A stretch of 64,000 nucleotides of DNA, from NCBI GenBank assembly GCA_937925685.1, contig CALAMI010000005.1, positions 1-64,000 of the forward strand. Reading direction: 5' to 3'. Position numbers and translations under genes: made by a program. This document shows positions 1 to 64,000 of the stretch, piece by piece. Numbering within the stretch: the stretch's first letter is position 1; every line of letters begins with the position of its first letter. The notes beneath the pieces were generated by a model. The model searched no databases. It was not told the origin of the DNA and was given only the letters and a program-made list of their open reading frames with translations. The DNA comes from Candidatus Binatia bacterium (GTDB lineage: Bacteria; Desulfobacterota; Binatia; HRBIN30).

Positions 1-1140
1 GGCGCTGCAAGGGCAGACGGTACGGGTGCGAGCGCGGGTGAGTGCACCGAGTCAGCCACTGGGTTACGTGGAGGACGTGCGCGACATTATCTTGCTCGAC
101 CTGCGTCCGACGGCGACACCGACGGCCAGCCCGAGCTTCACCCCGACGGTCACTTTGACTCCAACTCAAAGCTTCACGCCGACGGTTACTCCTACACCGA
201 CACCGGCTGCAGCTCATATTTTGATCGAGCAGAATATCCTGGGGGTGACGAACAACGGCGATGGCACCTTCAGCATGGTGATCACCGCCTTGGTGACCGA
301 TGCGCGCGGTGTGGCAGCGATGAACGGCATCCCGGTACATTTCTCCTTGGTCACGCCAGTGGCGGGGGTATCGGTAACGAGCCCGGCACTCATTGGCGAT
401 CCTCCCAATTGCCAGTTGAGCTTCCAAGTGAATGCGCAGCCTGGGGATGCGCTGTCGTGCGTGAAGTACGCAGCAGCGCTCCAAGGGCAGACGGTACGAG
501 TGCGTGCCTGGGTGTCGATCCCAACAGCTCCGGGCTACATCGAAGCATTCAGGGACATCGTTTTGCTCGACTTGCGTCCGACGGCGACACCGACGGCAAC
601 GCGCACCTTCACACCGACGCTGACGCCGACTTCGACTCCGACTCAGACTCCGACGCTGACCCCCACGCCAACGATTACTCCGACCCCGACGCCAGAGGCA
701 CGATTCATCCAGATCGAGCAAAACATTCTAGGGGTGACGAACAACGGCGATGGCACCTACACCATCGTGATCACGGCCTTGGTAACGGATGCCAACGGAG
801 TGGCAGCGATGAACGGCATCCCGGTACATTTCTCCTTGGTCACGCCAGTGGCGGGGGTATCGGTAACGAGCCCGGCACTCATTGGCGATCCTCCCAATTG
901 CCAGTTGAGCTTCCAGGTGAACGCCCAGCCGGGTGACGCGCTGTCGTGCGTGAAGTACGTGTCGACGATGCAAGGGCAGACGGTGCAGATTCGAGCGCGG
1001 GTGAGTGCGCCGAGTCAGCCTGGTGGGTTCATCGAGGACATCCGCAACATTACCTTGCTCGACTTGCGTCCGACGGCGACACCGACGGCAACGCGCACCT
1101 TCACACCGACGCTGACGCCGACTTCGACTCCGACGCCAAC
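1..1140 (+). repeat. Near-identical 489-bp tandem coding repeat
   Basis: The Ig-like module plus its Thr-Pro linker repeats with a period of 489 bp (163 codons). Positions 311-426 and 800-915 are identical over 116 bases, including synonymous positions. The left edge (1-130) is the tail of an earlier copy that matches about 965-1090. Identity at silent sites indicates recent duplication or gene conversion. More copies probably lie upstream, and repeats like this are prone to assembly collapse. Confidence 0.9.
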
Positions 1141-1825
1141 CGTGACCGCAACCTCACCGCCGACCCTTACCCCAACTGTGGCGCCGCCAGTTGTGGCTCC
1201 TCCTGCAGGATTCGTTTGGGCTGGTACCAATGGCAGCCCGAACTGTAACGGCTCAAAGTTGGCCTTTACGGTGACCGGGGGGGCGCCTCCGTTCACGATT
1301 GTGCCCTCGGGTGGCAACGTTTGCCTCAGTACGAGCACGGTTTTCACTTCCGGTGGAAGCTTCACCGTGACCGGAGGAAATCAGTTGGGTTCGTTCGTAC
1401 TCACGGTGACCGATAGTGTCGGACAAACCGTCAATGCGGCTCTCAATGTGGGCGCTCCGGATGCCCAACAAATCGCGATTAGCTTACCAGCGCCTACAGC
1501 TAACAATAACGGTGATGGTACGTTCACGACCGTGGTGAGTGCGCTGGTCACCGACACGTTTGGAAATCCGATTCCTGATGGCGTCGCAGTGGAATTTAGT
1601 TTGCCCACGCCGATCGCGGGTGTGTCCGTCACCAGCCCCGGATTCACCAACGCCGAAGCGCCTTGCAACACCGGCAGTCTCACGATCTTCCCGCAGCCGG
1701 GTGATGCGCTGGCGTGTGTCAAGTACTTGAGCACCTTGGTTGGCAGTAACGTCCAAGTGCGTGCCCGAGTGCGTAACGCCTCGAACAACGTGATTAGCGT
1801 CACCCAAACGATCACTCTGCCGTAA
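1..1825 (+). CDS. Giant exported Ig-like repeat protein with Thr-Pro linkers (3' end, start outside window)
   Basis: The frame is open from the left edge (first full codon at position 2) to the TAA at 1823-1825, so at least 600 residues of a longer protein are visible. It holds one partial and two full Ig-like modules, each opening with NNGDGT and carrying ALVTDANGVAAMNGIPV, PPNCQLSF and QPGDALSCVKY. Thr-Pro runs of about 25-45 residues separate the modules. A different module (SPNCNGSKLAFTVTGGAPPF, around codons 400-470) precedes a last diverged copy that ends the protein. The modules resemble bacterial Ig-like group 1 (invasin-type) folds, and the linkers resemble those of secreted or surface adhesins. 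Each module has two cysteines that could pair. No anchor motif is seen at the C-terminus. Function is unknown; a surface or adhesive role is inference. Confidence 0.85.
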   Translation, partial: ALQGQTVRVRARVSAPSQPLGYVEDVRDIILLDLRPTATPTASPSFTPTVTLTPTQSFTPTVTPTPTPAAAHILIEQNILGVTNNGDGTFSMVITALVTDARGVAAMNGIPVHFSLVTPVAGVSVTSPALIGDPPNCQLSFQVNAQPGDALSCVKYAAALQGQTVRVRAWVSIPTAPGYIEAFRDIVLLDLRPTATPTATRTFTPTLTPTSTPTQTPTLTPTPTITPTPTPEARFIQIEQNILGVTNNGDGTYTIVITALVTDANGVAAMNGIPVHFSLVTPVAGVSVTSPALIGDPPNCQLSFQVNAQPGDALSCVKYVSTMQGQTVQIRARVSAPSQPGGFIEDIRNITLLDLRPTATPTATRTFTPTLTPTSTPTPTVTATSPPTLTPTVAPPVVAPPAGFVWAGTNGSPNCNGSKLAFTVTGGAPPFTIVPSGGNVCLSTSTVFTSGGSFTVTGGNQLGSFVLTVTDSVGQTVNAALNVGAPDAQQIAISLPAPTANNNGDGTFTTVVSALVTDTFGNPIPDGVAVEFSLPTPIAGVSVTSPGFTNAEAPCNTGSLTIFPQPGDALACVKYLSTLVGSNVQVRARVRNASNNVISVTQTITLP

Positions 1826-1860
1826 TCTGAAGCCATCGTGGCGAGTTGGCGTGCGGTCTA

Positions 1861-1888
1861 GCGGGGATGCCCCTTAAGGGCTCCCCGC
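1861..1888. terminator. GC-rich hairpin between convergent genes
   Basis: GCGGGGA (1861-1867) pairs with TCCCCGC (1882-1888). An inner GCCC/GGGC extends the stem with one bulged T. It lies between the convergent repeat-protein gene and ddl and could terminate either transcript. There is no T-tract, so intrinsic termination is only plausible. Confidence 0.45.
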
Positions 1889-1934
1889 AGGACCGCACCG
1901 CAGGAGCTGCCAGAGCCTGCGAAAAGGGTGAGGC

Positions 1935-3038
1935 TCAGGGGCGGTGGCGAATCAAGCCGCGTCTAGCCTCGTGCCGCTCCACCGCAAGCTCGACCAGGCG
2001 ACGGACCAGGTGAGGCAGTGGAATGCCGCTCGCTTCCCACAGCCGCGGGTACATGCTGATGGGGGTGAAGCCAGGGATGGTATTTACCTCGTTGACGAAT
2101 ACGGTGTCCGGCTCGACGAGGAAGAAGTCTACCCGTGCCAGTCCGGCGCATTCCAGCAGGTGAAAGACCTCGCACGCAAGTTGGCGTACACGTGCAGCCA
2201 GGGGCCCCGGAACTGGAGCCGGCACGAGCAGTTCAGCTCCATTGGGGTCGAGGTATTTGGCTTCGTAAGAGTAGAACTCGTGCCGGGGGCGAATCTCCCC
2301 GAGGACGGAGGCCTCAGGCTCGTCATTTCCGAGAACTGCGCACTCGATTTCCCGCACGTCGTAACCTTTCTCCACGACCACCTTCATGTCGAACGAGAAT
2401 GCGCGTTCCATGGCTTGTATTAACTCATCCTCATTTCTGGCCTTGGCGACGCCTACCGAGGACCCTGAATTGGCCGGTTTCACGAAGAGTGGGTAGCCAG
2501 CGTCGTTGGCCCACGCCAGTATGTTCGCGCGGGAGTGGAACCAGTCCGATCGCCGCGCCACCGTGTGCGCTACAATCGGAACGTTGGCGGCTCGGAGCAG
2601 CCGCTTTTGGATGTCTTTGTCCATGCCGATTGCCGAGCCGAGCACCCCGGAGCCTACGTAAGGTATGTCCAGCAATTCGAGTAAACCTTGTACGGATCCG
2701 TCCTCACCAAAGGGCCCGTGAAGAACCGGAAAGATGACGTCGACCCTGAGCTCGGCCGTACCGGAACAAACGTCGGTTCGCCGCAAGGCAGGTGTCTCCC
2801 CTGGTGTGATCGTTAGAGGTACTCCCTGTTGGCCAACCATGCCGGAAGCTGCCACGCCAGCAAACGATGCCTCGTCCAAAAGGAGCCACTTGTTCGAGCG
2901 ATCGATCCCGATGGGTACCGCGCCGAATCCAGCATCACGCAAGGCGCGCACGACGGTTGCACCCGAACGCACGGAAACTTCGTGTTCGGCAGACTTTCCG
3001 CCCAACAAGACAGCCACAGTTTGCACTTTGCTATTCAC
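1935..3038 (-). CDS. ddl: D-alanine--D-alanine ligase
   Basis: This ATP-grasp ligase joins two D-alanines for the peptidoglycan precursor UDP-MurNAc-pentapeptide, in the cytoplasm. The N-terminus reads VAVLLGGKSAEHEVSVRSG, the usual Ddl opening. HGPFGEDGSVQGLLELLDIPYVG, the ATP-grasp stretch PLFVKPANSGSSVGV and the C-terminal ARVDFFL...NEVNTIPGFT (metal and D-Ala binding) all follow in order. The frame is open upstream to 3302, but the family N-terminus begins at the GTG at 3036-3038, which has GGAGG about 12 bases upstream. That gives 367 residues, the usual size of DdlA/VanA-type ligases. No other division or cell-wall genes adjoin it. Cell-wall gene murE is 15 kb away, so these genes are dispersed here. 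Confidence 0.93.
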   Translation of the reverse strand: MNSKVQTVAVLLGGKSAEHEVSVRSGATVVRALRDAGFGAVPIGIDRSNKWLLLDEASFAGVAASGMVGQQGVPLTITPGETPALRRTDVCSGTAELRVDVIFPVLHGPFGEDGSVQGLLELLDIPYVGSGVLGSAIGMDKDIQKRLLRAANVPIVAHTVARRSDWFHSRANILAWANDAGYPLFVKPANSGSSVGVAKARNEDELIQAMERAFSFDMKVVVEKGYDVREIECAVLGNDEPEASVLGEIRPRHEFYSYEAKYLDPNGAELLVPAPVPGPLAARVRQLACEVFHLLECAGLARVDFFLVEPDTVFVNEVNTIPGFTPISMYPRLWEASGIPLPHLVRRLVELAVERHEARRGLIRHRP

Positions 3039-3604
3039 AGAACTTCCGGCCTCCGCCGTGGCATACCATAGCGGCCGCGGTTGCGCACGAACGTGGTCGA
3101 GAAAGGCGAAAACGCTACACCGGTAGCCCGCGCGCACGGTCGGGCTCGGGCAAAGCCTATCGCCCAGGGTTCGATATCCCGCCGGGGACAGGCTTTCGTT
3201 GTCGTGAGGAGGCGAACAGGTTGCGAGCATTCCCCCGTTGGGCCACATGCCCGCACTGGCCCACACTGGAGGGTGTCTCACGATCCACCGAGGAGGCGCC
3301 ACGTTTCGCCTGTGAAGTAGGCTCCCACTTTACCAGGCCTCGCTCGGACAATGGCCAAGCACGATCGTGGAAACGGTAGCCCTTGCGCGAGATGCTACAA
3401 CGTCCCATACTGTGGAGCACGACAAGTTAAAGTTCAGGAGTTCGGAAGGGACAGCACAAACCATGTTCCTGTGCAGACCACCAAGCGATTTGACAGGGCA
3501 TATAAACTTCGTCGTGTCCCGTTATTTTCCCTCCAAACTTCGCCGCGGCTGTTGGCGCAGTGGGAGTGGATGTTGGACGATGACGCAAGTGGACCCACAC
3601 TCTG
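3039..3604. other. Long intergenic region upstream of the RNA element
   Basis: No convincing gene on either strand. It contains the divergent start regions of ddl and of the RNA element that follows. A TTGACA occurs at 3490-3495, but no good -10 box lies 16-18 bases downstream. TATAAA at 3501-3506 is too close to pair with it. The ligand-sensing part of the downstream attenuator, if there is one, should lie in about 3510-3604. Confidence 0.4.
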
Positions 3605-3708
3605 CCTTCGGTGGCTGCTCCTGGGGGGGTAGAACCTAGACGAATCGACAAAGCCTTTGCTGAGGAGAAGAGAGCCACCGAAGGCAAACTTCGGTGGCTC
3701 TTTTTTTT
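3605..3708 (+). promoter_or_regulatory. Attenuator-like RNA element with mutually exclusive hairpins
   Basis: CCTTCGGTGGCT at 3605-3616 is perfectly complementary over 12 bases to AGCCACCGAAGG at 3673-3684. The second segment is also the left arm of the terminator at 3671-3701. The terminator's right arm (3689-3700) repeats the sequence of 3605-3616, so both compete for the same partner. A second short pairing (CTCCT 3618-3622 with AGGAG 3663-3667) would extend the upstream fold. This is the geometry of an antiterminator/terminator switch, with the XRE-type gene starting 48 bases after the T-tract. I could not match the upstream segment to a known riboswitch class. It could instead be a stand-alone terminated small RNA. 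Confidence 0.65.
3671..3708 (+). terminator. Strong intrinsic terminator
   Basis: A perfect 13-bp stem (AGAGCCACCGAAG 3671-3683 with 3689-3701) with loop GCAAA is followed directly by eight T residues (3701-3708). This is a textbook Rho-independent terminator. It stands upstream of, not after, a gene, which points to attenuation or to the end of a small RNA. Confidence 0.9.
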
Positions 3709-3755
3709 CCACACGGCCGATTGCGAGTGGGATCGATTGGAAGAGGAGACAAGTC

Positions 3756-4061
3756 ATGACACGGATCAATGTGGATCGGAAAACGTTTGCGGCTCGGTTG
3801 CGAGAGGTCGTTGCCGACGAGCCAAAGGCCTTCGCTTACGAAATCGGTGTGAGCCTTTCGGCTTTATACAACTATCTCAACGGACGCATTCCGAACACGA
3901 CGGTTCTGCTGCGCATCGCTTTGCACACCGGCAGGCCCATGGAGTGGTTTTTAGGTGTCGACCAGGTGAGCGGCACTTTGTACCCGGGCTGGCCGAACTG
4001 GGCAACTGGAGCTGCTCCGTGCGTGGCTCATCGAGCAACCGGGGCCAGAGCACCTGTGTGA
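3756..4061 (+). CDS. Small XRE/Cro-type helix-turn-helix protein
   Basis: Predicted 101-residue DNA-binding protein. Residues about 8-60 form a helix-turn-helix domain: FAARLREVV, AFAYEIGVSLSALYNYLNG, then IPNTTVLLRIALHTGRPMEWFL. This is the usual five-helix layout of the XRE/Cro/CI family. The C-terminal 35 residues are low in recognisable structure. The ATG at 3756 is preceded by AAGAGGAG (3741-3748) at suitable spacing. It is the first gene after the attenuator-like element and is followed at 42 bases by a small membrane protein, so the two may form a unit. Its target is unknown; autoregulation would be typical of the family but is not shown here. Confidence 0.8.
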   Translation: MTRINVDRKTFAARLREVVADEPKAFAYEIGVSLSALYNYLNGRIPNTTVLLRIALHTGRPMEWFLGVDQVSGTLYPGWPNWATGAAPCVAHRATGARAPV

Positions 4062-4103
4062 GTCAAGAATGACGGTTCCGTTTGAGAAAGGAGAGATGTG
4101 GCC

Positions 4104-4310
4104 ATGAACAGTTACGAATTAGCGCGGTTATTGCCTTCTACATGGGAGTACGACGGTGCGGTAGTTCCGGGGGCGCTCCTCATGGCGCTGGTGATCGTTA
4201 TAGCCCCGTTGGTCATATGGACGTTGGGTAGGCTCGGAGCGGTCAAAAAATACCCTTGCGGGGAGCCTCCTTCCCTCCCCGCCTTACCGGTGAAACGGCG
4301 GCTTGCGTGA
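4104..4310 (+). CDS. Small single-pass membrane protein, unknown function
   Basis: 68 residues. A hydrophobic stretch of about 22 residues (GALLMALVIVIAPLVIWTLG) forms one predicted transmembrane helix. A short polar head precedes it and a basic, proline-containing tail ending VKRRLA follows. AAAGGAGAG (4088-4095) sits 8 bases before the ATG at 4104. An in-frame GTG at 4098 is too close to that site. I do not recognise the family. Its position directly behind the XRE gene suggests the two are co-transcribed, perhaps as a regulated membrane effector, which is speculation. Confidence 0.6.
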   Translation: MNSYELARLLPSTWEYDGAVVPGALLMALVIVIAPLVIWTLGRLGAVKKYPCGEPPSLPALPVKRRLA

Positions 4311-4328
4311 GCGGGCCGTCCCCCAGCG

Positions 4329-4361
4329 CTGGGGCAGGCTCCCCCTCCCGGCCTGCCCCAG
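4329..4361. terminator. Bidirectional terminator-like hairpin
   Basis: CTGGGGCAGGC (4329-4339) pairs perfectly with GCCTGCCCCAG (4351-4361) across an 11-base loop. A competing palindrome CCCCAGCGCTGGGG lies at 4321-4334. An outer stem joins GAGCGGGC (4309-4316) to GCCCGCTC (4372-4379). The set lies between convergent genes. There is no T-run. Confidence 0.5.
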
Positions 4362-4362
4362 A

Positions 4363-5067
4363 TCACCGGTAGCCCGCTCGGTAGCGGAAAATACGTCCCC
4401 GCTGGTTGGTGCTTTGAAGTTCGATGAACAGCAGACCTCGCATCACCATGAAGAAGTAGGCGAGCAACGGGCTCAAAAGGAGCGGAATCCAGCCCAGTGC
4501 CCCGGGCAAGGGAAGGCTCCAAAGCAAGAGGAATAAGCCAGCGCCGGCAACGTTTGCCGGCAGCCACTCGATCCAATTGTTGCTGATAAAGCGATAACTC
4601 TGGGCTAACAGGTCGAGGAGATGGGTGCGACCGAGATAAATCAGCTCGGGCACGGCATTGAAGAAGACAAACACTGCAATTTGCACGCAGAGTAAAAGTG
4701 CGGGACCTTGGGGGAGCTGCAAAAGAAAGGGCGTTACAAACGAGAAGAAGAGCCAGGCGAGAAAGGAAAGGCCCACGACATCCCACAAGTACATGCCAAA
4801 ACTGCGGCGAAAATCCTGGAAACTCACTTTGCCACTTTGGATGATGACTTCGACGAGGTGAAGGAAAGAACTCAAGCAAGCCGCTGAAACGAGCGAGATC
4901 AGGATGCCGCCCAAAATGCCGAGCCACATCGCTATCCACGCTGCCGCCGTGCCGAGCCCGCTGTAAACGAACGCCGTCAATAGAACAGGCCAGTTTTTGG
5001 CCGCAAGCACGGCTGCTCGCGAGAAGACTCTCCGATACATCGCCCATGTCGCAAAAAACCAGTCCAC
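4363..5067 (-). CDS. Polytopic membrane protein, unknown function
   Basis: 234 residues with about five or six hydrophobic segments, for example around residues 30-60, 95-115, 120-140 and 175-210. The architecture, with helix-breaking glycines and an aromatic-rich N-terminus (MDWFFATWAMYRRVF), resembles uncharacterised integral membrane proteins of the DUF4013/YciC-like kind. That is an impression, not an identification. The C-terminus is basic (NQRGRIFRYRAGYR), suggesting it faces the cytoplasm. It lies about 50 bases downstream of the EamA transporter gene on the same strand, so the two are probably co-transcribed. Confidence 0.65.
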   Translation of the reverse strand: MDWFFATWAMYRRVFSRAAVLAAKNWPVLLTAFVYSGLGTAAAWIAMWLGILGGILISLVSAACLSSFLHLVEVIIQSGKVSFQDFRRSFGMYLWDVVGLSFLAWLFFSFVTPFLLQLPQGPALLLCVQIAVFVFFNAVPELIYLGRTHLLDLLAQSYRFISNNWIEWLPANVAGAGLFLLLWSLPLPGALGWIPLLLSPLLAYFFMVMRGLLFIELQSTNQRGRIFRYRAGYR

Positions 5068-5117
5068 TCTGGGATCTCCCTGACACGAGCGACTCTATCG
5101 AAGGGGGAGGTGTCGGT

Positions 5118-6044
5118 TCAATGTGATTTGGTGGCCGGAAGTTTGGACAGCCGAGTTTGAGGAGGCAACGGCTCAGTGGCCAGTGCCAGGGATCCGGCAA
5201 ACACGAACGCACCACCAACGAACAGCTGCAGTGAAAATGGTTCGTGCAACAAGATTTGGGCAAACAGGAGACTGACCACGGGTATGCCGGCGAGCAAAAG
5301 CGAGAGCACGCTAACATCCACAAGACGTTGTGCTTGAGCGTAAACCGCGTAGACCCCAGCGGTGCAAAACACCACGACAACCAACAACGACACCCAGGCG
5401 CTGTAAGAGGCACCTGCATTCACCCGCCACCCTGTGGCCGCGAAAGGGAATGTGACCATCGTGGCGACAAAAAAAATCGCATGTAAACGCGAGGCCCAGT
5501 CGTGATCCGTGAGTGTTTTCCGCTGCGCCACGGCATAGAGGCTCCAGAGGATGGCCGCGCAGATAATGAAAACGTTGCCCGTGAACGCCGCGGTTGGTGC
5601 ACTCTCGCCAGGGACCAGCCCGTGGAAGCCTCCGAATAGTACGCCCGGCAGAATCAGCACCGAGCCGGCAACACGATGAAGGTTCCACCGCTCTCCTAGC
5701 AGCCAAATGGCGAGGAGAATGGTGGCAACCGGCTCAACACAAACGAGAATCGCGGTTGTGCTTGCCGTCGTCATTTCGAGTCCGCGTGTATACAGCAGAA
5801 AATCTCCGCCAAGTGCGCTTCCGGCAACCCAGGTCCACGGATTCGCAAGTGGCACGGAGACTGGAATCTGCGCCAGAATGCGGAAGACGAAGGTAGCAAC
5901 CGCTAGGCGCAGAAACGCGAGCAGGTCAGGGTCGACGGCACTGACCGCCAGTTTGGTGAGCGCAGGAGTGAGTCCCCACAAGAGCGATCCCAGCAACGCC
6001 AGGGCGAAGCCGCGCCGCCACGACGGAGTTTGGATGTGCCGCAT
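5118..6044 (-). CDS. EamA/DMT-family permease
   Basis: A ten-helix drug/metabolite transporter superfamily protein made of two EamA repeats. The first repeat has GSLLWGLTPALTKLAV and LAFLRLAVATFVFRIL. The second begins near ICAAILWSLYAVAQRKTL and ends with LAGIPVVSLLFAQILLHEP and a final helix FVGGAFVFAGSLAL. These exporters move amino acids, metabolites or drugs, and the substrate cannot be read from sequence. The ATG at 6044 is chosen. A TTG at 6059 would add five residues, and the nearby AGGAG fits neither perfectly. It is divergent from the thioredoxin-TPR gene with about 76 bases between them. Confidence 0.8.
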   Translation of the reverse strand: MRHIQTPSWRRGFALALLGSLLWGLTPALTKLAVSAVDPDLLAFLRLAVATFVFRILAQIPVSVPLANPWTWVAGSALGGDFLLYTRGLEMTTASTTAILVCVEPVATILLAIWLLGERWNLHRVAGSVLILPGVLFGGFHGLVPGESAPTAAFTGNVFIICAAILWSLYAVAQRKTLTDHDWASRLHAIFFVATMVTFPFAATGWRVNAGASYSAWVSLLVVVVFCTAGVYAVYAQAQRLVDVSVLSLLLAGIPVVSLLFAQILLHEPFSLQLFVGGAFVFAGSLALATEPLPPQTRLSKLPATKSH

Positions 6045-6120
6045 GGCTCCTGAGCCCAAAGCAAGGATTCGTCGTCAAGTCTAGTTGCACGCATGCGGCG
6101 TGCTCAGTAGGGTGGCGGCC

Positions 6121-6969
6121 ATGAACCCTTACGTCATCGAGGTTGATGAGCAATCCTTCGAGAAGGAGGTGATTGAGCGCTCCAGATCGGTTCCTGTCGT
6201 TGTCGATTTTTGGGCTCCGTGGTGTGCTCCGTGTCGAACCTTGGGGCCAGTGCTCGAGCGCCTGGCCACGGAGTACCGTGGTCAGTTCATCTTGGCAAAA
6301 GTCAACGTTGACCTGAATCCCTTGCTGGCGCAAGCCTTTCGGGTGCAATCCATCCCAATGGTTGTGGCGCTGCGGGATGGCCAAGTGGTGTGGCACTTCG
6401 TTGGGGCTTTGGCAGAGACTGCCGTGCGCCAATTCTTAGATCGTCTCTTGCCGAGCGATGCTGACCGGTTGGCGGCTCAGGGTATGGCAGAGCTGACGGC
6501 AGGCAAACTAGCCGAGGCCCAGCGGAGCTTTCAGCAGGCATTGGCACAAGATGGGACCTGTGCGGTGGCCCTAGTCGGGCTGGCGCGCGTGCATTTGCAG
6601 CGCGGGGAAAAAGATGCTGCGCGTAAGCTTCTCGATCGCGTTCCGCCAGGGGAGCACCGTAAAGAAGCCGACCGGCTTTTAGCAGAGCTACGCTTGCAGG
6701 AGGTCGGCGGAGACGAAAAAGCGTTACGGAACCGTTTGGACCGGGACCCCAACGATTTAGAGGCAAGGCTAGAACTCGGGCGGCTGCTCGCTAGTGGCGG
6801 CCGTTACGAAGAAGCTTTGGAAATGTTGCTAGAAGTCGTTCGACGCGATCGAAACTTCCGTGACCAAGCTGCACGAAAGGCGATGCTGGATATCTTCGAT
6901 GTCCTTGGCAGCGGCGATGCTTTGGTGGAGCGCTATCGCTCCGAACTGGCGAAGATTTTGTTTGCTTAA
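6121..6969 (+). CDS. cnoX: Thioredoxin domain fused to TPR repeats (CnoX/YbbN-like)
   Basis: 282 residues. Residues 1-110 form a thioredoxin fold with the active site WCAPC (Cys35 and Cys38) and the cis-proline loop SIPM. Residues 120-280 are TPR-like helical repeats (GMAELTAGKLAEAQRSFQQA, LARVHLQRGEKDAARKLL, LGRLLASGGRYEEALEMLLE). This layout matches CnoX/YbbN, a chaperedoxin that holds and redox-protects substrates before handing them to GroEL or DnaK. The E. coli protein has lost the first active-site cysteine. Here the full CXXC is kept, so oxidoreductase activity is expected. The stop codon overlaps the convergent next gene by 4 bases (TTAA 6966-6969). Confidence 0.87.
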   Translation: MNPYVIEVDEQSFEKEVIERSRSVPVVVDFWAPWCAPCRTLGPVLERLATEYRGQFILAKVNVDLNPLLAQAFRVQSIPMVVALRDGQVVWHFVGALAETAVRQFLDRLLPSDADRLAAQGMAELTAGKLAEAQRSFQQALAQDGTCAVALVGLARVHLQRGEKDAARKLLDRVPPGEHRKEADRLLAELRLQEVGGDEKALRNRLDRDPNDLEARLELGRLLASGGRYEEALEMLLEVVRRDRNFRDQAARKAMLDIFDVLGSGDALVERYRSELAKILFA

Positions 6970-8075
6970 GTAAATTCCGGAGGCTGCCGCCCACCGCTCG
7001 GTTCTGATCGGAGAGGCATCGTGTCCTGGTAGAGCTGGTGCAGCGTGCGCAGTGAAGGTTCGAGTTCCCCACGCGCGATCCGTCGGACTGTAACGGCCAC
7101 GTGTTGGTTCAGCGGTGTAGGTATCCCCGCAGCTTCCCCGTGCCGGACAACCTCACCATTGAGGAAGTCGATCGCAGGTTGTCGTCCACGTTCGATGGCC
7201 GCCAGCATCGACGAACGCAGCTTGCGAAACCGTGCACCGACAGCAAGCAAGAGGGCATGTTTTGCCATGAGCGAAGGTGAGCGTTGCTGGAATCGTTCCG
7301 TTGTTGACAGAGCAACCCATTGCAGATCGACCGTGCCAGCCACCTTTTCCAATTGCACGCCGGTTGCTCTTGCGACCTCGACACACTCTGTAATCACCTC
7401 GAGCCCGAGCCGCCGGGCAAAACGGTAGCGCAGTAACACGCCCAGCCGCTCACCGCCAATGGTGCCTAAGGAACTGATGGCACAGTTGATCGCAAGCTTG
7501 CTCCAGCGGGCGCCCCGTAAATTCTCGGTATGTCGCACCGGACCCACTCGTTCCAAAAAGCGGCAAAGATCCGGGAGCAAGGGGTGCGGCCGACCATCCC
7601 AGGTGCCCACGGTGAATCCTCCGGTAGAGGTACGGTCGTAGATTCCTGGTGCGATCATCGAGGCACCCCAAGCTACAATGGCGCCAATGACCCGTTCGCT
7701 GCCGACTAAGGCGGCAACGCGCGGTTCGCATAAACCATTCTGAAACACCACAAACGCTCCTCCAGGGCGCAGCCGGTCCCGTGCCTGGATGACGGCCTCT
7801 TCGAGCCGTGGTGGCTGCATGGCGAGAAGGACCAGATCGAAATCGCCTGGCAACTCCTCCAGGCGAACCACCGCGTGAACCTTCTGCCGCAGTACTTTGC
7901 GTCCTTCACGCAGCTCTAGACCGAACCGGCGGAGCCGATACTCGATGTCGGCGTTGTGGGTCACAACCGCGAGTTGGGCCCCGCTCAGGCCCGCGAGATG
8001 CGCCGCTAGCGTGCCCCCCACCCCACCGCATCCCAGCAGCGCTATTCGGAACTCTTGTCGTGATAAACGTGGCAT
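6966..8075 (-). CDS. Ketopantoate reductase (ApbA/PanE) family dehydrogenase
   Basis: 369 residues. The N-terminal Rossmann motif is IALLGCGGVGGTLAAHLAG, followed by VFQNGL near residue 113, where the family usually has a QNG motif. The C-terminal helical domain contains SKLAINCAISSLGTIGGERLG, corresponding to the catalytic Lys-Asn region, and a late FLNGEVVRHGEAAGIPTPLN segment typical of PanE. PanE reduces 2-dehydropantoate with NADPH on the way to coenzyme A. Members of this family also act on other 2-oxoacids, and the protein is some 60 residues longer than E. coli PanE, so the substrate is uncertain. It overlaps the previous gene tail to tail and has a poor ribosome-binding site. Confidence 0.8.
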   Translation of the reverse strand: MPRLSRQEFRIALLGCGGVGGTLAAHLAGLSGAQLAVVTHNADIEYRLRRFGLELREGRKVLRQKVHAVVRLEELPGDFDLVLLAMQPPRLEEAVIQARDRLRPGGAFVVFQNGLCEPRVAALVGSERVIGAIVAWGASMIAPGIYDRTSTGGFTVGTWDGRPHPLLPDLCRFLERVGPVRHTENLRGARWSKLAINCAISSLGTIGGERLGVLLRYRFARRLGLEVITECVEVARATGVQLEKVAGTVDLQWVALSTTERFQQRSPSLMAKHALLLAVGARFRKLRSSMLAAIERGRQPAIDFLNGEVVRHGEAAGIPTPLNQHVAVTVRRIARGELEPSLRTLHQLYQDTMPLRSEPSGGRQPPEFT

Positions 8076-8321
8076 CGCTTACCACAATCATGGCGAGGTG
8101 ATCTCCACGGAACAAGCCTGCCGTTGCGGTCGGCGAAGCTGCACCAGCGTCTGGGGTTCGGTGTTGCCGTGGTTGCAGGTTTCTGGCTTTGCGCTTGCAA
8201 GCCTGCAATGCTCGTGCTCAGTACGAGCGAGGTGGCGTTTGTGCAGCCAGCATCGCGACAAGAAAAGCAACTCAGGTCGGCTCCTGCCCCCGCGGTGGAG
8301 ACTGCCCGCACCAGCGCGGCA

Positions 8322-9193
8322 ATGGTGGGAGATTACCTGCAGCTCATGCGCTGGAGTCAATGGATCAAAAACACGGTAATTTACGCTGCCCTGATTTTTT
8401 CGAAGCACCTGTTGGACCCCTGGAGCGTGTGTTGGGTGACGCTTGCGTTTGTCGCCTTCTGTCTTACTGCCAGCGGGGCCTACGTGGTCAACGACATTCG
8501 CGATGTGGAGCGGGACCGGCAGCATCCTGAGAAGGCATCGCGTCCGTTGGCATCCGGCCGCATCCCGCTGCCGACTGCGTACGGGTTGGCGGTGGTGCTC
8601 ATGGCCAGTGGGCTCGCTCTAGGATTCTTCCTCGGTTGGGCATTTGGCGGGCTGCTCCTTATCTATCTCCTGCTGCAGTTCCTGTATACACTGCTGCTCA
8701 AGGAAATGGTCATCCTTGACGTGATGGCCATTGCCACTGGCTTCGCCATTCGTGCCGCCGCCGGAGGTGTCGTGATTCATGTTGAAGTGTCACCGTGGCT
8801 GATCATTTGCACGTTCCTGCTCATGTTGTTTCTTGGTTTTTCGAAGCGTCGCCATGAACTAGTGTTGCTCCAAAGCCGTGCCACGGAACACCGTGCTAGC
8901 TTGCGCGAGTACAGCCCTTACTTTCTGGATCAGATGATCAGTGTGGTAACCGCCTCGACGGTGGTGGCGTACGCCATTTATACCGCCTCGCCAGAAGTCA
9001 GGGAAAAATTGGGCACGGATAAGTTGTACGTGACGATCCCCTTCGTTCTCTTCGGTATCTTCCGTTACTTGTATCTTGTCCACCAGCGCGAGGAGGGCGG
9101 GAATCCTACCCAGCTGCTGCTGAGCGATAAACCCTTGGTGGTGGATATTCTCCTGTGGCTCGTCGTCTGCACGGTGCTGCTGTACTGGGGGTG

Positions 9194-9194
<1 letters not shown>
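8322..9194 (+). CDS. UbiA-family prenyltransferase, probably decaprenyl-phosphate phosphoribosyltransferase
   Basis: A nine-helix integral membrane enzyme. The first Asp-rich motif is NDIRDVERDRQHPEKASRPL, followed by ASGRIPL. The second lies in the loop around LEYSPYFLDQM-like residues (LREYSPYFLDQMISVV). The N-terminal LMRWSQWIKN and the motif FLGFSKRRHEL match the branch that transfers phosphoribose from PRPP to polyprenyl phosphate, as in mycobacterial Rv3806c. The assignment within UbiA is by resemblance. The ATG at 8322 places the family motif at residue 8. The frame is open upstream to 8124 but that extension looks non-coding. No strong ribosome-binding site is seen. The stop overlaps the next start (TGATG), indicating translational coupling. 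Confidence 0.78.
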
Positions 9195-10757
<1,563 letters not shown>

Positions 10758-11055
10758 AGGTCGTGCGACAGCAGAAGCCGTACTTCTTTGTGGTCGTAGC
10801 ACCCCGTGTAGTATGGCTGCAGCAGCGCAACACGTGGCCTGCACCTGCTCCGCGAACGTTCGGGAACTTGTCATGTATTTGCGGCGGTGCGAAAGGAGGC
10901 CTGCTGCCGTTGCGGACAATAGACGGACGGCCAACCTTCGGCGCCTCCTGAGCTACCTGGAAAACGCCTCCGGGCGGTAACAGATGAGCTGCCACGCGCT
11001 TCGCGGGCACAGAACTCTCAATATTTCCTCGGCGACTGCTGGGAACGATTGGCTG
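10758..11055. other. Intergenic, no gene recognised
   Basis: Short open frames on both strands have composition and residue use unlike the neighbouring genes, with no recognisable motif. It may contain further decayed remains of the reductase gene. It ends at the convergent DUF1302-type gene. No T-tract terminator was found. Confidence 0.4.
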
Positions 11056-12831
11056 TCAGTTGAGCTGGTAGGTAACCCGTATGGAGACTTGATCGCGGTC
11101 ACGGAAGAAGCCGATTTGCTGATATTCCCCGCCAATGTGCACGTACTTCAAATCGAATAGCAGCCAATCGAACATACGGTAGGTAATCACCGGGTTGACC
11201 ACGTACGTGCCGCGAAGGTTACCAATGAGCGTCAGAGCCGGAGCGATGCGACCGTGAGCGTAGTTTGTCTCTAGATGTGTTTGGGCAAACACTTCGACGG
11301 CCTTTAACTGGACGAAATCATCCGGATGCGTTGCCGCGCGGCCAGGCTTGCGTTGCCCGGCGAAACGAAAGTCCCTGGAGTCTTTTTCATCCAGGTTCCA
11401 GGCACCCACGAAGGCTGTTACCCAGGTGAAGCTGTTGCTGGGGTTGAGCGGGCGGAAGAAAAAGAAACGGTCGATCCCAAGCTCCCAGCGGATAATGTCG
11501 GCCGTTGGAATCGAGCACACTTGCTTTTGCTCGGCGGCTCGATAGCAGGCCGTGAGCACACTAAGCGGGTTATTGGGCGTATCCCGGGTAATTCCCAAGT
11601 TGATCTCAGGGATGAACCCTGGCTCGTTGTCGAAATACACCACTTGCATTCGGATGATACTGTCGATGGGCTCGAGGAAAAACGTGTTGCCTAAACCAAT
11701 GGCCATAATGCGTTCGTTGTGTATGGTTTGGGTGATGAAGAGCGACGTGCCGTCCGGAGTGCGCCGCGAGCCGCGGCCTAACGGGACCGGTTGCTGCGGG
11801 AAGGTGGTGTATACCCAACCGCTGACCGTGAAAAATCGATTGACGACGGTTTGCACCCGGAATCCGTAACGACTGTTTTCGAAACGCTTCCTGGGAATGA
11901 GATCCTGCAAAACGAACTGTACCCGCGCGCCTTCGTAAAGCGGGCCAAGCTGATCTCGAAGAAGTTCTTGCGGATCTTTCCCACCGGGGGAATAGGGGCT
12001 GACCCCCAGCAGGGGCAAGATCCCGGTGTTGACATCGAGATCCCCGGGTACCCAGTAGGCTTCGACGAAGCCGCTGGACAAGGGCCCGAGGGTTTCGAAT
12101 AAGCTTAGGCTAGAGCGCACCGTCCATAACGGAATCCGCGCTTCGTCGGTGTCTTGGAACATCCCTGGCGCCCCGAGGGTGACGTCAAAAGGGTTGTTTT
12201 GGTCGAGCAAAGCAATCGTATCTGCCTCGCCCCAAGAAATTGCTTGCCGACCAATCCGGAAAAACAGCGGCCCCTTGCTGAAGTTCAAGTACAGCTCGTT
12301 AATTCGGCGGCGAGTTGCGTAGATGTCGCGGGGGTTTTGCACTTCCGCGTGGGGAAAGAAGCTTTCGACCGTCCCGGTCCGTTGATCCACAAAGTCAGGT
12401 CCTTCGAGGTAAAAGGCTCCCAGCCGTGCCGGGCGCGGCCAACCAGCGTTGACGCGGCGTGCGGCATCACGGAATTGCTTGGGTCCATAATCGTAGATGC
12501 CGTCATAAAAACCCCAAGCTGCAACGCGGAAACTCAAGTCGTCCGGCTTGAATGCAGTGAGCCAACTTGGCCAAAAAGGCGTGAGCTTCCCCTCGAACTC
12601 CGGGTTGTAGAAATTCCGATGTTCAACCATTTGGCCCATCTTTGTGACCGGCACGGTGTTACCCTCGGGTGGCGATTGCGAGTTTTCCACCCGGATGGAA
12701 AAACGACTGTAGGTTCGTAGCCTGAGTTGAAAGTTTTGCCCCTCGTCAATGTACAACGCCAACGAGGGCGTGGAGAATACCACACCCAAGATCCCCACCA
12801 ACCCATAGATAAACAGTCTGATCCACCTCAT
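11056..12831 (-). CDS. DUF1302-family outer-membrane protein
   Basis: 591 residues. A signal peptide (LFIYGLVGILGVVFSTPSLA, about residues 6-25) is followed by a beta-rich sequence with alternating aromatic residues and a barrel-like end (SIRVTYQLN). DUF1302 hallmarks are the early FQLRLRTYSRFSIR, the central RRRINELYLNFSKGPLFFRIG with RQAISWGEAD, and NPFDVTLGAPG. In pseudomonads DUF1302 genes lie beside DUF1329 and RND exporter genes and are thought to be outer-membrane proteins involved in lipid or hydrophobic-compound traffic. Neither partner is in this window. AGGGGGGAT precedes the ATG at 12831. It is divergent from the dockerin-bearing gene. Confidence 0.85.
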   Translation of the reverse strand: MRWIRLFIYGLVGILGVVFSTPSLALYIDEGQNFQLRLRTYSRFSIRVENSQSPPEGNTVPVTKMGQMVEHRNFYNPEFEGKLTPFWPSWLTAFKPDDLSFRVAAWGFYDGIYDYGPKQFRDAARRVNAGWPRPARLGAFYLEGPDFVDQRTGTVESFFPHAEVQNPRDIYATRRRINELYLNFSKGPLFFRIGRQAISWGEADTIALLDQNNPFDVTLGAPGMFQDTDEARIPLWTVRSSLSLFETLGPLSSGFVEAYWVPGDLDVNTGILPLLGVSPYSPGGKDPQELLRDQLGPLYEGARVQFVLQDLIPRKRFENSRYGFRVQTVVNRFFTVSGWVYTTFPQQPVPLGRGSRRTPDGTSLFITQTIHNERIMAIGLGNTFFLEPIDSIIRMQVVYFDNEPGFIPEINLGITRDTPNNPLSVLTACYRAAEQKQVCSIPTADIIRWELGIDRFFFFRPLNPSNSFTWVTAFVGAWNLDEKDSRDFRFAGQRKPGRAATHPDDFVQLKAVEVFAQTHLETNYAHGRIAPALTLIGNLRGTYVVNPVITYRMFDWLLFDLKYVHIGGEYQQIGFFRDRDQVSIRVTYQLN

Positions 12832-13149
12832 CTCATCCCCCCTAACCGGGTATGCGCTTTTCTTCGGGCGTTCCCATTTTGCCCGAACGACTGTTCGTCT
12901 TGTACTTCCTCGATCCCCTGCGAGTCAAGCGGAAAGGCATTTTGCTCCGACGGCGCCTTTCCCCATGCGGTTGGTTGTTCCTGCAGTTCAGGGGATTCCG
13001 CGGTGAGGTGTCGAGTCTGAAGTACCTGCAAGCTTTCGTGGTGGCGGAGCGATCCTTTGGACGCCGCTGCGAAGAAAGAAGCTGCGTTGAGTCTGTTGGA
13101 GGTGTGGGGTAACGTGCGAATGTGCCTAGAGGAGAGTGTGGACTCAAAG
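12832..13149. other. Divergent intergenic region
   Basis: Separates the leftward DUF1302-type gene from the rightward dockerin-bearing gene and must hold both promoters. I found no clear -35/-10 pair with correct spacing and no operator-like palindrome. In-frame starts at 13057 and 13120 would extend the rightward protein but lack a signal peptide at the right place. Confidence 0.4.
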
Positions 13150-15876
13150 ATGTCGGTGCGGGGCTGGTTGCGATGGAGTGGAGTAGCGGGGTTGGTCTTG
13201 GTCACGGTCTTGGTGACCGTTCGCCCTATCGCAGGCCAACTCTTAGGAGACCTTAATTGCGACGGGGGACTCGACCGGAGCGATGTGCTCCTGAGCGAAC
13301 AGTTGCTCTTTGACCCTCGGTCTTCTTGCTCTTGGCTCGATGTGAATCTCGATGGGCGGCTTTCTTCCGCTGACCTTCTTGCCTTAGTGAACCTGGCTAC
13401 GGCGCCGCCCCCCATGGGGCCAGAAATGACTTACTTCGGTCTAGCGGCGGCTGACGGAACACCCCTCAGTAGCAGTGGCAAGTTGGCGGGTGCAGTCGTG
13501 TACCACCGCCCGGCTGGCCAAGGGTTCAAGTTGGTCATTGAGGCCAAGCCGGGTCCAAATGGGGTGTCGGTCGGGCAGACGGTGTTTGCGGTAGACCCTC
13601 GTGACCCGAGCGTACGGCCCGATTTGTGGATTCTTGTGAGCCGTCCCTTGGGAGACGGAAGTCCGACGGTTTGCGAGGGTGGTGTGCCGGCAGTTCACCC
13701 TCCGGACTTCCGGCCGTTGCGCCGGATCAGCGATGCCATCAATGACCTCGCTTGTAACTTTACCGTGGCGACAGCGCCCGCGTTTGCCTGCACCAGCGAT
13801 CGTTTCGGGCGGCCAGCATTTGTCAGCGACGCGACGCAGGTGCAGTTTTGCTTGCAGGTCACACGACAGTTGATTTTTGCCGACGGTGAAACCCTCGTGA
13901 CCGTGGTTGTGCGAGATCGCGCAGGTAACGGGGGGCGCGCGGTGCAAATGCGGCTACGAGTGGGTCCGGGTCCGTTCGGACCCACGACAACAGCCACGCC
14001 CACTGCGACCGTAACCCCGGTTCGGGCGAGCCCGTCGCTCAGCCGAACACCGACGGGAACGGCCACACGTGCTGCTTTATCGAGCGCCACCCGCACTCCC
14101 TCCCCTAGCAACACGCCCACAACCACGGGGACGCCAAGCCCTACCAGCACGCCCATAGCCAGCGTCACCTTAACCCACACGGTGGCAGTTACCCGTTCAC
14201 CGACCGGGCGGGTTGATACCACAACGCCAACCCGGACCTCGACAAGAACTTGGCCTGCAGCAAGCCCTTCTCATACGTCCACATTGTTGGCGGACACCGC
14301 CACACCTACCCGGTCGCCAAGACCCACGGGGATCTTCACCGCCTCGCCGACGGCCACTCGCACCGTTCCGGCAACCAGAACTCCGACTCCCACAATGACT
14401 TTCGCCGCCACACGTTCGTCGTCTCCTACTCCTACCCCTTCACGCACGCGTACCCCTACGCGTTCACCGACAGCTCCACCGGGACCGGTGATTCGTTATT
14501 TTGGGCTCACGCGCTCCGACGACACAGTGCTGGAGCCAGCGGGCACTACGGCACAAGGCGTGCCGATTTTTGCCCGTCCTCAAGGGTTTGGTTTCAACAT
14601 CATTATCGAGGCGGCACGGGGACCGAGCGGCAACGAAGTCGGTAGCGACACGTTTGTGCCGAGCCTCACGGCGCTTCCCGACTTGCAAATCGTGTCCTCG
14701 CGGCCTCTTGGCGACGGCAGTGATGCCGTTTGCGATAGCACTGGTCCGAATGCGGGAGGTGTTCCGGCTTTGGATCCGCCGAGCTATCTGCCGACCGAAG
14801 CCAACATCCGGATTATGAACGACTTTGGTTGCCGTTTTATCGACGGAAGCGGCAACCCTCGTGGCCGGGGAAGCCAGGAAGCCTGTACGCGTGTTCCGCC
14901 GGAGTTGGACTTTCGCTTTGTCGCCGCCGATGCCTCTGTACAGTTCTGCGCACCGGTCACGCGGGTGCTCGAGTTCCCCCCCGGGGACACGGTGCTCACA
15001 GCAAGGGTTCTCGACCAGAGCGGTCCGGATGCCCCTCCGGGAAGTGGCGTCCCTGGACCTACGGCGCAAATTGTCGTTCGCATCGGGCTGATTGGTTCGC
15101 CAACGACTACGGCGACCGCGACAGCGCCCCCCATGCGGTCAGCGACGCCGTCACGTACCCTCACAGGCTCTGCCACCCCGAAGTCGCCAGTGGCGACGAG
15201 CACGGCGCCAGGGCCGAGCCCGTCTCCCAGCCGAACGCAGACGCGCACCCCGAGCGTTGGACTGACGGTTTCCCCGACCGCGAGCAAAACTGCAGCGGCA
15301 GCCGCTCCTGTGGTCACGTTCTTTGGCATCGCGCGTGCCGATGGATCGTTACTCGAGCCAGACGCAGCCACGACGCAGGGAATCCCTGTGTTCTCGCGAA
15401 GCTTTGGAGCGGGCTTTCTCCTAGTGATCGAGGCAAAGCCCGGCTCCTCCGGGGCAGCGGTGGGCTTGTCCACGTTTCAGGGTGACCTCGCTTTCTTGCC
15501 GGATTTACAAATCGTTGCGAGCCGTGCGCTGGGCAATGGAAGCCAGGAAGTGTGCGATGCTCGAGCACCGTCTGCCGGTGGCATCCCCGGAATCGATCCT
15601 CCTCAGTTCGACGACGTGGCCGCTGTAAATGACTTCTCCTGCCGCTTCCGCAACGGTGCAGACGAACCCCGTGGGCGAGCTTTGGCTGATGCCTGTGTTC
15701 TTTTTGCCAGCGGCGGATTTGGATTCGTGCGCGCGGATAGTACCGTGCAATTCTGTGCCATGGTCGATCGAGCGTGGGAGTTCCCTGAAGGAGACACCCT
15801 ACTGACTGCTCGTGTTCGAGACGCCAGTGGGAATCTCAGTGCAGTCGCCCAAATTGTGGTGCGCGTAAGCGGATGA
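13150..15876 (+). CDS. Exported dockerin-bearing protein with three copies of an unrecognised Cys-containing domain
   Basis: 908 residues from the ATG at 13150. A signal peptide (VAGLVLVTVLVTVRPIAG) is followed at once by a dockerin type I-like pair of calcium loops: GDLNCDGGLDRSDVLLSEQL and LDVNLDGRLSSADLLALVNL. Three domains of about 180-200 residues then start near 13426, 14488 and 15310, separated by Thr-Pro linkers of 60-150 residues. Each domain opens with YFG-x-RADG-x-LEP, has GDGS-x-VC, GGVPA, INDFACRF and QFC, and ends FPEGDT-x-LTARVRD. The cysteines are conserved and may form two disulfides. An N-terminal dockerin is unusual and no cohesin is visible. AGGAG at 13130-13134 is 15 bases from the ATG, so the start is uncertain. 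Function is unknown. Confidence 0.8.
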   Translation: MSVRGWLRWSGVAGLVLVTVLVTVRPIAGQLLGDLNCDGGLDRSDVLLSEQLLFDPRSSCSWLDVNLDGRLSSADLLALVNLATAPPPMGPEMTYFGLAAADGTPLSSSGKLAGAVVYHRPAGQGFKLVIEAKPGPNGVSVGQTVFAVDPRDPSVRPDLWILVSRPLGDGSPTVCEGGVPAVHPPDFRPLRRISDAINDLACNFTVATAPAFACTSDRFGRPAFVSDATQVQFCLQVTRQLIFADGETLVTVVVRDRAGNGGRAVQMRLRVGPGPFGPTTTATPTATVTPVRASPSLSRTPTGTATRAALSSATRTPSPSNTPTTTGTPSPTSTPIASVTLTHTVAVTRSPTGRVDTTTPTRTSTRTWPAASPSHTSTLLADTATPTRSPRPTGIFTASPTATRTVPATRTPTPTMTFAATRSSSPTPTPSRTRTPTRSPTAPPGPVIRYFGLTRSDDTVLEPAGTTAQGVPIFARPQGFGFNIIIEAARGPSGNEVGSDTFVPSLTALPDLQIVSSRPLGDGSDAVCDSTGPNAGGVPALDPPSYLPTEANIRIMNDFGCRFIDGSGNPRGRGSQEACTRVPPELDFRFVAADASVQFCAPVTRVLEFPPGDTVLTARVLDQSGPDAPPGSGVPGPTAQIVVRIGLIGSPTTTATATAPPMRSATPSRTLTGSATPKSPVATSTAPGPSPSPSRTQTRTPSVGLTVSPTASKTAAAAAPVVTFFGIARADGSLLEPDAATTQGIPVFSRSFGAGFLLVIEAKPGSSGAAVGLSTFQGDLAFLPDLQIVASRALGNGSQEVCDARAPSAGGIPGIDPPQFDDVAAVNDFSCRFRNGADEPRGRALADACVLFASGGFGFVRADSTVQFCAMVDRAWEFPEGDTLLTARVRDASGNLSAVAQIVVRVSG

Positions 15877-16559
15877 CGACCACGCGGAGTCGAAACCGTG
15901 TTGCTGCGCATCAATGCGAGGCCAGCTGCCGCGAAGGTTTGAAAGCCCTTTGCTTGGGCGGGCGAGAAGTTGAAGTTTTCCTCCTTGGGATTGTTCCCGG
16001 GCTTGAAGGAACTGTCTTCGAAAAGGGTTCGCATCGCAGCCAAGAAGCTCGAAGCCCCTAACTTGGCCAGAGAGGGTTAAAGACTCTCGCTCCTCCACCC
16101 AGTCTATCACCCAGTCTACCAGCAGCGTGTGGAGCAGTGCTGCTCCTGCGGTTTCACCTGGCAGCCCGTATCTACTGGTTGGCTGAGGCGCTCAGCCAAG
16201 ATTCGGGCGAGCAAGCACTGCTGATCGAGCCACAAACGGCTCACTTCTTTAGCCTAAGAGCGTTGCCGCCCCAGGGAGAAAGGTTGGTTGTCGGGGGTAG
16301 GGTGGTGCGCGCCCCTGTGTCTTCCCTAACAGCGGCACAGCATTCTTGGGGGCCGCGGGGCTGTCGAGAAGTGTCTCCTTCCCTCAGCTGCGCGCTGTGG
16401 AGATGTTGATGCCGTCGACGCTGCCCCTTACAGTTTCTGGGCACTCGCTGTCTGCGCTCCGTGTGGTTTCACCATCGTCGTCGTTGTACTTTTCTTGACT
16501 TCGCGATAGGGAAAGAGCCGTTGATCTTTAACGAAACCGCCGGAACGGGAGGTGGAGAG
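15877..16559. other. Intergenic region with a perfect hairpin
   Basis: No supported gene in this 683-base gap. TTGGCTGAG (16179-16187) and CTCAGCCAA (16191-16199) form a perfect 9-bp inverted repeat with a 3-base loop. A 12-base direct repeat (CACCCAGTCTAT/CACCCAGTCTAC) lies at about 16097-16120. The next gene's ribosome-binding site GGAGGTGGAG ends the region. A leftward open frame over 15880-16043 is discussed under rejected items. Confidence 0.4.
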
Positions 16560-17984
16560 ATGATTAGGCCTGGGGCGAGGTGGTTGGTGGGCGTGACGAT
16601 TCTCGGGGTCCTCTTTTGTGGCTGTAGCGGGGACGATGAGCCTGTGGCACTGGTGGCCTCGCCTACATGGACGCCGGTTGTGTTGATCACTCCTTCTCCG
16701 TTGCCCAGTCCCACGGCTACGGCCACCCTTGCACCCACAATTGGGCCGCGAGTGTCTTATTTTGCCTTGGCCCGAGCAGACGGCTCGATTCTCGAGCCTA
16801 GCGGCACAACTCCAGGAGGTATTCCTGTTTACGTGCGCCCAAGTGGAGCTGGTTTTTACCTTGTCATAGAGGGTGCGCCGGGGCCTAGTGGTGCCCCAGT
16901 GGGCTTGTCCACGTTCCGTGAGGATCTTGCTAGCCTTCCCGATCTGCAAATCGTTGCCTCGCGCGCTCTCGGAGATGGAAGCACGGCGGTCTGCGATGTA
17001 ACTCCGCCTGGGGGAGGTGTGCCGGCGGTGGACCCAGCGGATTTCTCGAGCACGCCAGCAATCATTGCCGCGATTAATGACTTTGCCTGCCGCTTCCGCG
17101 ACGGTCAGGGGAACCCTTCGGGCGTCGGGCCAGCGGATGCCTGCACATTGTTTCCCTCGGGAGATTTTGGTTTTGTCAATCCGGGCAGCACCGTGCAGTA
17201 TTGTGCCCAGGTTTCCCGGTTCATTGCCTTTCCCGAAGGAGACACCGTCCTCACCGCTCGACTTCGCGATATTCTAGGGAACGTCGGCGCGGAGGCACAA
17301 ATTGTGGTGCGCGTCCAACCGCCGCCGACGGGCTTGCCGACCCCAACACCTACACCCACGCTTCTGCCACGCGAGGAGCAAGGTCCTGTGGTTACGTTCC
17401 TCGGCTTGATCCGGGCAGATGGCTCCTTAGTGGAACCGAATGACGTGACCGACGAGGGTGTGCCTGTGTACGTCCGCAGGAGCGGTTTTGGGTTCGGTTT
17501 GGTGATTGAGGGAAAGCCTGGTAGGAGCGGAAAACCGGTGAGCCCGCGAACCTTCCAGCCAGATCTCGTTACGTTCCCAGACTTACAAGTGTGGACTTCG
17601 CGCGATCTGGGAAACGGCAGCCCTGAAGTTTGTGACCGCGCCGAGGCCCGGCCAGGGAAGACTCCGATGCCGGGAGGGGGAGTCCCGGCGACGAATCCGG
17701 TGGATTTCGCACTGAACCCCGATAACATCGCGCGCGTGAACGACTTCGCGTGCCGGTTCCGCGATGGGCAGGACCAGCCCTTTGGCCGCTTCGAGGGCGA
17801 GCAGTGCATTTTGCTTGCCAGTGGCGACTACGGGTTTGCGAGCAACGATGCTCAGATCCAGTTTTGCGCAATGGTCGATGCCTCGATCGCATTCCCGGTG
17901 GGTGAGACGCTCATTACCGTTCGGTTGCGCGATGTCGATGGTCACGTGGGCCCGGCACGATCCATGATCGTGCGCGTGCTATAA
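16560..17984 (+). CDS. Putative lipoprotein with two copies of the same Cys-containing domain
   Basis: 474 residues. The N-terminus WLVGVTILGVLFCGCSGDD looks like a lipoprotein signal with Cys near residue 22, although the lipobox (FCGC) is not canonical. A short Pro-Thr linker leads into domain copy four (YFALARADGSILEPSGTT, from 16752) and, after a Pro-Thr linker, copy five (from 17388). Both keep GDGS/GNGS, VCD, GGVPA, the FACRF cysteine and QFCA or QYCA. GGAGGTGGAG lies immediately before the ATG at 16560. The upstream protein with three copies is probably a functional partner. It has no dockerin. Function is unknown; cell-surface exposure is inference from the signal and linkers. Confidence 0.8.
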   Translation: MIRPGARWLVGVTILGVLFCGCSGDDEPVALVASPTWTPVVLITPSPLPSPTATATLAPTIGPRVSYFALARADGSILEPSGTTPGGIPVYVRPSGAGFYLVIEGAPGPSGAPVGLSTFREDLASLPDLQIVASRALGDGSTAVCDVTPPGGGVPAVDPADFSSTPAIIAAINDFACRFRDGQGNPSGVGPADACTLFPSGDFGFVNPGSTVQYCAQVSRFIAFPEGDTVLTARLRDILGNVGAEAQIVVRVQPPPTGLPTPTPTPTLLPREEQGPVVTFLGLIRADGSLVEPNDVTDEGVPVYVRRSGFGFGLVIEGKPGRSGKPVSPRTFQPDLVTFPDLQVWTSRDLGNGSPEVCDRAEARPGKTPMPGGGVPATNPVDFALNPDNIARVNDFACRFRDGQDQPFGRFEGEQCILLASGDYGFASNDAQIQFCAMVDASIAFPVGETLITVRLRDVDGHVGPARSMIVRVL

Positions 17985-17985
17985 A

Positions 17986-19530
17986 TTGAGCTCCGTGACT
18001 GTCGCTCTCGAAGCTTTGCTCCGTGGCCTCCATTACAGGCTGCTGCAGGGCAGCTTGAACGTAGAAGTTCCGGCGATTGTGGCTGACTCGCGGGAGGTAA
18101 CCCCTGGGAGTTTGTTCGTGTGCCTCCCGGGATACCATACCGAAGGCGGCGAACAGCGTGCGGACCGACATGAATTCATTCCCGATGCTCTCTCCCGCGG
18201 CGCAAGAGCCCTGGTGGTGCAGCGAGAGGTCCATGCGCCAAGCGGTGTAACCGTCGTGCAAGTGGACGACGTGTGGCTGGCGCTCGCTGAACTGTCCAGT
18301 CGATTTTATCGACAGCCTTCGCAGGAAATGACATTGATCGGGGTTACCGGCACCTCGGGGAAAACGTCCACAGTCTACTTTGTGGACGCAGTTCTTCGTG
18401 CCGCTGGTTGGCCGACAGCTCGGCTGGGAACAGTTGAGCATCGCGTCATGGATCAGGTGTTTCCCGCTCGGCAGACTACGCCCGAATCACCCGAGCTGCA
18501 GCGCCTCCTGCGTCGAGCTGCGGATCAGGGGTGTCGGGCTGTGGTGATGGAGGTGTCGTCGCATGCACTCGAGCTGCGCCGCGTCGCCGGAATCGCCTTT
18601 GATGTGGGTGTGTTCACGAATCTCGGTCGAGATCACTTGAACTTTCATCCCGACCTCCACCATTATCGCCAGGCAAAGGGCAAGCTCTTCGAACAATTGG
18701 CCAGCGGGGGAAAAGACGCTGTCGCGGTCATCAATGTCGATGATCCGGCCGCGGAATATATGATCAGCGTCAACCGCGGGCGTTTGTTGACCTACGGGAC
18801 ACGTGCGGGCGCAGATGTCCGTGTGCTTCAAAGCGAGGGTACACCCCAGCGCACATCCTTTGTCGCCTTAACCCCAGCTGGGCGGTGCGAGGTGGCGTTG
18901 CCCTTTCCCGGACCGTTTCAGATTGCCAATGCCGCAGCGGCCGTGGCAGTGGGGCTGGCTTTGCAGATCCCCTTAGAGACCATCGGCGAAGGCTTAGCCC
19001 ATGCTCCGACGGTGCCGGGTCGGTTCGAAGTCGTCAACCCGGGCGACGATTTTTTGGTTGTTGTGGATTACGCACACAAACCTGATGCCTTGGAGCGGCT
19101 CCTTGTCGCAGCGCGTGCACTTGCCCCGCAACGATTACTGACAGTGTTTGGCTGCGGCGGAAACCGCGACCGGGGCAAAAGACCACTCATGGGTGAAGTG
19201 GCGGCGCGACTGAGCGATGTGGTTTTCGTGACCTCGGATAACCCGCGTGGAGAGAATCCCCAGGCGATAATCCAGGAGATTGTTGCGGGCATTCCCTTGC
19301 AGCGGCGAGCGAAACTTCATGTGGAAGCTGATCGCTGGAAGGCAATCGAGCAGGCGATTGCAGAAGCGCGAGCAGGTGATGTGGTGGTCATCGCTGGGAA
19401 GGGGCATGAGACGTACCAGCTTTTCGCTGATCGGATGGTGCCATTCGATGATCGCGAAGTTGCCCGCGCCGCCTTACAAGCTCGCAAAACACTATCCTTG
19501 CAAGGGGGCACGTTCGCGGGCAGAGGGTAA
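17986..19530 (+). CDS. murE: UDP-MurNAc-tripeptide synthetase, meso-diaminopimelate type
   Basis: 514 residues of the Mur ligase family. It adds meso-diaminopimelate to UDP-MurNAc-L-Ala-D-Glu in the cytoplasm. Visible parts are the N-terminal VADSREVTPGSLFVCLPGY, the P-loop GVTGTSGKTST (residues 119-129), the middle-domain TTPESPELQ and MEVSSHAL, the carbamylated-lysine region near residue 231 and the C-terminal GCGGNRDRGKRPLM. The DNPR motif at 418-421 is the accepted signature for meso-diaminopimelate rather than lysine. The TTG at 17986 starts one base after the upstream stop and has no clear ribosome-binding site. A GTG at 17995 is a good alternative. It stands apart from any mur/fts cluster, which is unusual. 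Confidence 0.92.
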   Translation: MSSVTVALEALLRGLHYRLLQGSLNVEVPAIVADSREVTPGSLFVCLPGYHTEGGEQRADRHEFIPDALSRGARALVVQREVHAPSGVTVVQVDDVWLALAELSSRFYRQPSQEMTLIGVTGTSGKTSTVYFVDAVLRAAGWPTARLGTVEHRVMDQVFPARQTTPESPELQRLLRRAADQGCRAVVMEVSSHALELRRVAGIAFDVGVFTNLGRDHLNFHPDLHHYRQAKGKLFEQLASGGKDAVAVINVDDPAAEYMISVNRGRLLTYGTRAGADVRVLQSEGTPQRTSFVALTPAGRCEVALPFPGPFQIANAAAAVAVGLALQIPLETIGEGLAHAPTVPGRFEVVNPGDDFLVVVDYAHKPDALERLLVAARALAPQRLLTVFGCGGNRDRGKRPLMGEVAARLSDVVFVTSDNPRGENPQAIIQEIVAGIPLQRRAKLHVEADRWKAIEQAIAEARAGDVVVIAGKGHETYQLFADRMVPFDDREVARAALQARKTLSLQGGTFAGRG

Positions 19531-19556
19531 AAAGCAACGATTCTCAAGGAGAAGTT

Positions 19557-21176
19557 ATGAACGGGTTGATGATGGACGAACCGTTGTTGCTCACTCATCT
19601 CGTGCGGCGAGCCGCTCGGCTATTTTGGGAAAAGCGCATACTATCCCGCACGCAGTTCGGGGTTACGGAGTACACTTATGCCGATCTTTACCGGCGCGCG
19701 TGCCAGTTAGGGCATGTGCTGGAGACGCTTGGCGTTGGTCCGGGCGAGCGGGTGGGAACTTTTGCCTGGAATACGTTTCGCCATCTGGAGCTTTATTTTG
19801 GCGTGCCGGCGAGTGGACGCGTTCTCCACACGTTGAACATCCGCTTGTTTCCCGAGCAAATCGCTTACATCGTCAACCACGCGGAAGACGCCGTCATTTT
19901 CGTGGACGAGTCGCTCTTGCCCCAGCTTGAAAAATTGGCCCCGGAGTTGCGGTCCGTGCGTGCTTATGTGGTCATGGGGGATGATCCCCTGCCACAAACG
20001 ATCTTGAAGCCGGTGTATCGTTATGAAGAGCTGATGCGCCATGCACCAACGGATGATTCCTTTCCGAGTCTCGACGAACAAAGCGCTGCGGCCATGTGTT
20101 ACACCTCGGGCACGACCGGAAATCCGAAAGGTGTGGTGTACTCGCACCGTGCGCTTGTACTCCACACCTTCGCTCAGTGCTTGGCGGACGCCTTCGGGCT
20201 GGTGGAGGCGGACGTAATTCTGCCCGTGGTGCCGATGTTTCACGCCAACGCGTGGGGCTTGCCTTATGGAGCGACGATGGTCGGCGCGACACAGGTGTAT
20301 CCCGGTGTCCAGCCAACTGCGGATGATATTTGCCAGCTCATCGAAACGCACCGGGTGACGGTCACAGCTGGGGTTCCTACGGTGCTCCTTGGCGTCCTGA
20401 CGGCGTTGGAAAAGCACCCCTATGATTTGTCGAGCTTGCGGTGCATTCCCTGCGGCGGATCGGCGGTACCGGAAAGCCTGCTGGAGCGCTTCGATGCTTT
20501 AGGGATCACGGTGGTCCAAGCTTGGGGAATGACGGAAACCTCGCCCCTCGCTGCGGTGTCTCAGCCGCTGTCGCTCATGGCTGATTGGCCGCAGGAGCGC
20601 AAACGGAAGGTGCGGGCGAAACAAGGCCGCCCGATGCCGTTTGTCGATATGCGGATCGTCGGAGAAGATGGTCGCGAGCAACCTTGGGATGGGAAGAGCG
20701 TGGGCGAGTTGCAGGTCCGCGGGCCGTGGATCGTAGGGTCATATTATCGAGACGAGCGCTCGACCGCCTCTTTCGATCGAGGTTGGTTCAAAACCGGAGA
20801 CATCGGCACGATCGACGAGTACGGTTACTTGCAGATTACCGATAGGGCCAAAGACGTGATCAAGAGTGGGGGAGAGTGGATCTCCAGCGTAGAGCTGGAG
20901 AACACCATCATGGCACACCCGAAAGTTGCTGAAGCGGCGGTGATCGGTTTGCCGCATGAACGTTGGCAAGAGCGGCCCTTGGCTTGCGTCGTGCTGCGAC
21001 CGGGAGAGACGTTGACCAAGGAAGAACTTCTCGCATTTCTCGAGCCGCGCGTGGCAAAATGGTGGTTGCCGGACGACGTGGTGTTTTTGGATGCCTTGCC
21101 AAAGACCAGTGTCGGAAAGATTGCGAAGCGCGAATTACGCGAGCGTTTCCGCGAGTACCGTTGGCCGCAAAAGTGA
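19557..21176 (+). CDS. Medium/long-chain acyl-CoA synthetase (fatty-acid--CoA ligase)
   Basis: 539 residues of the ANL adenylating family. It activates a carboxylic acid with ATP and transfers it to CoA. The P-loop-like motif YTSGTTGNPKG is at 182-192. A5-type WGMTETSP, the A7-type hinge GWFKTGDIG, ITDRAKDVIKSGGEWIS and the C-terminal PKTSVGKIAKREL with the adenylation lysine follow. The lineage resembles AlkK/FadD13-like synthetases. Chain length cannot be read. AAGGAGAAG lies just upstream of the ATG. murE ends 26 bases before and plsB begins 137 bases after, so a fatty-acid supply for phospholipid synthesis is a reasonable reading of the context. Confidence 0.9.
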   Translation: MNGLMMDEPLLLTHLVRRAARLFWEKRILSRTQFGVTEYTYADLYRRACQLGHVLETLGVGPGERVGTFAWNTFRHLELYFGVPASGRVLHTLNIRLFPEQIAYIVNHAEDAVIFVDESLLPQLEKLAPELRSVRAYVVMGDDPLPQTILKPVYRYEELMRHAPTDDSFPSLDEQSAAAMCYTSGTTGNPKGVVYSHRALVLHTFAQCLADAFGLVEADVILPVVPMFHANAWGLPYGATMVGATQVYPGVQPTADDICQLIETHRVTVTAGVPTVLLGVLTALEKHPYDLSSLRCIPCGGSAVPESLLERFDALGITVVQAWGMTETSPLAAVSQPLSLMADWPQERKRKVRAKQGRPMPFVDMRIVGEDGREQPWDGKSVGELQVRGPWIVGSYYRDERSTASFDRGWFKTGDIGTIDEYGYLQITDRAKDVIKSGGEWISSVELENTIMAHPKVAEAAVIGLPHERWQERPLACVVLRPGETLTKEELLAFLEPRVAKWWLPDDVVFLDALPKTSVGKIAKRELRERFREYRWPQK

Positions 21177-21313
21177 GAGTTGCGGACGGAGGCGCTCGTC
21201 CCGTCGTGCACCGCCATCGCGGTAGCACGCGGCTGCGAGTGCGACGCACCACCACAGCCGGTGTTGGAGTTCGTACTGCCTCGCTGTAAGGTGGAACGGA
21301 AGGAACCCGAACC

Positions 21314-23965
21314 ATGAGGACGACAGTCGAATTGCAAGGGAGAAACGACTGGTGGAGCGAGCCCGGGCCAATGCGGCGCTTGGGCCTGCTCCCACGGTGG
21401 TTTTGTCAACGGTTCCTCGACCATGTCCGCCTGGATCCGGGAGCGGTGGCGCACATCCGCCATTTGGCAGGACAGGGTACCGTGGTCTACGTGATGCGCT
21501 ACCGGTCGCTCGTCGATTACATGCTGGCTGCTTTCGTACTACTGCGCGAAGGGCTGCCATTGCCGGCGTTTGTGTCCGATATTCCGAGCTTGTTGTTGCG
21601 CCCCGTGGGGGAGGTGATCCGGACCCTTTGGGAGCGATTTCGCGCTGGCCGTTGGCATCTCGGGGCCTCGCGGCACCTCGAGGACTTGAGTCGCCTGCAA
21701 CAAGTCGTGCGCGCAGGTCAACCAGCGCTGATCTTCATGCGCCGGCATGTCCGCGGCTTGCCCCTGCGGCAGGGTCGACGGGCGGCCATTCGCAAGGCCC
21801 GAAGCGGTACGGATTATTTGCGCGAAATTGTGCACGTGGTCGCCGAGCATGGACAAGAGGTCTATTTGGTACCGCTCGCGGTATTGCGCGGGCGGGGATT
21901 CCGCCGCAAAGAGTCGCGTTTGGCCACGCTCGTCTATAGCGTACAAGAGGCTCCAGGGGATTTGAAGCGGTTGTTGTCCCTTTGGTGGAACGCCAACGAG
22001 ACAAGCATCACCGTGGGAAAGCACGTTTCAGTGGCGGAGATGTTGGCTCAGCACCGGCACGAGGGAGAAGAACGCATCGTTCGCCGGGTGGCGCGAGCGC
22101 TGCAAATTTTCCTGTACCGGGAAGAAAAGCTGGTATGGGGCCCGACCTTGTTACCCAAGCGAGTTGTGCGGCAACTCGTGCTGGGCGCGGAAGAGGTCCG
22201 TTCCACGATCCATACCTTGGCACGCGACACCGGCCAGCCGGAATCGAAACTTTGGCGCACCGCTGAGAAGTATTTCAACGAAATGGCCGCCAACTACCAG
22301 GGAGCCTTTTTTGCCATCTTGGAGTTTGCCTTCAATCGGATCTGGCCGCGGATTTTCCAAGGAGTGGACTATCGCGGCTTGGACAAGGTGATCGAATGCG
22401 TGAAACAGCACCCTGTGGTGTTGGTGCCATGTCACCGCAGCCACTTCGACTACCTTATCTTGTCGTACTTGTTCCATATCAATTACATGAGCCCACCCCA
22501 CATTGCGGCGGGCATTAACTTGTCGTTTTGGCCATTGGGACCGCTGTTTCGTGGCGCCGGGGCTTATTTCATCCGCCGCAGTTTTGACAACGATCCCCTC
22601 TACAAAGCCGTGTTCCGCAGTTACCTAAAGTTCCTCATCCGCGAAGGATACACCCAAGAATTTTTTATCGAGGGCGGCCGCAGTCGTACCGGGAAGATTC
22701 TGACGCCGAAACTGGGCATGTTGTCCGCGATCGTGAATGCCTTTGTTGCCGGAGTGCGGCGCGACTTGTATTTGGTGCCCGTGTCTATCCAATACGGACG
22801 CGTCGTCGAGGAAGAAGCGTACAAGCGGGAGCTATTCGGGGCGGAAAAAGAAAAGGAATCGCTCTGGGCACTGATTCGAGCGCGTACTGTGCTGCGGCAA
22901 AATCGCGGCACCGTCTACGTAACCTTTGCCGAGCCGATTTCTCTTCGCCAGGCGCTTGGGGATCGCTTGGAGCGATTTTGCCGGCAGGCTGGCGACCCGG
23001 CAGTGGAGGAAGAAAAACGACGCTTCATCCAAAAGCTTGGCTTTCGGATTTTGCGGGCGGTGAACGACGTGGCCGTGGCGGGGGCCACCGCAGTGAGTGC
23101 CACGGTACTTTTGAGCCGTGCGGAGGCAGCTTGGCGTTACGCAGATTTCCTGAAACGGGCGCAATCCCTGGTGGACTTTTTGCGGCATCGTGCGGTGACC
23201 CTCACTGCTTCCCTCGAACGTAATGCCAACGATTTTCTCGAGAATCTGGCATTTTTGGAAAACGGCGGCCTGATTCGCAGGCTGCGGGGGGATGAGGTCA
23301 TCATCCATGTGCCAGCAGAAAAACGCATGACCCTCGACTTTTACAAGAACAACATCATTCACTTTTTCTTGATGCCGGCGCTCCTGTCGCGTGCCCTCCT
23401 GAATGGCTACCGCGGCAACGAGTTGGAGCGCGAAATTTTGTGGTGGCTCGACTTTTATCGCTGGGAGTTCCCGTTGCCGGAAAAACAAACGGTGCCTGCC
23501 GAGGTGGCCGAACTTTTGAGCTATTACCAGCGAATCGAGGCGTGGAATCCCGAAGGGCACGGTCGTATTGACCCATCGCACCCATTCGTCGATACCACCC
23601 AAGGTTTGCTCGATAATTTCTGCGAGGCTTATTGGGTCATGGCTCGCACCTTGGCCTTGCTTCCTCCGGCCGGTCAACCGCTCAAGGCCGTACTGAGCCA
23701 GGCACGCAAGCGCTACGATACTGCCTTGTTGCTTGGCGAGGCGAGACGCCCGGAGGGGAACTCGGCGGTGACCTTTGAAAATGCCGTGCAGCGGTACGCG
23801 GAGCTTGGATACATAGCCCTCGCGGGCGAGCGCAAAGATCGCCTGGTCCAACGGGGCCCCCGCTTTACCGAGCTTGACTGGCTGCAAGAACGTCTTGCGG
23901 ACCACAGGCGTCCTTTGGCGGTGGAAAGTCCCGTGGTGGGGGCGCGTGCTGCTGCGGCTTCGTGA
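21314..23965 (+). CDS. plsB: Glycerol-3-phosphate 1-O-acyltransferase
   Basis: 883 residues, slightly longer than E. coli PlsB. This membrane-associated enzyme acylates sn-glycerol-3-phosphate, the first step of phospholipid synthesis. The catalytic HX4D is HRSHFD near residue 374. It is followed by GINLSFWPLGPLFRGAGAYF with FIRRSF, and by the substrate-binding FIEGGRSRTGK. An N-terminal half with YVMRYRSLVDYMLAAFVLL is typical of the PlsB type and not of PlsY. GGAAGGA precedes the ATG. A separate PlsC-like enzyme is encoded at 61720, so both acylation steps are present in the window. The glycerol-3-phosphate dehydrogenase at 47730 uses the same substrate catabolically. Confidence 0.93.
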   Translation: MRTTVELQGRNDWWSEPGPMRRLGLLPRWFCQRFLDHVRLDPGAVAHIRHLAGQGTVVYVMRYRSLVDYMLAAFVLLREGLPLPAFVSDIPSLLLRPVGEVIRTLWERFRAGRWHLGASRHLEDLSRLQQVVRAGQPALIFMRRHVRGLPLRQGRRAAIRKARSGTDYLREIVHVVAEHGQEVYLVPLAVLRGRGFRRKESRLATLVYSVQEAPGDLKRLLSLWWNANETSITVGKHVSVAEMLAQHRHEGEERIVRRVARALQIFLYREEKLVWGPTLLPKRVVRQLVLGAEEVRSTIHTLARDTGQPESKLWRTAEKYFNEMAANYQGAFFAILEFAFNRIWPRIFQGVDYRGLDKVIECVKQHPVVLVPCHRSHFDYLILSYLFHINYMSPPHIAAGINLSFWPLGPLFRGAGAYFIRRSFDNDPLYKAVFRSYLKFLIREGYTQEFFIEGGRSRTGKILTPKLGMLSAIVNAFVAGVRRDLYLVPVSIQYGRVVEEEAYKRELFGAEKEKESLWALIRARTVLRQNRGTVYVTFAEPISLRQALGDRLERFCRQAGDPAVEEEKRRFIQKLGFRILRAVNDVAVAGATAVSATVLLSRAEAAWRYADFLKRAQSLVDFLRHRAVTLTASLERNANDFLENLAFLENGGLIRRLRGDEVIIHVPAEKRMTLDFYKNNIIHFFLMPALLSRALLNGYRGNELEREILWWLDFYRWEFPLPEKQTVPAEVAELLSYYQRIEAWNPEGHGRIDPSHPFVDTTQGLLDNFCEAYWVMARTLALLPPAGQPLKAVLSQARKRYDTALLLGEARRPEGNSAVTFENAVQRYAELGYIALAGERKDRLVQRGPRFTELDWLQERLADHRRPLAVESPVVGARAAAAS

Positions 23966-24013
23966 ACAGGATTGCCTCCGTTGAGCTCCTGCGCCTAGAA
24001 TGTCGGGCGTTCC

Positions 24014-24793
24014 ATGAATCACGGTCGCTTGCTCCTTCGGGTTTGCCTGTGTTTGCTCGCTTTCTGCTGGGCGTGTCGAGAGAAGCCGCCCGCAGAGGTC
24101 CTCGTGCAGGTGAAGGGAGTCGCGTTTGACTTTTCTAGCCAGTCGCCCGTGGTCATCCTTGTGGAAAAAGATGGTTCGCGTCAGTTGCCCATTTGGATTG
24201 GGCCGGGCGAAGCCCAAGCTATCGCCATGCGGCTCGAAGGGATGACACCCCCGCGACCGCTAACGCACGATTTGCTGCAGCGCCTACTGCAAGAGTCGGG
24301 CGCAGAAGTGGAGAAGGTGGTCGTCACCCACTTGAAAGACGGCGTTTATTTTGCCGAGATCCACCTTGCCGGTAAACGTGGGTTGGTACGGGTGGACAGC
24401 CGTCCGAGTGATGCCATTGCCTTGGCCATCCGGTGCGAAAAACCCATCTACGTGGCACGTTCGCTGTTGGAAGAACAAGGCCGCATTGGCACTCCCTCTC
24501 GCGGTGAGCCGCAACTGCGAATTCGTGCGGGAATTACAGTGCAAAATCTCACGCCGGAGTTGGCACAGTTCTTTGGGCTGGAAGGTGGCGTTGGTGTCAT
24601 TGTAACCGCAGCAGAAGACGATACGGGGCTTAGGAGTGGCGACCAGATTGTTTCCATCGAGGGGGTGACGATCCGCGACGTCGAAGAGTTCTCTCGAGCG
24701 ATCGATCGTGCCAAGTCCACCGGAAAAGTCCATTTGGTCGTACGTCGCGGTAAGGACAAATTGGAGTTCGTGGTTGCGGTGCACGGTTCCTGA
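24014..24793 (+). CDS. Exported DUF151 (bifunctional nuclease) domain fused to a PDZ domain
   Basis: 259 residues. The N-terminus LLLRVCLCLLAFCWACREK is a signal sequence, probably of lipoprotein type with Cys around residue 21, although the lipobox is atypical. Residues about 28-145 are a DUF151 domain: VVILVEKDGSRQLPIWIGPGEA, then THDLLQRLL, then the core VDSRPSDAIALAIR, the family's most conserved motif. Residues about 165-255 form a PDZ domain (GVGVIVTAAEDDTGLRSGDQIVSIEGVTI). DUF151 proteins are normally cytoplasmic. Some plant members were reported as bifunctional nucleases; bacterial functions are little known. An export signal plus PDZ suggests an envelope role. No partner gene is visible; the next gene is a convergent pseudogene. 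Confidence 0.85.
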   Translation: MNHGRLLLRVCLCLLAFCWACREKPPAEVLVQVKGVAFDFSSQSPVVILVEKDGSRQLPIWIGPGEAQAIAMRLEGMTPPRPLTHDLLQRLLQESGAEVEKVVVTHLKDGVYFAEIHLAGKRGLVRVDSRPSDAIALAIRCEKPIYVARSLLEEQGRIGTPSRGEPQLRIRAGITVQNLTPELAQFFGLEGGVGVIVTAAEDDTGLRSGDQIVSIEGVTIRDVEEFSRAIDRAKSTGKVHLVVRRGKDKLEFVVAVHGS

Positions 24794-25208
24794 GGCGGCG
24801 ATGGGCCTCGCTCGAGCTGCGTGTGTCTCGGCGTAGCCAGGCATACCGTGTTGCCGAGGCGGTTCCTTGCCTTGCGTGGCTTGGTGCGTGAGTCTGTGGT
24901 GTCGCACGGCACCCTGGAGCGAGTTTCCGACAGTGGCCCCGATTGGTTCGGTTCTGTGCGACCCTCTGTCTGCGCCCCGATGACGCGCGGAGCCGGGTTC
25001 CAGGGAAGGTGCTTGCAACTCTTGCCGGCGGTTTCTTCAGGAGCTCCGGGGTTTGATGGCCCACGGGGTTGGTAGGGCAACCTACCGGCGTGCCCCGCAG
25101 CGATTCGTTGCCAGGGCCTGCGCCACTCTGGCGGAATGTCCCCCGGAGCCTGAAGGAAGCCGCGTCGGGCACCCTGGGGCGCTAGACGCTCGGTTCTGGC
25201 GATGAGCC
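24794..25208. other. Intergenic region with long inverted repeat
   Basis: No gene recognised in this 415-base convergent gap. CCTGGGGCGC (25173-25182) pairs with GCGCCCCAGG (25215-25224), enclosing a small GCCC-TAA-GGGC hairpin at 25206-25216. The right arm lies inside the last codons of the helicase pseudogene. It may act as a two-way terminator without a T-tract. Confidence 0.45.
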
Positions 25209-27353
25209 CTAAGGGCGCCCCAGGCCGTGGCCGTCGGGGATTTCCAACCCCATTTCTGCGAGGTACGAACTGGGGGTGTGGATTTCTTTGAGAAATTGAT
25301 CGCTCAAAACGAAGTACAAAAACTTCCTTGCGCGCGTCAACGCGACGTAAAAAAGGCGGCGCTCCTGCTCGAGCTCGTTTTCCTCGCGAGCAAAGCGGCT
25401 CGGCCACACGCCTTCGTTGGCATCGAGGAGGATCACGGCGTCGAACTCTTTGCCCTTTGCGCGCAGCGCGGTCATCAGGTGTAAGCGTTTTTTCGATACG
25501 ATCTCCGTGTCGTTGTCACGCTCTTCGGATTCGTCGTCGGGAATGATCCGCGCCAAGGTACAAGCGGCCCTTTCGATGTCGCGGTAGAAACGCTCGTAAT
25601 CGCAGCCGTATCGTTCGGCGAACTCCGCGAGGTAGAGGAATGGGGGATCGGCGTAAAAAATGTCATTCAAAGACTTCCCGTAATCCTTATGGAGTCCCTC
25701 GAAGTGCTCGCTAGTCGTACCAATCGCCTGTGCTACCGTGCCGGCATTCAACAAATGCAACACCGCTTGTGCAAACGCCGCGCTGATACGCCCGGCTTCG
25801 TTAGAGCCTTTCAGCGGGCCTTGATAGCGTTCAAGAGCGAGTGTGGACTCGCGCAAATTGGCGACGCGCTGCTTGTAAAGGTAGCTTCGCAAGGCTTCCC
25901 GGTCCTTTTTGGACAGTGGGTATCGCTTCACCTGGTCGCACAGTTTCAGGAGGTCGCTAATCGGGTCAACGTCCAGGATGGCGCTCTGCGTTTGCCGGCC
26001 GCGAATCGCCAAAATGCTTCGCAGCTCTTGGAACGCTTCGCTCAGCAGCACATGCAAATCCTCGGCTGCGTAAAAAGGAATGTCCTCCCCCGGTAAACAC
26101 GATTTGGTAGGGAATAATTTGGTAGGGAATAATCTGACTTCGTTTCCGACCGATGAGAGCGATCGTCGGCTGGTCTTGCCGGGCCAGCAGTCGGCGCACG
26201 AGGGCAACGGTTTCATCGACGGCGTCGGCAATGGACGGGTAACGAAACACCTGGATCTTTGCATCCTCGCGGCGCACCGACACGACGTCCTTCGGCACCC
26301 GGCGCCGGTGGTGCATGATGAGTTTTTTCGACATTTCCACGATGTTTCGCGGCGAGCGGTAGTTTCGGTCCAGTACGAACGTGGTGTAAGAGCCTCCGAG
26401 GTGTATCTCGGGATTTAAAATGAATTCCGGGGTTGCCCCGCGCCATTCGTAAATGGCCTGATCGTCATCACCCACAACCGTGAGCGGCGCTTTGTGTGCC
26501 TCGGATATGGCGGTGAGCAAGGCCAGGTCGAGAGGATTGATGTCCTGAAATTCATCGACAAGGATGTAGTTATAGCGGGCCTGACCCGTAGGTTTTCGAC
26601 CGGCAGCAAGGTCGTCTTCGAGGTAAAGCCGTGCCCAGTACTTTTGGTCTTCGAGCGAGAACAACGCGGATCGTACCAGGCTCTGCGTCGCTTCGCTCCA
26701 AAGAACCACGAAATGCTCGAACGCCTCTGGGATCGGAAGCCGGGTTGAGGACAGCATTTCGAGATCATTGAGGCGCTGGAAGAACAGCCGTATTTGGTTA
26801 CCCGACTGACATTTCTCCAGCGATTGCAGGGCTGCTTGAAAGCTTTTCACGTCGAGGACGCGGTCATGCCGGAGGCCCATGGACTTGAGGAATGGGATGA
26901 GGTCCCACAGCTCAGGGGCAGCCATGGCCGCCTGCCGGTGATCCTCCAAGACGGCTTTCAGCCGTTCATACTTTGTCCACACTGGCCGCAAGACGTTATG
27001 GATGCAGAAAAATCGGTCGTTACCCTTGGTGACCACTCGTGGATGGGGAACCCGGTTCTTGAGCAAGCGAAATCCCCACGAATTCAGGGTGGTAACGGTG
27101 GCAAGCGGGGCCAACGCCTAAAACGTCGGTGTGTTCTTCAACCGGTCGCGCAGCTCGTCGCGGGCAGCACGGGTGAACGTGAACACGAGAAAGCGTGGAC
27201 GTGCACCGGTTTCAGTTTCGCTGACTGCCCTGCAGCGGTACGAGAGGGAGTAGGTCTTGCCACAGCCGGCCGGAGCGAGAAGCCGAACGGAGCCTTTCGG
27301 CAAGGCACAAAATTTTTTTGCCCCGTGGCGAGCTCGATTTCGGGTGTCGCCAT
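25209..27353 (-). pseudogene. UvrD/Rep-type superfamily 1 helicase, inactivated by three lesions
   Basis: Reading leftward from the ATG at 27353 (AGGAG upstream), about 715 codons of a UvrD-like helicase can be followed with three interruptions. First, a frame change at the seven-A run (27313-27319). Second, an in-frame TAG at 27118-27120 between KNTPTF and ALAPLATVTTLNSWGF. Third, an extra G in a five-G run (26087-26091) after QIVFTG. Motifs survive in the pieces: Walker A APAGCGKT, FTFTRAARDEL, Walker B ILVDEFQDINPLDL, GDDDQAIYEWRGA, DRNYRSP, and near the end LMTALRAKGKEFDAVIL and LFYVALTRAR. A 15-base tandem duplication (coding QIIPY twice) lies at 26102-26131. Intact neighbours argue against general sequencing error. 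Confidence 0.85.
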
Positions 27354-27829
27354 CCTGTGCTCCTGTTGCGACCGCAGCTTGCGCAGTTTTGCAAGGAAGG
27401 GAAGCGCTTGTCGTGCGGACGGTTGCGCGCGCACTTGGATCCTCGAGCTGGACGATCTTTTGGTGAGGGGCCGGGTTGCCCCTGGGTTTCCCTCAGGACA
27501 GGCCGGCTTGCGTAGGGTTGTGAGCGACAGCCTGGGGTGTGCGCCTCAGTGGTGCTGGCCGCAAGTGCTTCGCCAATGAGAATCTCCGTTTCGAGCGGCT
27601 GTTCAGTTCGAGGACGCTTCTCGCTCTCGGATTGAGGGTAACGGGCTCGAAGGAAGCACGGTGGCGCGGACCGATGGTTGCCGCTCGAGGCCCCCGGCGT
27701 TTCCACGGTAGAGCTCGGATGCCGGTCGCGCTTGAGGCCGCACCGAGCATTGGCAGACCGGGTACCCGTTGGACGGCCTAACGCAGTCGGTTGCCAGCAA
27801 CGCGCCACGGTCGTTGTTGAAAGGAAAGG
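27354..27829. other. Intergenic, no gene recognised
   Basis: Between the helicase pseudogene and tRNA-Leu. Open frames here on either strand are arginine-, proline- and serine-rich without motifs and look like chance frames in GC-rich DNA. The region must contain the promoter of the leftward helicase and the 3' trailer of the tRNA transcript. Confidence 0.4.
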
Positions 27830-27913
27830 TGCGAGGAGGGGGACTCGAACCCCCACGGGTATTACCCCACTAGCCCCTCAAACTAGCGCGTCTGCCAGTT
27901 CCGCCATCCTCGC
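27830..27913 (-). tRNA. tRNA-Leu (anticodon GAG)
   Basis: 84 bases. The acceptor stem GCGAGGA (27913-27907) pairs with TCCTCGC, with discriminator A at 27830. The TPsiC arm carries GGTTCGAGTCC. The anticodon stem CTAGT/GCTAG closes a loop TTGAGGG with anticodon GAG, reading CUC/CUU. A variable arm with a short stem (GGGT/ACCC) gives the class II form expected for leucine. CCA is not encoded (CCT follows). It lies 11 bases downstream of secG on the same strand, so it is probably processed from the pgk-tpiA-secG transcript. Confidence 0.95.
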
Positions 27914-27924
27914 ACAACACTGTC

Positions 27925-28365
27925 TTACTGAGGAGCTGCTTGCTCTGGGGCGGGCGCTTGGCTGGCTGGCCCTCCAACGGAGCCTACACCTTCCGCCTCT
28001 GGGATGGGAGCTGCTCCGGATTCTCCAGTAGCCGGCTCTGCCGGCACTGGGGCCCCCTCGCTTTGGGGCTGTGGTGCTGGTGCTTCGAGAGGGGGCGGCT
28101 CGGGCAGGGCTTGGTCAAAAACCGTCCCAGTTACCTGATACGCTCCCATGTACGTCAGCGCTGCCGCCGTGACCATAAAGACCGTCGCTAAGCCTGCGGT
28201 CATGCGGGTGAGAAAATTTCCCGCCCCGGACGAGCCGAAAACCGTTGTACTGCTCGCTCCGCCAAACACTGCACCCATGTCGGCACCACGGCCTTGTTGC
28301 AGCAAGACGATCGCCACGAGCAAAAAGCAGGTGATGACATGGATCACGATGAGTACTGTATGCAT
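27925..28365 (-). CDS. secG: SecG subunit of the protein translocase, with long C-terminal tail
   Basis: 146 residues. SecG is the small subunit of the SecYEG channel in the inner membrane. The first helix is VLIVIHVITCFLLVAIVLLQ, the family loop QGRGADMGAVFGGASSTTVFG follows (LQQGRG and GGAS conserved), and the second helix is LTRMTAGLATVFMVTAAAL. The last about 60 residues are Pro-, Ala- and Glu-rich and probably disordered, a common but variable feature. The ATG at 28365 follows the tpiA stop by 3 bases and its ribosome-binding site GGAG lies inside tpiA. Gene order pgk-tpiA-secG-tRNA-Leu is widely conserved. Confidence 0.95.
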   Translation of the reverse strand: MHTVLIVIHVITCFLLVAIVLLQQGRGADMGAVFGGASSTTVFGSSGAGNFLTRMTAGLATVFMVTAAALTYMGAYQVTGTVFDQALPEPPPLEAPAPQPQSEGAPVPAEPATGESGAAPIPEAEGVGSVGGPASQAPAPEQAAPQ

Positions 28366-28368
28366 GAG

Positions 28369-29136
28369 TCACTCCAGGTCGTTCGCTGGTAGGAAACGAG
28401 CGATCCGCACGAACGCCTGGGCGTCAAGGCTAGCACCACCTACCAGCGCTCCGTCAATGTCAGGCTCTTTCATCAGCTCGTCAATATTGTCGGGTTTCAC
28501 GCTGCCCCCGTATAAAATCCGCACCTCTGCCGCAACCTCGCCAACGGTCTCGCGTAACAACTTGCGAATCCATCCGTGCACTTCTTGGGCTTGTTGAGGC
28601 GTTGCGACGCGTCCCGTCCCGATGGCCCACACTGGCTCGTACGCCACGACAACGCGACGTATAGCAGGGGGGTCCAACTCCAGCAACGCGCGACGAACCT
28701 GGCCGCTAACCACTTCGAGTGTCTGCCCCGCTTCGCGTTCGTTGAGAGTCTCTCCCACGCAGACGATAGGGACCAAGTCGTGCGCCAGCGCGGCGTGGAC
28801 TTTTTGTTTCACCATGGCATCGCTCTCACCGAAGTACTGCCGTCGCTCGGAGTGGCCGAGGATAACGAAGCGGCAGCCCACCTCCTGCAACATCAGTGGA
28901 GAAACCTCTCCCGTGAAAGCACCCCGCTCCTCCCAGTGCATGTTTTGCGCGGCCAATGCCACAGGCGAGTCCAACAGCACTTCGCGGACGGTCGTCAGGG
29001 CTGTAAAAGGTGGTGCCACCGCCACTTCGCGGCCGCCGAGACCTTGAACGCCCGCACACACTGCCGCTGCCAATGCCCGGGCCTCTGCGCGAAGCCCGTG
29101 CATTTTCCAGTTGCCGACGATTAGCGGGGTCCGCAC
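28369..29136 (-). CDS. tpiA: Triosephosphate isomerase
   Basis: 255 residues. Interconverts dihydroxyacetone phosphate and glyceraldehyde-3-phosphate in glycolysis. The N-terminal VGNWKMHG carries the catalytic Asn/Lys. ILGHSERRQYFGE contains the electrophilic His. VVAYEPVWAIGTGRVATPQQ holds the catalytic Glu and the flexible loop. LYGGSVKPDN and GALVGGASL bind phosphate. All are at usual positions for the family. The start is GTG at 29136, 3 bases after the pgk stop, with GAGGG overlapping the end of pgk, so translation is probably coupled. Confidence 0.97.
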   Translation of the reverse strand: MRTPLIVGNWKMHGLRAEARALAAAVCAGVQGLGGREVAVAPPFTALTTVREVLLDSPVALAAQNMHWEERGAFTGEVSPLMLQEVGCRFVILGHSERRQYFGESDAMVKQKVHAALAHDLVPIVCVGETLNEREAGQTLEVVSGQVRRALLELDPPAIRRVVVAYEPVWAIGTGRVATPQQAQEVHGWIRKLLRETVGEVAAEVRILYGGSVKPDNIDELMKEPDIDGALVGGASLDAQAFVRIARFLPANDLE

Positions 29137-29139
29137 CAG

Positions 29140-30312
29140 TCAACCCTCTAACGCGGCAATTCCGGGTAGAGTCCGGCCTTCCAAGAACTCCAGTGTGGCA
29201 CCGCCTCCAGTGGAAACATGAGAAATGCGCTCGGCTTTGCCCGAGCGCATCACGGCGGCGGCCGAGTCGCCACCGCCGACCACCGTCACTGCTCCCGAGT
29301 CGATCAAAGCGTCCACCATCGACATGGTTCCGTGGGCAGATGCTTCGACTTCGAAAATGCCCATCGGGCCATTCCAGAATATCGTGCGGGCTTTTTTGAG
29401 TTCGGATGCAAAAAGGCGCTCGGTGGCGGGCCCGATATCTACCCCATAGCGCCCAGGGGGAATGCCAGGACTGGAGATTTCTACCTCAGCCGAGCCGTCG
29501 AGAGACCGCGCGACGCGATGGTCGACGGGTAACAGCAGTACCTTCCCTGCCGAGCGCGCCTGTTCGGTGAGGCGCGCTGCGGTATCTAGCAGGGCGTCTT
29601 CTACCGGTGACAAGCCAACCTCTGTGCCTTGAGCCCGCAAAAACGTGTAAGCCATCGCTCCGCCGATCAACATCCCATCGACGACGCGCAGCAAGTTTTC
29701 CAGTACGGCAAGTTTGTCCGATACTTTGGCGCCACCCAAGAGGGCGTAAAGAGGCCGATCTGGGGCATACAAGATTTTGCCGAGGTATTCGCATTCGCGG
29801 TGCATGAGGAGGCCCGCAGCCTTCTCTGGCACATAAGCCACCATGCCTACTGTTGAAGCGTGCGCGCGATGAGCGGTTCCAAATGCGTCGTTCACGTATA
29901 CGTCGGCAAGGCGGGCGAGCGCACGGGCAAAGTCGGGATCGTTTTTTTCTTCGCCAGGGTGGAACCGGAGATTCTCCAGCAAGAGCACATGGCCAGGCAC
30001 CAGGGCGTCGACCATGGCTTCGACCTCGGCACCGACGCAGTCCGGTGCGAGGGTGACCTGCTGGCCCATGAGCCCCGAGAGTTCCGCCGCTACCGGAGCG
30101 AGACTTGCTTGCGGTGTACGCTGGCCCTTGGGCCGTCCGAGATGAGAGGCGAGAATCACGCGGGCATTTTGCTGCTGGGCGAAGCGAATCGTTGGTAACG
30201 CGGCCCGGATCCGTGTGGCGTCCGCGACCCGGTTCTGCGCCACCGGCACGTTGAAATCCACGCGGATAAATGTACGCTTAGCCGCCAATCGTAACTCCGT
30301 GATCACCCGCAT
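29140..30312 (-). CDS. pgk: Phosphoglycerate kinase
   Basis: 390 residues, the usual length. Transfers phosphate from 1,3-bisphosphoglycerate to ADP. The N-terminal RVDFNVPVAQNRVAD binds substrate and includes the conserved Asp/Asn. ILASHLGRPKG, LLENLRFHPGEE, YVNDAFGTAHRAHAST, the hinge ALLGGAKVSDKLAVLENLL and the C-terminal nucleotide motif VVGGGDSAAAV with STGGGATLEFLEG are all present. AAGGAG is 8 bases before the ATG. It heads the pgk-tpiA-secG operon and is divergent from tolQ. The usual neighbour, glyceraldehyde-3-phosphate dehydrogenase, is missing here. Confidence 0.97.
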   Translation of the reverse strand: MRVITELRLAAKRTFIRVDFNVPVAQNRVADATRIRAALPTIRFAQQQNARVILASHLGRPKGQRTPQASLAPVAAELSGLMGQQVTLAPDCVGAEVEAMVDALVPGHVLLLENLRFHPGEEKNDPDFARALARLADVYVNDAFGTAHRAHASTVGMVAYVPEKAAGLLMHRECEYLGKILYAPDRPLYALLGGAKVSDKLAVLENLLRVVDGMLIGGAMAYTFLRAQGTEVGLSPVEDALLDTAARLTEQARSAGKVLLLPVDHRVARSLDGSAEVEISSPGIPPGRYGVDIGPATERLFASELKKARTIFWNGPMGIFEVEASAHGTMSMVDALIDSGAVTVVGGGDSAAAVMRSGKAERISHVSTGGGATLEFLEGRTLPGIAALEG

Positions 30313-30444
30313 CCGTATCGCTCCTTCCGATGATCGAAGAACCGCGCTTTTGTATCGTGAAATTTCCTGCTCGCAAAGGGTCTTTTGTACTTGCGCACGC
30401 CGCTTCCGACCGCTTGCCTGTGGCCGCGTGAAGGCTGGGATGTG

Positions 30445-31206
30445 ATGGGTATCGGGTTGTGGTTGTCGTTTTTAGGAGCGAGTACCGCATGGGCTCAGGG
30501 CCTGGGTGTAGGCCCGACGCCGCAGCTGGATGTGTGGCATATCCTTGCTCATTCCGGCCTGGTTGTTCAAAGCGTCCTATACATCTTGATTGTGTTTTCG
30601 GTTGCCAGTTGGGGAACGATATTTTTTAAACTGCGGCAAATCCGCGTGGCGCGGCGACAAACCGCCCGCTTTATTGAAATTTTCTGGGACACGAAGAACC
30701 TGACCATGATTCACACGGCTAGCCAGGAACTGCGTGAGAGTCCGGTAGCACAGGTGTTTCGCGCCGGTTACCAAGAGCTTTTGCGGCTTACGCGCTCGCG
30801 CCGTCCTGCTGGAGTCAACCCCTTGGAGGACACGGATCTTGGCGGGGTAGACAATGTGGAACGGGCCATGCGTCGGGCGATTCGGCAGGAGGTCACGCGC
30901 TTGGAACGAGCACTGACGTTTCTCGCCACCACGGCAAGCGCCACCCCATTTATTGGTCTCTTCGGCACCGTGTGGGGCATCATGAACGCCTTTCTCGGGC
31001 TTTCGCAAACGCAATCTTCGAGCATCCAAGCTGTGGCTCCAGGCATAGCCGAGGCGCTTATTGCTACGGCTACAGGACTCGTTGCTGCCATCCCGGCGGT
31101 GATTGGCTACAATCATTTTGCCCGGCAGATCCGGGTACTCACCGCTGAAATGGAGAATTTTGCCTCTGAATTTCTAAATATCGCTGAGCGGCATTTTCTC
31201 AGGTAG
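30445..31206 (+). CDS. tolQ: TolQ/ExbB-type proton channel subunit
   Basis: 253 residues. TolQ forms with TolR the proton-driven motor that energises Tol-Pal-mediated envelope constriction. Three transmembrane segments are seen: around VVQSVLYILIVFSVASWGTI, FLATTASATPFIGLFGTVWG (carrying the conserved Thr and the family motif GLFGTVWGI) and IAEALIATATGLVAAIPAVI. The N-terminus (LWLSFLGASTAWAQG) looks like a cleavable signal peptide, which is not usual for TolQ, so the true start may be further in or the segment may be an extra membrane anchor. It leads a tight operon with tolR (10 bases later), tolA, tolB, pal and cpoB. Confidence 0.93.
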   Translation: MGIGLWLSFLGASTAWAQGLGVGPTPQLDVWHILAHSGLVVQSVLYILIVFSVASWGTIFFKLRQIRVARRQTARFIEIFWDTKNLTMIHTASQELRESPVAQVFRAGYQELLRLTRSRRPAGVNPLEDTDLGGVDNVERAMRRAIRQEVTRLERALTFLATTASATPFIGLFGTVWGIMNAFLGLSQTQSSSIQAVAPGIAEALIATATGLVAAIPAVIGYNHFARQIRVLTAEMENFASEFLNIAERHFLR

Positions 31207-31216
31207 AGTAGGGAGC

Positions 31217-31645
31217 ATGGCGTTCGACGATTCCTCCTCCGCTTCGAACGGGGCGATCGCTTCGATCAACGTGACGCCTTTGGTCGACGTCATGTTGGTG
31301 CTTTTGGTGATTTTTATGGTCACTGCGCCGATCCTTCAGCAAGGCGTGGCGGTGAGCTTGCCCAAAGTGAAAGCTGCAGCCCTCCCTGGCGAGGAGCGAC
31401 AACTCGTGGTCACTGTTGATCCCCGCGGGCAAGTGTTTCTAAACGACGTGGCGATTCCCCTGGAAGCCTTGGGCGCGAAATTGACCGCGATCTTGCAGGC
31501 TCAGCCGCAAAAGCAGGTGTATTTGCGGGCGGACCAAAATGTTCGCTACGGCGAAGTAATGCGTGTCATTGCTGCAGTGAAGGCGGCAGGCGTGGAACGA
31601 CTGGGAATGGTGACCGAGCCGCCACGGGAAGAACCCAAGCGGTAG
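31217..31645 (+). CDS. tolR: TolR/ExbD-type motor protein
   Basis: 142 residues. Single transmembrane segment SINVTPLVDVMLVLLVIFMV with the conserved Asp of the proton path (PLVDVMLVLL), then a periplasmic domain ending in the ExbD/TolR signature VYLRADQNVRYGEVMRVIAAVKAAG. Works in a complex with TolQ in the inner membrane. The ATG at 31217 follows the tolQ stop by 10 bases, with GTAG-type weak Shine-Dalgarno sequence, so coupling is likely. Length and layout are typical for the family. Confidence 0.95.
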   Translation: MAFDDSSSASNGAIASINVTPLVDVMLVLLVIFMVTAPILQQGVAVSLPKVKAAALPGEERQLVVTVDPRGQVFLNDVAIPLEALGAKLTAILQAQPQKQVYLRADQNVRYGEVMRVIAAVKAAGVERLGMVTEPPREEPKR

Positions 31646-31667
31646 CCTCGCCGGATGGTGCGGGGTC

Positions 31668-32774
31668 GTGCGGAGTCATCAGCAGCCTTTCGGTTCCGAC
31701 GGAAAATGGGAGCCGGCGTTGTGGGCCATGATAGCCTTGTCCGCCGCGCTCCATGCTGCAGCCGTCCTGTTCGTTTTATTGGTGCCCAAGCAGTGGTTTG
31801 CGCGCCCGGCTCCTCCTTTGGTCTCTTACACCGTCGACCTTGTAGCACCCGATCAACTGGGGGGGACAAACCTCGTAGAAGGGGGACAAGGCCGGACCCG
31901 GGGACAAACCATGGCTGCCGCTGAGCCTCCACCACCTCCTCCGCCGCCCCAGGAGCAGTCAGAGGCGCGTGTTGTGCAGCCGCCCGCGCCGCCAAAGGCT
32001 GAGGTCGTAAGCAAAGCTGAACAGCGAGCAGAAAAGCAAGAGGATAAGGCGGAGGCCCTCATTCCTCCAACGGCAACGAGGGAGATGCCCACACGGACGC
32101 CAACCCGTGTCGCCTTGGCTGTGGCTAAAGTGCCGCCAACGGCAACACCCATACCCCCGGAGGTGGAACAACAGGTGCGGCGAGCGGCCGAGGCCGAGCA
32201 GGCCAGGCGTCAGGCAGAAGAAGCCGAGAAAAGGCGACGTGAGGAGGAAGCGAAGCGTCGGGTTGCGACGGCAGAGGCAGTAAAGAAGGCACAGGCACAA
32301 GCCACGGCCACGGCGGCAGCAGAGGCCAAGCAGCGCGAGCAGATTGAGCAAAGGATCGTGGCCGCTGCAAAGCGAATGCAAGAACAAGCCGGCGAGCGGG
32401 GAGCCGGCTCCGGAGGAAAAAGGCTCGGTCCTCCCGGTGCGCCATTATCTGTCGGACCTGGCCAAGGTGCGGGCGGGCAGGTGATGGGGATCGATTTTGT
32501 GCTCTACCTAGGCCAGCTAGAGCGCAAACTGAAAGAGAATTGGGCGTGGGCGGGAACGAACGACGCCTTGGAGGCAGTGGTGGGGTTCAGTATCCTGCCC
32601 GACGGTAAGGTGGTGAACGTGCGCATCCTCAAGTCTAGCGGCGACTGGAGTTTTGATTTGTCCGTGGAGCGCACGGTGCGAGCGCTCGATCCAATGCCGC
32701 CGCCTCCGGAAGCTTACCGCGAGTTGTTCGGAGACGTGCAGTACACCTTCAACGCAAAGTCAATGCAACAGTAA
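31668..32774 (+). CDS. tolA: TolA-like periplasm-spanning protein with TonB/TolA C-terminal domain
   Basis: 368 residues. A membrane anchor (MIALSAALHAAAVLFVLLV) is near the N-terminus. A proline-rich stretch and a Thr-Pro segment (REMPTRTPTRVA, VPPTATPIPP) follow. A charged, Ala/Arg/Glu/Gln-rich coiled coil of about 90 residues precedes a C-terminal domain (VVGFSILPDGKVVNVRILKS, then SFDLSVERTVRALDPMPPPP) typical of TonB/TolA. It links TolQR in the inner membrane to Pal or TolB at the outer membrane. GTG at 31668 is the assumed start; an ATG at 31728 is also possible and would remove 20 residues before the anchor. The stop overlaps ATG of the next frame (TAATG). Confidence 0.88.
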   Translation: MRSHQQPFGSDGKWEPALWAMIALSAALHAAAVLFVLLVPKQWFARPAPPLVSYTVDLVAPDQLGGTNLVEGGQGRTRGQTMAAAEPPPPPPPPQEQSEARVVQPPAPPKAEVVSKAEQRAEKQEDKAEALIPPTATREMPTRTPTRVALAVAKVPPTATPIPPEVEQQVRRAAEAEQARRQAEEAEKRRREEEAKRRVATAEAVKKAQAQATATAAAEAKQREQIEQRIVAAAKRMQEQAGERGAGSGGKRLGPPGAPLSVGPGQGAGGQVMGIDFVLYLGQLERKLKENWAWAGTNDALEAVVGFSILPDGKVVNVRILKSSGDWSFDLSVERTVRALDPMPPPPEAYRELFGDVQYTFNAKSMQQ

Positions 32775-32791
32775 TGCTCGGGAGGAACACG

Positions 32792-34105
32792 ATGAAAGCC
32801 GTAGGTCAGTGGTGGTTTGTGGTAGTCATCATCTTGTTCCTGGCGCAAGATCTTGCGGCGCAAGTACGAGGGACCATTTTTGGTCCGGGGTCGCGCAGTT
32901 ATCCCATCGCTGTTTCTCCGCTGCGGAATCTGTCAGATGGGGCCGTTGGGCGCGAGTTAGGAACCCGCTTTGCCGACATCCTCGAGCGCGACCTGGTTAT
33001 TTCAGGATATTTTCGCCTCATCGATCGCTCCACCCATATCGAGCAGCCCGAGACTTCCGGAACGGAGGTGGACAACATCAATTTTGATAGCTGGGCAACG
33101 ATTGGAGCACTCGGGTTGGTCAAAGGCACGTTTCGTTTAGAAGGTGACATCCTCACGATCGAAGCCAAGTTGTTCGACGTGGCGCAGCGGCGGCAGTTAG
33201 TTGGACGGCGCTATCGTGGACCGGCAGATCTTCTGCGCCGGATGTCGCACCGATTCGCGGACGAAATCATACTGCAGTTCACTGGAGAACGCGGTCCATT
33301 TGACTCGCGAATCGCGTTCGTGTCCAACCGAGACGGACGTTTCAAAGAAGTCTACACGATGAGCCTCGACGGTGGAGATGTGCAGCAAGTGACCAAAGCA
33401 CAAAGTATCACCGTGTCGCCCTCCTGGTCGCCTGACGTTCGCTACTTGCTGTACACCTCTTACAAAAGGGGTAATCCGGACTTGTTCCTTTTGGATACGT
33501 TGAGCGGGCGGGAACTTACCTTATCCCGTCGGGCTGGGCTCAATTTAGGCGGACGTTTTTCCCCGGACGGCTCGACCATCGCTATGACGTTGGAAGAGGG
33601 CGCCAACTCCGACATTGTGCTGCTGGATCGCTCGGGTGAGCTGTTGCAAAAACTGACGGAACACTGGGCCATTGACGTGTCGCCCTCGTGGTCGCCGGAT
33701 GGCCGGCAGCTTGCTTTTTGCTCCAATCGCTCTGGAACTCCGCAAATTTACATCATGAACGTGGACGGAACCGGCGTGCGGCGGATCACCTATGAGGGGG
33801 ACTACAACACTGCGCCTGCATGGTCGCCCAAAGGGGACCGCATCGCATTCGTGCGCCGGCACGAGGGCCGCTTTAACATTTTTACCGTGCGCCCCGACGG
33901 AACGGACGTCAAGCAACTCACCCAAGCAGCAGGGAACAACGAGGATCCGAGTTGGTCGCCAGACGGCCGCTACATCCTTTTTAGCTCGAACCGTAGTGGA
34001 CGGACGAAGCTTTACGTCACCGACACGGCCGGGCTCAACCAAGTTCAATTGACTCACGGGGGCGGTGATGATACCAGTCCGAGCTGGTCTCGGTGGCTGG
34101 ACTGA
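32792..34105 (+). CDS. tolB: Tol-Pal system beta-propeller protein TolB
   Basis: 437 residues. A signal peptide (FVVVIILFLAQDLAAQ) sends it to the periplasm. The N-terminal domain (RSYPIAVSPLRNL to AEITR-like VAQRRQLVGRRY) is followed by a six-bladed propeller built of repeats ending PSWSPDGR or PAWSPKGDR with IAFVSNRDG, LAFCSNRSG and ILFSSNRSG. The ATG at 32792 has GGGAGG 6 bases upstream. An earlier ATG at 32774 overlaps the upstream stop but has no such site. TolB relays between TolA, Pal and outer-membrane proteins. The operon order tolQRAB-pal-cpoB is complete. Confidence 0.96.
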   Translation: MKAVGQWWFVVVIILFLAQDLAAQVRGTIFGPGSRSYPIAVSPLRNLSDGAVGRELGTRFADILERDLVISGYFRLIDRSTHIEQPETSGTEVDNINFDSWATIGALGLVKGTFRLEGDILTIEAKLFDVAQRRQLVGRRYRGPADLLRRMSHRFADEIILQFTGERGPFDSRIAFVSNRDGRFKEVYTMSLDGGDVQQVTKAQSITVSPSWSPDVRYLLYTSYKRGNPDLFLLDTLSGRELTLSRRAGLNLGGRFSPDGSTIAMTLEEGANSDIVLLDRSGELLQKLTEHWAIDVSPSWSPDGRQLAFCSNRSGTPQIYIMNVDGTGVRRITYEGDYNTAPAWSPKGDRIAFVRRHEGRFNIFTVRPDGTDVKQLTQAAGNNEDPSWSPDGRYILFSSNRSGRTKLYVTDTAGLNQVQLTHGGGDDTSPSWSRWLD

Positions 34106-34158
34106 AGGCACGGAGCAATGGAGCGGATCCTGTCGACTTTGCGGGGAGGAGGAGCGCA

Positions 34159-34674
34159 ATGGTTAGCCGCGTTGTGACCGTGGCCGCATTGGCACTCGTT
34201 GTCGTGCTGCCAGGATGCCCAGGACGAAAGAAGGCACCAGGAGCCGCGGGCGAGGGTGCGGGCCTCGAGGAGCGCGGCATTGACACGGCTGGAAGCCTTG
34301 AGCGCTTCAAAGCTGGGGAAAAACTCGCTGGCGACAGTGGACCGCTGAAGGACGTTCATTTTGCCTTTGATTCGTACGAGCTTGACGAGGAAGCGCGCGC
34401 AGTCTTGCGGGAAAACGCCAACTGGTTGTTGGACAATCCTCGAGAGAAAGTGGAAATCGAGGGCCATTGTGACGAACGAGGCACCGTGGAGTACAACCTT
34501 GCCCTTGGAGCAAAGCGGGCAAGGGCGGTGAAGGACTACTTGGTAAGCTTGGGGGTCGCTGCGGACCGCATGACGACGATTAGTTACGGCGAGGAGCTGC
34601 CCTTGTGTACAGAGCATAACGAGGAGTGCTGGGCGAGAAACCGGCGCGCACATTTTGTATTGTTGGGCGACTAA
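34159..34674 (+). CDS. pal: Peptidoglycan-associated lipoprotein
   Basis: 171 residues. Lipoprotein signal ending LVVVLPGC places the lipidated Cys near residue 20. The C-terminal OmpA-like domain (VHFAFDSYELDEEARAVL, EGHCDERGTVEYNLALGAKRA, DRMTTISYGEELP) binds diaminopimelate in peptidoglycan. Conserved Asp and Arg in the two peptidoglycan-binding motifs are present. GGAGGAGG precedes the ATG at 34159. Located in the outer membrane's inner leaflet, Pal is the end point of the Tol motor. The next gene starts 13 bases after its stop. Confidence 0.96.
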   Translation: MVSRVVTVAALALVVVLPGCPGRKKAPGAAGEGAGLEERGIDTAGSLERFKAGEKLAGDSGPLKDVHFAFDSYELDEEARAVLRENANWLLDNPREKVEIEGHCDERGTVEYNLALGAKRARAVKDYLVSLGVAADRMTTISYGEELPLCTEHNEECWARNRRAHFVLLGD

Positions 34675-34687
34675 GGAGCCGGTCCGG

Positions 34688-35500
34688 ATGCGGCTTTCTC
34701 GTCCACTCTTGCTGTTCTCAGGGGCTCTTGTCGTAACTGGTGGTTGTGCCACACGTGCACAAGTGGAAAAAATCCAGCGCGACCAGCGGGAGTTGCGCGC
34801 GTTGGTGGCGGATCAGAACGTGGCCATCGAGGGTATGCGGCGTCGTTTGGAGATTCTGCGCCAGGAAGTTGCCGATTTGTCGCGCGGAGCTCGGCCGGGC
34901 ACTGTTCCGCCGAATTTGCCGCAGCGTTTGGCAGAACTGGATGCGCGGCTGACCGCATTGGAGCAAGCTCGGGTGCTTGGTGCTCCACCTCCATCGGTAG
35001 CACCGACCCCTGCACCGGGAGGCGGCGACATGGCCGCAATTCCCTCGGGAGCAGCTCCAACGCCCCGTATGCTCAGTCCGTTCGAGGCAGCCTTGGACAA
35101 AGAAGAGGTCGCCGTTCAGGGTAAACCCGGAGAGAAGGAGTTCCGGGAAGGTTTAGCTTTGGTGCGTCAAGGTCAGTGCGCGCAAGCAGCCGTCCGATTT
35201 CGTGAGTTCATCCGCAAAAATCCAAATTCAGACCTGGCGGACAATGCGCAGTACTGGATTGGCGCTTGCTACTTCAAGCAAAAGGAGTATCCCAAGGCGG
35301 TCAACGAGCTGACCGAGGTCATGCTGCGCTACCGCAAGGGAGACAAGGCGCCCAGTGCGCTGATTATGCTTGCAGACGCCTTCGCAGCTACGGGTGAGAC
35401 CACGGATGCAAAGCTCGTGTTACAAAAGATCATCAGCGAATATCCGCGCACCGAAGAGGCTGAGCAAGCGAAGCAGAAACTTCAAGCTTTGGGGAACTAG
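34688..35500 (+). CDS. cpoB: Tol-Pal associated protein CpoB/YbgF
   Basis: 270 residues. The signal ends GALVVTGGC, a lipobox, so here CpoB is probably a lipoprotein, unlike the soluble E. coli form. A coiled coil (about residues 25-90, QVEKIQRDQRELRALV and following) drives oligomerisation. A linker rich in Pro/Ala leads to C-terminal TPR repeats (QAAVRFREFIRKNPNSDLAD, AQYWIGACYFKQKEYPKAVN, TDAKLVLQKIISEYPRTEEA). It coordinates Tol constriction with peptidoglycan synthesis at division sites. The TAG stop shares the palindrome CTAG (35497-35500) with the convergent exonuclease gene. Confidence 0.92.
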   Translation: MRLSRPLLLFSGALVVTGGCATRAQVEKIQRDQRELRALVADQNVAIEGMRRRLEILRQEVADLSRGARPGTVPPNLPQRLAELDARLTALEQARVLGAPPPSVAPTPAPGGGDMAAIPSGAAPTPRMLSPFEAALDKEEVAVQGKPGEKEFREGLALVRQGQCAQAAVRFREFIRKNPNSDLADNAQYWIGACYFKQKEYPKAVNELTEVMLRYRKGDKAPSALIMLADAFAATGETTDAKLVLQKIISEYPRTEEAEQAKQKLQALGN

Positions 35501-36405
35501 CCGCGGTTGCAGACGCCAGCGTTTGGCGGAGAGGCCGATAGGTTACGCGCCTGGGTGGCGAGCTTGTCGAAGCCCCAGTGCTGGCAAAAGCTGTCAAAAA
35601 CCCCGAAACTGACCTCTAACCAGCGTAACTCCTCGAGCGTCTTTTGTGGCAGGGGGACGTCTTCTCGAAGCGTGGCAAGCGTCTTGAACAGGAGCGCTTG
35701 ATCGCGGTGGGCACACAAGCTGGCGGCGAGCCGATCTTTGTCCCGAAGGTCAAAGTGCCACCGGGTCCCATCATCGGGAATGGCCTCAATGTGCTCGAAC
35801 ACACGCAGCACCACGGTGGCACTGCGGGGCCCCCAGCCGCGAATTCCCGGAATTCCGTCAGCTTTGTCCCCGACAAGTGCCAGCCAATCGGGGACGCTTC
35901 TAGGCGGAACGCCGAAGCGTACGGTAACGCTTTCCTCATCCATCACGCGCTGATGACGGCGATCCAATTGCACAACGTGACGGCCACGTACACATTGGGC
36001 GAAGTCCTTGTCCGGCGAGACGATAAAGACACTCTCGGCACTGGTGTGGAACCGCGCTGCCGCAGTTGCCAGGGCATCGTCGGCCTCGAAATCCACCATG
36101 GGCCAAACCACGAGTCCAAGGGCCTGAAGAGCGTCTTCGGCAAGCGAAAACTGTTCCAGGAGGTCCGCCGGAACCCCAATACTGGACTTGTAACCGGCAT
36201 ACAGTTCGTTGCGGAACGATTCGATGACATGGTCGAACGCGACGCCCAACGCTTCTCCTCTCAATTGCACGAGCCAAGGGAGGAGCGATGCGATCAAACC
36301 GTAGACAGCCCCCACTTCTTGATTCCCTCTGCGGCTACGCCGCCTCGGCGCGCCGTAATAGCACCGGAACAGCTCGTACGTGGCATCGAGCAGATAAAGC
36401 TTCAC
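35497..36405 (-). CDS. 5'-3' exonuclease / flap endonuclease-like protein
   Basis: 302 residues resembling the 5'-nuclease domain of DNA polymerase I and the stand-alone Xni/ExoIX. The N-terminal LYLLDATYELFRCYYG contains the first metal-binding Asp. MVDFEADDALATAA and VSPDKDFAQCV provide acidic clusters. A helix-hairpin-helix-like DNA-binding part follows: DWLALVGDKADGIPGIRGWG with GPRSA. The start is a GTG at 36405 with AGGAAGG rather far upstream. The polymerase domain is absent, so this is not a truncated polA in the ordinary sense. It probably removes flaps or RNA primers. It is convergent with cpoB. Confidence 0.85.
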   Translation of the reverse strand: MKLYLLDATYELFRCYYGAPRRRSRRGNQEVGAVYGLIASLLPWLVQLRGEALGVAFDHVIESFRNELYAGYKSSIGVPADLLEQFSLAEDALQALGLVVWPMVDFEADDALATAAARFHTSAESVFIVSPDKDFAQCVRGRHVVQLDRRHQRVMDEESVTVRFGVPPRSVPDWLALVGDKADGIPGIRGWGPRSATVVLRVFEHIEAIPDDGTRWHFDLRDKDRLAASLCAHRDQALLFKTLATLREDVPLPQKTLEELRWLEVSFGVFDSFCQHWGFDKLATQARNLSASPPNAGVCNRG

Positions 36406-36629
36406 GGCGGTTGTTTTCGCCTTCCTTTCTTCGAATTGCTAGCCCAGGCACACGCTCCGTGCAGAACTTCGAGAGCGCGGAGAGGCGTCCTCCTTGGTCG
36501 TGCCTTCCTCCGACTTGGCCCGAGCCCACAGCATATCGACCAACACAACCAACTAAGCAGCAGAACGCCGATGGGGGCTTTCCTCTTTTATTGACCGAGA
36601 CCTTTGAGACCCCTGGACTCCCAGACAGC
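36406..36629. other. Intergenic, nothing recognised
   Basis: No gene or structured element identified in the left part of this divergent region. It should carry the promoter of the leftward exonuclease. The right part holds the palindrome and promoter candidate listed next. Confidence 0.35.
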
Positions 36630-36667
36630 TAATCAAATTGATTAGGCTGAGCACTCAAACTGATTAT
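36630..36667 (+). promoter_or_regulatory. Palindromic operator overlapping a promoter candidate
   Basis: TAATCAAATTGATTA (36630-36644) is a perfect 7-1-7 palindrome. Its right half is reused as a -35-like TTGATT (36638-36643), 18 bases before a -10-like GATTAT (36662-36667). A related half site CTGATTA occurs at 36660-36666. It lies about 97 bases upstream of the lipoprotein gene at 36764. A regulator bound here would block the promoter. AT-rich, palindromic and well placed, it stands out from GC-rich surroundings. Confidence 0.5.
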
Positions 36668-36763
36668 CTGGCTCGGATGAAGCGCATACACGACTGGGAG
36701 CTTCATAGCCATTAGGTTTGGCAAAGTTCTTGGTAGTGATGGGCGCAAGAGGAGGTGGTTACG

Positions 36764-37462
36764 ATGGACCGAAGGGCGTCACCGGTGGCGAACAGGCCGA
36801 GGAAAAGGGTTCCTGGCAGATGTTTTGGCGGGCGTGGAGAAATCGCTGTTGTCTTCGTGGGGTTGTTAGCGCTGGCGCCTGGGGTCGGCTGCACGAGGCA
36901 GCTACGTGTTTCCGTTCCCGCCGTCGAGGGGAAAGCCGCAGGTACGGCTCGGCCCGTGGCTGCGACCCTGTGGATCGACTCGGAGATAGCGCGGGCGGAG
37001 GCGAGTACGCAGTTCAGGTATGCGGCGGTGGGATCCGTTCAGGTGTTCATACCCTATGGCGCGAGCCTAAAGGAAACAATTCGCCGGACAGCGAAGGGGA
37101 CTTTTGCGGCGGTCCAAGAGGGCGAATCGTGTGGGCAACAATCAAGTCTGTTGGTGCGGGTAGAGTGGGCCGCACCACCCACGGTGTTCGTTACTTGGGA
37201 CTCGGGTTTTCGAGAGGGTGCTCGCGGGCACGTGGAGTTTCCTCTGAGAATCGTAGCTTTCGATTGTAGCGGGCAAGTTCTCCTGCGGCGGAATGTATTA
37301 GGGATGTACGCGGGCCCGGGTGCGCCCGCGGGGGCGTGGAACGTGCCGGGAGAAGACGATTTCGTTCCTATCGTGGGTGAGGCCTTGCGTGACACGGGGG
37401 AGAAGCTGGCCGCAGCTTTCGCGTTGGCGTCAACGTCAACCGAACCGGTGGCGCACAAGTAG
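36764..37462 (+). CDS. Putative lipoprotein, unknown function
   Basis: 232 residues. A long basic N-terminus leads to a hydrophobic segment and lipobox (VGLLALAPGVGC), with Cys near residue 43. The rest is a beta-rich sequence (VAATLWIDSEIARAE, VRVEWAAPPTVFVTW, PLRIVAFDCSGQVLLRR) with a GEALRDTGEKLAAAF helix near the end. I do not recognise the family. GGAGG lies 8 bases before the ATG at 36764. It is followed 21 bases later by a PEGA-type lipoprotein, and the pair probably forms an operon driven from the promoter candidate upstream. Confidence 0.7.
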   Translation: MDRRASPVANRPRKRVPGRCFGGRGEIAVVFVGLLALAPGVGCTRQLRVSVPAVEGKAAGTARPVAATLWIDSEIARAEASTQFRYAAVGSVQVFIPYGASLKETIRRTAKGTFAAVQEGESCGQQSSLLVRVEWAAPPTVFVTWDSGFREGARGHVEFPLRIVAFDCSGQVLLRRNVLGMYAGPGAPAGAWNVPGEDDFVPIVGEALRDTGEKLAAAFALASTSTEPVAHK

Positions 37463-37483
37463 CCGCCCGAAGGAGGTTGAACC

Positions 37484-37897
37484 GTGCAGAATGGATATCG
37501 AACGCTCGCGGTTGTCTTCACAAGCACAGCACTTGCCAGTTGTGCCACGATGATGTCCGGGTCAACGCAGAAGGTGCAATTGGTCTCGGACCCCCCTGGT
37601 GCCGTTGCCAAGGTGGCCGGGCGTGAGGTGACGACCCCGGCTACGTTGGAGTTACGCCGGAGCTCGAACTATCGCGTAACCTTCGAAAAAGAGGGATACG
37701 AGTCTACCCACAGAGAAATAGCCCGGAAGGTCAACCCGCAGGTCTGGTGGAACCTGCTGACAGGGGGACTGCCAGGGATGCTTGTTGACCTATCCAGTGG
37801 GGCCTTTTACGAGTTAGTGCCCCCGGTCGTGCAAGCCTCCCTGATTCCAGGGGACGACCACACGGCGCCGAGCGCTTCCATGGACGAGAATCGCTGA
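37484..37897 (+). CDS. PEGA-domain lipoprotein
   Basis: 137 residues. A lipoprotein signal (VVFTSTALASC, lipobox ALAS-C) is followed by a PEGA-like fold: VQLVSDPPGAVAKVAGREVTTPATLELRRSSNYRVTFEKEGYE has the typical layout of beta strands with a PPGA turn. The remaining part (NPQVWWNLLTGGLPGMLVDLSSGAFYEL) is a short hydrophobic segment found in many such small lipoproteins. AAGGAGG precedes the GTG start at 37484. Its role may be envelope-related. PEGA domains are associated with surface or S-layer proteins, and direct function is unknown. Confidence 0.82.
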   Translation: MQNGYRTLAVVFTSTALASCATMMSGSTQKVQLVSDPPGAVAKVAGREVTTPATLELRRSSNYRVTFEKEGYESTHREIARKVNPQVWWNLLTGGLPGMLVDLSSGAFYELVPPVVQASLIPGDDHTAPSASMDENR

Positions 37898-38509
37898 CCC
37901 TCTGCCACCGTCTCGAGGGCTTGGGTCGGGTGTCCTGCCCCCTGGTCGAGAACCTCTCCGCGCAGATGCCTTGAGGGTGTAAGAACGCCCGAGCGCCGTC
38001 TGCCTTAAGCCCGCTGGGATACGGCCTGGGGGCCAACGGGTCGCTTTGCCTAACAACGTCGGCTGAGCTGCCGAGCTTCCTGGCTAACGCGATCCCGAGT
38101 TCCGTGCCCCCAGGGACGGCGTCATCTTGCCAGTGGGGGTGGAAACCGTGGTCGAGTGCCAAGCTTTCTGGGAAGGGCTACAAGGCAAGCTGCGGTTGCT
38201 TTTTAGAGGGGCGAGAGAAGGGTGACTGTACACGAAGACGGCGGGTTGTCTTTTTTCGGGGTAGCGCTGCGGATCTAGGAGCCAATTACGGTGTCGGGTG
38301 ATCGATCTCGGTTGACCGCAGTCCTCGAAGCGGTGTCGGCCGTCGCTGTGCAGTAACCGTGACGAGTTCTACCTGGAATCCCCGGTTGCTGAAGCGAACC
38401 GGGGAAGCGCTTGGGGAGGCCACCAGGCTGTCCTTCGTCGATAAGGGTCAAGTTCAAGGGAGCATCGTCCGTGTACGAAGAGCGCGTCGCAGGGGGCACG
38501 GAGGAGTGT
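37898..38509. other. Intergenic region with one hairpin
   Basis: No gene supported over 612 bases between convergent genes. CCCCGGTT (38380-38387) and AACCGGGG (38397-38404) form a perfect 8-bp hairpin with a 9-base loop, without T-tract. A weak hairpin followed by six T residues occurs near 38236-38257 on the rightward strand and might end the lipoprotein operon. Confidence 0.4.
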
Positions 38510-39766
38510 CTAAGCAAATTCGCGCGCTGGTCTCCTTGCGCTTTGGGGCCATCCTTGTTCGCGAGCAACTTGATCAGCGATGTACTCGCCAATGGCGAGG
38601 GAGGCCGTTGCTGCGGGGGATGGCGCATTGAGGACGTGGACGACACGTGGCCGCGCGAGGATGAGAAAGTCGTCCACGAGGGTTCCATCACTTGCCACGG
38701 CTTGGGCACGGACGCCGGAACCTCCGGACTCTAGATCATGCGGCTGAATTTCGGGCACGAGCTTTTGCAGCGCCTGGCAAAAAGCTCGCTTACTCCAGGA
38801 CCGGTACACTTCCCCGGCCGCGGTCCGCCAGTGGCGCATCAGCAGTCGGCGAAAACCCGAAAAGCGGAGTGCTTCCGCGAGTTCGCCCAGGTCCACTTGC
38901 GTCCAGCGATAGCCCTCGCGGGCAAATGCCAACACCGCGTTCGGGCCGGCCTCGTATTCGCCGGTGATGCGCTTGGTAAAATGCACCCCGAGAAATGGGA
39001 ATCGTGGATCTGGAACCGGGTAGATCAGGGTGCGTACGAGACTCTGCCCTGGTCGCAGGCGGTAGTACTCGCCCCGGAAGGGAACGATTTGTACCGCGGG
39101 ACGGTCTCCGAAAAGGCGCGCCACGGAATCCGCGTAAAGTCCTGCACACGTCACCACCAGGCTCGCACGCCCCGTTCCTACGGTTGTCTCTAGAACAATC
39201 TCTTCTTGTTCCTGTTTCGCTGCAATCAGTCGTGCACCAAGCCGGAGTTCGACGCCTGCAGCCTGCAGCTCGTTTGCCATTGCGCGAGCAACTTCTGCAA
39301 AGTCGACAATTGCGGTGCCTGGCGACTGGAGGGCGCGAAGGCCACGCGCATGTGGTTCGATCTCACGGAGCTCCTCAGTGCCGATGATGCGAAGGCCAGG
39401 AACACCGTTTTCCTTACCTCGCTGATACAGCATTTCGAGCCTTGGGACTTCACTGGCGTTGACAGCGACGATCACCTTCCCGCACTCGTCGATGGCTACT
39501 CCGTGCTCTGTGCAGAATGCTTTCAGCTGCTGGACGCCGCGTACGCACAAACGGGCTTTCAACGAACCCGGCTTGTAATAAATGCCGGCATGGATCACCC
39601 CGCTGTTGTGCCCGGTTTGGTGTGCGGCAACCGTGCGTTCTTTGTCGAGGACGACGATACGGTCCTGCGGCCGCAGTTTCCGGAGGGCGCGAGCAGTTGC
39701 CAGCCCGACAATGCCAGCGCCGACTACGGCGATATCGCACCGCCCAACGTCGGAAGAGGAGCTCAT
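38510..39766 (-). CDS. lhgO: L-2-hydroxyglutarate oxidase
   Basis: 418 residues of the FAD-dependent DAO family. The FAD motif is CDIAVVGAGIVGLATARAL, followed by GHNSGVIHAGIYYKPGSLKA, the most characteristic LhgO segment. Later motifs are GTAIVDFAEVARAMANEL, VVTCAGLYADSVA, FRGEYYRL and SGVRAQAVASDGTLVDDF. It oxidises L-2-hydroxyglutarate to 2-oxoglutarate, passing electrons to the membrane quinone pool, and serves as a metabolite-repair enzyme. The ATG at 39766 is preferred. A TTG at 39802 would add 12 residues before the FAD fold and has no better ribosome-binding site. Confidence 0.94.
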   Translation of the reverse strand: MSSSSDVGRCDIAVVGAGIVGLATARALRKLRPQDRIVVLDKERTVAAHQTGHNSGVIHAGIYYKPGSLKARLCVRGVQQLKAFCTEHGVAIDECGKVIVAVNASEVPRLEMLYQRGKENGVPGLRIIGTEELREIEPHARGLRALQSPGTAIVDFAEVARAMANELQAAGVELRLGARLIAAKQEQEEIVLETTVGTGRASLVVTCAGLYADSVARLFGDRPAVQIVPFRGEYYRLRPGQSLVRTLIYPVPDPRFPFLGVHFTKRITGEYEAGPNAVLAFAREGYRWTQVDLGELAEALRFSGFRRLLMRHWRTAAGEVYRSWSKRAFCQALQKLVPEIQPHDLESGGSGVRAQAVASDGTLVDDFLILARPRVVHVLNAPSPAATASLAIGEYIADQVAREQGWPQSARRPAREFA

Positions 39767-39823
39767 TGCCGCACTTCTAGAAACAGGGCTAGGAGTGAGC
39801 AATGGTTACATGGACGCCCAAGC

Positions 39824-41281
39824 TTAGTCGCCATAGCCAAGCACGCGTAAATGCTCCCGTGTTGCGGCATCGGGTGTCATCACCGGTGGTGGCGGCTCGC
39901 TTGTGAGACGCTCTCGAAAATCATCCCAAGCCGCTTCCAAGTTCTCGAACCGGCGGTCGTGCAAGGGGGCGATGTGCTGTTCGCGGGGGTCGCTGGCAAG
40001 ATCGACTCGCTGGATGGATCCATCGTGAAGTACGAGCAGTTTTTGCATGTCACGGATCACTGCAGCACGATGCAACGGAGCAGTGGAGTGCAGCTCTTTC
40101 ATGGGGAGAAGTTCGAGCCAAATCAGGCGAGAGGAGTCCCCGCATTTCTTCCGCCCCACCCAGCGCTGCAAGCGCGTAGCCCAAGACGTTGTTGGCCCGC
40201 AGGCGACCAGAGACCGGCCTCGATATTCGGCGCCGATCAAGGGAGAAGTTATTCCAGCAACGTCGAGGGACGTGGGCAGTACGTCTGTGTGAGATACCAC
40301 GTGATGAATGTCGATGCGTTTTTTCTGGCCGGGAAACCATACGAGCAGCGGGACACGGACAACTTCCTCGAACAGGGTTCTTCCGTGACCAAGGTGGCCG
40401 CGATCGAACAACTCTTCGCCGTGATCAGCGGTGAGGACGATCAGTGCATTCTCAGCTAGCCGGTGGCGCTCGAGTAGGACAAAAAGCTCTTCGAGCGCTG
40501 CATCGGTTGCCAGCACTTCTCCGGCGTACAACGCCCGCAGGGCGTTTTGCAGCTCTGTGCTCGTATTCCCCTCTAACCGCAACTGGCCAAAGTACAATTC
40601 TCCAATAAGCCTTTTGAGTTCGCTCGCTTCGCCAAATCGTGGCAGTACCTGCGAGAGAAATTGCTCCTCCGGTCCGTAGGGCCAGTGTGGGTCCATGAAA
40701 TGCAGATAGAGAAACAAGGGAGAGCTGCGGACATCTTGTTGTTTGTTGAGCCATTCGTCGAGGGTTTTCACCACCGTGGTACCCCGGACTTTTCCCTTAC
40801 GCCCCTGACTGAGAAGTGCTTGCGCATCGAGAAACTCCGTAAAACCCTGGGCGAAGCTCGACCTTTTCGAAATGAAAGCGTTGGCGGAAATGGCCACGGT
40901 GCGATAGCCTGCTTTGGACAAAGCGCTCGGCGCCAGGGTCTGGTGTGGGGGAAGGGTCGAGCCGAACATGGTAGCTCGGTGAAAAGATGGGTAGATCCCG
41001 GTGAAAAGCGAAGCTACCGAGGGAACGGTCCACGATGAGGTTGCGTAAGCGCGCCAAAAAACGGTGGCTCTTTGGGCCCTCCGGGCAAGATGGGGCATGA
41101 GCGCTACCCCCGTCTGATAGACGTCGACATGATCCCACCGCCAGGAGTCGATCACGATCCACAAGATGTGGGGCCGCTCGGCCTGCGTGGTTCCGGGGAG
41201 AAGCACGGCCATCAGTGCAAGGAGCAGTGCGCTGGTGCAAACGGCGTGCGCAAGCGTGCGCAAAACACTCACGACAAACAC
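39824..41281 (-). CDS. Sulfatase/alkaline-phosphatase superfamily protein, exported
   Basis: About 485 residues from a GTG at 41281. A signal peptide (LLLALMAVLLPGTTQA) precedes the fold. The first metal motif is ILWIVIDSWRWDHVDVY. The nucleophile position is in SSWTVPSVASLFTG, which has Thr where sulfatases carry the formylglycine Cys or Ser. LTADHGEELFDRGHLGHG carries the second metal site. Thr suggests a phosphotransferase or phosphodiesterase rather than a true sulfatase, as in LtaS-like or EptA-like enzymes. This is inference. The start is uncertain: the frame is open to 41455, but that would overlap the divergent tal start. The substrate is unknown. Confidence 0.78.
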   Translation of the reverse strand: MFVVSVLRTLAHAVCTSALLLALMAVLLPGTTQAERPHILWIVIDSWRWDHVDVYQTGVALMPHLARRAQRATVFWRAYATSSWTVPSVASLFTGIYPSFHRATMFGSTLPPHQTLAPSALSKAGYRTVAISANAFISKRSSFAQGFTEFLDAQALLSQGRKGKVRGTTVVKTLDEWLNKQQDVRSSPLFLYLHFMDPHWPYGPEEQFLSQVLPRFGEASELKRLIGELYFGQLRLEGNTSTELQNALRALYAGEVLATDAALEELFVLLERHRLAENALIVLTADHGEELFDRGHLGHGRTLFEEVVRVPLLVWFPGQKKRIDIHHVVSHTDVLPTSLDVAGITSPLIGAEYRGRSLVACGPTTSWATRLQRWVGRKKCGDSSRLIWLELLPMKELHSTAPLHRAAVIRDMQKLLVLHDGSIQRVDLASDPREQHIAPLHDRRFENLEAAWDDFRERLTSEPPPPVMTPDAATREHLRVLGYGD

Positions 41282-41365
41282 TCTGCTCGTAATCGCTCTG
41301 CTGCGGCCTTGTGACTGGGTGCCGAAAAGCGATAAGCTCGGTCGAGCCGAAAGGAGAACATACCG

Positions 41366-42451
41366 ATGCTGGCAACTCATCGTCTGCGAGCACTCGGACA
41401 GAGTGTGTGGCTCGACCAAATCACACGAGCGCTCGTTCGTAAAGGGACGTTGCAAAGGTACATCGAAGAGTACGGAGTGAGCGGGCTGACCTCCAATCCT
41501 ACGATTTTCGACAACGCTATCAAAAGCTCTCAGGATTATGACGCCTCAATTGCTGAAGGGTTGCGTCGAGGATGGAAAGGGGAGCGTTTGTTTCTTTCTC
41601 TCGCCATCGAGGATTTGCGGGCCGCTGCTGATCTGTTTCGACCGACATTCGAGGCGACGAACGGAAGAGACGGCTGGGTTTCTTTAGAAATCTCTCCCGA
41701 GTTTGCGTACGACACAGAGGCAACCATCCACGCTGCCGAGGCACTCTGGCGCGAGGCTGAACGTGCTAACCTCTTTATCAAAATCCCCGGTACCCCACCG
41801 GGACTGCCAGCCATCGAGGAGAGTATTTTTCGGGGCGTTCCGGTGAACGTAACGTTGCTATTTTCGCGGGAGCACTATTTGGCGGCGGCGGATGCGTACA
41901 TGCGAGGGATCGAGCGACGCATTGCTGCTGGGCTCGATCCCCGAGTGGGTTCGGTGGCGTCGTTGTTCGTCAGCCGTTGGGACAAAGCTGTTCTCGGAAG
42001 AGTGCCCGAGCGATTACGAAATCGCCTTGGGTACGCTGTGGCCTTGCAGGTGTACCGTGCCTACAACGAAATTTTATCGAGTGAGCGCTGGCAAGGCTTG
42101 GCTGCGAAAGGGGCTCAGCCGCAGAAATTGCTGTGGGCGAGCACGGGGACCAAAGACCCCGCTGCTTCCGATGTGTTGTACGTAGAGACTCTTGCCGCCC
42201 CCAACACCATCAACACGATGCCAGAAGAAACCTTGTTGGCGTTTGTGGACCACGGAGAAGTGAGCGCCGTACTTCCAGCCGACGGCAAGGGTGCAGAAGA
42301 ACTGCTGGCCGAATTCGCCGCGGTTGGCATCGATGTGGCTGCCCTTGCGGAGCAATTGCAAAAGGAGGGAGCCGAGGCTTTTCAGCGGTCGTGGCGCGCT
42401 CTTCTCGAGCACCTGAACGTTCGCGAGGCCGAGCTGCGCGCAGCGGTTTGA
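41366..42451 (+). CDS. tal: Transaldolase
   Basis: 361 residues of the long bacterial transaldolase type. It transfers a dihydroxyacetone unit between sedoheptulose-7-phosphate and glyceraldehyde-3-phosphate. GQSVWLDQITR and GVSGLTSNPTIFDNAI open the barrel. NLFIKIPGTPPGLPAI carries the Schiff-base Lys. VPVNVTLLFS, VGSVASLFVSRWD and LLWASTGTKDP complete the site. AAAGGAG is placed before the ATG at 41366. It begins a rightward block tal-pgi-gnd-zwf-pgl with short gaps or overlaps, so the oxidative and part of the nonoxidative pentose phosphate pathway are transcribed together. Confidence 0.95.
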   Translation: MLATHRLRALGQSVWLDQITRALVRKGTLQRYIEEYGVSGLTSNPTIFDNAIKSSQDYDASIAEGLRRGWKGERLFLSLAIEDLRAAADLFRPTFEATNGRDGWVSLEISPEFAYDTEATIHAAEALWREAERANLFIKIPGTPPGLPAIEESIFRGVPVNVTLLFSREHYLAAADAYMRGIERRIAAGLDPRVGSVASLFVSRWDKAVLGRVPERLRNRLGYAVALQVYRAYNEILSSERWQGLAAKGAQPQKLLWASTGTKDPAASDVLYVETLAAPNTINTMPEETLLAFVDHGEVSAVLPADGKGAEELLAEFAAVGIDVAALAEQLQKEGAEAFQRSWRALLEHLNVREAELRAAV

Positions 42452-42475
42452 GCAAGGGAAACGCAGGAGTGCCCG

Positions 42476-44137
42476 ATGGCGACGCGCCCGCCGCTAGAGC
42501 TGCCGTGCTGGGGCCGACTACGAGAGCACCATGCCGCCGTGGTACGGCGTCATTTGCGCGAACTGTTTACCGAGGACCCTCAAAGGGCTCGTGATCTGAC
42601 CTTCGAGGCTGCTGGTTGGCGTGTGGATCTCTCGAAACATCGGATCACCCGTGACACGATCCAGCTTTTGGTCCAGCTTGCCGAGCAATGCGGATTAGCT
42701 GCCCGGCGTGAGGCCATGTTTCGGGGCGAGCGCATCAACACGACGGAGTTCCGACCGGTGCTCCACATCGCATTGCGGCTGCCTCGCTCGCGTTCTCTGA
42801 TCGTCGGCGATCAAGACGTGGTCCCGCAGGTTCATCAAGTGCTCGATCGGATGGCGGACTTTGCCACACGGGTGCGGTTGGGTGCGTGGAAAGGGTTTAC
42901 CGGCAAGCGGATTCGGAATATCGTCAACATCGGCATCGGTGGGTCGGACTTAGGCCCAGCAATGGTTTACGAGGCCCTGCAGTTTCATGCGGACCAGAAC
43001 TTGCGCGTCCGTTACGTTTCCAACGTCGACGGCTCTGACCTGACTTTGGCACTTCGCGACCTGGATCCAGCCGCAACCTTATTCGTCGTTTGCTCGAAAA
43101 CCTTCACCACATTGGAGACCATGACGAATGCGCGAAGCGCGCGCGAGTGGCTGATTTCTCAGTTAGGAAGCGAGAGCGCGATCGCGCGGCATTTTGTGGC
43201 TGTGTCCACGAACCAAGCGGCCGTGCGCGAATTTGGAATTGCACCCGAGAATATGTTCGTGTTCTGGGATTGGGTCGGTGGCCGCTATTCGGTTGATTCC
43301 GCCATTGGGCTATCGGTGATGATTGCCATTGGCCCCGACGCTTTCCGCGAGTTTCTCGCCGGCTTTCACGCCATGGATGAGCACTTTCGTAGCGCTCCCT
43401 TACAACGTAACGTACCGGTTTTGCTGGGTTTGCTCGCCGTGTGGTACGTAAATTTCTTTGGTTGCCAAACTTGGGCTGTGGTTCCGTACGAGCACTGCTT
43501 GCGCCGTTTGCCCAGCTACCTTCAGCAGCTGGTCATGGAAAGCAACGGGAAGTCGGTCACGTTGCAGGGGGAGGCCGTTTCGTATGCGACGGCTCCCGTT
43601 GTCTGGGGCGAGCCGGGCACGAACGGTCAACATTCGTTTTTCCAGCTCTTACATCAAGGCACGGTATTGGTGCCGTGCGACTTCATTGGCTTTTGCGAGG
43701 CCCAAACTCCACTCCAGCACCATCACGACTTACTCATTGCGAACATGTTGGCGCAGGCCGAAGCGCTGGCATTCGGGCGGACTGCCGAGGAAGTTGCTGC
43801 CCGTGGGGTTACCGCTGGATTGGTCCCCCATCGGACGTTCCAGGGAAATCGGCCGTCCACGATTTTGATGGCGCCCAAGCTCACCCCTCGCAGCCTGGGG
43901 GCGCTCATCGCATTGTACGAGCATGCGGTCTTTACCCAAGGGGTCATTTGGAACATTAATTCGTTCGATCAGTGGGGAGTCGAGTTGGGCAAGGAGCTTG
44001 CCGATCGTATCGCGCCCGAGCTTGGCACCAACGAAGAGGTGCAGCACGATGCTTCGACGACCCAGTGGATTCTCTACTACCGTGAACGCCGTGCCCGAGA
44101 TGGTCGAGCAGGGAAACCCCCGGCTCGAGCGAATTGA
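42476..44137 (+). CDS. pgi: Glucose-6-phosphate isomerase
   Basis: 553 residues, the usual length of the E. coli-type enzyme. Interconverts glucose-6-phosphate and fructose-6-phosphate. Signatures: [70 protein letters not shown] with the catalytic Glu and His, and the C-terminal [14 protein letters not shown] with the catalytic Lys. The ATG at 42476 is about 24 bases after the tal stop. It connects the pentose phosphate block to glycolysis. No oddities are seen. Confidence 0.97.
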
Positions 44138-44177
44138 AGGGCAGCGGCGTGGCCACCGTCGCCGCTAGGAGGTATCC

Positions 44178-45197
44178 GTGCAAGTGGGAATGATTGGGCT
44201 TGGTCGCATGGGGGCCAACATGGTGCGGCGTTTACTGCGCAAAGGGCATGAGTGCGTGGTTTATAATCGCAGCCGAGAACCAGTGGAAACTTTGGTTCGA
44301 GAGGGTGCAGCCGGGGCATTTTCCCTTCGCCAGTTGGCGGAACAGCTTGCACGCCCACGGGTCGTTTGGATGATGCTTCCGGTCGAAGCGGTCGATCCGA
44401 CAATCGAGGCGCTGTTGCCCGAGCTCGAAGCCGACGACGTCATCGTCGACGGCGGAAACACCTACTTCGAACTGGATATTCAGCGCGCCCGCCGACTTCG
44501 CGGTCGAGGAATTCACTATGTAGACTGCGGCGTAAGCGGCGGAGTGTGGGGACTCGAAAGGGGCTACTGTCTGATGATTGGGGGCGAGGAGGCAGTCGTT
44601 CAAAGACTTGAACCGATCTTTGCCGCCTTGGCTCCCGGTCAGGAAGCCGCTTCGCTGAATCCAGAACGGAAGCGACGGAGTAGTGCAGATCGTGGTTATT
44701 TACACTGCGGCCCGCATGGCGCTGGTCATTTCGTCAAAATGGTCCACAACGGGATCGAGTATGGCTTGATGGCTGCATACGCGGAGGGATTCAACATCCT
44801 GCGGCGGGCGGCCGTGGGCGCGCAAGGGGAAGAGAATGCAGAAGCGATGGTGGACCCGGGACACGAACAGTACCAGTTCAACTTCGACTTGGCCGAGATC
44901 GCTGAACTTTGGCGTCGGGGCAGTGTGATTGGGTCGTGGCTTCTCGATCTGGCAGCGATGAGTCTCGCTCGCGACGGGAATTTGAACGCCTTCGCAGGAG
45001 TAGTTGGTGATTCCGGAGAGGGGCGGTGGACGGTCGAGACCGCTGTGCGCCAAGGTGTTCCGGTGCCGGTCTTAGCATCTGCCCTGTTTTCTCGTTTCGC
45101 GTCGCGCGGTGCGGCTGACTTCTCGAACCGACTGCTTTCCGCATTGCGATTTGGTTTTGGCGGCCACAAAGAGCCGCCGACCGAGGCAGGGCAATGA
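44178..45197 (+). CDS. gnd: 6-phosphogluconate dehydrogenase, decarboxylating (short type)
   Basis: 339 residues, the short GndA type rather than the 470-residue dimeric enzyme. It oxidises 6-phosphogluconate to ribulose-5-phosphate and CO2. The coenzyme fold is VGMIGLGRMGANMVRRLLRK, followed by YNRSREPVE; the Asn-Arg-Ser after the second strand favours NADP binding, as known for related hydroxyacid dehydrogenases, though short members are often NAD-preferring. VDGGNTYFELD, VDCGVSGGVWGLERGYCLMI and HFVKMVHNGIEYG with the catalytic Lys are present. AGGAGG is at good distance from the GTG at 44178. Its stop overlaps the zwf start (ATGA 45194-45197). Confidence 0.94.
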   Translation: MQVGMIGLGRMGANMVRRLLRKGHECVVYNRSREPVETLVREGAAGAFSLRQLAEQLARPRVVWMMLPVEAVDPTIEALLPELEADDVIVDGGNTYFELDIQRARRLRGRGIHYVDCGVSGGVWGLERGYCLMIGGEEAVVQRLEPIFAALAPGQEAASLNPERKRRSSADRGYLHCGPHGAGHFVKMVHNGIEYGLMAAYAEGFNILRRAAVGAQGEENAEAMVDPGHEQYQFNFDLAEIAELWRRGSVIGSWLLDLAAMSLARDGNLNAFAGVVGDSGEGRWTVETAVRQGVPVPVLASALFSRFASRGAADFSNRLLSALRFGFGGHKEPPTEAGQ

Positions 45198-46756
45198 GCA
45201 TCGTCGTTCGCGGTGCCGTCGAACCGTGCCCTGAATTCCACTTGCCACCGGCCGATCCTTGCACCGTGGTCATCTTTGGTGCCGTCGGGGATCTAGCCCG
45301 GCGCAAACTCCTTCCCGCTTTAGCGACGCTGGCGAACGAGGGTTGCTTGAGCCAGGGCTTCGATATCGTCGGCGTGGCCCGGCGGAGTTTCGATGATGCG
45401 ACGTACCGGGAACAAATGCGCCGGGAGCTGCCAAGTCTGACCACCGAAGCGTGGCAACGCGTTGCACCTTCTCTCCACTTTGTTCCGGGGGAGTTAGGCG
45501 ATCCGAAAACCTACGTCCGGCTGGCTCAACGGCTCGAAGAGATCGAGCGTCGGCAGCGGCGACCCGCCAATCGCGTGTATTATTGTTCGGTACCCCCTTC
45601 GTTAGCCCTACCCATTGTGAATCATTTGGGGGACCTTGGCTTGGCCCGGCAGGAACGGGGTTGGACGCGCATTGTCCTGGAAAAACCTTTTGGGCGGAAT
45701 CTTGCGGAAGCTCGATTGCTCAACGCCGAGGTGGCGCGAGTGTTTGGCGAAGATCAAGTCTTCCGTATCGACCATTACCTCGGCAAAGACACGGTGCAGA
45801 ACATCCTCGTGTTTCGCTTTGGGAATACCTTGTTCGAACCGGTATGGAACCGCAATTACGTGGACTACGTTACCATCACTGCGGCCGAAAGTTCTGGCGT
45901 GGGCACTCGCGCTGGGTATTACGAGGAGGCTGGAGCGTTGCGCGATATGGTCGCGAACCACTTGTTACAGCTCCTTGCTTTGGCTGCCATGGAGCCTCCA
46001 GTGGCGTTCGAGGCAAACGCCGTGCGCAACCAAAAAGTGCAAGTGCTGCAGGCGATCCGACCGTGGTCCGCTGAAGAAATCCGTCAGCGTTCGGTCCGCG
46101 GGCAATATGTCCGCGGGTTTGTCCAGGATCAGAGGGTTCTAGGGTATCGAGAAGAACCCAACGTGGACCCAGCTTCTCTAGTAGAAACTTATGCTGCTCT
46201 CGAGCTTCGGGTGGAAAATTGGCGTTGGGCCGGGGTGCCCTTTTACCTCCGAACGGGAAAGCGGTTGACTACTACGGTGACCGAAATCGTCGTGCATTTC
46301 AAGCGCACACCGCAAGCGCTGTTTGCCCGCACCCCTCGTGAGTTTATCGAACCGAACACCGTTGTCCTTCGCATTCAGCCGCAAGAGGGAATTGCCATTG
46401 CTTTCGGTGCGAAACGTCCCGGGCCAGAAATGCGCACGAGCACCGTGCACATGGAGTTCGATTACCAGCGCGCGTTTAGAGTGCGGCTGCCGGACGCGTA
46501 CGTGGTGCTAGTGCTCGATGTCATGCGGGGTGACGCGACCTTGTTTACCCGCGGCGACGAAGTCGAGGCTCAATGGCAAATCATCGATCCGATTAAGACC
46601 GCGTGGGACCAAGGCCTGGTCCCCCTAGTGTTTTATCCTGCGGGAAGCGCCGGACCGCCTGAGGCCGATGCCTTGCTCGCCCGTCAGGGTCACCGGTGGC
46701 GTCCGTTAACGTCCGCTGCACCGTTGGTGCTGACGAATCCAGACGTGGGAGGATGA
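45194..46756 (+). CDS. zwf: Glucose-6-phosphate 1-dehydrogenase
   Basis: 520 residues. Oxidises glucose-6-phosphate to 6-phosphogluconolactone. The N-terminal coenzyme motif is VIFGAVGDLARRKLLPAL, then YYCSVPP, IVLEKPFGRNL, and the active-site motif RIDHYLGKDTVQNI near residue 191 with the catalytic His region. RNYVDYVTITAAES and YLRTGKRL follow. It overlaps gnd upstream and pgl downstream (ATGA 46753-46756), so the three oxidative-pathway enzymes are translationally coupled. Length is slightly longer than average but normal. Confidence 0.97.
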   Translation: MSIVVRGAVEPCPEFHLPPADPCTVVIFGAVGDLARRKLLPALATLANEGCLSQGFDIVGVARRSFDDATYREQMRRELPSLTTEAWQRVAPSLHFVPGELGDPKTYVRLAQRLEEIERRQRRPANRVYYCSVPPSLALPIVNHLGDLGLARQERGWTRIVLEKPFGRNLAEARLLNAEVARVFGEDQVFRIDHYLGKDTVQNILVFRFGNTLFEPVWNRNYVDYVTITAAESSGVGTRAGYYEEAGALRDMVANHLLQLLALAAMEPPVAFEANAVRNQKVQVLQAIRPWSAEEIRQRSVRGQYVRGFVQDQRVLGYREEPNVDPASLVETYAALELRVENWRWAGVPFYLRTGKRLTTTVTEIVVHFKRTPQALFARTPREFIEPNTVVLRIQPQEGIAIAFGAKRPGPEMRTSTVHMEFDYQRAFRVRLPDAYVVLVLDVMRGDATLFTRGDEVEAQWQIIDPIKTAWDQGLVPLVFYPAGSAGPPEADALLARQGHRWRPLTSAAPLVLTNPDVGG

Positions 46757-47499
46757 CAGCCGCACGGGTGGTCGTGTCTCCGACTTTCGCCGCTGCCAGT
46801 TATGAGGCTGCGCAGGAATTTGTGCGCCACGTGGGGGCGCTTTCTTGCCAGAGTCTGGTTCGGGTCGTGTTGTCAGGAGGGAAGACACCCAAGTTTCTGT
46901 ACCGGCTCCTGACCGAGCCCAATTGGCGGCAACGAGTGGACTGGCAACGGCTTCGTTTCTTTTGGAGCGACGAGCGTTCGGTTCCACCGACGCACCCGGA
47001 GTCCAACTTCAGGATGGCCTGGGAAGCTCTCCTTGCGCCCCTCGGAGTCGGAAAGAATCAAATCTTTCGAATGCGAGGCGAAGCCAGCGACCTGGAGGCG
47101 GCAGCGCGCGAGTACGAAAGCGAGATCGCCCGTAACTTTGGTATCGCGGCCGGCGCTGGGGTGCCGCAATTCGACTTTGTTTTGCTTGGTTTGGGGGCTG
47201 ACGGTCACACGGCGTCGCTCTTTCCCCACACCGCAGCCCTGGCGGAGCGCAGACGCTGGGTAGTGGCGAACGTTGTTCCTCAGCTGGGTGCAACGCGGAT
47301 CACGCTTACGTATCCGATTTTGAATGCAGCACGCTGTGTATTGTTTTTGGTCGGCGGCTCGAGCAAAGCCGAGGCTGTTGCTCGTGTCTTCGACCCCGAC
47401 GCGAGTGTGGACGATGTTCCCGCGCGAGGCGTTTGTCCAGGAGGTGGTGAGCTCATTTGGATTCTTGACGAGGCTGCAGCGAGCCGTTTGAAGAGTTAG
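46753..47499 (+). CDS. pgl: 6-phosphogluconolactonase
   Basis: 248 residues of the DevB/SOL type. Hydrolyses 6-phosphogluconolactone, the step between zwf and gnd. VVLSGGKTPKFLYRLL, RLRFFWSDERSVPPTHPESN with metal- and substrate-binding residues, and FDFVLLGLGADGHTASLFPH with the catalytic His are characteristic. The GGGAGG-ATG arrangement lies in the end of zwf and the start overlaps its stop. It ends the sugar phosphate operon. glpD begins 230 bases later. Confidence 0.95.
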   Translation: MTAARVVVSPTFAAASYEAAQEFVRHVGALSCQSLVRVVLSGGKTPKFLYRLLTEPNWRQRVDWQRLRFFWSDERSVPPTHPESNFRMAWEALLAPLGVGKNQIFRMRGEASDLEAAAREYESEIARNFGIAAGAGVPQFDFVLLGLGADGHTASLFPHTAALAERRRWVVANVVPQLGATRITLTYPILNAARCVLFLVGGSSKAEAVARVFDPDASVDDVPARGVCPGGGELIWILDEAAASRLKS

Positions 47500-47729
47500 G
47501 CGGCGTGGCTGCTGAGCAATCGGCTTTGACAGTGCGTTGAAATGGCTGGAATTCTTGCAGCCAAGCTCGAATCAGTGGAACCGCGACCAGCGCGCGAGAG
47601 GCGGGAGGAGTGAAGGCCGTGCCCGGCGAGCGTTGATTTCTTGTGTGCTCCAAGTCACGAGGGTGGTACCAGAATTAAGGAGCTGTGGCACGAGACAACT
47701 TTTCCCTAAGAAAGTAGGTTGAGCCACTC

Positions 47730-49304
47730 ATGTATCGTCTTCCAACCCGTGCAGACTTGCTTGAGAACGTTCGGCAACGCAAACGCCCCTGGGATATCGT
47801 CGTCATTGGCGGTGGGGCGACGGGAGTAGGGGTGGCTTTGGATGCTGCGGCCCGCGGGTATGAGGTCGTACTGTTCGAGCGTGGGGACTTCGGCCAAGGT
47901 ACGTCGAGTCGGAGTACGAAGCTGGTTCACGGAGGTGTACGTTACCTCGAGCGCGGAGATGTGCCCCTGGTGATGGAGGCGCTGCGTGAGCGGGGGTTAA
48001 TGCGGCAAAATGCCCCGCATTTGGTCAGCGATTTAGCGTTCGTTGTACCCACATATGCCTGGTGGGAGGGGCCATTTTATGGAGCGGGTCTGAGAGTGTA
48101 CAATCTCCTCGCTGGCCGTTACGGTTTCGGCAAATCGCGCAACCTTTCCAAAGAGAAAACCCTTGAATACCTACCCACCATCCGTCGCGAAGGGTTGCGG
48201 GGCGGAGTCCTTTACTACGACGGTCAGTTCGACGATACCCGTTTTCTCATCGCGCTTGTGCAAACAGCTTTGGAACAAGGTGCGGTGGTTCTGAATTATT
48301 GCGGGGTCGTCGCTTTGCGCGCCGGAGCCGATGGTGTCATTCGTGCAGTGGTCGCCCAGGACACCGAGACAGGCGAGGAATTCCACGTGAGCGCCAAGGT
48401 GGTTGTCAACGCAACCGGCCCTTTCGTGGATCAGGTTCGGCGGCTTGCCGAACCCCATGCGGCGCCGTTGGTGGCGCCGAGCCAAGGAATTCATCTCGTG
48501 TTCGACCGCTCCTTCTTGCCCTCGGACGTGGCCATCATGGTCCCACATACCAGTGACGGTCGCGTGATGTTTGCGATTCCTTGGTGCGGGCATACGCTGA
48601 TCGGTACCACGGATACACCGATCCAGGAAGTCAGCCTGGAGCCCCGCCCGTTAGAATCGGAAATTGACTTCATCCTGCGCACGGCTGCCCTGTACTTGCA
48701 CAAAGCACCCACGCGGGACGATGTGCTCAGCATGTTCGCAGGGATTCGACCGCTCGTTCGTTCGAGCAACGGAAAACCGACGGCTGCCTTGTCCCGGGAT
48801 CATACCATCCACATCGATCAAAATGGCTTGCTCACGATCACCGGCGGGAAGTGGACAACTTACCGCAGTATGGCGGAGGACTGTGTGAACCACGCGGCGA
48901 TGTTGGCGGAACTGGAAGAACGGGCGTGCGTAACCCGAGTGCTCAACTTGCACGGGTTTCACCCGAACGCAGAGCGATTTGGCGAGTTAGCAGCGTATGG
49001 CTCCGATGCCGTGGTTCTTCAGCGCTTCATGCAGGCTGCTCCCGAGCTGGGAGAGGTTTTGCACCCCGCTTTGCCCTACCGCGCCGTGCAGGTCGTCTGG
49101 GCGGTGCGCCACGAGTTTGCCCGCACGTTAGAAGACGTTCTCTCACGACGCCTGCGCGCCACGTTTCTAAATGCGCGGGCCGCAATGGCAATGGCTCCAA
49201 CAGTTGCCCGCCTGGTAGCGAAGGAACTCGGGCGAGACGAGACATGGGCCCAGGGACAGTTGGAAGAGTTCCGCTCCCGGGCTGACGGCTATTTGCCTCA
49301 CTAG
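47730..49304 (+). CDS. glpD: Glycerol-3-phosphate dehydrogenase, FAD-dependent
   Basis: 524 residues. Oxidises sn-glycerol-3-phosphate to dihydroxyacetone phosphate and feeds quinones. The FAD motif is DIVVIGGGATGVGVALDAAA, followed by the family's RGDFGQGTSSRSTKLVHGGV and RYLERGD. GGVLYYDGQFDDTR, VVNATGPFVDQVRRL, TLIGTTDTP and the C-terminal ITGGKWTTYRSMAEDC are typical. The upstream 230 bases show no strong promoter. A TTGACA at 47526-47531 lacks a good partner. Glycerol catabolism genes glpK and glpF are not nearby, so it may serve lipid turnover or cytosolic redox balance. Confidence 0.95.
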   Translation: MYRLPTRADLLENVRQRKRPWDIVVIGGGATGVGVALDAAARGYEVVLFERGDFGQGTSSRSTKLVHGGVRYLERGDVPLVMEALRERGLMRQNAPHLVSDLAFVVPTYAWWEGPFYGAGLRVYNLLAGRYGFGKSRNLSKEKTLEYLPTIRREGLRGGVLYYDGQFDDTRFLIALVQTALEQGAVVLNYCGVVALRAGADGVIRAVVAQDTETGEEFHVSAKVVVNATGPFVDQVRRLAEPHAAPLVAPSQGIHLVFDRSFLPSDVAIMVPHTSDGRVMFAIPWCGHTLIGTTDTPIQEVSLEPRPLESEIDFILRTAALYLHKAPTRDDVLSMFAGIRPLVRSSNGKPTAALSRDHTIHIDQNGLLTITGGKWTTYRSMAEDCVNHAAMLAELEERACVTRVLNLHGFHPNAERFGELAAYGSDAVVLQRFMQAAPELGEVLHPALPYRAVQVVWAVRHEFARTLEDVLSRRLRATFLNARAAMAMAPTVARLVAKELGRDETWAQGQLEEFRSRADGYLPH

Positions 49305-49347
49305 TGGCGCAAGGGGTGGAAGCGATTCTACGTGAGGGGAGGTGAGG

Positions 49348-50868
49348 ATGCGGTTACCCAGGGCCAGTGGTGTCTTGTTGCACCCGACGAGCTTGCCCTC
49401 CAAGTTTGGCATTGGAGACCTAGGACCCGCAGCGCGGGAATGGATCGATCAGCTTGCTGGTGCAGGCCAGCACTGGTGGCAAGTTCTCCCTCTTGGCCCC
49501 ACTGGGTTTGGTGACTCGCCATATCAGAGCTTTTCTGCATTTGCGGGTAACCCCTGGCTGATCTCGCCGGAGGATCTCATCATGAAGGGGTTGCTCGACC
49601 CAGCTGACCTGGAACCGTTGCCGGAATTCCCCGCCGGCAGGGTTGACTTTGCCAAGCTCATTCCGTGGAAACGCTCGTGGCTCATGCGTAGCACGGAGCG
49701 GTTGCGCAAAGGTGCCCCGGCTGCGCTGGCCACACGGTACGAGGACTTCCGCCACCGTGCTGGATGGTGGCTCGAAGATTACGCGCTCTTCTCCGCATTA
49801 AAGGATGCCTTCGGGGGACGAGTGTGGAGCGACTGGGAAGCGGCTCTCGTTCAGCGAGATTCAACAGCGTTGCGTAAGTGGCGAGAGCGCTTGGCCTCAG
49901 AGATCGAAACCTATGCAACTTGGCAGTTTTTTTTCTTCGAACAGTGGTGGAGCCTCAGAGAATACGCGCATGCCCGCAACGTGAAGATTTTTGGCGACAT
50001 ACCCATCTTCGTGGCTTACGATAGCGTTGATGTTTGGGTTCACCCGGAGATGTTTTTCCTGGACGAGAACAGGAAGCCCACCGTTGTTGCCGGTGTCCCC
50101 CCGGACTACTTCAGCGCCACGGGCCAGCTTTGGGGCAATCCGTTGTACCAGTGGGGGCGCGTAGCGGAGCACGGGTATCGTTGGTGGATCGACCGGGTGC
50201 GCTGGACCCTCGAACTTGTTGACTTGGTGCGCATCGATCACTTCATCGGCTTTGTTCGCTATTGGGAAATCCCGGCTGGAGCGCCAACGGCAGTGACCGG
50301 ACGCTATTGCCCAGGGCCGGGGGCGGATTTTCTGGCCAAAGTGGAGCGGGCTTTGGGCCACCTGCCCTTGGTGGCCGAGGATCTTGGTGCGGTTACCCCC
50401 GAAGTGGACGCACTGCGTGACCAGTTTCAGCTCCCAGGCATGAAGGTGTTGCAGTTTGCCTTTTCGTCCGATGCGACGAACAGGTTCTTGCCCCATAACT
50501 ACGAGCGGAATTTCGTTGTATACACGGGAACGCACGACAACGACACCACCCTCGGGTGGTTTCGTAACGCGCCGCTCTCAGAGCGTCGCTACGCTAGGCA
50601 CTACATCGGTCGAAGTGGCCGCGATATTGCCTGGGACCTGATCCGTCTTGGGATGGCTTCGGTGGCGGATACCTTTATTGTGCCTGCGCAAGATCTGCTC
50701 TCCCTCGGATCGGAGGCGCGCATGAACTACCCGGGAAGACCACAGGGAAACTGGAGGTGGCGACTTTTGCCCGGACAATTGAACCCGGCAGTGTGGGTTC
50801 GGTTGCACGAACTCACGGAGCTGTATGGGCGCCTTGTCAGCGCGGATGTTCCGCTGAAGCCGGAATGA
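49348..50868 (+). CDS. malQ: 4-alpha-glucanotransferase (amylomaltase)
   Basis: 506 residues of glycoside hydrolase family 77. Transfers maltosyl or longer alpha-1,4-glucan segments. The opening RASGVLLHPTSLPSKFGIGD is the classic MalQ start; WWQVLPLGPTGFGDSPYQSFSAFAGNP, IFGDIPIFVAYDSVDVW, VRIDHFIGFVRYWEIPA with the nucleophile Asp region, LPLVAEDLG with the acid/base Glu, and YTGTHDNDT follow. GGGAGG is 5 bases before the ATG at 49348. With glgP (53679) it can process storage or imported glucans. It follows glpD by 43 bases. Confidence 0.96.
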   Translation: MRLPRASGVLLHPTSLPSKFGIGDLGPAAREWIDQLAGAGQHWWQVLPLGPTGFGDSPYQSFSAFAGNPWLISPEDLIMKGLLDPADLEPLPEFPAGRVDFAKLIPWKRSWLMRSTERLRKGAPAALATRYEDFRHRAGWWLEDYALFSALKDAFGGRVWSDWEAALVQRDSTALRKWRERLASEIETYATWQFFFFEQWWSLREYAHARNVKIFGDIPIFVAYDSVDVWVHPEMFFLDENRKPTVVAGVPPDYFSATGQLWGNPLYQWGRVAEHGYRWWIDRVRWTLELVDLVRIDHFIGFVRYWEIPAGAPTAVTGRYCPGPGADFLAKVERALGHLPLVAEDLGAVTPEVDALRDQFQLPGMKVLQFAFSSDATNRFLPHNYERNFVVYTGTHDNDTTLGWFRNAPLSERRYARHYIGRSGRDIAWDLIRLGMASVADTFIVPAQDLLSLGSEARMNYPGRPQGNWRWRLLPGQLNPAVWVRLHELTELYGRLVSADVPLKPE

Positions 50869-51083
50869 CCGGTCGGAGGGACAGCGCAGCGCCTTGCAGA
50901 GCGACGCTAATTGCGATTCAGACCAGCATTGCAAGACTGGGAAAGCTCCGAGGCGACAGCTTTCGATTTTGAGCGGTTGGAGGATACGCACGATCGTTGC
51001 AGCGCCCTTCCAGGGGCCTAAGGCTTTCTTTTGGCTCGCTCTTTTGCGATGGTTTCCGTTGCCCGTTTTCAAGGAGGCTTAGG

Positions 51084-52031
51084 GTGAAGCGAGAAGCGAA
51101 CACGTCGTCGCTTCGGCGACGGGTACATTATGTGTGCACCGCTACAGTTGGCGCTACCTTGACGCTGGTCATGGTTGGTGGTCTGGTCACAAACACTGGT
51201 TCTGCTTTGGCGGTGCCAGACTGGCCCACGACGTTTGGTCACAACATGTTCACTTACCCGCCTTCGCAGTGGGTGGGAGGGGTGCTGTACGAACACACGC
51301 ATCGTCTTTTGGGCAGCTTAGTTGGCTTTCTCACGATAGGACTGTCGATTGCGGTGTGGTTGTGGGATCGGCGCCCATGGATCCGCTGGCTTAGCTTCGT
51401 TGCTTTGGTTGCGGTGATCGCTCAAGGCGTGCTCGGTGGTATGCGGGTTGTCCTGTTGCGGCACGAGTTGGCGATCGTACATGGGAGTTTTGCTCAGGCA
51501 TTCTTTGGGTTGCTTGTCGTGTTATGGGTGGCCACGAGCCGAAGCTGGGAACGACTCGGAGGTGGTTCGGCGAGTTTGGAAAACTCGGGGTTCGCCGGTT
51601 TTCTTGCAGTGGCGTTGCCGGCTGCCGTGTATACGCAGATTGTCTTGGGTGCTTTCTTGACCCACCGAGGACAAGCGCTGTGGGAGCACGTGGTTGGAGC
51701 AGGACTTGTAGCTGCGTTGATCATGATTGCGCTGGTGTGGACCATGCGCGTTGCACCGACGATTGGCGAGTTGCGCACCCCGGTGTGTGCGCTTGCGGGG
51801 CTTTTGGGTTTGCAACTCAGTTTGGGTTTTCTTGCGTACCTCTGGCACTTCACAAACTTGCATTTGCGCTTGCCGTACGAGTGGGGACTCACCTTGCTCG
51901 CGGCGCATCGTACGACTGGCGCACTTGTTTGGGCGGCTAGCCTGGTGTTTGCCATTCGCTTGGGGCGTATTCGTTTCCAGTCAGCGGGTGCTGGGTGGTC
52001 TGTCAAAGAGGCAAGTAAGGTATGGACCTGA
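51084..52031 (+). CDS. ctaA: Heme A synthase (COX15/CtaA family)
   Basis: 315 residues, eight transmembrane helices. Oxidises a methyl group of heme O to form heme A for aa3-type oxidases. VGGLVTNTGSALAVPDWPTTFG is the family's hallmark loop. HTHRLLGSLVG has the first heme ligand, RHELAIVHGSFAQAFFG the second, and EHVVGAGLV and LLAAHRTTGALVW provide the others. AAGGAGG precedes the GTG at 51084 with 6 bases spacing. The first extracellular loop has no Cys pair, as in several type 2 enzymes. It overlaps ctaB by 10 bases. Confidence 0.92.
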   Translation: MKREANTSSLRRRVHYVCTATVGATLTLVMVGGLVTNTGSALAVPDWPTTFGHNMFTYPPSQWVGGVLYEHTHRLLGSLVGFLTIGLSIAVWLWDRRPWIRWLSFVALVAVIAQGVLGGMRVVLLRHELAIVHGSFAQAFFGLLVVLWVATSRSWERLGGGSASLENSGFAGFLAVALPAAVYTQIVLGAFLTHRGQALWEHVVGAGLVAALIMIALVWTMRVAPTIGELRTPVCALAGLLGLQLSLGFLAYLWHFTNLHLRLPYEWGLTLLAAHRTTGALVWAASLVFAIRLGRIRFQSAGAGWSVKEASKVWT

Positions 52032-52939
52032 GTTCTCCCTCCCGCGCCGCCGAGATGGTGGGTTTACGAGTGGCTCGTCGGCTGCTCGACTACGTCGAGC
52101 TTGGTAAGCCGCGCTTGATGTTGCTCGTTTTGGTGACTACGGCCGTTGGTTTTTACCTGGGGGCGGAGAAATCGAGCGATCTATCTCTGCTGTGGCCGAC
52201 GATTTTAGGTACCGCACTAGCAGCCACGGGGTCGTTGGCGCTGAATCAGGTCATGGAGCGCGATACCGACGCACTCATGATGCGTACCTGTCAACGGCCC
52301 CTCCCCGATGGTCGGTTGACGGTACGTGAGGCTACGGGTTATGGAGCGCTGTTGAGTGTTGGCGGAGTTGTTTGCTTGTGGCTCACTGTAGGTTGGCTCC
52401 CGGCACTGATTACCACCGTCACCATTTTCACGTACTTGTTCCTGTATACCCCTCTGAAGCGGCGCTCTCCCTTGTGCACGATCGTTGGGGCCGTTCCGGG
52501 TGCGTTGCCTCCGGTGACCGGATGGGCGGCCGCGGCAGGCACCGTGGGTGTGGAGGCAGCGGTACTTTTTGCCCTGCTGTTCCTGTGGCAACTTCCCCAC
52601 TCGCTGGCGATCGCACAACTTTATCGCGAAGAATATCAGGCAGCGGGTTTGAAAGTACTTCCCGCGATGCCAAATGGTACAACCGCCACCGGCCGACAGG
52701 CGGTCATGCATTCAGCAGCGCTCTGCCTCGTTGCTTTGCTGCCGGTCCCGTTGGGGATGGCGGGAATCCTGTATTTGGTCACAGCTTTGGTGAGCGGGGC
52801 TGGCCTCGTTGCCACCAGCATGGCGTTCGCTCAAAGGGCTTCCGCTAGTCGTGCACGAGCTTTGCTTTTAGTATCCCTGGTTCACCTTCCGCTGCTGTTA
52901 GGCATGATGGCGTTCGACCGGCGGTGGATCCTGCAGTGA
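52022..52939 (+). CDS. ctaB: Protoheme IX farnesyltransferase (heme O synthase)
   Basis: 305 residues of the UbiA prenyltransferase family with about nine membrane helices. Converts heme B to heme O. The N-terminal YVELGKPRLMLLVLVTTAVG is typical. The Asp-rich motif is NQVMERDTDALMMRTCQRPLP. YTPLKRRSPLCTIVGAVPGALPPVTGW and FLWQLPHSLAIAQLYREEY are distinctive of CtaB/CyoE. The ATG at 52022 overlaps ctaA by 10 bases. With ctaA and sco it forms a cytochrome oxidase assembly unit, although no oxidase subunit gene appears in the window. Confidence 0.95.
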   Translation: MDLSSPSRAAEMVGLRVARRLLDYVELGKPRLMLLVLVTTAVGFYLGAEKSSDLSLLWPTILGTALAATGSLALNQVMERDTDALMMRTCQRPLPDGRLTVREATGYGALLSVGGVVCLWLTVGWLPALITTVTIFTYLFLYTPLKRRSPLCTIVGAVPGALPPVTGWAAAAGTVGVEAAVLFALLFLWQLPHSLAIAQLYREEYQAAGLKVLPAMPNGTTATGRQAVMHSAALCLVALLPVPLGMAGILYLVTALVSGAGLVATSMAFAQRASASRARALLLVSLVHLPLLLGMMAFDRRWILQ

Positions 52940-53026
52940 TCTGTAGCCACTCGACAAACGCTGAACCGATCGTGTCGCAGAGTCATTTGCGGCCAACAAC
53001 GCCCTGACTGTGGTTCACTGGGAATC

Positions 53027-53653
53027 GTGAAGTTTGCTACCTCGCAACGTGTTCTTGCGCTCACGTTTTTAGCCACCTCGGTGTTCTTATCCGTGACCGC
53101 CGCAGTGTGGCGAATCGCTGGATGGATGTCGCCGCCACTGCCCGTGTTAGGTCAGCTACCGGACTTCGAGCTTGTGGATCAGGAAGGCCAAATCTTTGGG
53201 ACGAGGGAGTTGCGAGGGCGCATTTGGGTTGCGAGTTTCCTCTTCACCCGTTGCCGCGGAGTGTGCCCCGCGCTCACGGAGCACATGCGCCATTTTGCGT
53301 CCCGTTGTCTTAGCGCGAGTGACGTCCATCTAGTGTCGTTTAGCGTTGATCCTGAGCACGATACCCCGGAAGCCTTACGGCGATATGCACGTGAACACGG
53401 TGCTGCCCGTTCAAAGTGGACCTTTGTCACAGGGGACCGCGACAAGCTATACGCGCTGATTCGGGAGGGTTTTCGCTTGGCCGTTTCCGATGAAGAGAAC
53501 CGAGTTGAAGAACCCATCGTTCATAGCGAGCGATTTGTGCTGATCGATCGGGACCTGAACATCCGTGGTTATTACCATGGGCTGGATCGCGAAGCGCTGC
53601 AGCGACTCTGCAGGGACCTCGGTAGGCTGGTACAGGAATCTGCGCAGGGTTGA
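53027..53653 (+). CDS. SCO1/SenC copper chaperone
   Basis: 208 residues. A signal-anchor helix (LALTFLATSVFLSVTAAVW) exposes a thioredoxin-like domain to the periplasm. Copper ligands are CRGVC (Cys76, Cys80) and His166 in VHSERFVLID. VSFSVDPEHDTPEALRRYA and WTFVTGD are family features. Sco inserts or reduces copper at the CuA site of cytochrome c oxidase. It lies 87 bases behind ctaB on the same strand. The start is GTG at 53027. It is convergent with glgP, with 25 bases between them. Confidence 0.93.
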   Translation: MKFATSQRVLALTFLATSVFLSVTAAVWRIAGWMSPPLPVLGQLPDFELVDQEGQIFGTRELRGRIWVASFLFTRCRGVCPALTEHMRHFASRCLSASDVHLVSFSVDPEHDTPEALRRYAREHGAARSKWTFVTGDRDKLYALIREGFRLAVSDEENRVEEPIVHSERFVLIDRDLNIRGYYHGLDREALQRLCRDLGRLVQESAQG

Positions 53654-53678
53654 TGGCGTCCCCTGCTGAAGCGGGCCG

Positions 53679-55823
53679 CTACGTGTAAAGTAAGCGGGCG
53701 TACTCGCGCACCATGCGCGTAGCACTGAACTGGCCAACCAACGTGCGCAGGGAAGCTTTGATCTTGGCCAGCCAGCGACGAGGGATTCCCGCTAGATCGC
53801 GCTCGTAAAATAAGGGGATGACCTCGTACTGCAGTAGTTCGCCAAGCACTCGTGCATCGTGCTCGTCCTGCGTGTGCGGATCGGCTTCGGGTGAACGGAT
53901 GCCCCAGCCGTTCGTACCGTCAAACGCTTCGTCCCACCATCCATCGAGCACGCTCAGGTTCAGACCACCATTCAAGGCGACCTTCATGCCGCTGGTGCCA
54001 CTCGCCTCCAACGGGGGCCGTGGCAGGTTCAACCAGAGGTCGACTCCCCAAGTCAGGATGCGGGCGACTGCTAGGTCGTAATCCTCGAGGAATACGACTC
54101 TTTTGCTGATCTCTGGGGAGTGTTTGAGTTGAAACCGGCTACGAAGATCCTCCTTGGCCTCGTGGTCAGCTGGGTGCGCTTTGCCAGCGAGAACGAGCTG
54201 GAACGGAGTCGCGGTATTACCCAACTGTTCCAGGATGCCGTTTTCCGTGAGCCGGGCGAGGAGGTACAAACGTTTGTAGCCGGTGACACGCCGAGCGAAT
54301 CCGATGGTCAGCGCCTCCGGGGAAAACGTTTCCCAAGCAGCCCGAACGTAGCTCGCTTCCTCGCCTCGACTTAAGCGGTCGCGCACCGACTTTCCCCGTA
54401 CGTAGTCTACGAGCAGCCTCCGTTGTGTGTTGCGCGCATGCCACAATTCCTCGTCAGGGATGGTTTCCACGGCATCGAGAAAGTTCGGCTCGTGCAAGCG
54501 TGAGAGCCAGTCCGTCCCGAAATGCTTGCAGAACAGGCGTTGCATCTCTGGACCCATCCAGGAAGGTACGTGCACCCCGTTGGTTACGTGGCGAATGGGT
54601 ACCTCGTCGACAGGTCGGTCGGGCCATAGCGGGTGCCAAAGAGCTCGGGAGACGCCTCCATGCTTTCGCGACACGGCGATAGCCAACTTTGTCGTCCGCA
54701 GAGCCAGCGGAGTGATGTTCACAGCCTCGTGAGTGTTGCCCGGAGTGATCCGGCCGAGATCGAAGAAAACATGACGTGGAAGGCCAAGTTGCTCTAGGTA
54801 GGCACCTAGTACGGCCGTCCACTCTTGTTCGTGGTATCCTTCGTTTCCCGCTGGCACGGGAGTGTGCGTGGTGAAAACAGCCTCGTTCCGGACCTCGGCC
54901 AGGGCAGCGTCCAGCGGTTGACCCCGACTGAGCCTTTGGCGAAGCCGTTCAAAGGTTGCCAGCGCTGCATGGCCTTCGTTGAGGTGGATCACGCTGGGGG
55001 TAATTCCCATGGCGTCGAGGGCACGCACTCCGCCAACTCCGAGGACCGCGTATTGTGCCAAACGGAGCATGCGGTCGGCTACGTAAAGGCGCGAGGTAAT
55101 CCACCGATCAATCGGTTCGTTCCCTTCATGGTCGGTGTCGAGTAGGTAAAGAAGCGTGCGGCCCACGTCGATCCGCCAGATTCGTGCATACACCGTTCGA
55201 CCGTTTATGGGTACTGACACCACGACAGGGGTTCCGTTTCCATGGGTTACCAAGACGGCAGGCAGGCGGCGAAAGGTGAGGTCGACCCAGTACTCGTGTT
55301 GCCACCCCCAACTGTCCAGCCGCTGGTGAAAGTAGCCTTGCCGATAGAAGAGTCCGATTCCAACGAGCGGTAGCGCCAAGTCGGAGGCCGCTTTCAAAAT
55401 GTCCCCGGCTAAAACCCCGAGCCCGCCGCTGTAAATCGGAAACGAAGGATGAAATCCAAACTCAGCGCAAAAGTAAGCTACCGGTCTGCTTTCTTCACTT
55501 CCTGGAAAGGGTGGGCGATTAAGATCCTCCTTACAGGCAGCGACAACCCTTTCGACCCGCTGGACAAAGGGAGGGTCTGTTGAAAGGGCTTTGAGCTTTG
55601 AACGAGGCGCGAGACAAAGCAAGTCCCGGGGATTTTCCTTGACTGCCTCCCAAAGCTCTGGGTCAATCGAGCAGAACAAACCCGGTCCTTCCAAATGCCA
55701 CGACCATCGGTAGTTCATCGCCAGCCAAGCCAACCCCTTCAGGGGATCCGGGAGACGATCTTCGAGGTCGGCAATGGCGGCAGAAACGTCTCGCTGGCCA
55801 TCGCACCGGTTCGTGTCCGCCAT
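53679..55823 (-). CDS. glgP: Alpha-glucan phosphorylase, DUF3417-containing type
   Basis: 714 residues. Releases glucose-1-phosphate from alpha-1,4-glucans. The N-terminal DUF3417 part (LPDPLKGLAWLAMNYRWSWH) marks the archaeal/bacterial alpha-glucan phosphorylase subtype. VAYFCAEFGFHPSFPIYSGGLGVLAGD, THTPVPAGNEGY, HVTNGVHVPSWM and FARRVTGYKRLYL follow. The PLP lysine lies in SGTSGMKVALNGGLN near residue 612. RBS AGAGGAG is 8 bases from the ATG at 55823; an upstream in-frame start at 55847 lacks one. With malQ, pgi and the pentose phosphate genes it supports a glycogen-using metabolism. Confidence 0.95.
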   Translation of the reverse strand: MADTNRCDGQRDVSAAIADLEDRLPDPLKGLAWLAMNYRWSWHLEGPGLFCSIDPELWEAVKENPRDLLCLAPRSKLKALSTDPPFVQRVERVVAACKEDLNRPPFPGSEESRPVAYFCAEFGFHPSFPIYSGGLGVLAGDILKAASDLALPLVGIGLFYRQGYFHQRLDSWGWQHEYWVDLTFRRLPAVLVTHGNGTPVVVSVPINGRTVYARIWRIDVGRTLLYLLDTDHEGNEPIDRWITSRLYVADRMLRLAQYAVLGVGGVRALDAMGITPSVIHLNEGHAALATFERLRQRLSRGQPLDAALAEVRNEAVFTTHTPVPAGNEGYHEQEWTAVLGAYLEQLGLPRHVFFDLGRITPGNTHEAVNITPLALRTTKLAIAVSRKHGGVSRALWHPLWPDRPVDEVPIRHVTNGVHVPSWMGPEMQRLFCKHFGTDWLSRLHEPNFLDAVETIPDEELWHARNTQRRLLVDYVRGKSVRDRLSRGEEASYVRAAWETFSPEALTIGFARRVTGYKRLYLLARLTENGILEQLGNTATPFQLVLAGKAHPADHEAKEDLRSRFQLKHSPEISKRVVFLEDYDLAVARILTWGVDLWLNLPRPPLEASGTSGMKVALNGGLNLSVLDGWWDEAFDGTNGWGIRSPEADPHTQDEHDARVLGELLQYEVIPLFYERDLAGIPRRWLAKIKASLRTLVGQFSATRMVREYARLLYT

Positions 55824-55926
55824 GATTACGCTCCTCTCCTCGACCACACCCGATCCTCGTAATCGGCCTTGTAGCTCTGCGCTGCCTTAACACCTTGGTA
55901 AGATAGGGCAGGGGACAAAAGCAAGG

Positions 55927-56325
55927 CTATTGATCCCAAGACGAACGGCTGGCAGCGGCTAAGGCCGGGACCGTAACCGGGGCCAGCGCCGCTCTTCTAA
56001 TATGTAACATGGAAGGCGTGAGGAAAGTTTCTCCGTTTGCACTCTCCCTCACTGCGGCCGCAACCTGCAGGTTACCACCGTTGAGAACGGCCACACAGCC
56101 GCCCAACACCGCTGCGGCGGTGGTGAAAGCAAAGCGCAAAAGAACATAAATCCTATTCGGGAGCGTGGCGGCGATGGCGTCGCTCAGTGGGTGCACCGGG
56201 CGCGCTGGCCCGATTTCCAGTTGCGGATTTTGCTCGGCTGCCTGAGCTGGACGCAGGCACGGTCCGCCGCATCCCCCAAAAACGCTGAGAACTTGCCTGG
56301 AAAGGAAGTGTCTAAAAATACTCAT
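55927..56325 (-). CDS. Small hypothetical protein
   Basis: 132 residues from the ATG at 56325, which has a strong AGGAGG 7-8 bases upstream. The N-terminus (MSIFRHFLSRQVLSVFGGCG, then RPAQAAEQ) looks like a basic region with a weak hydrophobic stretch ending AQA, possibly a poor signal peptide. A second hydrophobic part (IYVLLRFAFTTAAAVLGGCVAVL) may span the membrane. No family is recognised. An earlier in-frame start would extend the frame to 56541 but without such a ribosome-binding site. Composition is less clearly coding than its neighbours. Confidence 0.45.
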   Translation of the reverse strand: MSIFRHFLSRQVLSVFGGCGGPCLRPAQAAEQNPQLEIGPARPVHPLSDAIAATLPNRIYVLLRFAFTTAAAVLGGCVAVLNGGNLQVAAAVRESANGETFLTPSMLHIRRAALAPVTVPALAAASRSSWDQ

Positions 56326-56648
56326 GAAACCACCTCCTGGTTGGCTTCCCAGCTTACGCGCTTCTCCTGTTCTTGTCATGTACATTCTCACTGGGGGGCT
56401 AACGCCGTAGGTGGGGCCCCTGTTGCGCTTAAACCGCCGACGCTTTGGTGGCGCCAAATACGGGTCCGCTGCTTCCGAGATTCGCAAATGCTCCCCAAAA
56501 AGGTTCCGCGTCTGAACCCTCCGGTTCATGGAGTTGCCCATGCATTTTTGCAGCGTTGGAACGTTGTGCGCGCTGCAGAGTCGAAGGCGGTTAGAACGCC
56601 CGTGTTGGCAGAATTTTTGCGGCCTGGCACAGCCCGGAGGATGTTACG
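56326..56648. other. Divergent intergenic region
   Basis: Separates the leftward hypothetical gene from the rightward CBS-pair gene. No well-spaced promoter pair was found. The CBS gene's ribosome-binding site GGAGG lies at the right end (56637-56641). Confidence 0.4.
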
Positions 56649-57116
56649 ATGCAAGTTCGAAAATGGATGACCCGTGAGGTGCTCACCGTTGGTCCGCGGG
56701 ACTCGCTCCTTTGCGCGCAGCGCCTGCTGGAAGAACATCGGATCGATCAGTTGCCGGTGGTTGTCGCTGACAAGCTTGTCGGGCTTTTGACGAAGAGGGA
56801 TTTGCACGACGCTCTGGAGTCTGCTCGCGAAGTGGCAGGGCGAAGTGCACCGGGGCCGGAGCTGTGTCACTTAAGCGTCGAAGAGGTCATGACACCGCAC
56901 GTACTGACGGTGCAGCCCGAAGACTCAATCGTCTATGCGGCTCGCTTATTGCGTCGCGAGCGTATTGGCTGCCTGCCGGTAGTGCAAGGGCATCGGCTTG
57001 TGGGGATCTTGACCCGGTGTGACCTTTTAGACGCATTGACGGACATTCTCGCCGGGAAAGGTCGCGCGAATCCTGCGGAACACGGGGAACCGGAACTAGA
57101 AGCATGCAGTGTGTAA
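56649..57116 (+). CDS. CBS-domain pair protein
   Basis: 155 residues, almost entirely two CBS motifs. CBS1: VRKWMTREVLTVGPRDSL to LVGLLTKRDL. CBS2: VEEVMTPHVLTVQPEDSI to LVGILTRCDLLDAL. Such stand-alone Bateman modules bind adenine nucleotides and regulate partners. The partner is not evident. GGAGGATGTTACG places a ribosome-binding site before the ATG at 56649. It is followed 78 bases later by a small winged-helix protein gene. Confidence 0.9.
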   Translation: MQVRKWMTREVLTVGPRDSLLCAQRLLEEHRIDQLPVVVADKLVGLLTKRDLHDALESAREVAGRSAPGPELCHLSVEEVMTPHVLTVQPEDSIVYAARLLRRERIGCLPVVQGHRLVGILTRCDLLDALTDILAGKGRANPAEHGEPELEACSV

Positions 57117-57194
57117 CGGTAGAGGATCGAAAAACTTCGGTTAGGTTGGCACCGTTGATATGGGTCAGTAGCGAAAGTGCTAAAAGGAGGAGCG

Positions 57195-57410
57195 ATGCCC
57201 GCAAATTTGAATGACATCGGTTTGGCGGCCGGTGAGGTTTGGCGTTACTTAGATGCAAACGGCCCGAGCGCGGCCGACACAATGAAGCGCAAGCTCAAAA
57301 TGGGCAGTGACCTATTTTACGCTGCTGTGGGTTGGCTAGCGCGTGAGGACAAGTTGCAGATTCGTAGCGAAGGGCGGAAAACGATCCTTGCTCTTAAAGA
57401 GGGAGGCTGA
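57195..57410 (+). CDS. DUF2582-like winged helix-turn-helix protein
   Basis: 71 residues. The whole protein is one winged-helix domain: IGLAAGEVWRYLDANGPSAA, then TMKRKLKMGSDLFYAAVGWLA and the wing KLQIRSEGRKTILALKE. This matches the short DUF2582 family in Bacteroidetes, deltaproteobacteria and archaea, thought to bind nucleic acid. AAAAGGAGG is 5-6 bases before the ATG at 57195. Its partners are unknown. The convergent histidine kinase gene begins its stop 78 bases downstream. Confidence 0.88.
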   Translation: MPANLNDIGLAAGEVWRYLDANGPSAADTMKRKLKMGSDLFYAAVGWLAREDKLQIRSEGRKTILALKEGG

Positions 57411-57488
57411 CTCCAAAGAGAAACACCGGCAGCGAACCCGACCGCTCTGTTCCTCGCCCGGGTGGGCATGCGTGCGATCAACGTTTAC

Positions 57489-58796
57489 TCATTCCGACTT
57501 CCGCAACCGCACGGTAAACCGTGACCCCTTGTGCAGCTCACTTTCCACGCGGATTTCCCCACCCATGGCCGTAGCTAGGCGCTTCGATAATGCCAGACCG
57601 ATTCCGAAGCCCCCAGCGTCTCGGCCAACTTTGCTTTGCCCGAAGGCCTGGAAAAGACTCGGTAGGTCTTCTTTCGAGATCCCTACGCCGCTGTCTTCCA
57701 CATGGATATCTACATAGCCATCGACTGAGGTGGGAACTGCATAAAGGCGAATCCAACCCCGATGCGTGAACTTGACCGCGTTGGATAACAAGTTGAGAAG
57801 GATTTGTTGCAGGCGATTACGATCCGCAACGACGGCGAGCGATGCGGGAGGCTGATAGATAAATTCGACCGGCTTGTCTTTAAGCCTTGGAATCACGTAC
57901 TCTTGCACCTCTTGGAGAACCGGCTCCAGGTCGACTTTCGTAAGCTCAACCGTCAGGCGGCCAGCTTCGATCCGCGAGAGATCGAGCAAATCACTGACCA
58001 GGAAAACAAGGCTGCGCGAAGTGCGCCGCAGCCGCTCCACGACTTCCGCTGCTTCATCAGGCATCCGGCCAAAGGCCCCCTCGGCGAGCAGATCCACGTA
58101 GCCCATGATAATATTGAGCGGGGTGCGCAGTTCGTGAGACACGTTGGCCAAGAACTCGTTTTTAAAGCGATTCGCCTGTTCTAATGCTCTGTTCGCTCGA
58201 ACGAGCGCTGTGTTAGACCGCTGCAGCTCCCGTGCTTGCTGAAAGAGAGCCCAACGCTGCCGCTCGAGAAACCAAGCCCCCAAAATGGTCAGGACAGCCA
58301 TTGTGGATAACCCAAGTAGATGCATCGCCACAGGTACGAGTGGCCGAGCGCCCAGCCCGATTGTCAGGAGAAATCCGGCGACCGCTGCGAGTGAAACCGG
58401 TGTCTGCCCTCGCCATCCCCATGGGATAGCGACGAAAGTACCAACCAAGATGTAAAGGAGGGCCAGGGCTAGAACGTCCCCACTGGACCGAACCGTCACG
58501 TGATACCCAGTGACTAAGACGACTAAGCCTACGGTGCAGAGCGAAGCCAGCAAACGTCCATGCCCCCGAAACGCCGGCTTCCGAAGTGCCCACACAGTAA
58601 CTGCAATGAGCAGCAGCTCAAGGCCGTAGAACGCTGCATACGCGCGATCTCGTTCTGGAAAAGAGCGATGTTCGAAAACCCAAGCGAGGCCAATAACGAC
58701 GGCGAAGGCCAGGCCGGCAACCGCGACCCTCTCGGCGATACGCCGTTGGGCGTCTGCCTCGAACGCTAGTTCTGCGTGGCTTTGACCGGGTCTCAC
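57489..58796 (-). CDS. Membrane sensor histidine kinase
   Basis: 435 residues. An N-terminal membrane part with about six hydrophobic segments (residues 22-40, 55-72, 83-100, 106-125, 133-150, 158-178) is followed by a coiled coil (LEQANRFKNEFLANVS), H-box SHELRTPLNIIMGY with His221, and the ATPase domain: N-box LLNLLSNAVKFTHRG, G1 DSGVGISKED, F/G2 FGIGLALSKRLATAMGG. There is no periplasmic sensor domain, so the signal is probably sensed within the membrane. No response regulator gene is adjacent. The GTG start at 58796 has no ribosome-binding site but lies 7 bases after a promoter -10 box. Confidence 0.92.
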   Translation of the reverse strand: MRPGQSHAELAFEADAQRRIAERVAVAGLAFAVVIGLAWVFEHRSFPERDRAYAAFYGLELLLIAVTVWALRKPAFRGHGRLLASLCTVGLVVLVTGYHVTVRSSGDVLALALLYILVGTFVAIPWGWRGQTPVSLAAVAGFLLTIGLGARPLVPVAMHLLGLSTMAVLTILGAWFLERQRWALFQQARELQRSNTALVRANRALEQANRFKNEFLANVSHELRTPLNIIMGYVDLLAEGAFGRMPDEAAEVVERLRRTSRSLVFLVSDLLDLSRIEAGRLTVELTKVDLEPVLQEVQEYVIPRLKDKPVEFIYQPPASLAVVADRNRLQQILLNLLSNAVKFTHRGWIRLYAVPTSVDGYVDIHVEDSGVGISKEDLPSLFQAFGQSKVGRDAGGFGIGLALSKRLATAMGGEIRVESELHKGSRFTVRLRKSE

Positions 58797-58832
58797 AAAA
58801 ATGCTTATACAACCAACTTTGCTGCGTCACAA
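58797..58832 (-). promoter_or_regulatory. Sigma-70 promoter giving a leaderless kinase mRNA
   Basis: TTGTGA (58832-58827) and TATAAG (58809-58804) are spaced by exactly 17 bases. Only 7 bases separate the -10 from the GTG start codon of the kinase. Transcription would begin at or next to the first base of the coding region, so translation would be leaderless. This fits the absence of a Shine-Dalgarno sequence. Confidence 0.6.
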
Positions 58833-59643
58833 AGTGCATCTAAGCATGTTTCTTTTTGGTTTTGGGAAGGGTTTTGCATTGGCGGACTGCTTGGGTGATT
58901 GGGGACGAGAAAAGGGTAATTCCGGTAACAGCGGCCGTGCGCCGTCTAGCAGTTCCAGCGATGTCCCTCTGCCGCAATTTGTCCCATTGATCGGCTGGAT
59001 AGCAAGGTGCTCAGTGGACAAGTTGCGTCTTAAAATCGATTTCCTCTTGCCGCTGGTGCAAAGGCGAGTTGTGGGTGTTCTCAGGGTGAACCACCCCCGC
59101 TGAAGTCCGAGGGTTTGCCAGCAAGCGGCCGGTTGTTGGAAAGACAGAAGAGACTATGCTGGCACAAGCCCGTGGGCCTGTTCGTACCGGCTTCGAGGAT
59201 GAGGGCGCACTTCTGGTTCGTAAGCACGAAGAGTCGATGCGCTGATTAGAAGAGTGATTCCCATGTTCAATAAAATGCAGTTGCCGAAGGCTCTACCGGT
59301 AAGTCTTTGGCGAACGAGCTTTTGGAAGAAGGCCGGATAATTCGGATACCGAGCGGATCTGTTTGCAATTTCTTCAAGACACTGGAGCAACGCGGTGAGG
59401 TCGTTCGAATTTGCGGTGAGGACTAGGAGCTTTGTTCATGGAGATTCAGCCCTTTGTTCACTCTGAGGCCTCTCTGTTCTGCCTTCGACCTTCTGAGGGC
59501 GGGACCGCTGAAGGCGGTTGTGGTGCAGTTACGCATAAAAGACGACCCGCGGTCGCATATGGACTTCATCAGAAAGCAGTTCGAATTGCCGTAGGCTCCC
59601 TCTCTGAATGGATGGGTGCCTTCACGGTAGGCTCTTTCTCACG
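58833..59643. other. Intergenic region with coding-like fragments
   Basis: No intact gene of normal length. At 59156-59245 a 29-codon frame (MLAQARGPVRTGFEDEGALL and so on) has a weak AGAAGAG upstream. At 59277-59425 a 49-codon frame without a good start reads ANELLEEGRIIRIPSGSVCN and ends RICGED. Both have natural codon use and may be debris of one decayed gene. A short sequence, TTGCCGAAGGCTCT or variants, recurs near 59281, 59587 and 59628. Confidence 0.35.
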
Positions 59644-60693
59644 ATGATCACCGGGGGACGATTCGCAGCTCTCGCCCCTTGCCCAGCGGGGCACGAAGGG
59701 CTGCACCGTGACAGGCCGCATTCGATACCGGACGCTCGCTTTCCACCCGACACGCCCGACTCTCTTCGTCGAGGGCGAAAGCTATCACTCCGAGCCTTCA
59801 GCAGGGTTGGGCTTGCCTTTTTTTGGCAGGTCTTCTCCGGCGTGATCGTGTTCGCTGTCTGGGGAGGAGGAGCGCTTCCTCGGGGCTATGCCCTGGAGAA
59901 GTACGGTCGGCCGCTCCCGTCACTGGGAAGTGTGGAACCCGAGCCCGCCGCAGAAACATTTCTCAGGGGCTATTTGCTCACCGCCGCTTTCATTTACAAT
60001 CCCGCGTTTGCGGCCCGGCCGGATAACACGGGGCTGGTGGGACTCCGACACATGCTTCATTTGGAGGCCGATTTGTACGGGCAGTATCTCACCTTCTACA
60101 CGGATCACAATTTTTTTTCCGATCGAACGCGTAATTGGATCACCTTGAGCGAGTGGGACGGGACAGTCGGCCTCACTGGGCTGGCGAAACGGTGGAGTTG
60201 GCGGCTTCAATATGAGCGGGATGCGCCGCTCGATCGGAGCGGCGTCAAACAAATCTATGCCGATGCGCTGCTGACACGCTGGTTCCATCCTCTTGCAGAC
60301 GGTTGGTTGCGCCCTCGTATCCCCTTGCAGGATCTAACGACCTACGTCGGAATCGGCTACCTTTTTTACAACGATCATTACTTCGCCAGGCCAGACAACA
60401 CCGGAAGAGCGCTCTTCCGCTACGTAGTCCATGCTGAAGCCGATCTTTATCGGGGTTGGGTTATTGCCTATGCCGACATCAACATGTTCACTGACCGCGG
60501 GTCGGCTGTAAAAGTCAACCCAACCGAAATGGACTGGATCGTCGGTGCTGCCCTCCGGTGGCGCGGCATGGAGGTCGGCGTGTATGGTGAAGAGGATCGT
60601 CCGCTGGACCGAAGCGGACTTGCCCAGCGCTACGCCGCGGTGCAGTTTCGGGTGGCCTTTGATATTCGCAACATAAGCCTCACGCGAAACTAG
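59644..60693 (+). CDS. Outer-membrane-like protein with internal duplication, unknown function
   Basis: About 349 residues from the ATG at 59644 (an in-frame GTG near the signal, around residue 55, is possible). A signal-like stretch (VGLAFFWQVFSGVIVFAVWG) is followed by two similar halves of about 115 residues. The first has IYNPAFAARPDNTGLVGLRH, HLEADLYG and DAPLDRSGVKQIYADA. The second has FYNDHYFARPDNTGRALFRY, HAEADLYRG and DRPLDRSGLAQRYAAV. Alternating polar and hydrophobic residues and a C-terminal aromatic-poor strand suggest beta structure. I do not recognise the family. Start choice is uncertain as no strong ribosome-binding site is visible. Confidence 0.68.
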   Translation: MITGGRFAALAPCPAGHEGLHRDRPHSIPDARFPPDTPDSLRRGRKLSLRAFSRVGLAFFWQVFSGVIVFAVWGGGALPRGYALEKYGRPLPSLGSVEPEPAAETFLRGYLLTAAFIYNPAFAARPDNTGLVGLRHMLHLEADLYGQYLTFYTDHNFFSDRTRNWITLSEWDGTVGLTGLAKRWSWRLQYERDAPLDRSGVKQIYADALLTRWFHPLADGWLRPRIPLQDLTTYVGIGYLFYNDHYFARPDNTGRALFRYVVHAEADLYRGWVIAYADINMFTDRGSAVKVNPTEMDWIVGAALRWRGMEVGVYGEEDRPLDRSGLAQRYAAVQFRVAFDIRNISLTRN

Positions 60694-60789
60694 TGCCACG
60701 TGCAAGGTGCCTGCGCTGGGCTCGTTTCGCCGCTGAGGTTTGTGCCAAGGAGCCACGCTGGAAGAGTCCTTCTACTAACTAAATGATGG

Positions 60790-61716
60790 ATGAAGGAAAT
60801 GCATCAGGTGACATGTGTCGTCCATGGTGGGGCAGGCCACTGGCCAGACGAGGAGCAGGAACAAGCTTTGGAGGAGTGCCTTGCGGCAGTGCGCGCGGGT
60901 TGGCATGTTTTGCAGAGTGGTGGCGATGCAGTTGCCGCTGTGGTGGCAGCCGTGGTGGTCTTGGAAGACTCCCCTTTGTTCAATGCGGGCGTGGGCTCGG
61001 TGCCAACAGAGGAGGGGCACGTAGAGATGGACGCTGCGGTGATGGAGGGCAAGGAGTTGAAAGCCGGCGCTGTTGCCCTTGTCCGCTCCGTACGGAACCC
61101 CGTGCGGTTGGCGCTGGAGGTGCTCAAACTTGGCCAAGAGGTGATGCTTGCAGGGGAGGCGGCGGAACGGTGGGCACGTGCCGTGGGACTGGCAACGGTC
61201 TCGGAAGAGGAATTGATTCGGGCTGCGGTGCGTCGGCCAACCCCCCCGGAGCGGATAGGCGGTACAGTGGGGGCCGTTGCGGTTGATGTGCATGGTAATG
61301 TAGCTGCAGCAACGTCCACTGGCGGGCGTAGGGGCAAGCGCAGCGGGCGGATCGGGGATTCACCCGTAATCGGCGCGGGCACGTATGCGGACAATCGCGG
61401 CGGCGCTGCTTCTGCCACAGGTGACGGCGAAGCCATCCTGCGTTTCGGTTTGGGCCGCTACGCCGTGTCGCAATTAGAACGGGGACTCTCACCAGCAATA
61501 GCTGGCGGAATGGCGCTTGCCGAGATTTCTCGCCGCTTGGTTGGGGAAGCCGGCCTCATTTTGGTGGATCGATTTGGTCGTTTCGGGATTGCGCACAACA
61601 CGCGAAGCATGCCGGTGGCGTGGCTGAGGAGCGGATGCTCACGACCCGAGGCATCGATTTGCTCGATCCCGGAAGGGCGTGGACCGGCAAGGCTATTCGT
61701 CCGCGGGATGGATTGA
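60790..61716 (+). CDS. Isoaspartyl peptidase / L-asparaginase (Ntn-hydrolase)
   Basis: 308 residues. The precursor cleaves itself before Thr159 in IGGTVGAVAVDVHGNVAAAT to give the alpha/beta heterodimer, with Thr as nucleophile. VVHGGAGHWPDEEQE opens the protein. GDAVAAVVAAVVVLEDSPLFNAG and GRIGDSPVIGAGTYAD with GGAASATGDGEAILR are characteristic. It removes isoaspartyl residues from damaged peptides or hydrolyses asparagine. Family members are 300-340 residues. The start may be the ATG at 60790 or 60799. It is followed at 3 bases by plsC, so co-transcription is likely. Confidence 0.92.
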   Translation: MKEMHQVTCVVHGGAGHWPDEEQEQALEECLAAVRAGWHVLQSGGDAVAAVVAAVVVLEDSPLFNAGVGSVPTEEGHVEMDAAVMEGKELKAGAVALVRSVRNPVRLALEVLKLGQEVMLAGEAAERWARAVGLATVSEEELIRAAVRRPTPPERIGGTVGAVAVDVHGNVAAATSTGGRRGKRSGRIGDSPVIGAGTYADNRGGAASATGDGEAILRFGLGRYAVSQLERGLSPAIAGGMALAEISRRLVGEAGLILVDRFGRFGIAHNTRSMPVAWLRSGCSRPEASICSIPEGRGPARLFVRGMD

Positions 61717-61719
61717 ACG

Positions 61720-62490
61720 ATGGCCACTGTGACTTCCAACCAGAGACCGCCTGCCTGGCCCATTTGGCGCCTTGTTTGGGGCATTCTTGCCGACGCGATA
61801 GTGGCCGTGATCACCATTATGCTGGCGATTCCTGCCATCGTGGTCACGATGGTGACGCGGCGGACCTGGGCGATCGACAGTTTGGCGCCAATTTGGAGTC
61901 GGATTGTATTGTTTGTTTGTGGGGTGCGTGTAGAGGTACACGGCCTCGAGGATATCGACCCTGGCCGATCGTATGTGATCATCTCGAATCATCTGAGTAA
62001 CTTTGACATTTGGGTCACGTTAGCAGCCCTTCCCATGCGGCTGCGCTTTGTGGCGAAGGAGGAGTTGCTTCGGATTCCTTTTTTCGGAACGGCCCTGCGG
62101 ATGAGCGACCACATCGTGATCGACCGATCAAAGCCCGATGACGCGGTGGCTCGAATCAATGCGCGCGTAGCCGCGCAGGCCAAAGCAGGTAAACCGTTCT
62201 GTATCTTGTTTTTTGCTGAGGGCACTCGAAGTCCCGATGGCCGCGTACATGCGTTTAAAAAAGGAGGCGTCACCCTAGCGTTACGTACCGGGCTGCCTAT
62301 TGTTCCGTTATCCATCAGCGGCACTGCGAAGCTGCTCCCTAAAAATGCCTACCTGATTCGCCCCAGGGGACGCGTCAAGCTCGTGCTCGCCACGCCCATC
62401 GAAACTGCGGGCATGAGCTTGGATGAGCGCGATGCCCTGAACGAGCGGGTGCGGGCCATCGTCGTTTCGAACTTCGATCCTGACTTTTAA
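61720..62490 (+). CDS. plsC: 1-acyl-sn-glycerol-3-phosphate acyltransferase
   Basis: 256 residues. Acylates lysophosphatidic acid at position 2 in phospholipid synthesis. An N-terminal membrane region (AIVAVITIMLAIPAIVVTMV) is followed by the catalytic NHLSNFD (His91, Asp96), the acceptor site FFAEGTRS (residues 164-171), KGGVTLALRTGLPIVPLSI and a C-terminal extension. Length is normal. The ATG follows the peptidase stop by 3 bases. The next gene, a nuclease-like frame, starts 30 bases after its stop. Confidence 0.94.
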   Translation: MATVTSNQRPPAWPIWRLVWGILADAIVAVITIMLAIPAIVVTMVTRRTWAIDSLAPIWSRIVLFVCGVRVEVHGLEDIDPGRSYVIISNHLSNFDIWVTLAALPMRLRFVAKEELLRIPFFGTALRMSDHIVIDRSKPDDAVARINARVAAQAKAGKPFCILFFAEGTRSPDGRVHAFKKGGVTLALRTGLPIVPLSISGTAKLLPKNAYLIRPRGRVKLVLATPIETAGMSLDERDALNERVRAIVVSNFDPDF

Positions 62491-62520
62491 GGCGCAGCGA
62501 ATTTTCGCCTGGAATCTTTC

Positions 62521-64000
62521 ATGACGGTCACTCAATGCGTGTACGCTGCCATCCAGTGGCTGCGCGAGCAGCTTGAAACACGGGCTCCGAAACCCTGGTG
62601 GGTTCTCGTGCCTAAGCCCGTACCGTACGTTCCTTTGCTCGTCCAGCGGATCGACGTGTGCATACGGCAGCCCTTGTCCGTTTTTATTGCCTGCGGGATG
62701 CCGTTTGCGGGAAGCCCGGCTCTAGCGCGCCTACGGAAGTTGAACGGGGCGCTGTGCAGGAATTTGTCCGCTCATGCGGTGGCTGCTCTCGCCCCGTACT
62801 TGCGAAGAGGAGTAGCTGACGGTGGTAAGAGCCCGAGTTCGTGGCTTCCGCGGGTGTCTCCTGAGCGGGCACTTCTCCTCTTGCAGGCCAGCGGAGCATG
62901 TGCCGAGCCAAGCGGGCCTCATCGATGGCACGAGCGGATGGCATCGCTGCTGGAACGGACGACGAAGGGTGTGGCTGCGGCAAAGCAGTCAACCGATATG
63001 TCGGAGCGCCGCCAGACAGCGATACGCCGACAGGAATTAGAGCGGCTCGCTAGGGAGGTGCGCGTATTGTTACCGTCGCTGCGGGATCTCGACGATCTCG
63101 CGGAACGATTCGCAAGAGGGGGCACCCGCCAGGAGCTACTCGAACACTACTGGAGGTTTGTCGACCGCTGGCTTGTGATGCCCATGACTCCTCCTCTGCA
63201 GGAATCGGTCGTACGCCTGTGTTTTACGTCTGCTGCCGCTTCGAAAGAGCGTAGGAGCGAAAGCGCCGAAGAGTTTGTTTCTTGGTTAGAGGGAACGTTG
63301 CAGTCTTTGGTTCTCGATGTTCCCCATTGCGCTGCGCCCGACATTACCATCGCGTTACAAAGGCCCATCGAGCGAAGTGGATCCGTGTTCAGGATGCGGG
63401 AAGGCAGCGACGAGGCACACTTTACAAGCTCGAGCCCTACAGGGGTCCCGCTTCCACCGGCCGCAGCGACCAGTATTGCGTTCGACAGGGCAGTGGCGCA
63501 CCCCTGGGTTGCGGGGCAAAGAAACTTGAGGGACGTGGTGGAAAGGGTTTCCGCGGGGTCGGAAGAAGCAGGGGTGTGTTTCGTCGGACCCCCAGGCAGC
63601 GTGAGGTGGGGTTTGGAACCAGGGCGGCCCCTGTCAGCAACGGCACTTGCGCTTTTGTTGACTTGCCCATACCGCTTTCTGCTCGAGCGGGTCGCTCACG
63701 TTCATCCTCTCCAGCGGAAAGCCAGCACGAAACATTTCGAGGCTAGTGCCTTTGGGACACTCGTCCACGAGGCTTTTGCGGCGTTCCTGAAATGGCATGG
63801 GGCAGCGTTTTTTGCCCGGAATGGAACTCTTCGTGATTGGCTAGAGTGCGTCCGCGCGCTTGTAGTAGAGCACTTCGAAGCTCGTTTGCGGACCTACCCG
63901 CTTTGGGGAGAAACGAATCAAGCTGAAGAACTGCTGCGCCTTCAGGCATCCTTGGAGCGGCTCGTCGCCGCTGAGTGGAAACAGCCACCGCGTGAGTTCC
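62521..64000 (+). CDS. RecB/AddB-type PD-(D/E)XK nuclease-like protein (3' end outside window)
   Basis: The frame is open from the ATG at 62521 to the right edge, 493 codons with no stop. The beginning (WWVLVPKPVPYVPLLVQRI) resembles the inactive helicase part of AddB/RecC-like proteins. Near residue 374, RPLSATALALLLTCPYRFLL, then FGTLVHEAFAAFLKW, are the start of a RecB-family nuclease domain, where the Cys in the CPYRF motif is the first ligand of the iron-sulfur cluster in AddB. The catalytic Asp/Glu-X-Lys would lie beyond the edge. An AddA-type helicase gene would be expected next. The ribosome-binding site is weak (GGA at 62509-62512). Confidence 0.72.
   Translation, partial: MTVTQCVYAAIQWLREQLETRAPKPWWVLVPKPVPYVPLLVQRIDVCIRQPLSVFIACGMPFAGSPALARLRKLNGALCRNLSAHAVAALAPYLRRGVADGGKSPSSWLPRVSPERALLLLQASGACAEPSGPHRWHERMASLLERTTKGVAAAKQSTDMSERRQTAIRRQELERLAREVRVLLPSLRDLDDLAERFARGGTRQELLEHYWRFVDRWLVMPMTPPLQESVVRLCFTSAAASKERRSESAEEFVSWLEGTLQSLVLDVPHCAAPDITIALQRPIERSGSVFRMREGSDEAHFTSSSPTGVPLPPAAATSIAFDRAVAHPWVAGQRNLRDVVERVSAGSEEAGVCFVGPPGSVRWGLEPGRPLSATALALLLTCPYRFLLERVAHVHPLQRKASTKHFEASAFGTLVHEAFAAFLKWHGAAFFARNGTLRDWLECVRALVVEHFEARLRTYPLWGETNQAEELLRLQASLERLVAAEWKQPPREF

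Follow-up and report, generated by a model that had tools for sequence, protein, structure and literature searches.

The general mechanism of leader-peptide attenuation is established from trp leaders, and a dense run of Thr and Ile codons, in thrL, precedes the thr operon of Escherichia coli. Riboswitches, on the other side, typically use mutually exclusive pairing as well. Attenuation governed by upstream open reading frames (uORFs) is treated in PMC12218461 and a survey of terminators is given in PMC2965389. In passages of PMC13236596, the actinobacterial whiB7/wblC uORF is described as an attenuator of a transcription factor gene that is induced by ribosome stalling in the uORF, and a ribosome standing at the uORF stop codon of ilvB1 in Mycobacterium tuberculosis is proposed to mask an antiterminator. 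The locus described below belongs to a Candidatus Binatia bacterium and was analysed within a contig stretch of 64,000 nucleotides, referred to as the window. Its sequence and that of its relatives indicate that a ribosome-controlled transcription attenuator very probably lies upstream of a gene encoding an XRE-type regulator. All features are located on the forward strand unless otherwise mentioned.

The pairing switch is composed of three arms. The antiterminator arm A (3603-3616) lies inside a leader ORF and includes the codons GGT GGC at 3610-3615; arm B (3671-3686) is the left arm of the terminator and is common to the antiterminator; arm C and a T8 run (3689-3708) supply the right side of the terminator. 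The original prediction held that 3673-3684 can pair over 12 bases with 3605-3616, and the letters bear this out, AGCCACCGAAGG being the perfect complement of CCTTCGGTGGCT; the helix in fact extends to 14 bp between 3603-3616 and 3673-3686. The 13-bp hairpin with T8 that had also been claimed is present, its stem joining 3671-3683 to 3689-3701 around a loop at 3684-3688, and its T run occupying 3701-3708 with the T at 3701 closing the stem. The two partner segments of arm B had been described as identical, which is true of the 11 nt that they have in common (CTTCGGTGGCT) and not of the whole segments. Mutually exclusive pairing of arm B with arm A or arm C is nonetheless supported. Minimum-energy folding of both states yielded the terminator for 3500-3712 (z -4.05) and the antiterminator for 3500-3688, the RNA that exists before arm C (z -3.03). 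A crude scan of the window, in which perfect arms of 8-15 nt had to be followed by TTTTT, returned one intrinsic terminator, and since this sole terminator carries a 14-nt complement upstream, the pairing appears to be more than chance. A consensus scan of 3040-4400 did not list the terminator, probably, in our own interpretation, because pairing of the U run with purines further upstream, in a 20-pair stem, is possible as well.

The leader ORF spans 58 codons and a TAG stop (3463-3639) and is likewise 58 codons long in both sister species. It is preceded by the Shine-Dalgarno (SD)-like sequence GGAAGGGA at 3444-3451, and SD-like stretches precede many of the other leaders. Three marks of an attenuator were found together: an intrinsic terminator lies between leader and gene, an antiterminator shares its left arm, and the leader ORF overlaps the antiterminator in the sequence, its translation being predicted.

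A nucleotide search with 3500-3760 matched only 3 of 58 genomes, namely the genome itself, one sister species (E 9.3e-26) and a third through a 29-nt match (E 0.00994), and relatives were therefore sought by means of the XRE protein. An orthologue was found in 29 of the 148 genomes of the class Binatia at E <= 1e-15. In total, 46 loci were fetched; 17 of them were discarded for duplicating others over 270 nt and one, the more distant relative L046, was set aside; the 28 distinct loci that remain form the base of all counts given here. Four further XRE relatives (L028-L031, E 4.7e-8 to 2.4e-4) were excluded as being different XRE proteins. L046 displays two tandem XRE genes without a detectable leader attenuator.

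The attenuator layout is present in the upstream regions of all 28 loci. The covariance check that had been proposed along with the original prediction was run, and arm A (3605-3616) proved to be conserved and to covary with the terminator in homologues. The antiterminator A-B has 89.0% of its cells paired and changes on both sides in 10 of 14 pairs, the corresponding values for the terminator B-C being 95.3% and 8 of 14. None of 500 shuffles came as high in paired percentage or in covariation score, for A-B or for B-C, these shuffle controls leaving the relatedness among loci in place; on the weakest measure, that of further pair types, 49 of 500 shuffles drew level for A-B and 18 for B-C. 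Slid structures reached at most 63.0% paired. The three arms change in concert: where arm A passes from GGT (Gly) to AGC (Ser), arms B and C follow. Arm A reads AAC in L026, with arm B matching it and leaving a wobble to arm C, and a single A-C mismatch between arms A and B occurs in the antiterminators of L024, L069 and L070.

Two models were built from these loci. Model R1 matches all 29 genomes with the XRE orthologue at E 5.2e-9 or better, and it was itself built from these loci. In order to avoid this circularity, model R2 was trained only on the 14 loci of families f1-f4, and it gave full-length matches in all 14 loci of families f9 and f11, 13 of them at E 8.2e-6 or better and L026 at 0.0018. 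In L046, R1 scored only E 0.48. Weak matches to R1 are common, as at least 107 of 143 class genomes contain one or more at E <= 0.01. A further R1 match, to the minus strand of the terminator at 3663-3711 (E 0.003), is read as a consequence of the self-complementarity of the hairpin.

The region upstream of arm A behaves as a coding frame whose sequence drifts. A single frame reads through arm A in 28/28 loci and ends 24-36 nt past the first of two codons for GG, SG, NG or SS. The leader ORF measures 51-66 codons in 27/28 loci and 40 codons in L014, a narrow range that is partly built in by the rule used for choosing starts, in which an ATG at 45-70 codons with the best SD-like sequence was preferred. 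Among 24 related pairs, not independent of one another, 22 of 26 indel runs in the part of the ORF that precedes the arm have lengths divisible by three; this holds for 19 of 68 runs from the stop codon to the gene and for 12 of 54 in the flank ahead of the ORF. In 18 leader pairs, substitutions hit first, second and third codon positions almost equally, so the frame is kept and the peptide hardly at all. Over the leader span, the +1 frame is open in 3/28 loci, the +2 frame in 9/28 and the reverse frames in 46 of 84 locus-frame combinations; openness of a frame is by itself weak evidence.

Particular codons are placed at a defined distance before the arm. Counted backwards from the GG-type codons, a Thr codon occurs at positions -7 to -13 in 28/28 leaders (shuffled mean 15.1) and throughout 11/11 clusters of relatives (shuffled mean 3.0), values that none of 2000 shuffles attained, in a series of 16 tests that covered 8 residues over two spans and in which the Thr span was picked after viewing the sequences. 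Lys (19/28, shuffled 5.6) and Ile (15/28, shuffled 7.7) are enriched before the arm as well, and so is Asp in the nearer of the two spans. Expressed relative to the arm core (3 nt ahead of the GG-type codons), all 28 XRE leaders have at least one Thr codon at a distance of 18-36 nt upstream, with only 1-4 Thr codons near the arm and no run. In the window, the candidate ribosome-holding codons are ACG ATG ACG (Thr-Met-Thr) at 3577-3585, 30 and 24 nt before the arm core. As a separate observation, where Ile is encoded in the last 16 codons ahead of the GG-type codons, ATT is used in 23 of 29 cases; long ORFs, which prefer ATC, use it in 44 of 228. This excess of ATT is a nucleotide-level motif around GATT.

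An SD-like G run (3623-3629) lies past arm A and ahead of the leader stop, in a position that in other loci doubles as the 5' side of an inner antiterminator helix. SD-like motifs, from a list drawn up after viewing the sequences, occur in this interval in 27 of 28 leaders (all but L010) and in 11 of 1112 control windows of equal length taken upstream in the same leaders. With the E. coli anti-SD, duplex energies of -8 kcal/mol or lower were obtained in 25/28 leaders and in 40/1112 control windows. The motif ends 3-14 nt before the leader stop, and no ATG is present from the arm to 25 nt past the stop in 27/28 loci, L010 having one, which argues against a plain start site. The A-to-B segment folds better than its own shuffles in 26/28 loci (mean z -1.49); the two loci where the inner helix lacks such support are the window (z 0.68) and L022 (0.07).

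The gene behind the switch encodes a 101-aa helix-turn-helix regulator (3756-4061), in agreement with the XRE assignment made originally: it matches Pfam PF01381 (HTH_3) above the cutoff at E 8.4e-6, and no NCBIfam match was obtained. A small membrane protein had been announced after it, and a 68-aa hydrophobic protein is indeed encoded at 4104-4310, with similar ORFs in both sister species and no Pfam or NCBIfam match. By eye, a small ORF follows in 10 of the 14 f1-f4 loci, and none like it was seen in the 14 f9 and f11 loci, so the small membrane protein accompanies the regulator in only part of the loci. On the other side, a D-alanine--D-alanine ligase gene (1935-3041, reverse strand) is divergent from the leader at a distance of about 420 nt, and a 599-aa ORF at 26-1825 contains repeated Thr/Pro-rich linkers and repeated domains.

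Upstream of the leader, an inverted repeat (3360-3374) with consensus TTCCACGNNCGTGGAAA, here CACGATCGTGGAAAC, is followed by a putative promoter, TTGCGC-17 nt-CATACT (3383-3411), from which a start near 3418 is predicted. Such an inverted repeat and, 7-8 nt further on, a CTTGC-like sequence precede the leader ATG in 25/28 loci, a count made without a chance control, with 9-14 of the 15 consensus positions kept per locus; the pair of elements was not found in L026, L057 and L063. TTGC or TTGA is aligned in 25/28 loci, with A/T-rich columns about 21-29 positions downstream. A transcript starting downstream of 3616 had been named as an outcome contrary to the prediction; the promoter-like element at 3360-3411, found in 25/28 loci, speaks against it, and no promoter was called by the consensus scan of 3040-4400 at its threshold. 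The inverted repeat may be an operator, and autoregulation by the XRE protein through it is possible. A wider regulon was looked for and received no support beyond the locus's own promoter: the genome holds no second site with 0-1 mismatch, and allowing up to 3 mismatches gave 14 sites on the forward and 13 on the reverse strand, as against 13 and 4 in the controls. The two sites with 2 mismatches overlap or adjoin open frames.

The proposed operation of the attenuator can be briefly summarized as follows. RNA polymerase would start upstream of 3463 and transcribe the 58-codon leader ORF, near the end of which the GGT GGC codons and their neighbours constitute arm A. A ribosome that has passed through arm A and waits at the stop would occupy the arm at the time arm B emerges, leaving arm B to pair with arm C, and transcription would terminate near 3708. 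If the ribosome is held further upstream, most likely at the Thr/Lys/Ile-rich codons, or if translation is slow, arms A and B would pair first, no terminator would form and the XRE protein would be made. Comparison among the loci shows the pairing, its covariation, the kept frame, the positions of the codons and the SD-like run, and the direction of control, the signal and the holding of the ribosome are what we infer from this arrangement. The SD-like run would hold the terminating ribosome next to arm A. The leader stop lies 16-28 nt past the arm core in XRE leaders, compared with 7-11 nt in Trp leaders, the arm ends being defined slightly differently in the two sets; at such a distance, a ribosome at the stop would cover arm A poorly unless held, and the SD-like run may offset this longer distance.

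A switch of this kind could be driven by something other than a ribosome. The original prediction had left the choice between riboswitch and attenuator; the attenuator logic is supported, and the RNA sensor it also allowed for is not. An aptamer or a protein-bound leader acting on the same pairing is hardly credible here, in spite of the exclusive pairing it would share with riboswitches: the sequence upstream of arm A keeps its reading frame and drifts, without a conserved non-coding aptamer, and the ribosome is likely the sensor. The original remark that the putative sensor region could not be matched to a known class agrees with the lack of any Rfam match at gathering score in the window, and neither a riboswitch nor a T-box appeared in 3030-3800 at E up to 10. 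Eight sub-threshold matches, none of them a riboswitch, were returned for that interval (best by E ctRNA_p42d, 20.6 bits with 50 needed, E 0.11) and were taken as chance hairpin matches. It is also very improbable that the leader ORF stands alone as a small-protein gene ending in a terminator of its own, with the upstream arm copy a mere coincidence. The ORF does have its own SD-like and promoter-like elements and is followed by a terminator; yet arm A covaries with arm B across six families, and in L005 and L020-L023 arm B pairs with arm A past the terminator stem and into the loop.

Other explanations concern what the ribosome would respond to. The nascent peptide might stall the ribosome near its own C-terminus under a specific condition, and a weak C-terminal pattern, K/R-I-x-P followed by GG, is visible by eye in a number of leaders. 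Such an arrest peptide is nevertheless improbable, as the GG/SG/NG/SS codons follow the RNA pairing rather than the peptide and the rest of the leader drifts. A more serious candidate, to which we would give somewhat less than an even chance, is that the same attenuator senses a general slowdown of translation, as caused for instance by ribosome-targeting drugs, without regard to a particular amino acid, in the manner of the whiB7 uORF. The substitutions at all three codon positions in the 18 leader pairs and the lack of a run of one codon are consistent with it, and so is a target that is a transcription factor, as in the whiB7 account (PMC13236596). The position-specific enrichment of Thr, Lys and Ile before the arm would be unneeded in that case, which weakens the version without codon bias. 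The signal would thus be either a shortage of Thr-family aminoacyl-tRNA or a general slowdown, the evidence favouring neither. A fuller proposal is offered tentatively and is rather doubtful as a whole: a starvation or translation-stress switch across Binatia, in which the leader peptide would signal to one XRE regulator that Thr-family aminoacyl-tRNA is short (or that ribosomes are slowed) while the SD-like run holds the terminating ribosome by arm A.

The ribosome-controlled attenuator proposed here would constitute an attenuator family outside Rfam that places a conserved transcription factor under the control of translation. It predicts that stress or starvation is what the XRE protein regulates the response to and offers a handle on its signal, and it assigns SD-like runs ahead of leader stop codons a role that can be tested. 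The family seems to be undescribed, though working like known attenuators. Our literature search found no report of leader-peptide attenuation in Binatia, and nothing matching in combination with XRE regulators or in Deltaproteobacteria, as judged from the listings. The SD-like run before the stop was not seen in the Trp leaders measured here or in the titles and abstract beginnings of the related papers listed, 10 of 29.

An internal control within the class is provided by the trpE leaders of Binatia. Twenty of the regions weakly matched by R1 were fetched; those that looked attenuator-like by eye were Trp leaders and one Asn/Asp leader, the remainder having in part the appearance of gene-end terminators. 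Leader-peptide attenuators before trpE were recognized in this way in L118, L119, L120, L123, L136 and L137, with similar Trp leaders seen by eye in L133 and L127. The downstream proteins of L118, L120, L136 and L137, the four tested, all score above the cutoff of TIGR00564 (trpE, NCBIfam), and those of L119 and L123 are TrpE-like by eye. In these leaders, of which that of L118, MRCAIRTAWATWRWHAGVSACGAVS*, is an example, the arm of the antiterminator falls within the final codons. In five Trp leaders measured (L118, L123, L133, L136 and L137), the distance from the Trp codons to the arm is 15-32 nt, much as for the Thr codons of the XRE leaders; L119 and L120 were left out of this geometry as the script picked another helix. 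In L121, at about 1660-3131, an Asn/Asp-rich leader, MMLDHDNRNANGNRCRCTRACAPVS*, and a terminator precede an aspartate--tRNA(Asn) ligase gene (NF003483), probably as a further attenuator.

The XRE leaders resemble the trpE leaders of L118, L123, L136 and L137 in having a short ORF, an arm A in its last codons, the alternative of A-B and B-C pairing and candidate regulatory codons before the arm. They differ in length, the trpE leaders having about 23-28 codons and the XRE leaders 51-66 in 27/28 loci, where the choice of start is partly made by rule, and also in the lack of a codon run, in the SD-like run before the stop and in a target that is a regulator instead of a biosynthetic gene. Thr and Ile codons are shared with E. 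coli thrL, the few Thr codons near the arm here standing before an XRE gene. The ilvB1 uORF is alike in the role proposed for a ribosome at the stop, and unlike in its branched-chain regulatory codons and biosynthetic target (PMC13236596). The whiB7/wblC uORF, described in the same article, is close in that a transcription factor gene is placed under uORF-dependent attenuation; its regulator belongs to the WhiB family and the one found here to the XRE type, and the likeness is one of description.
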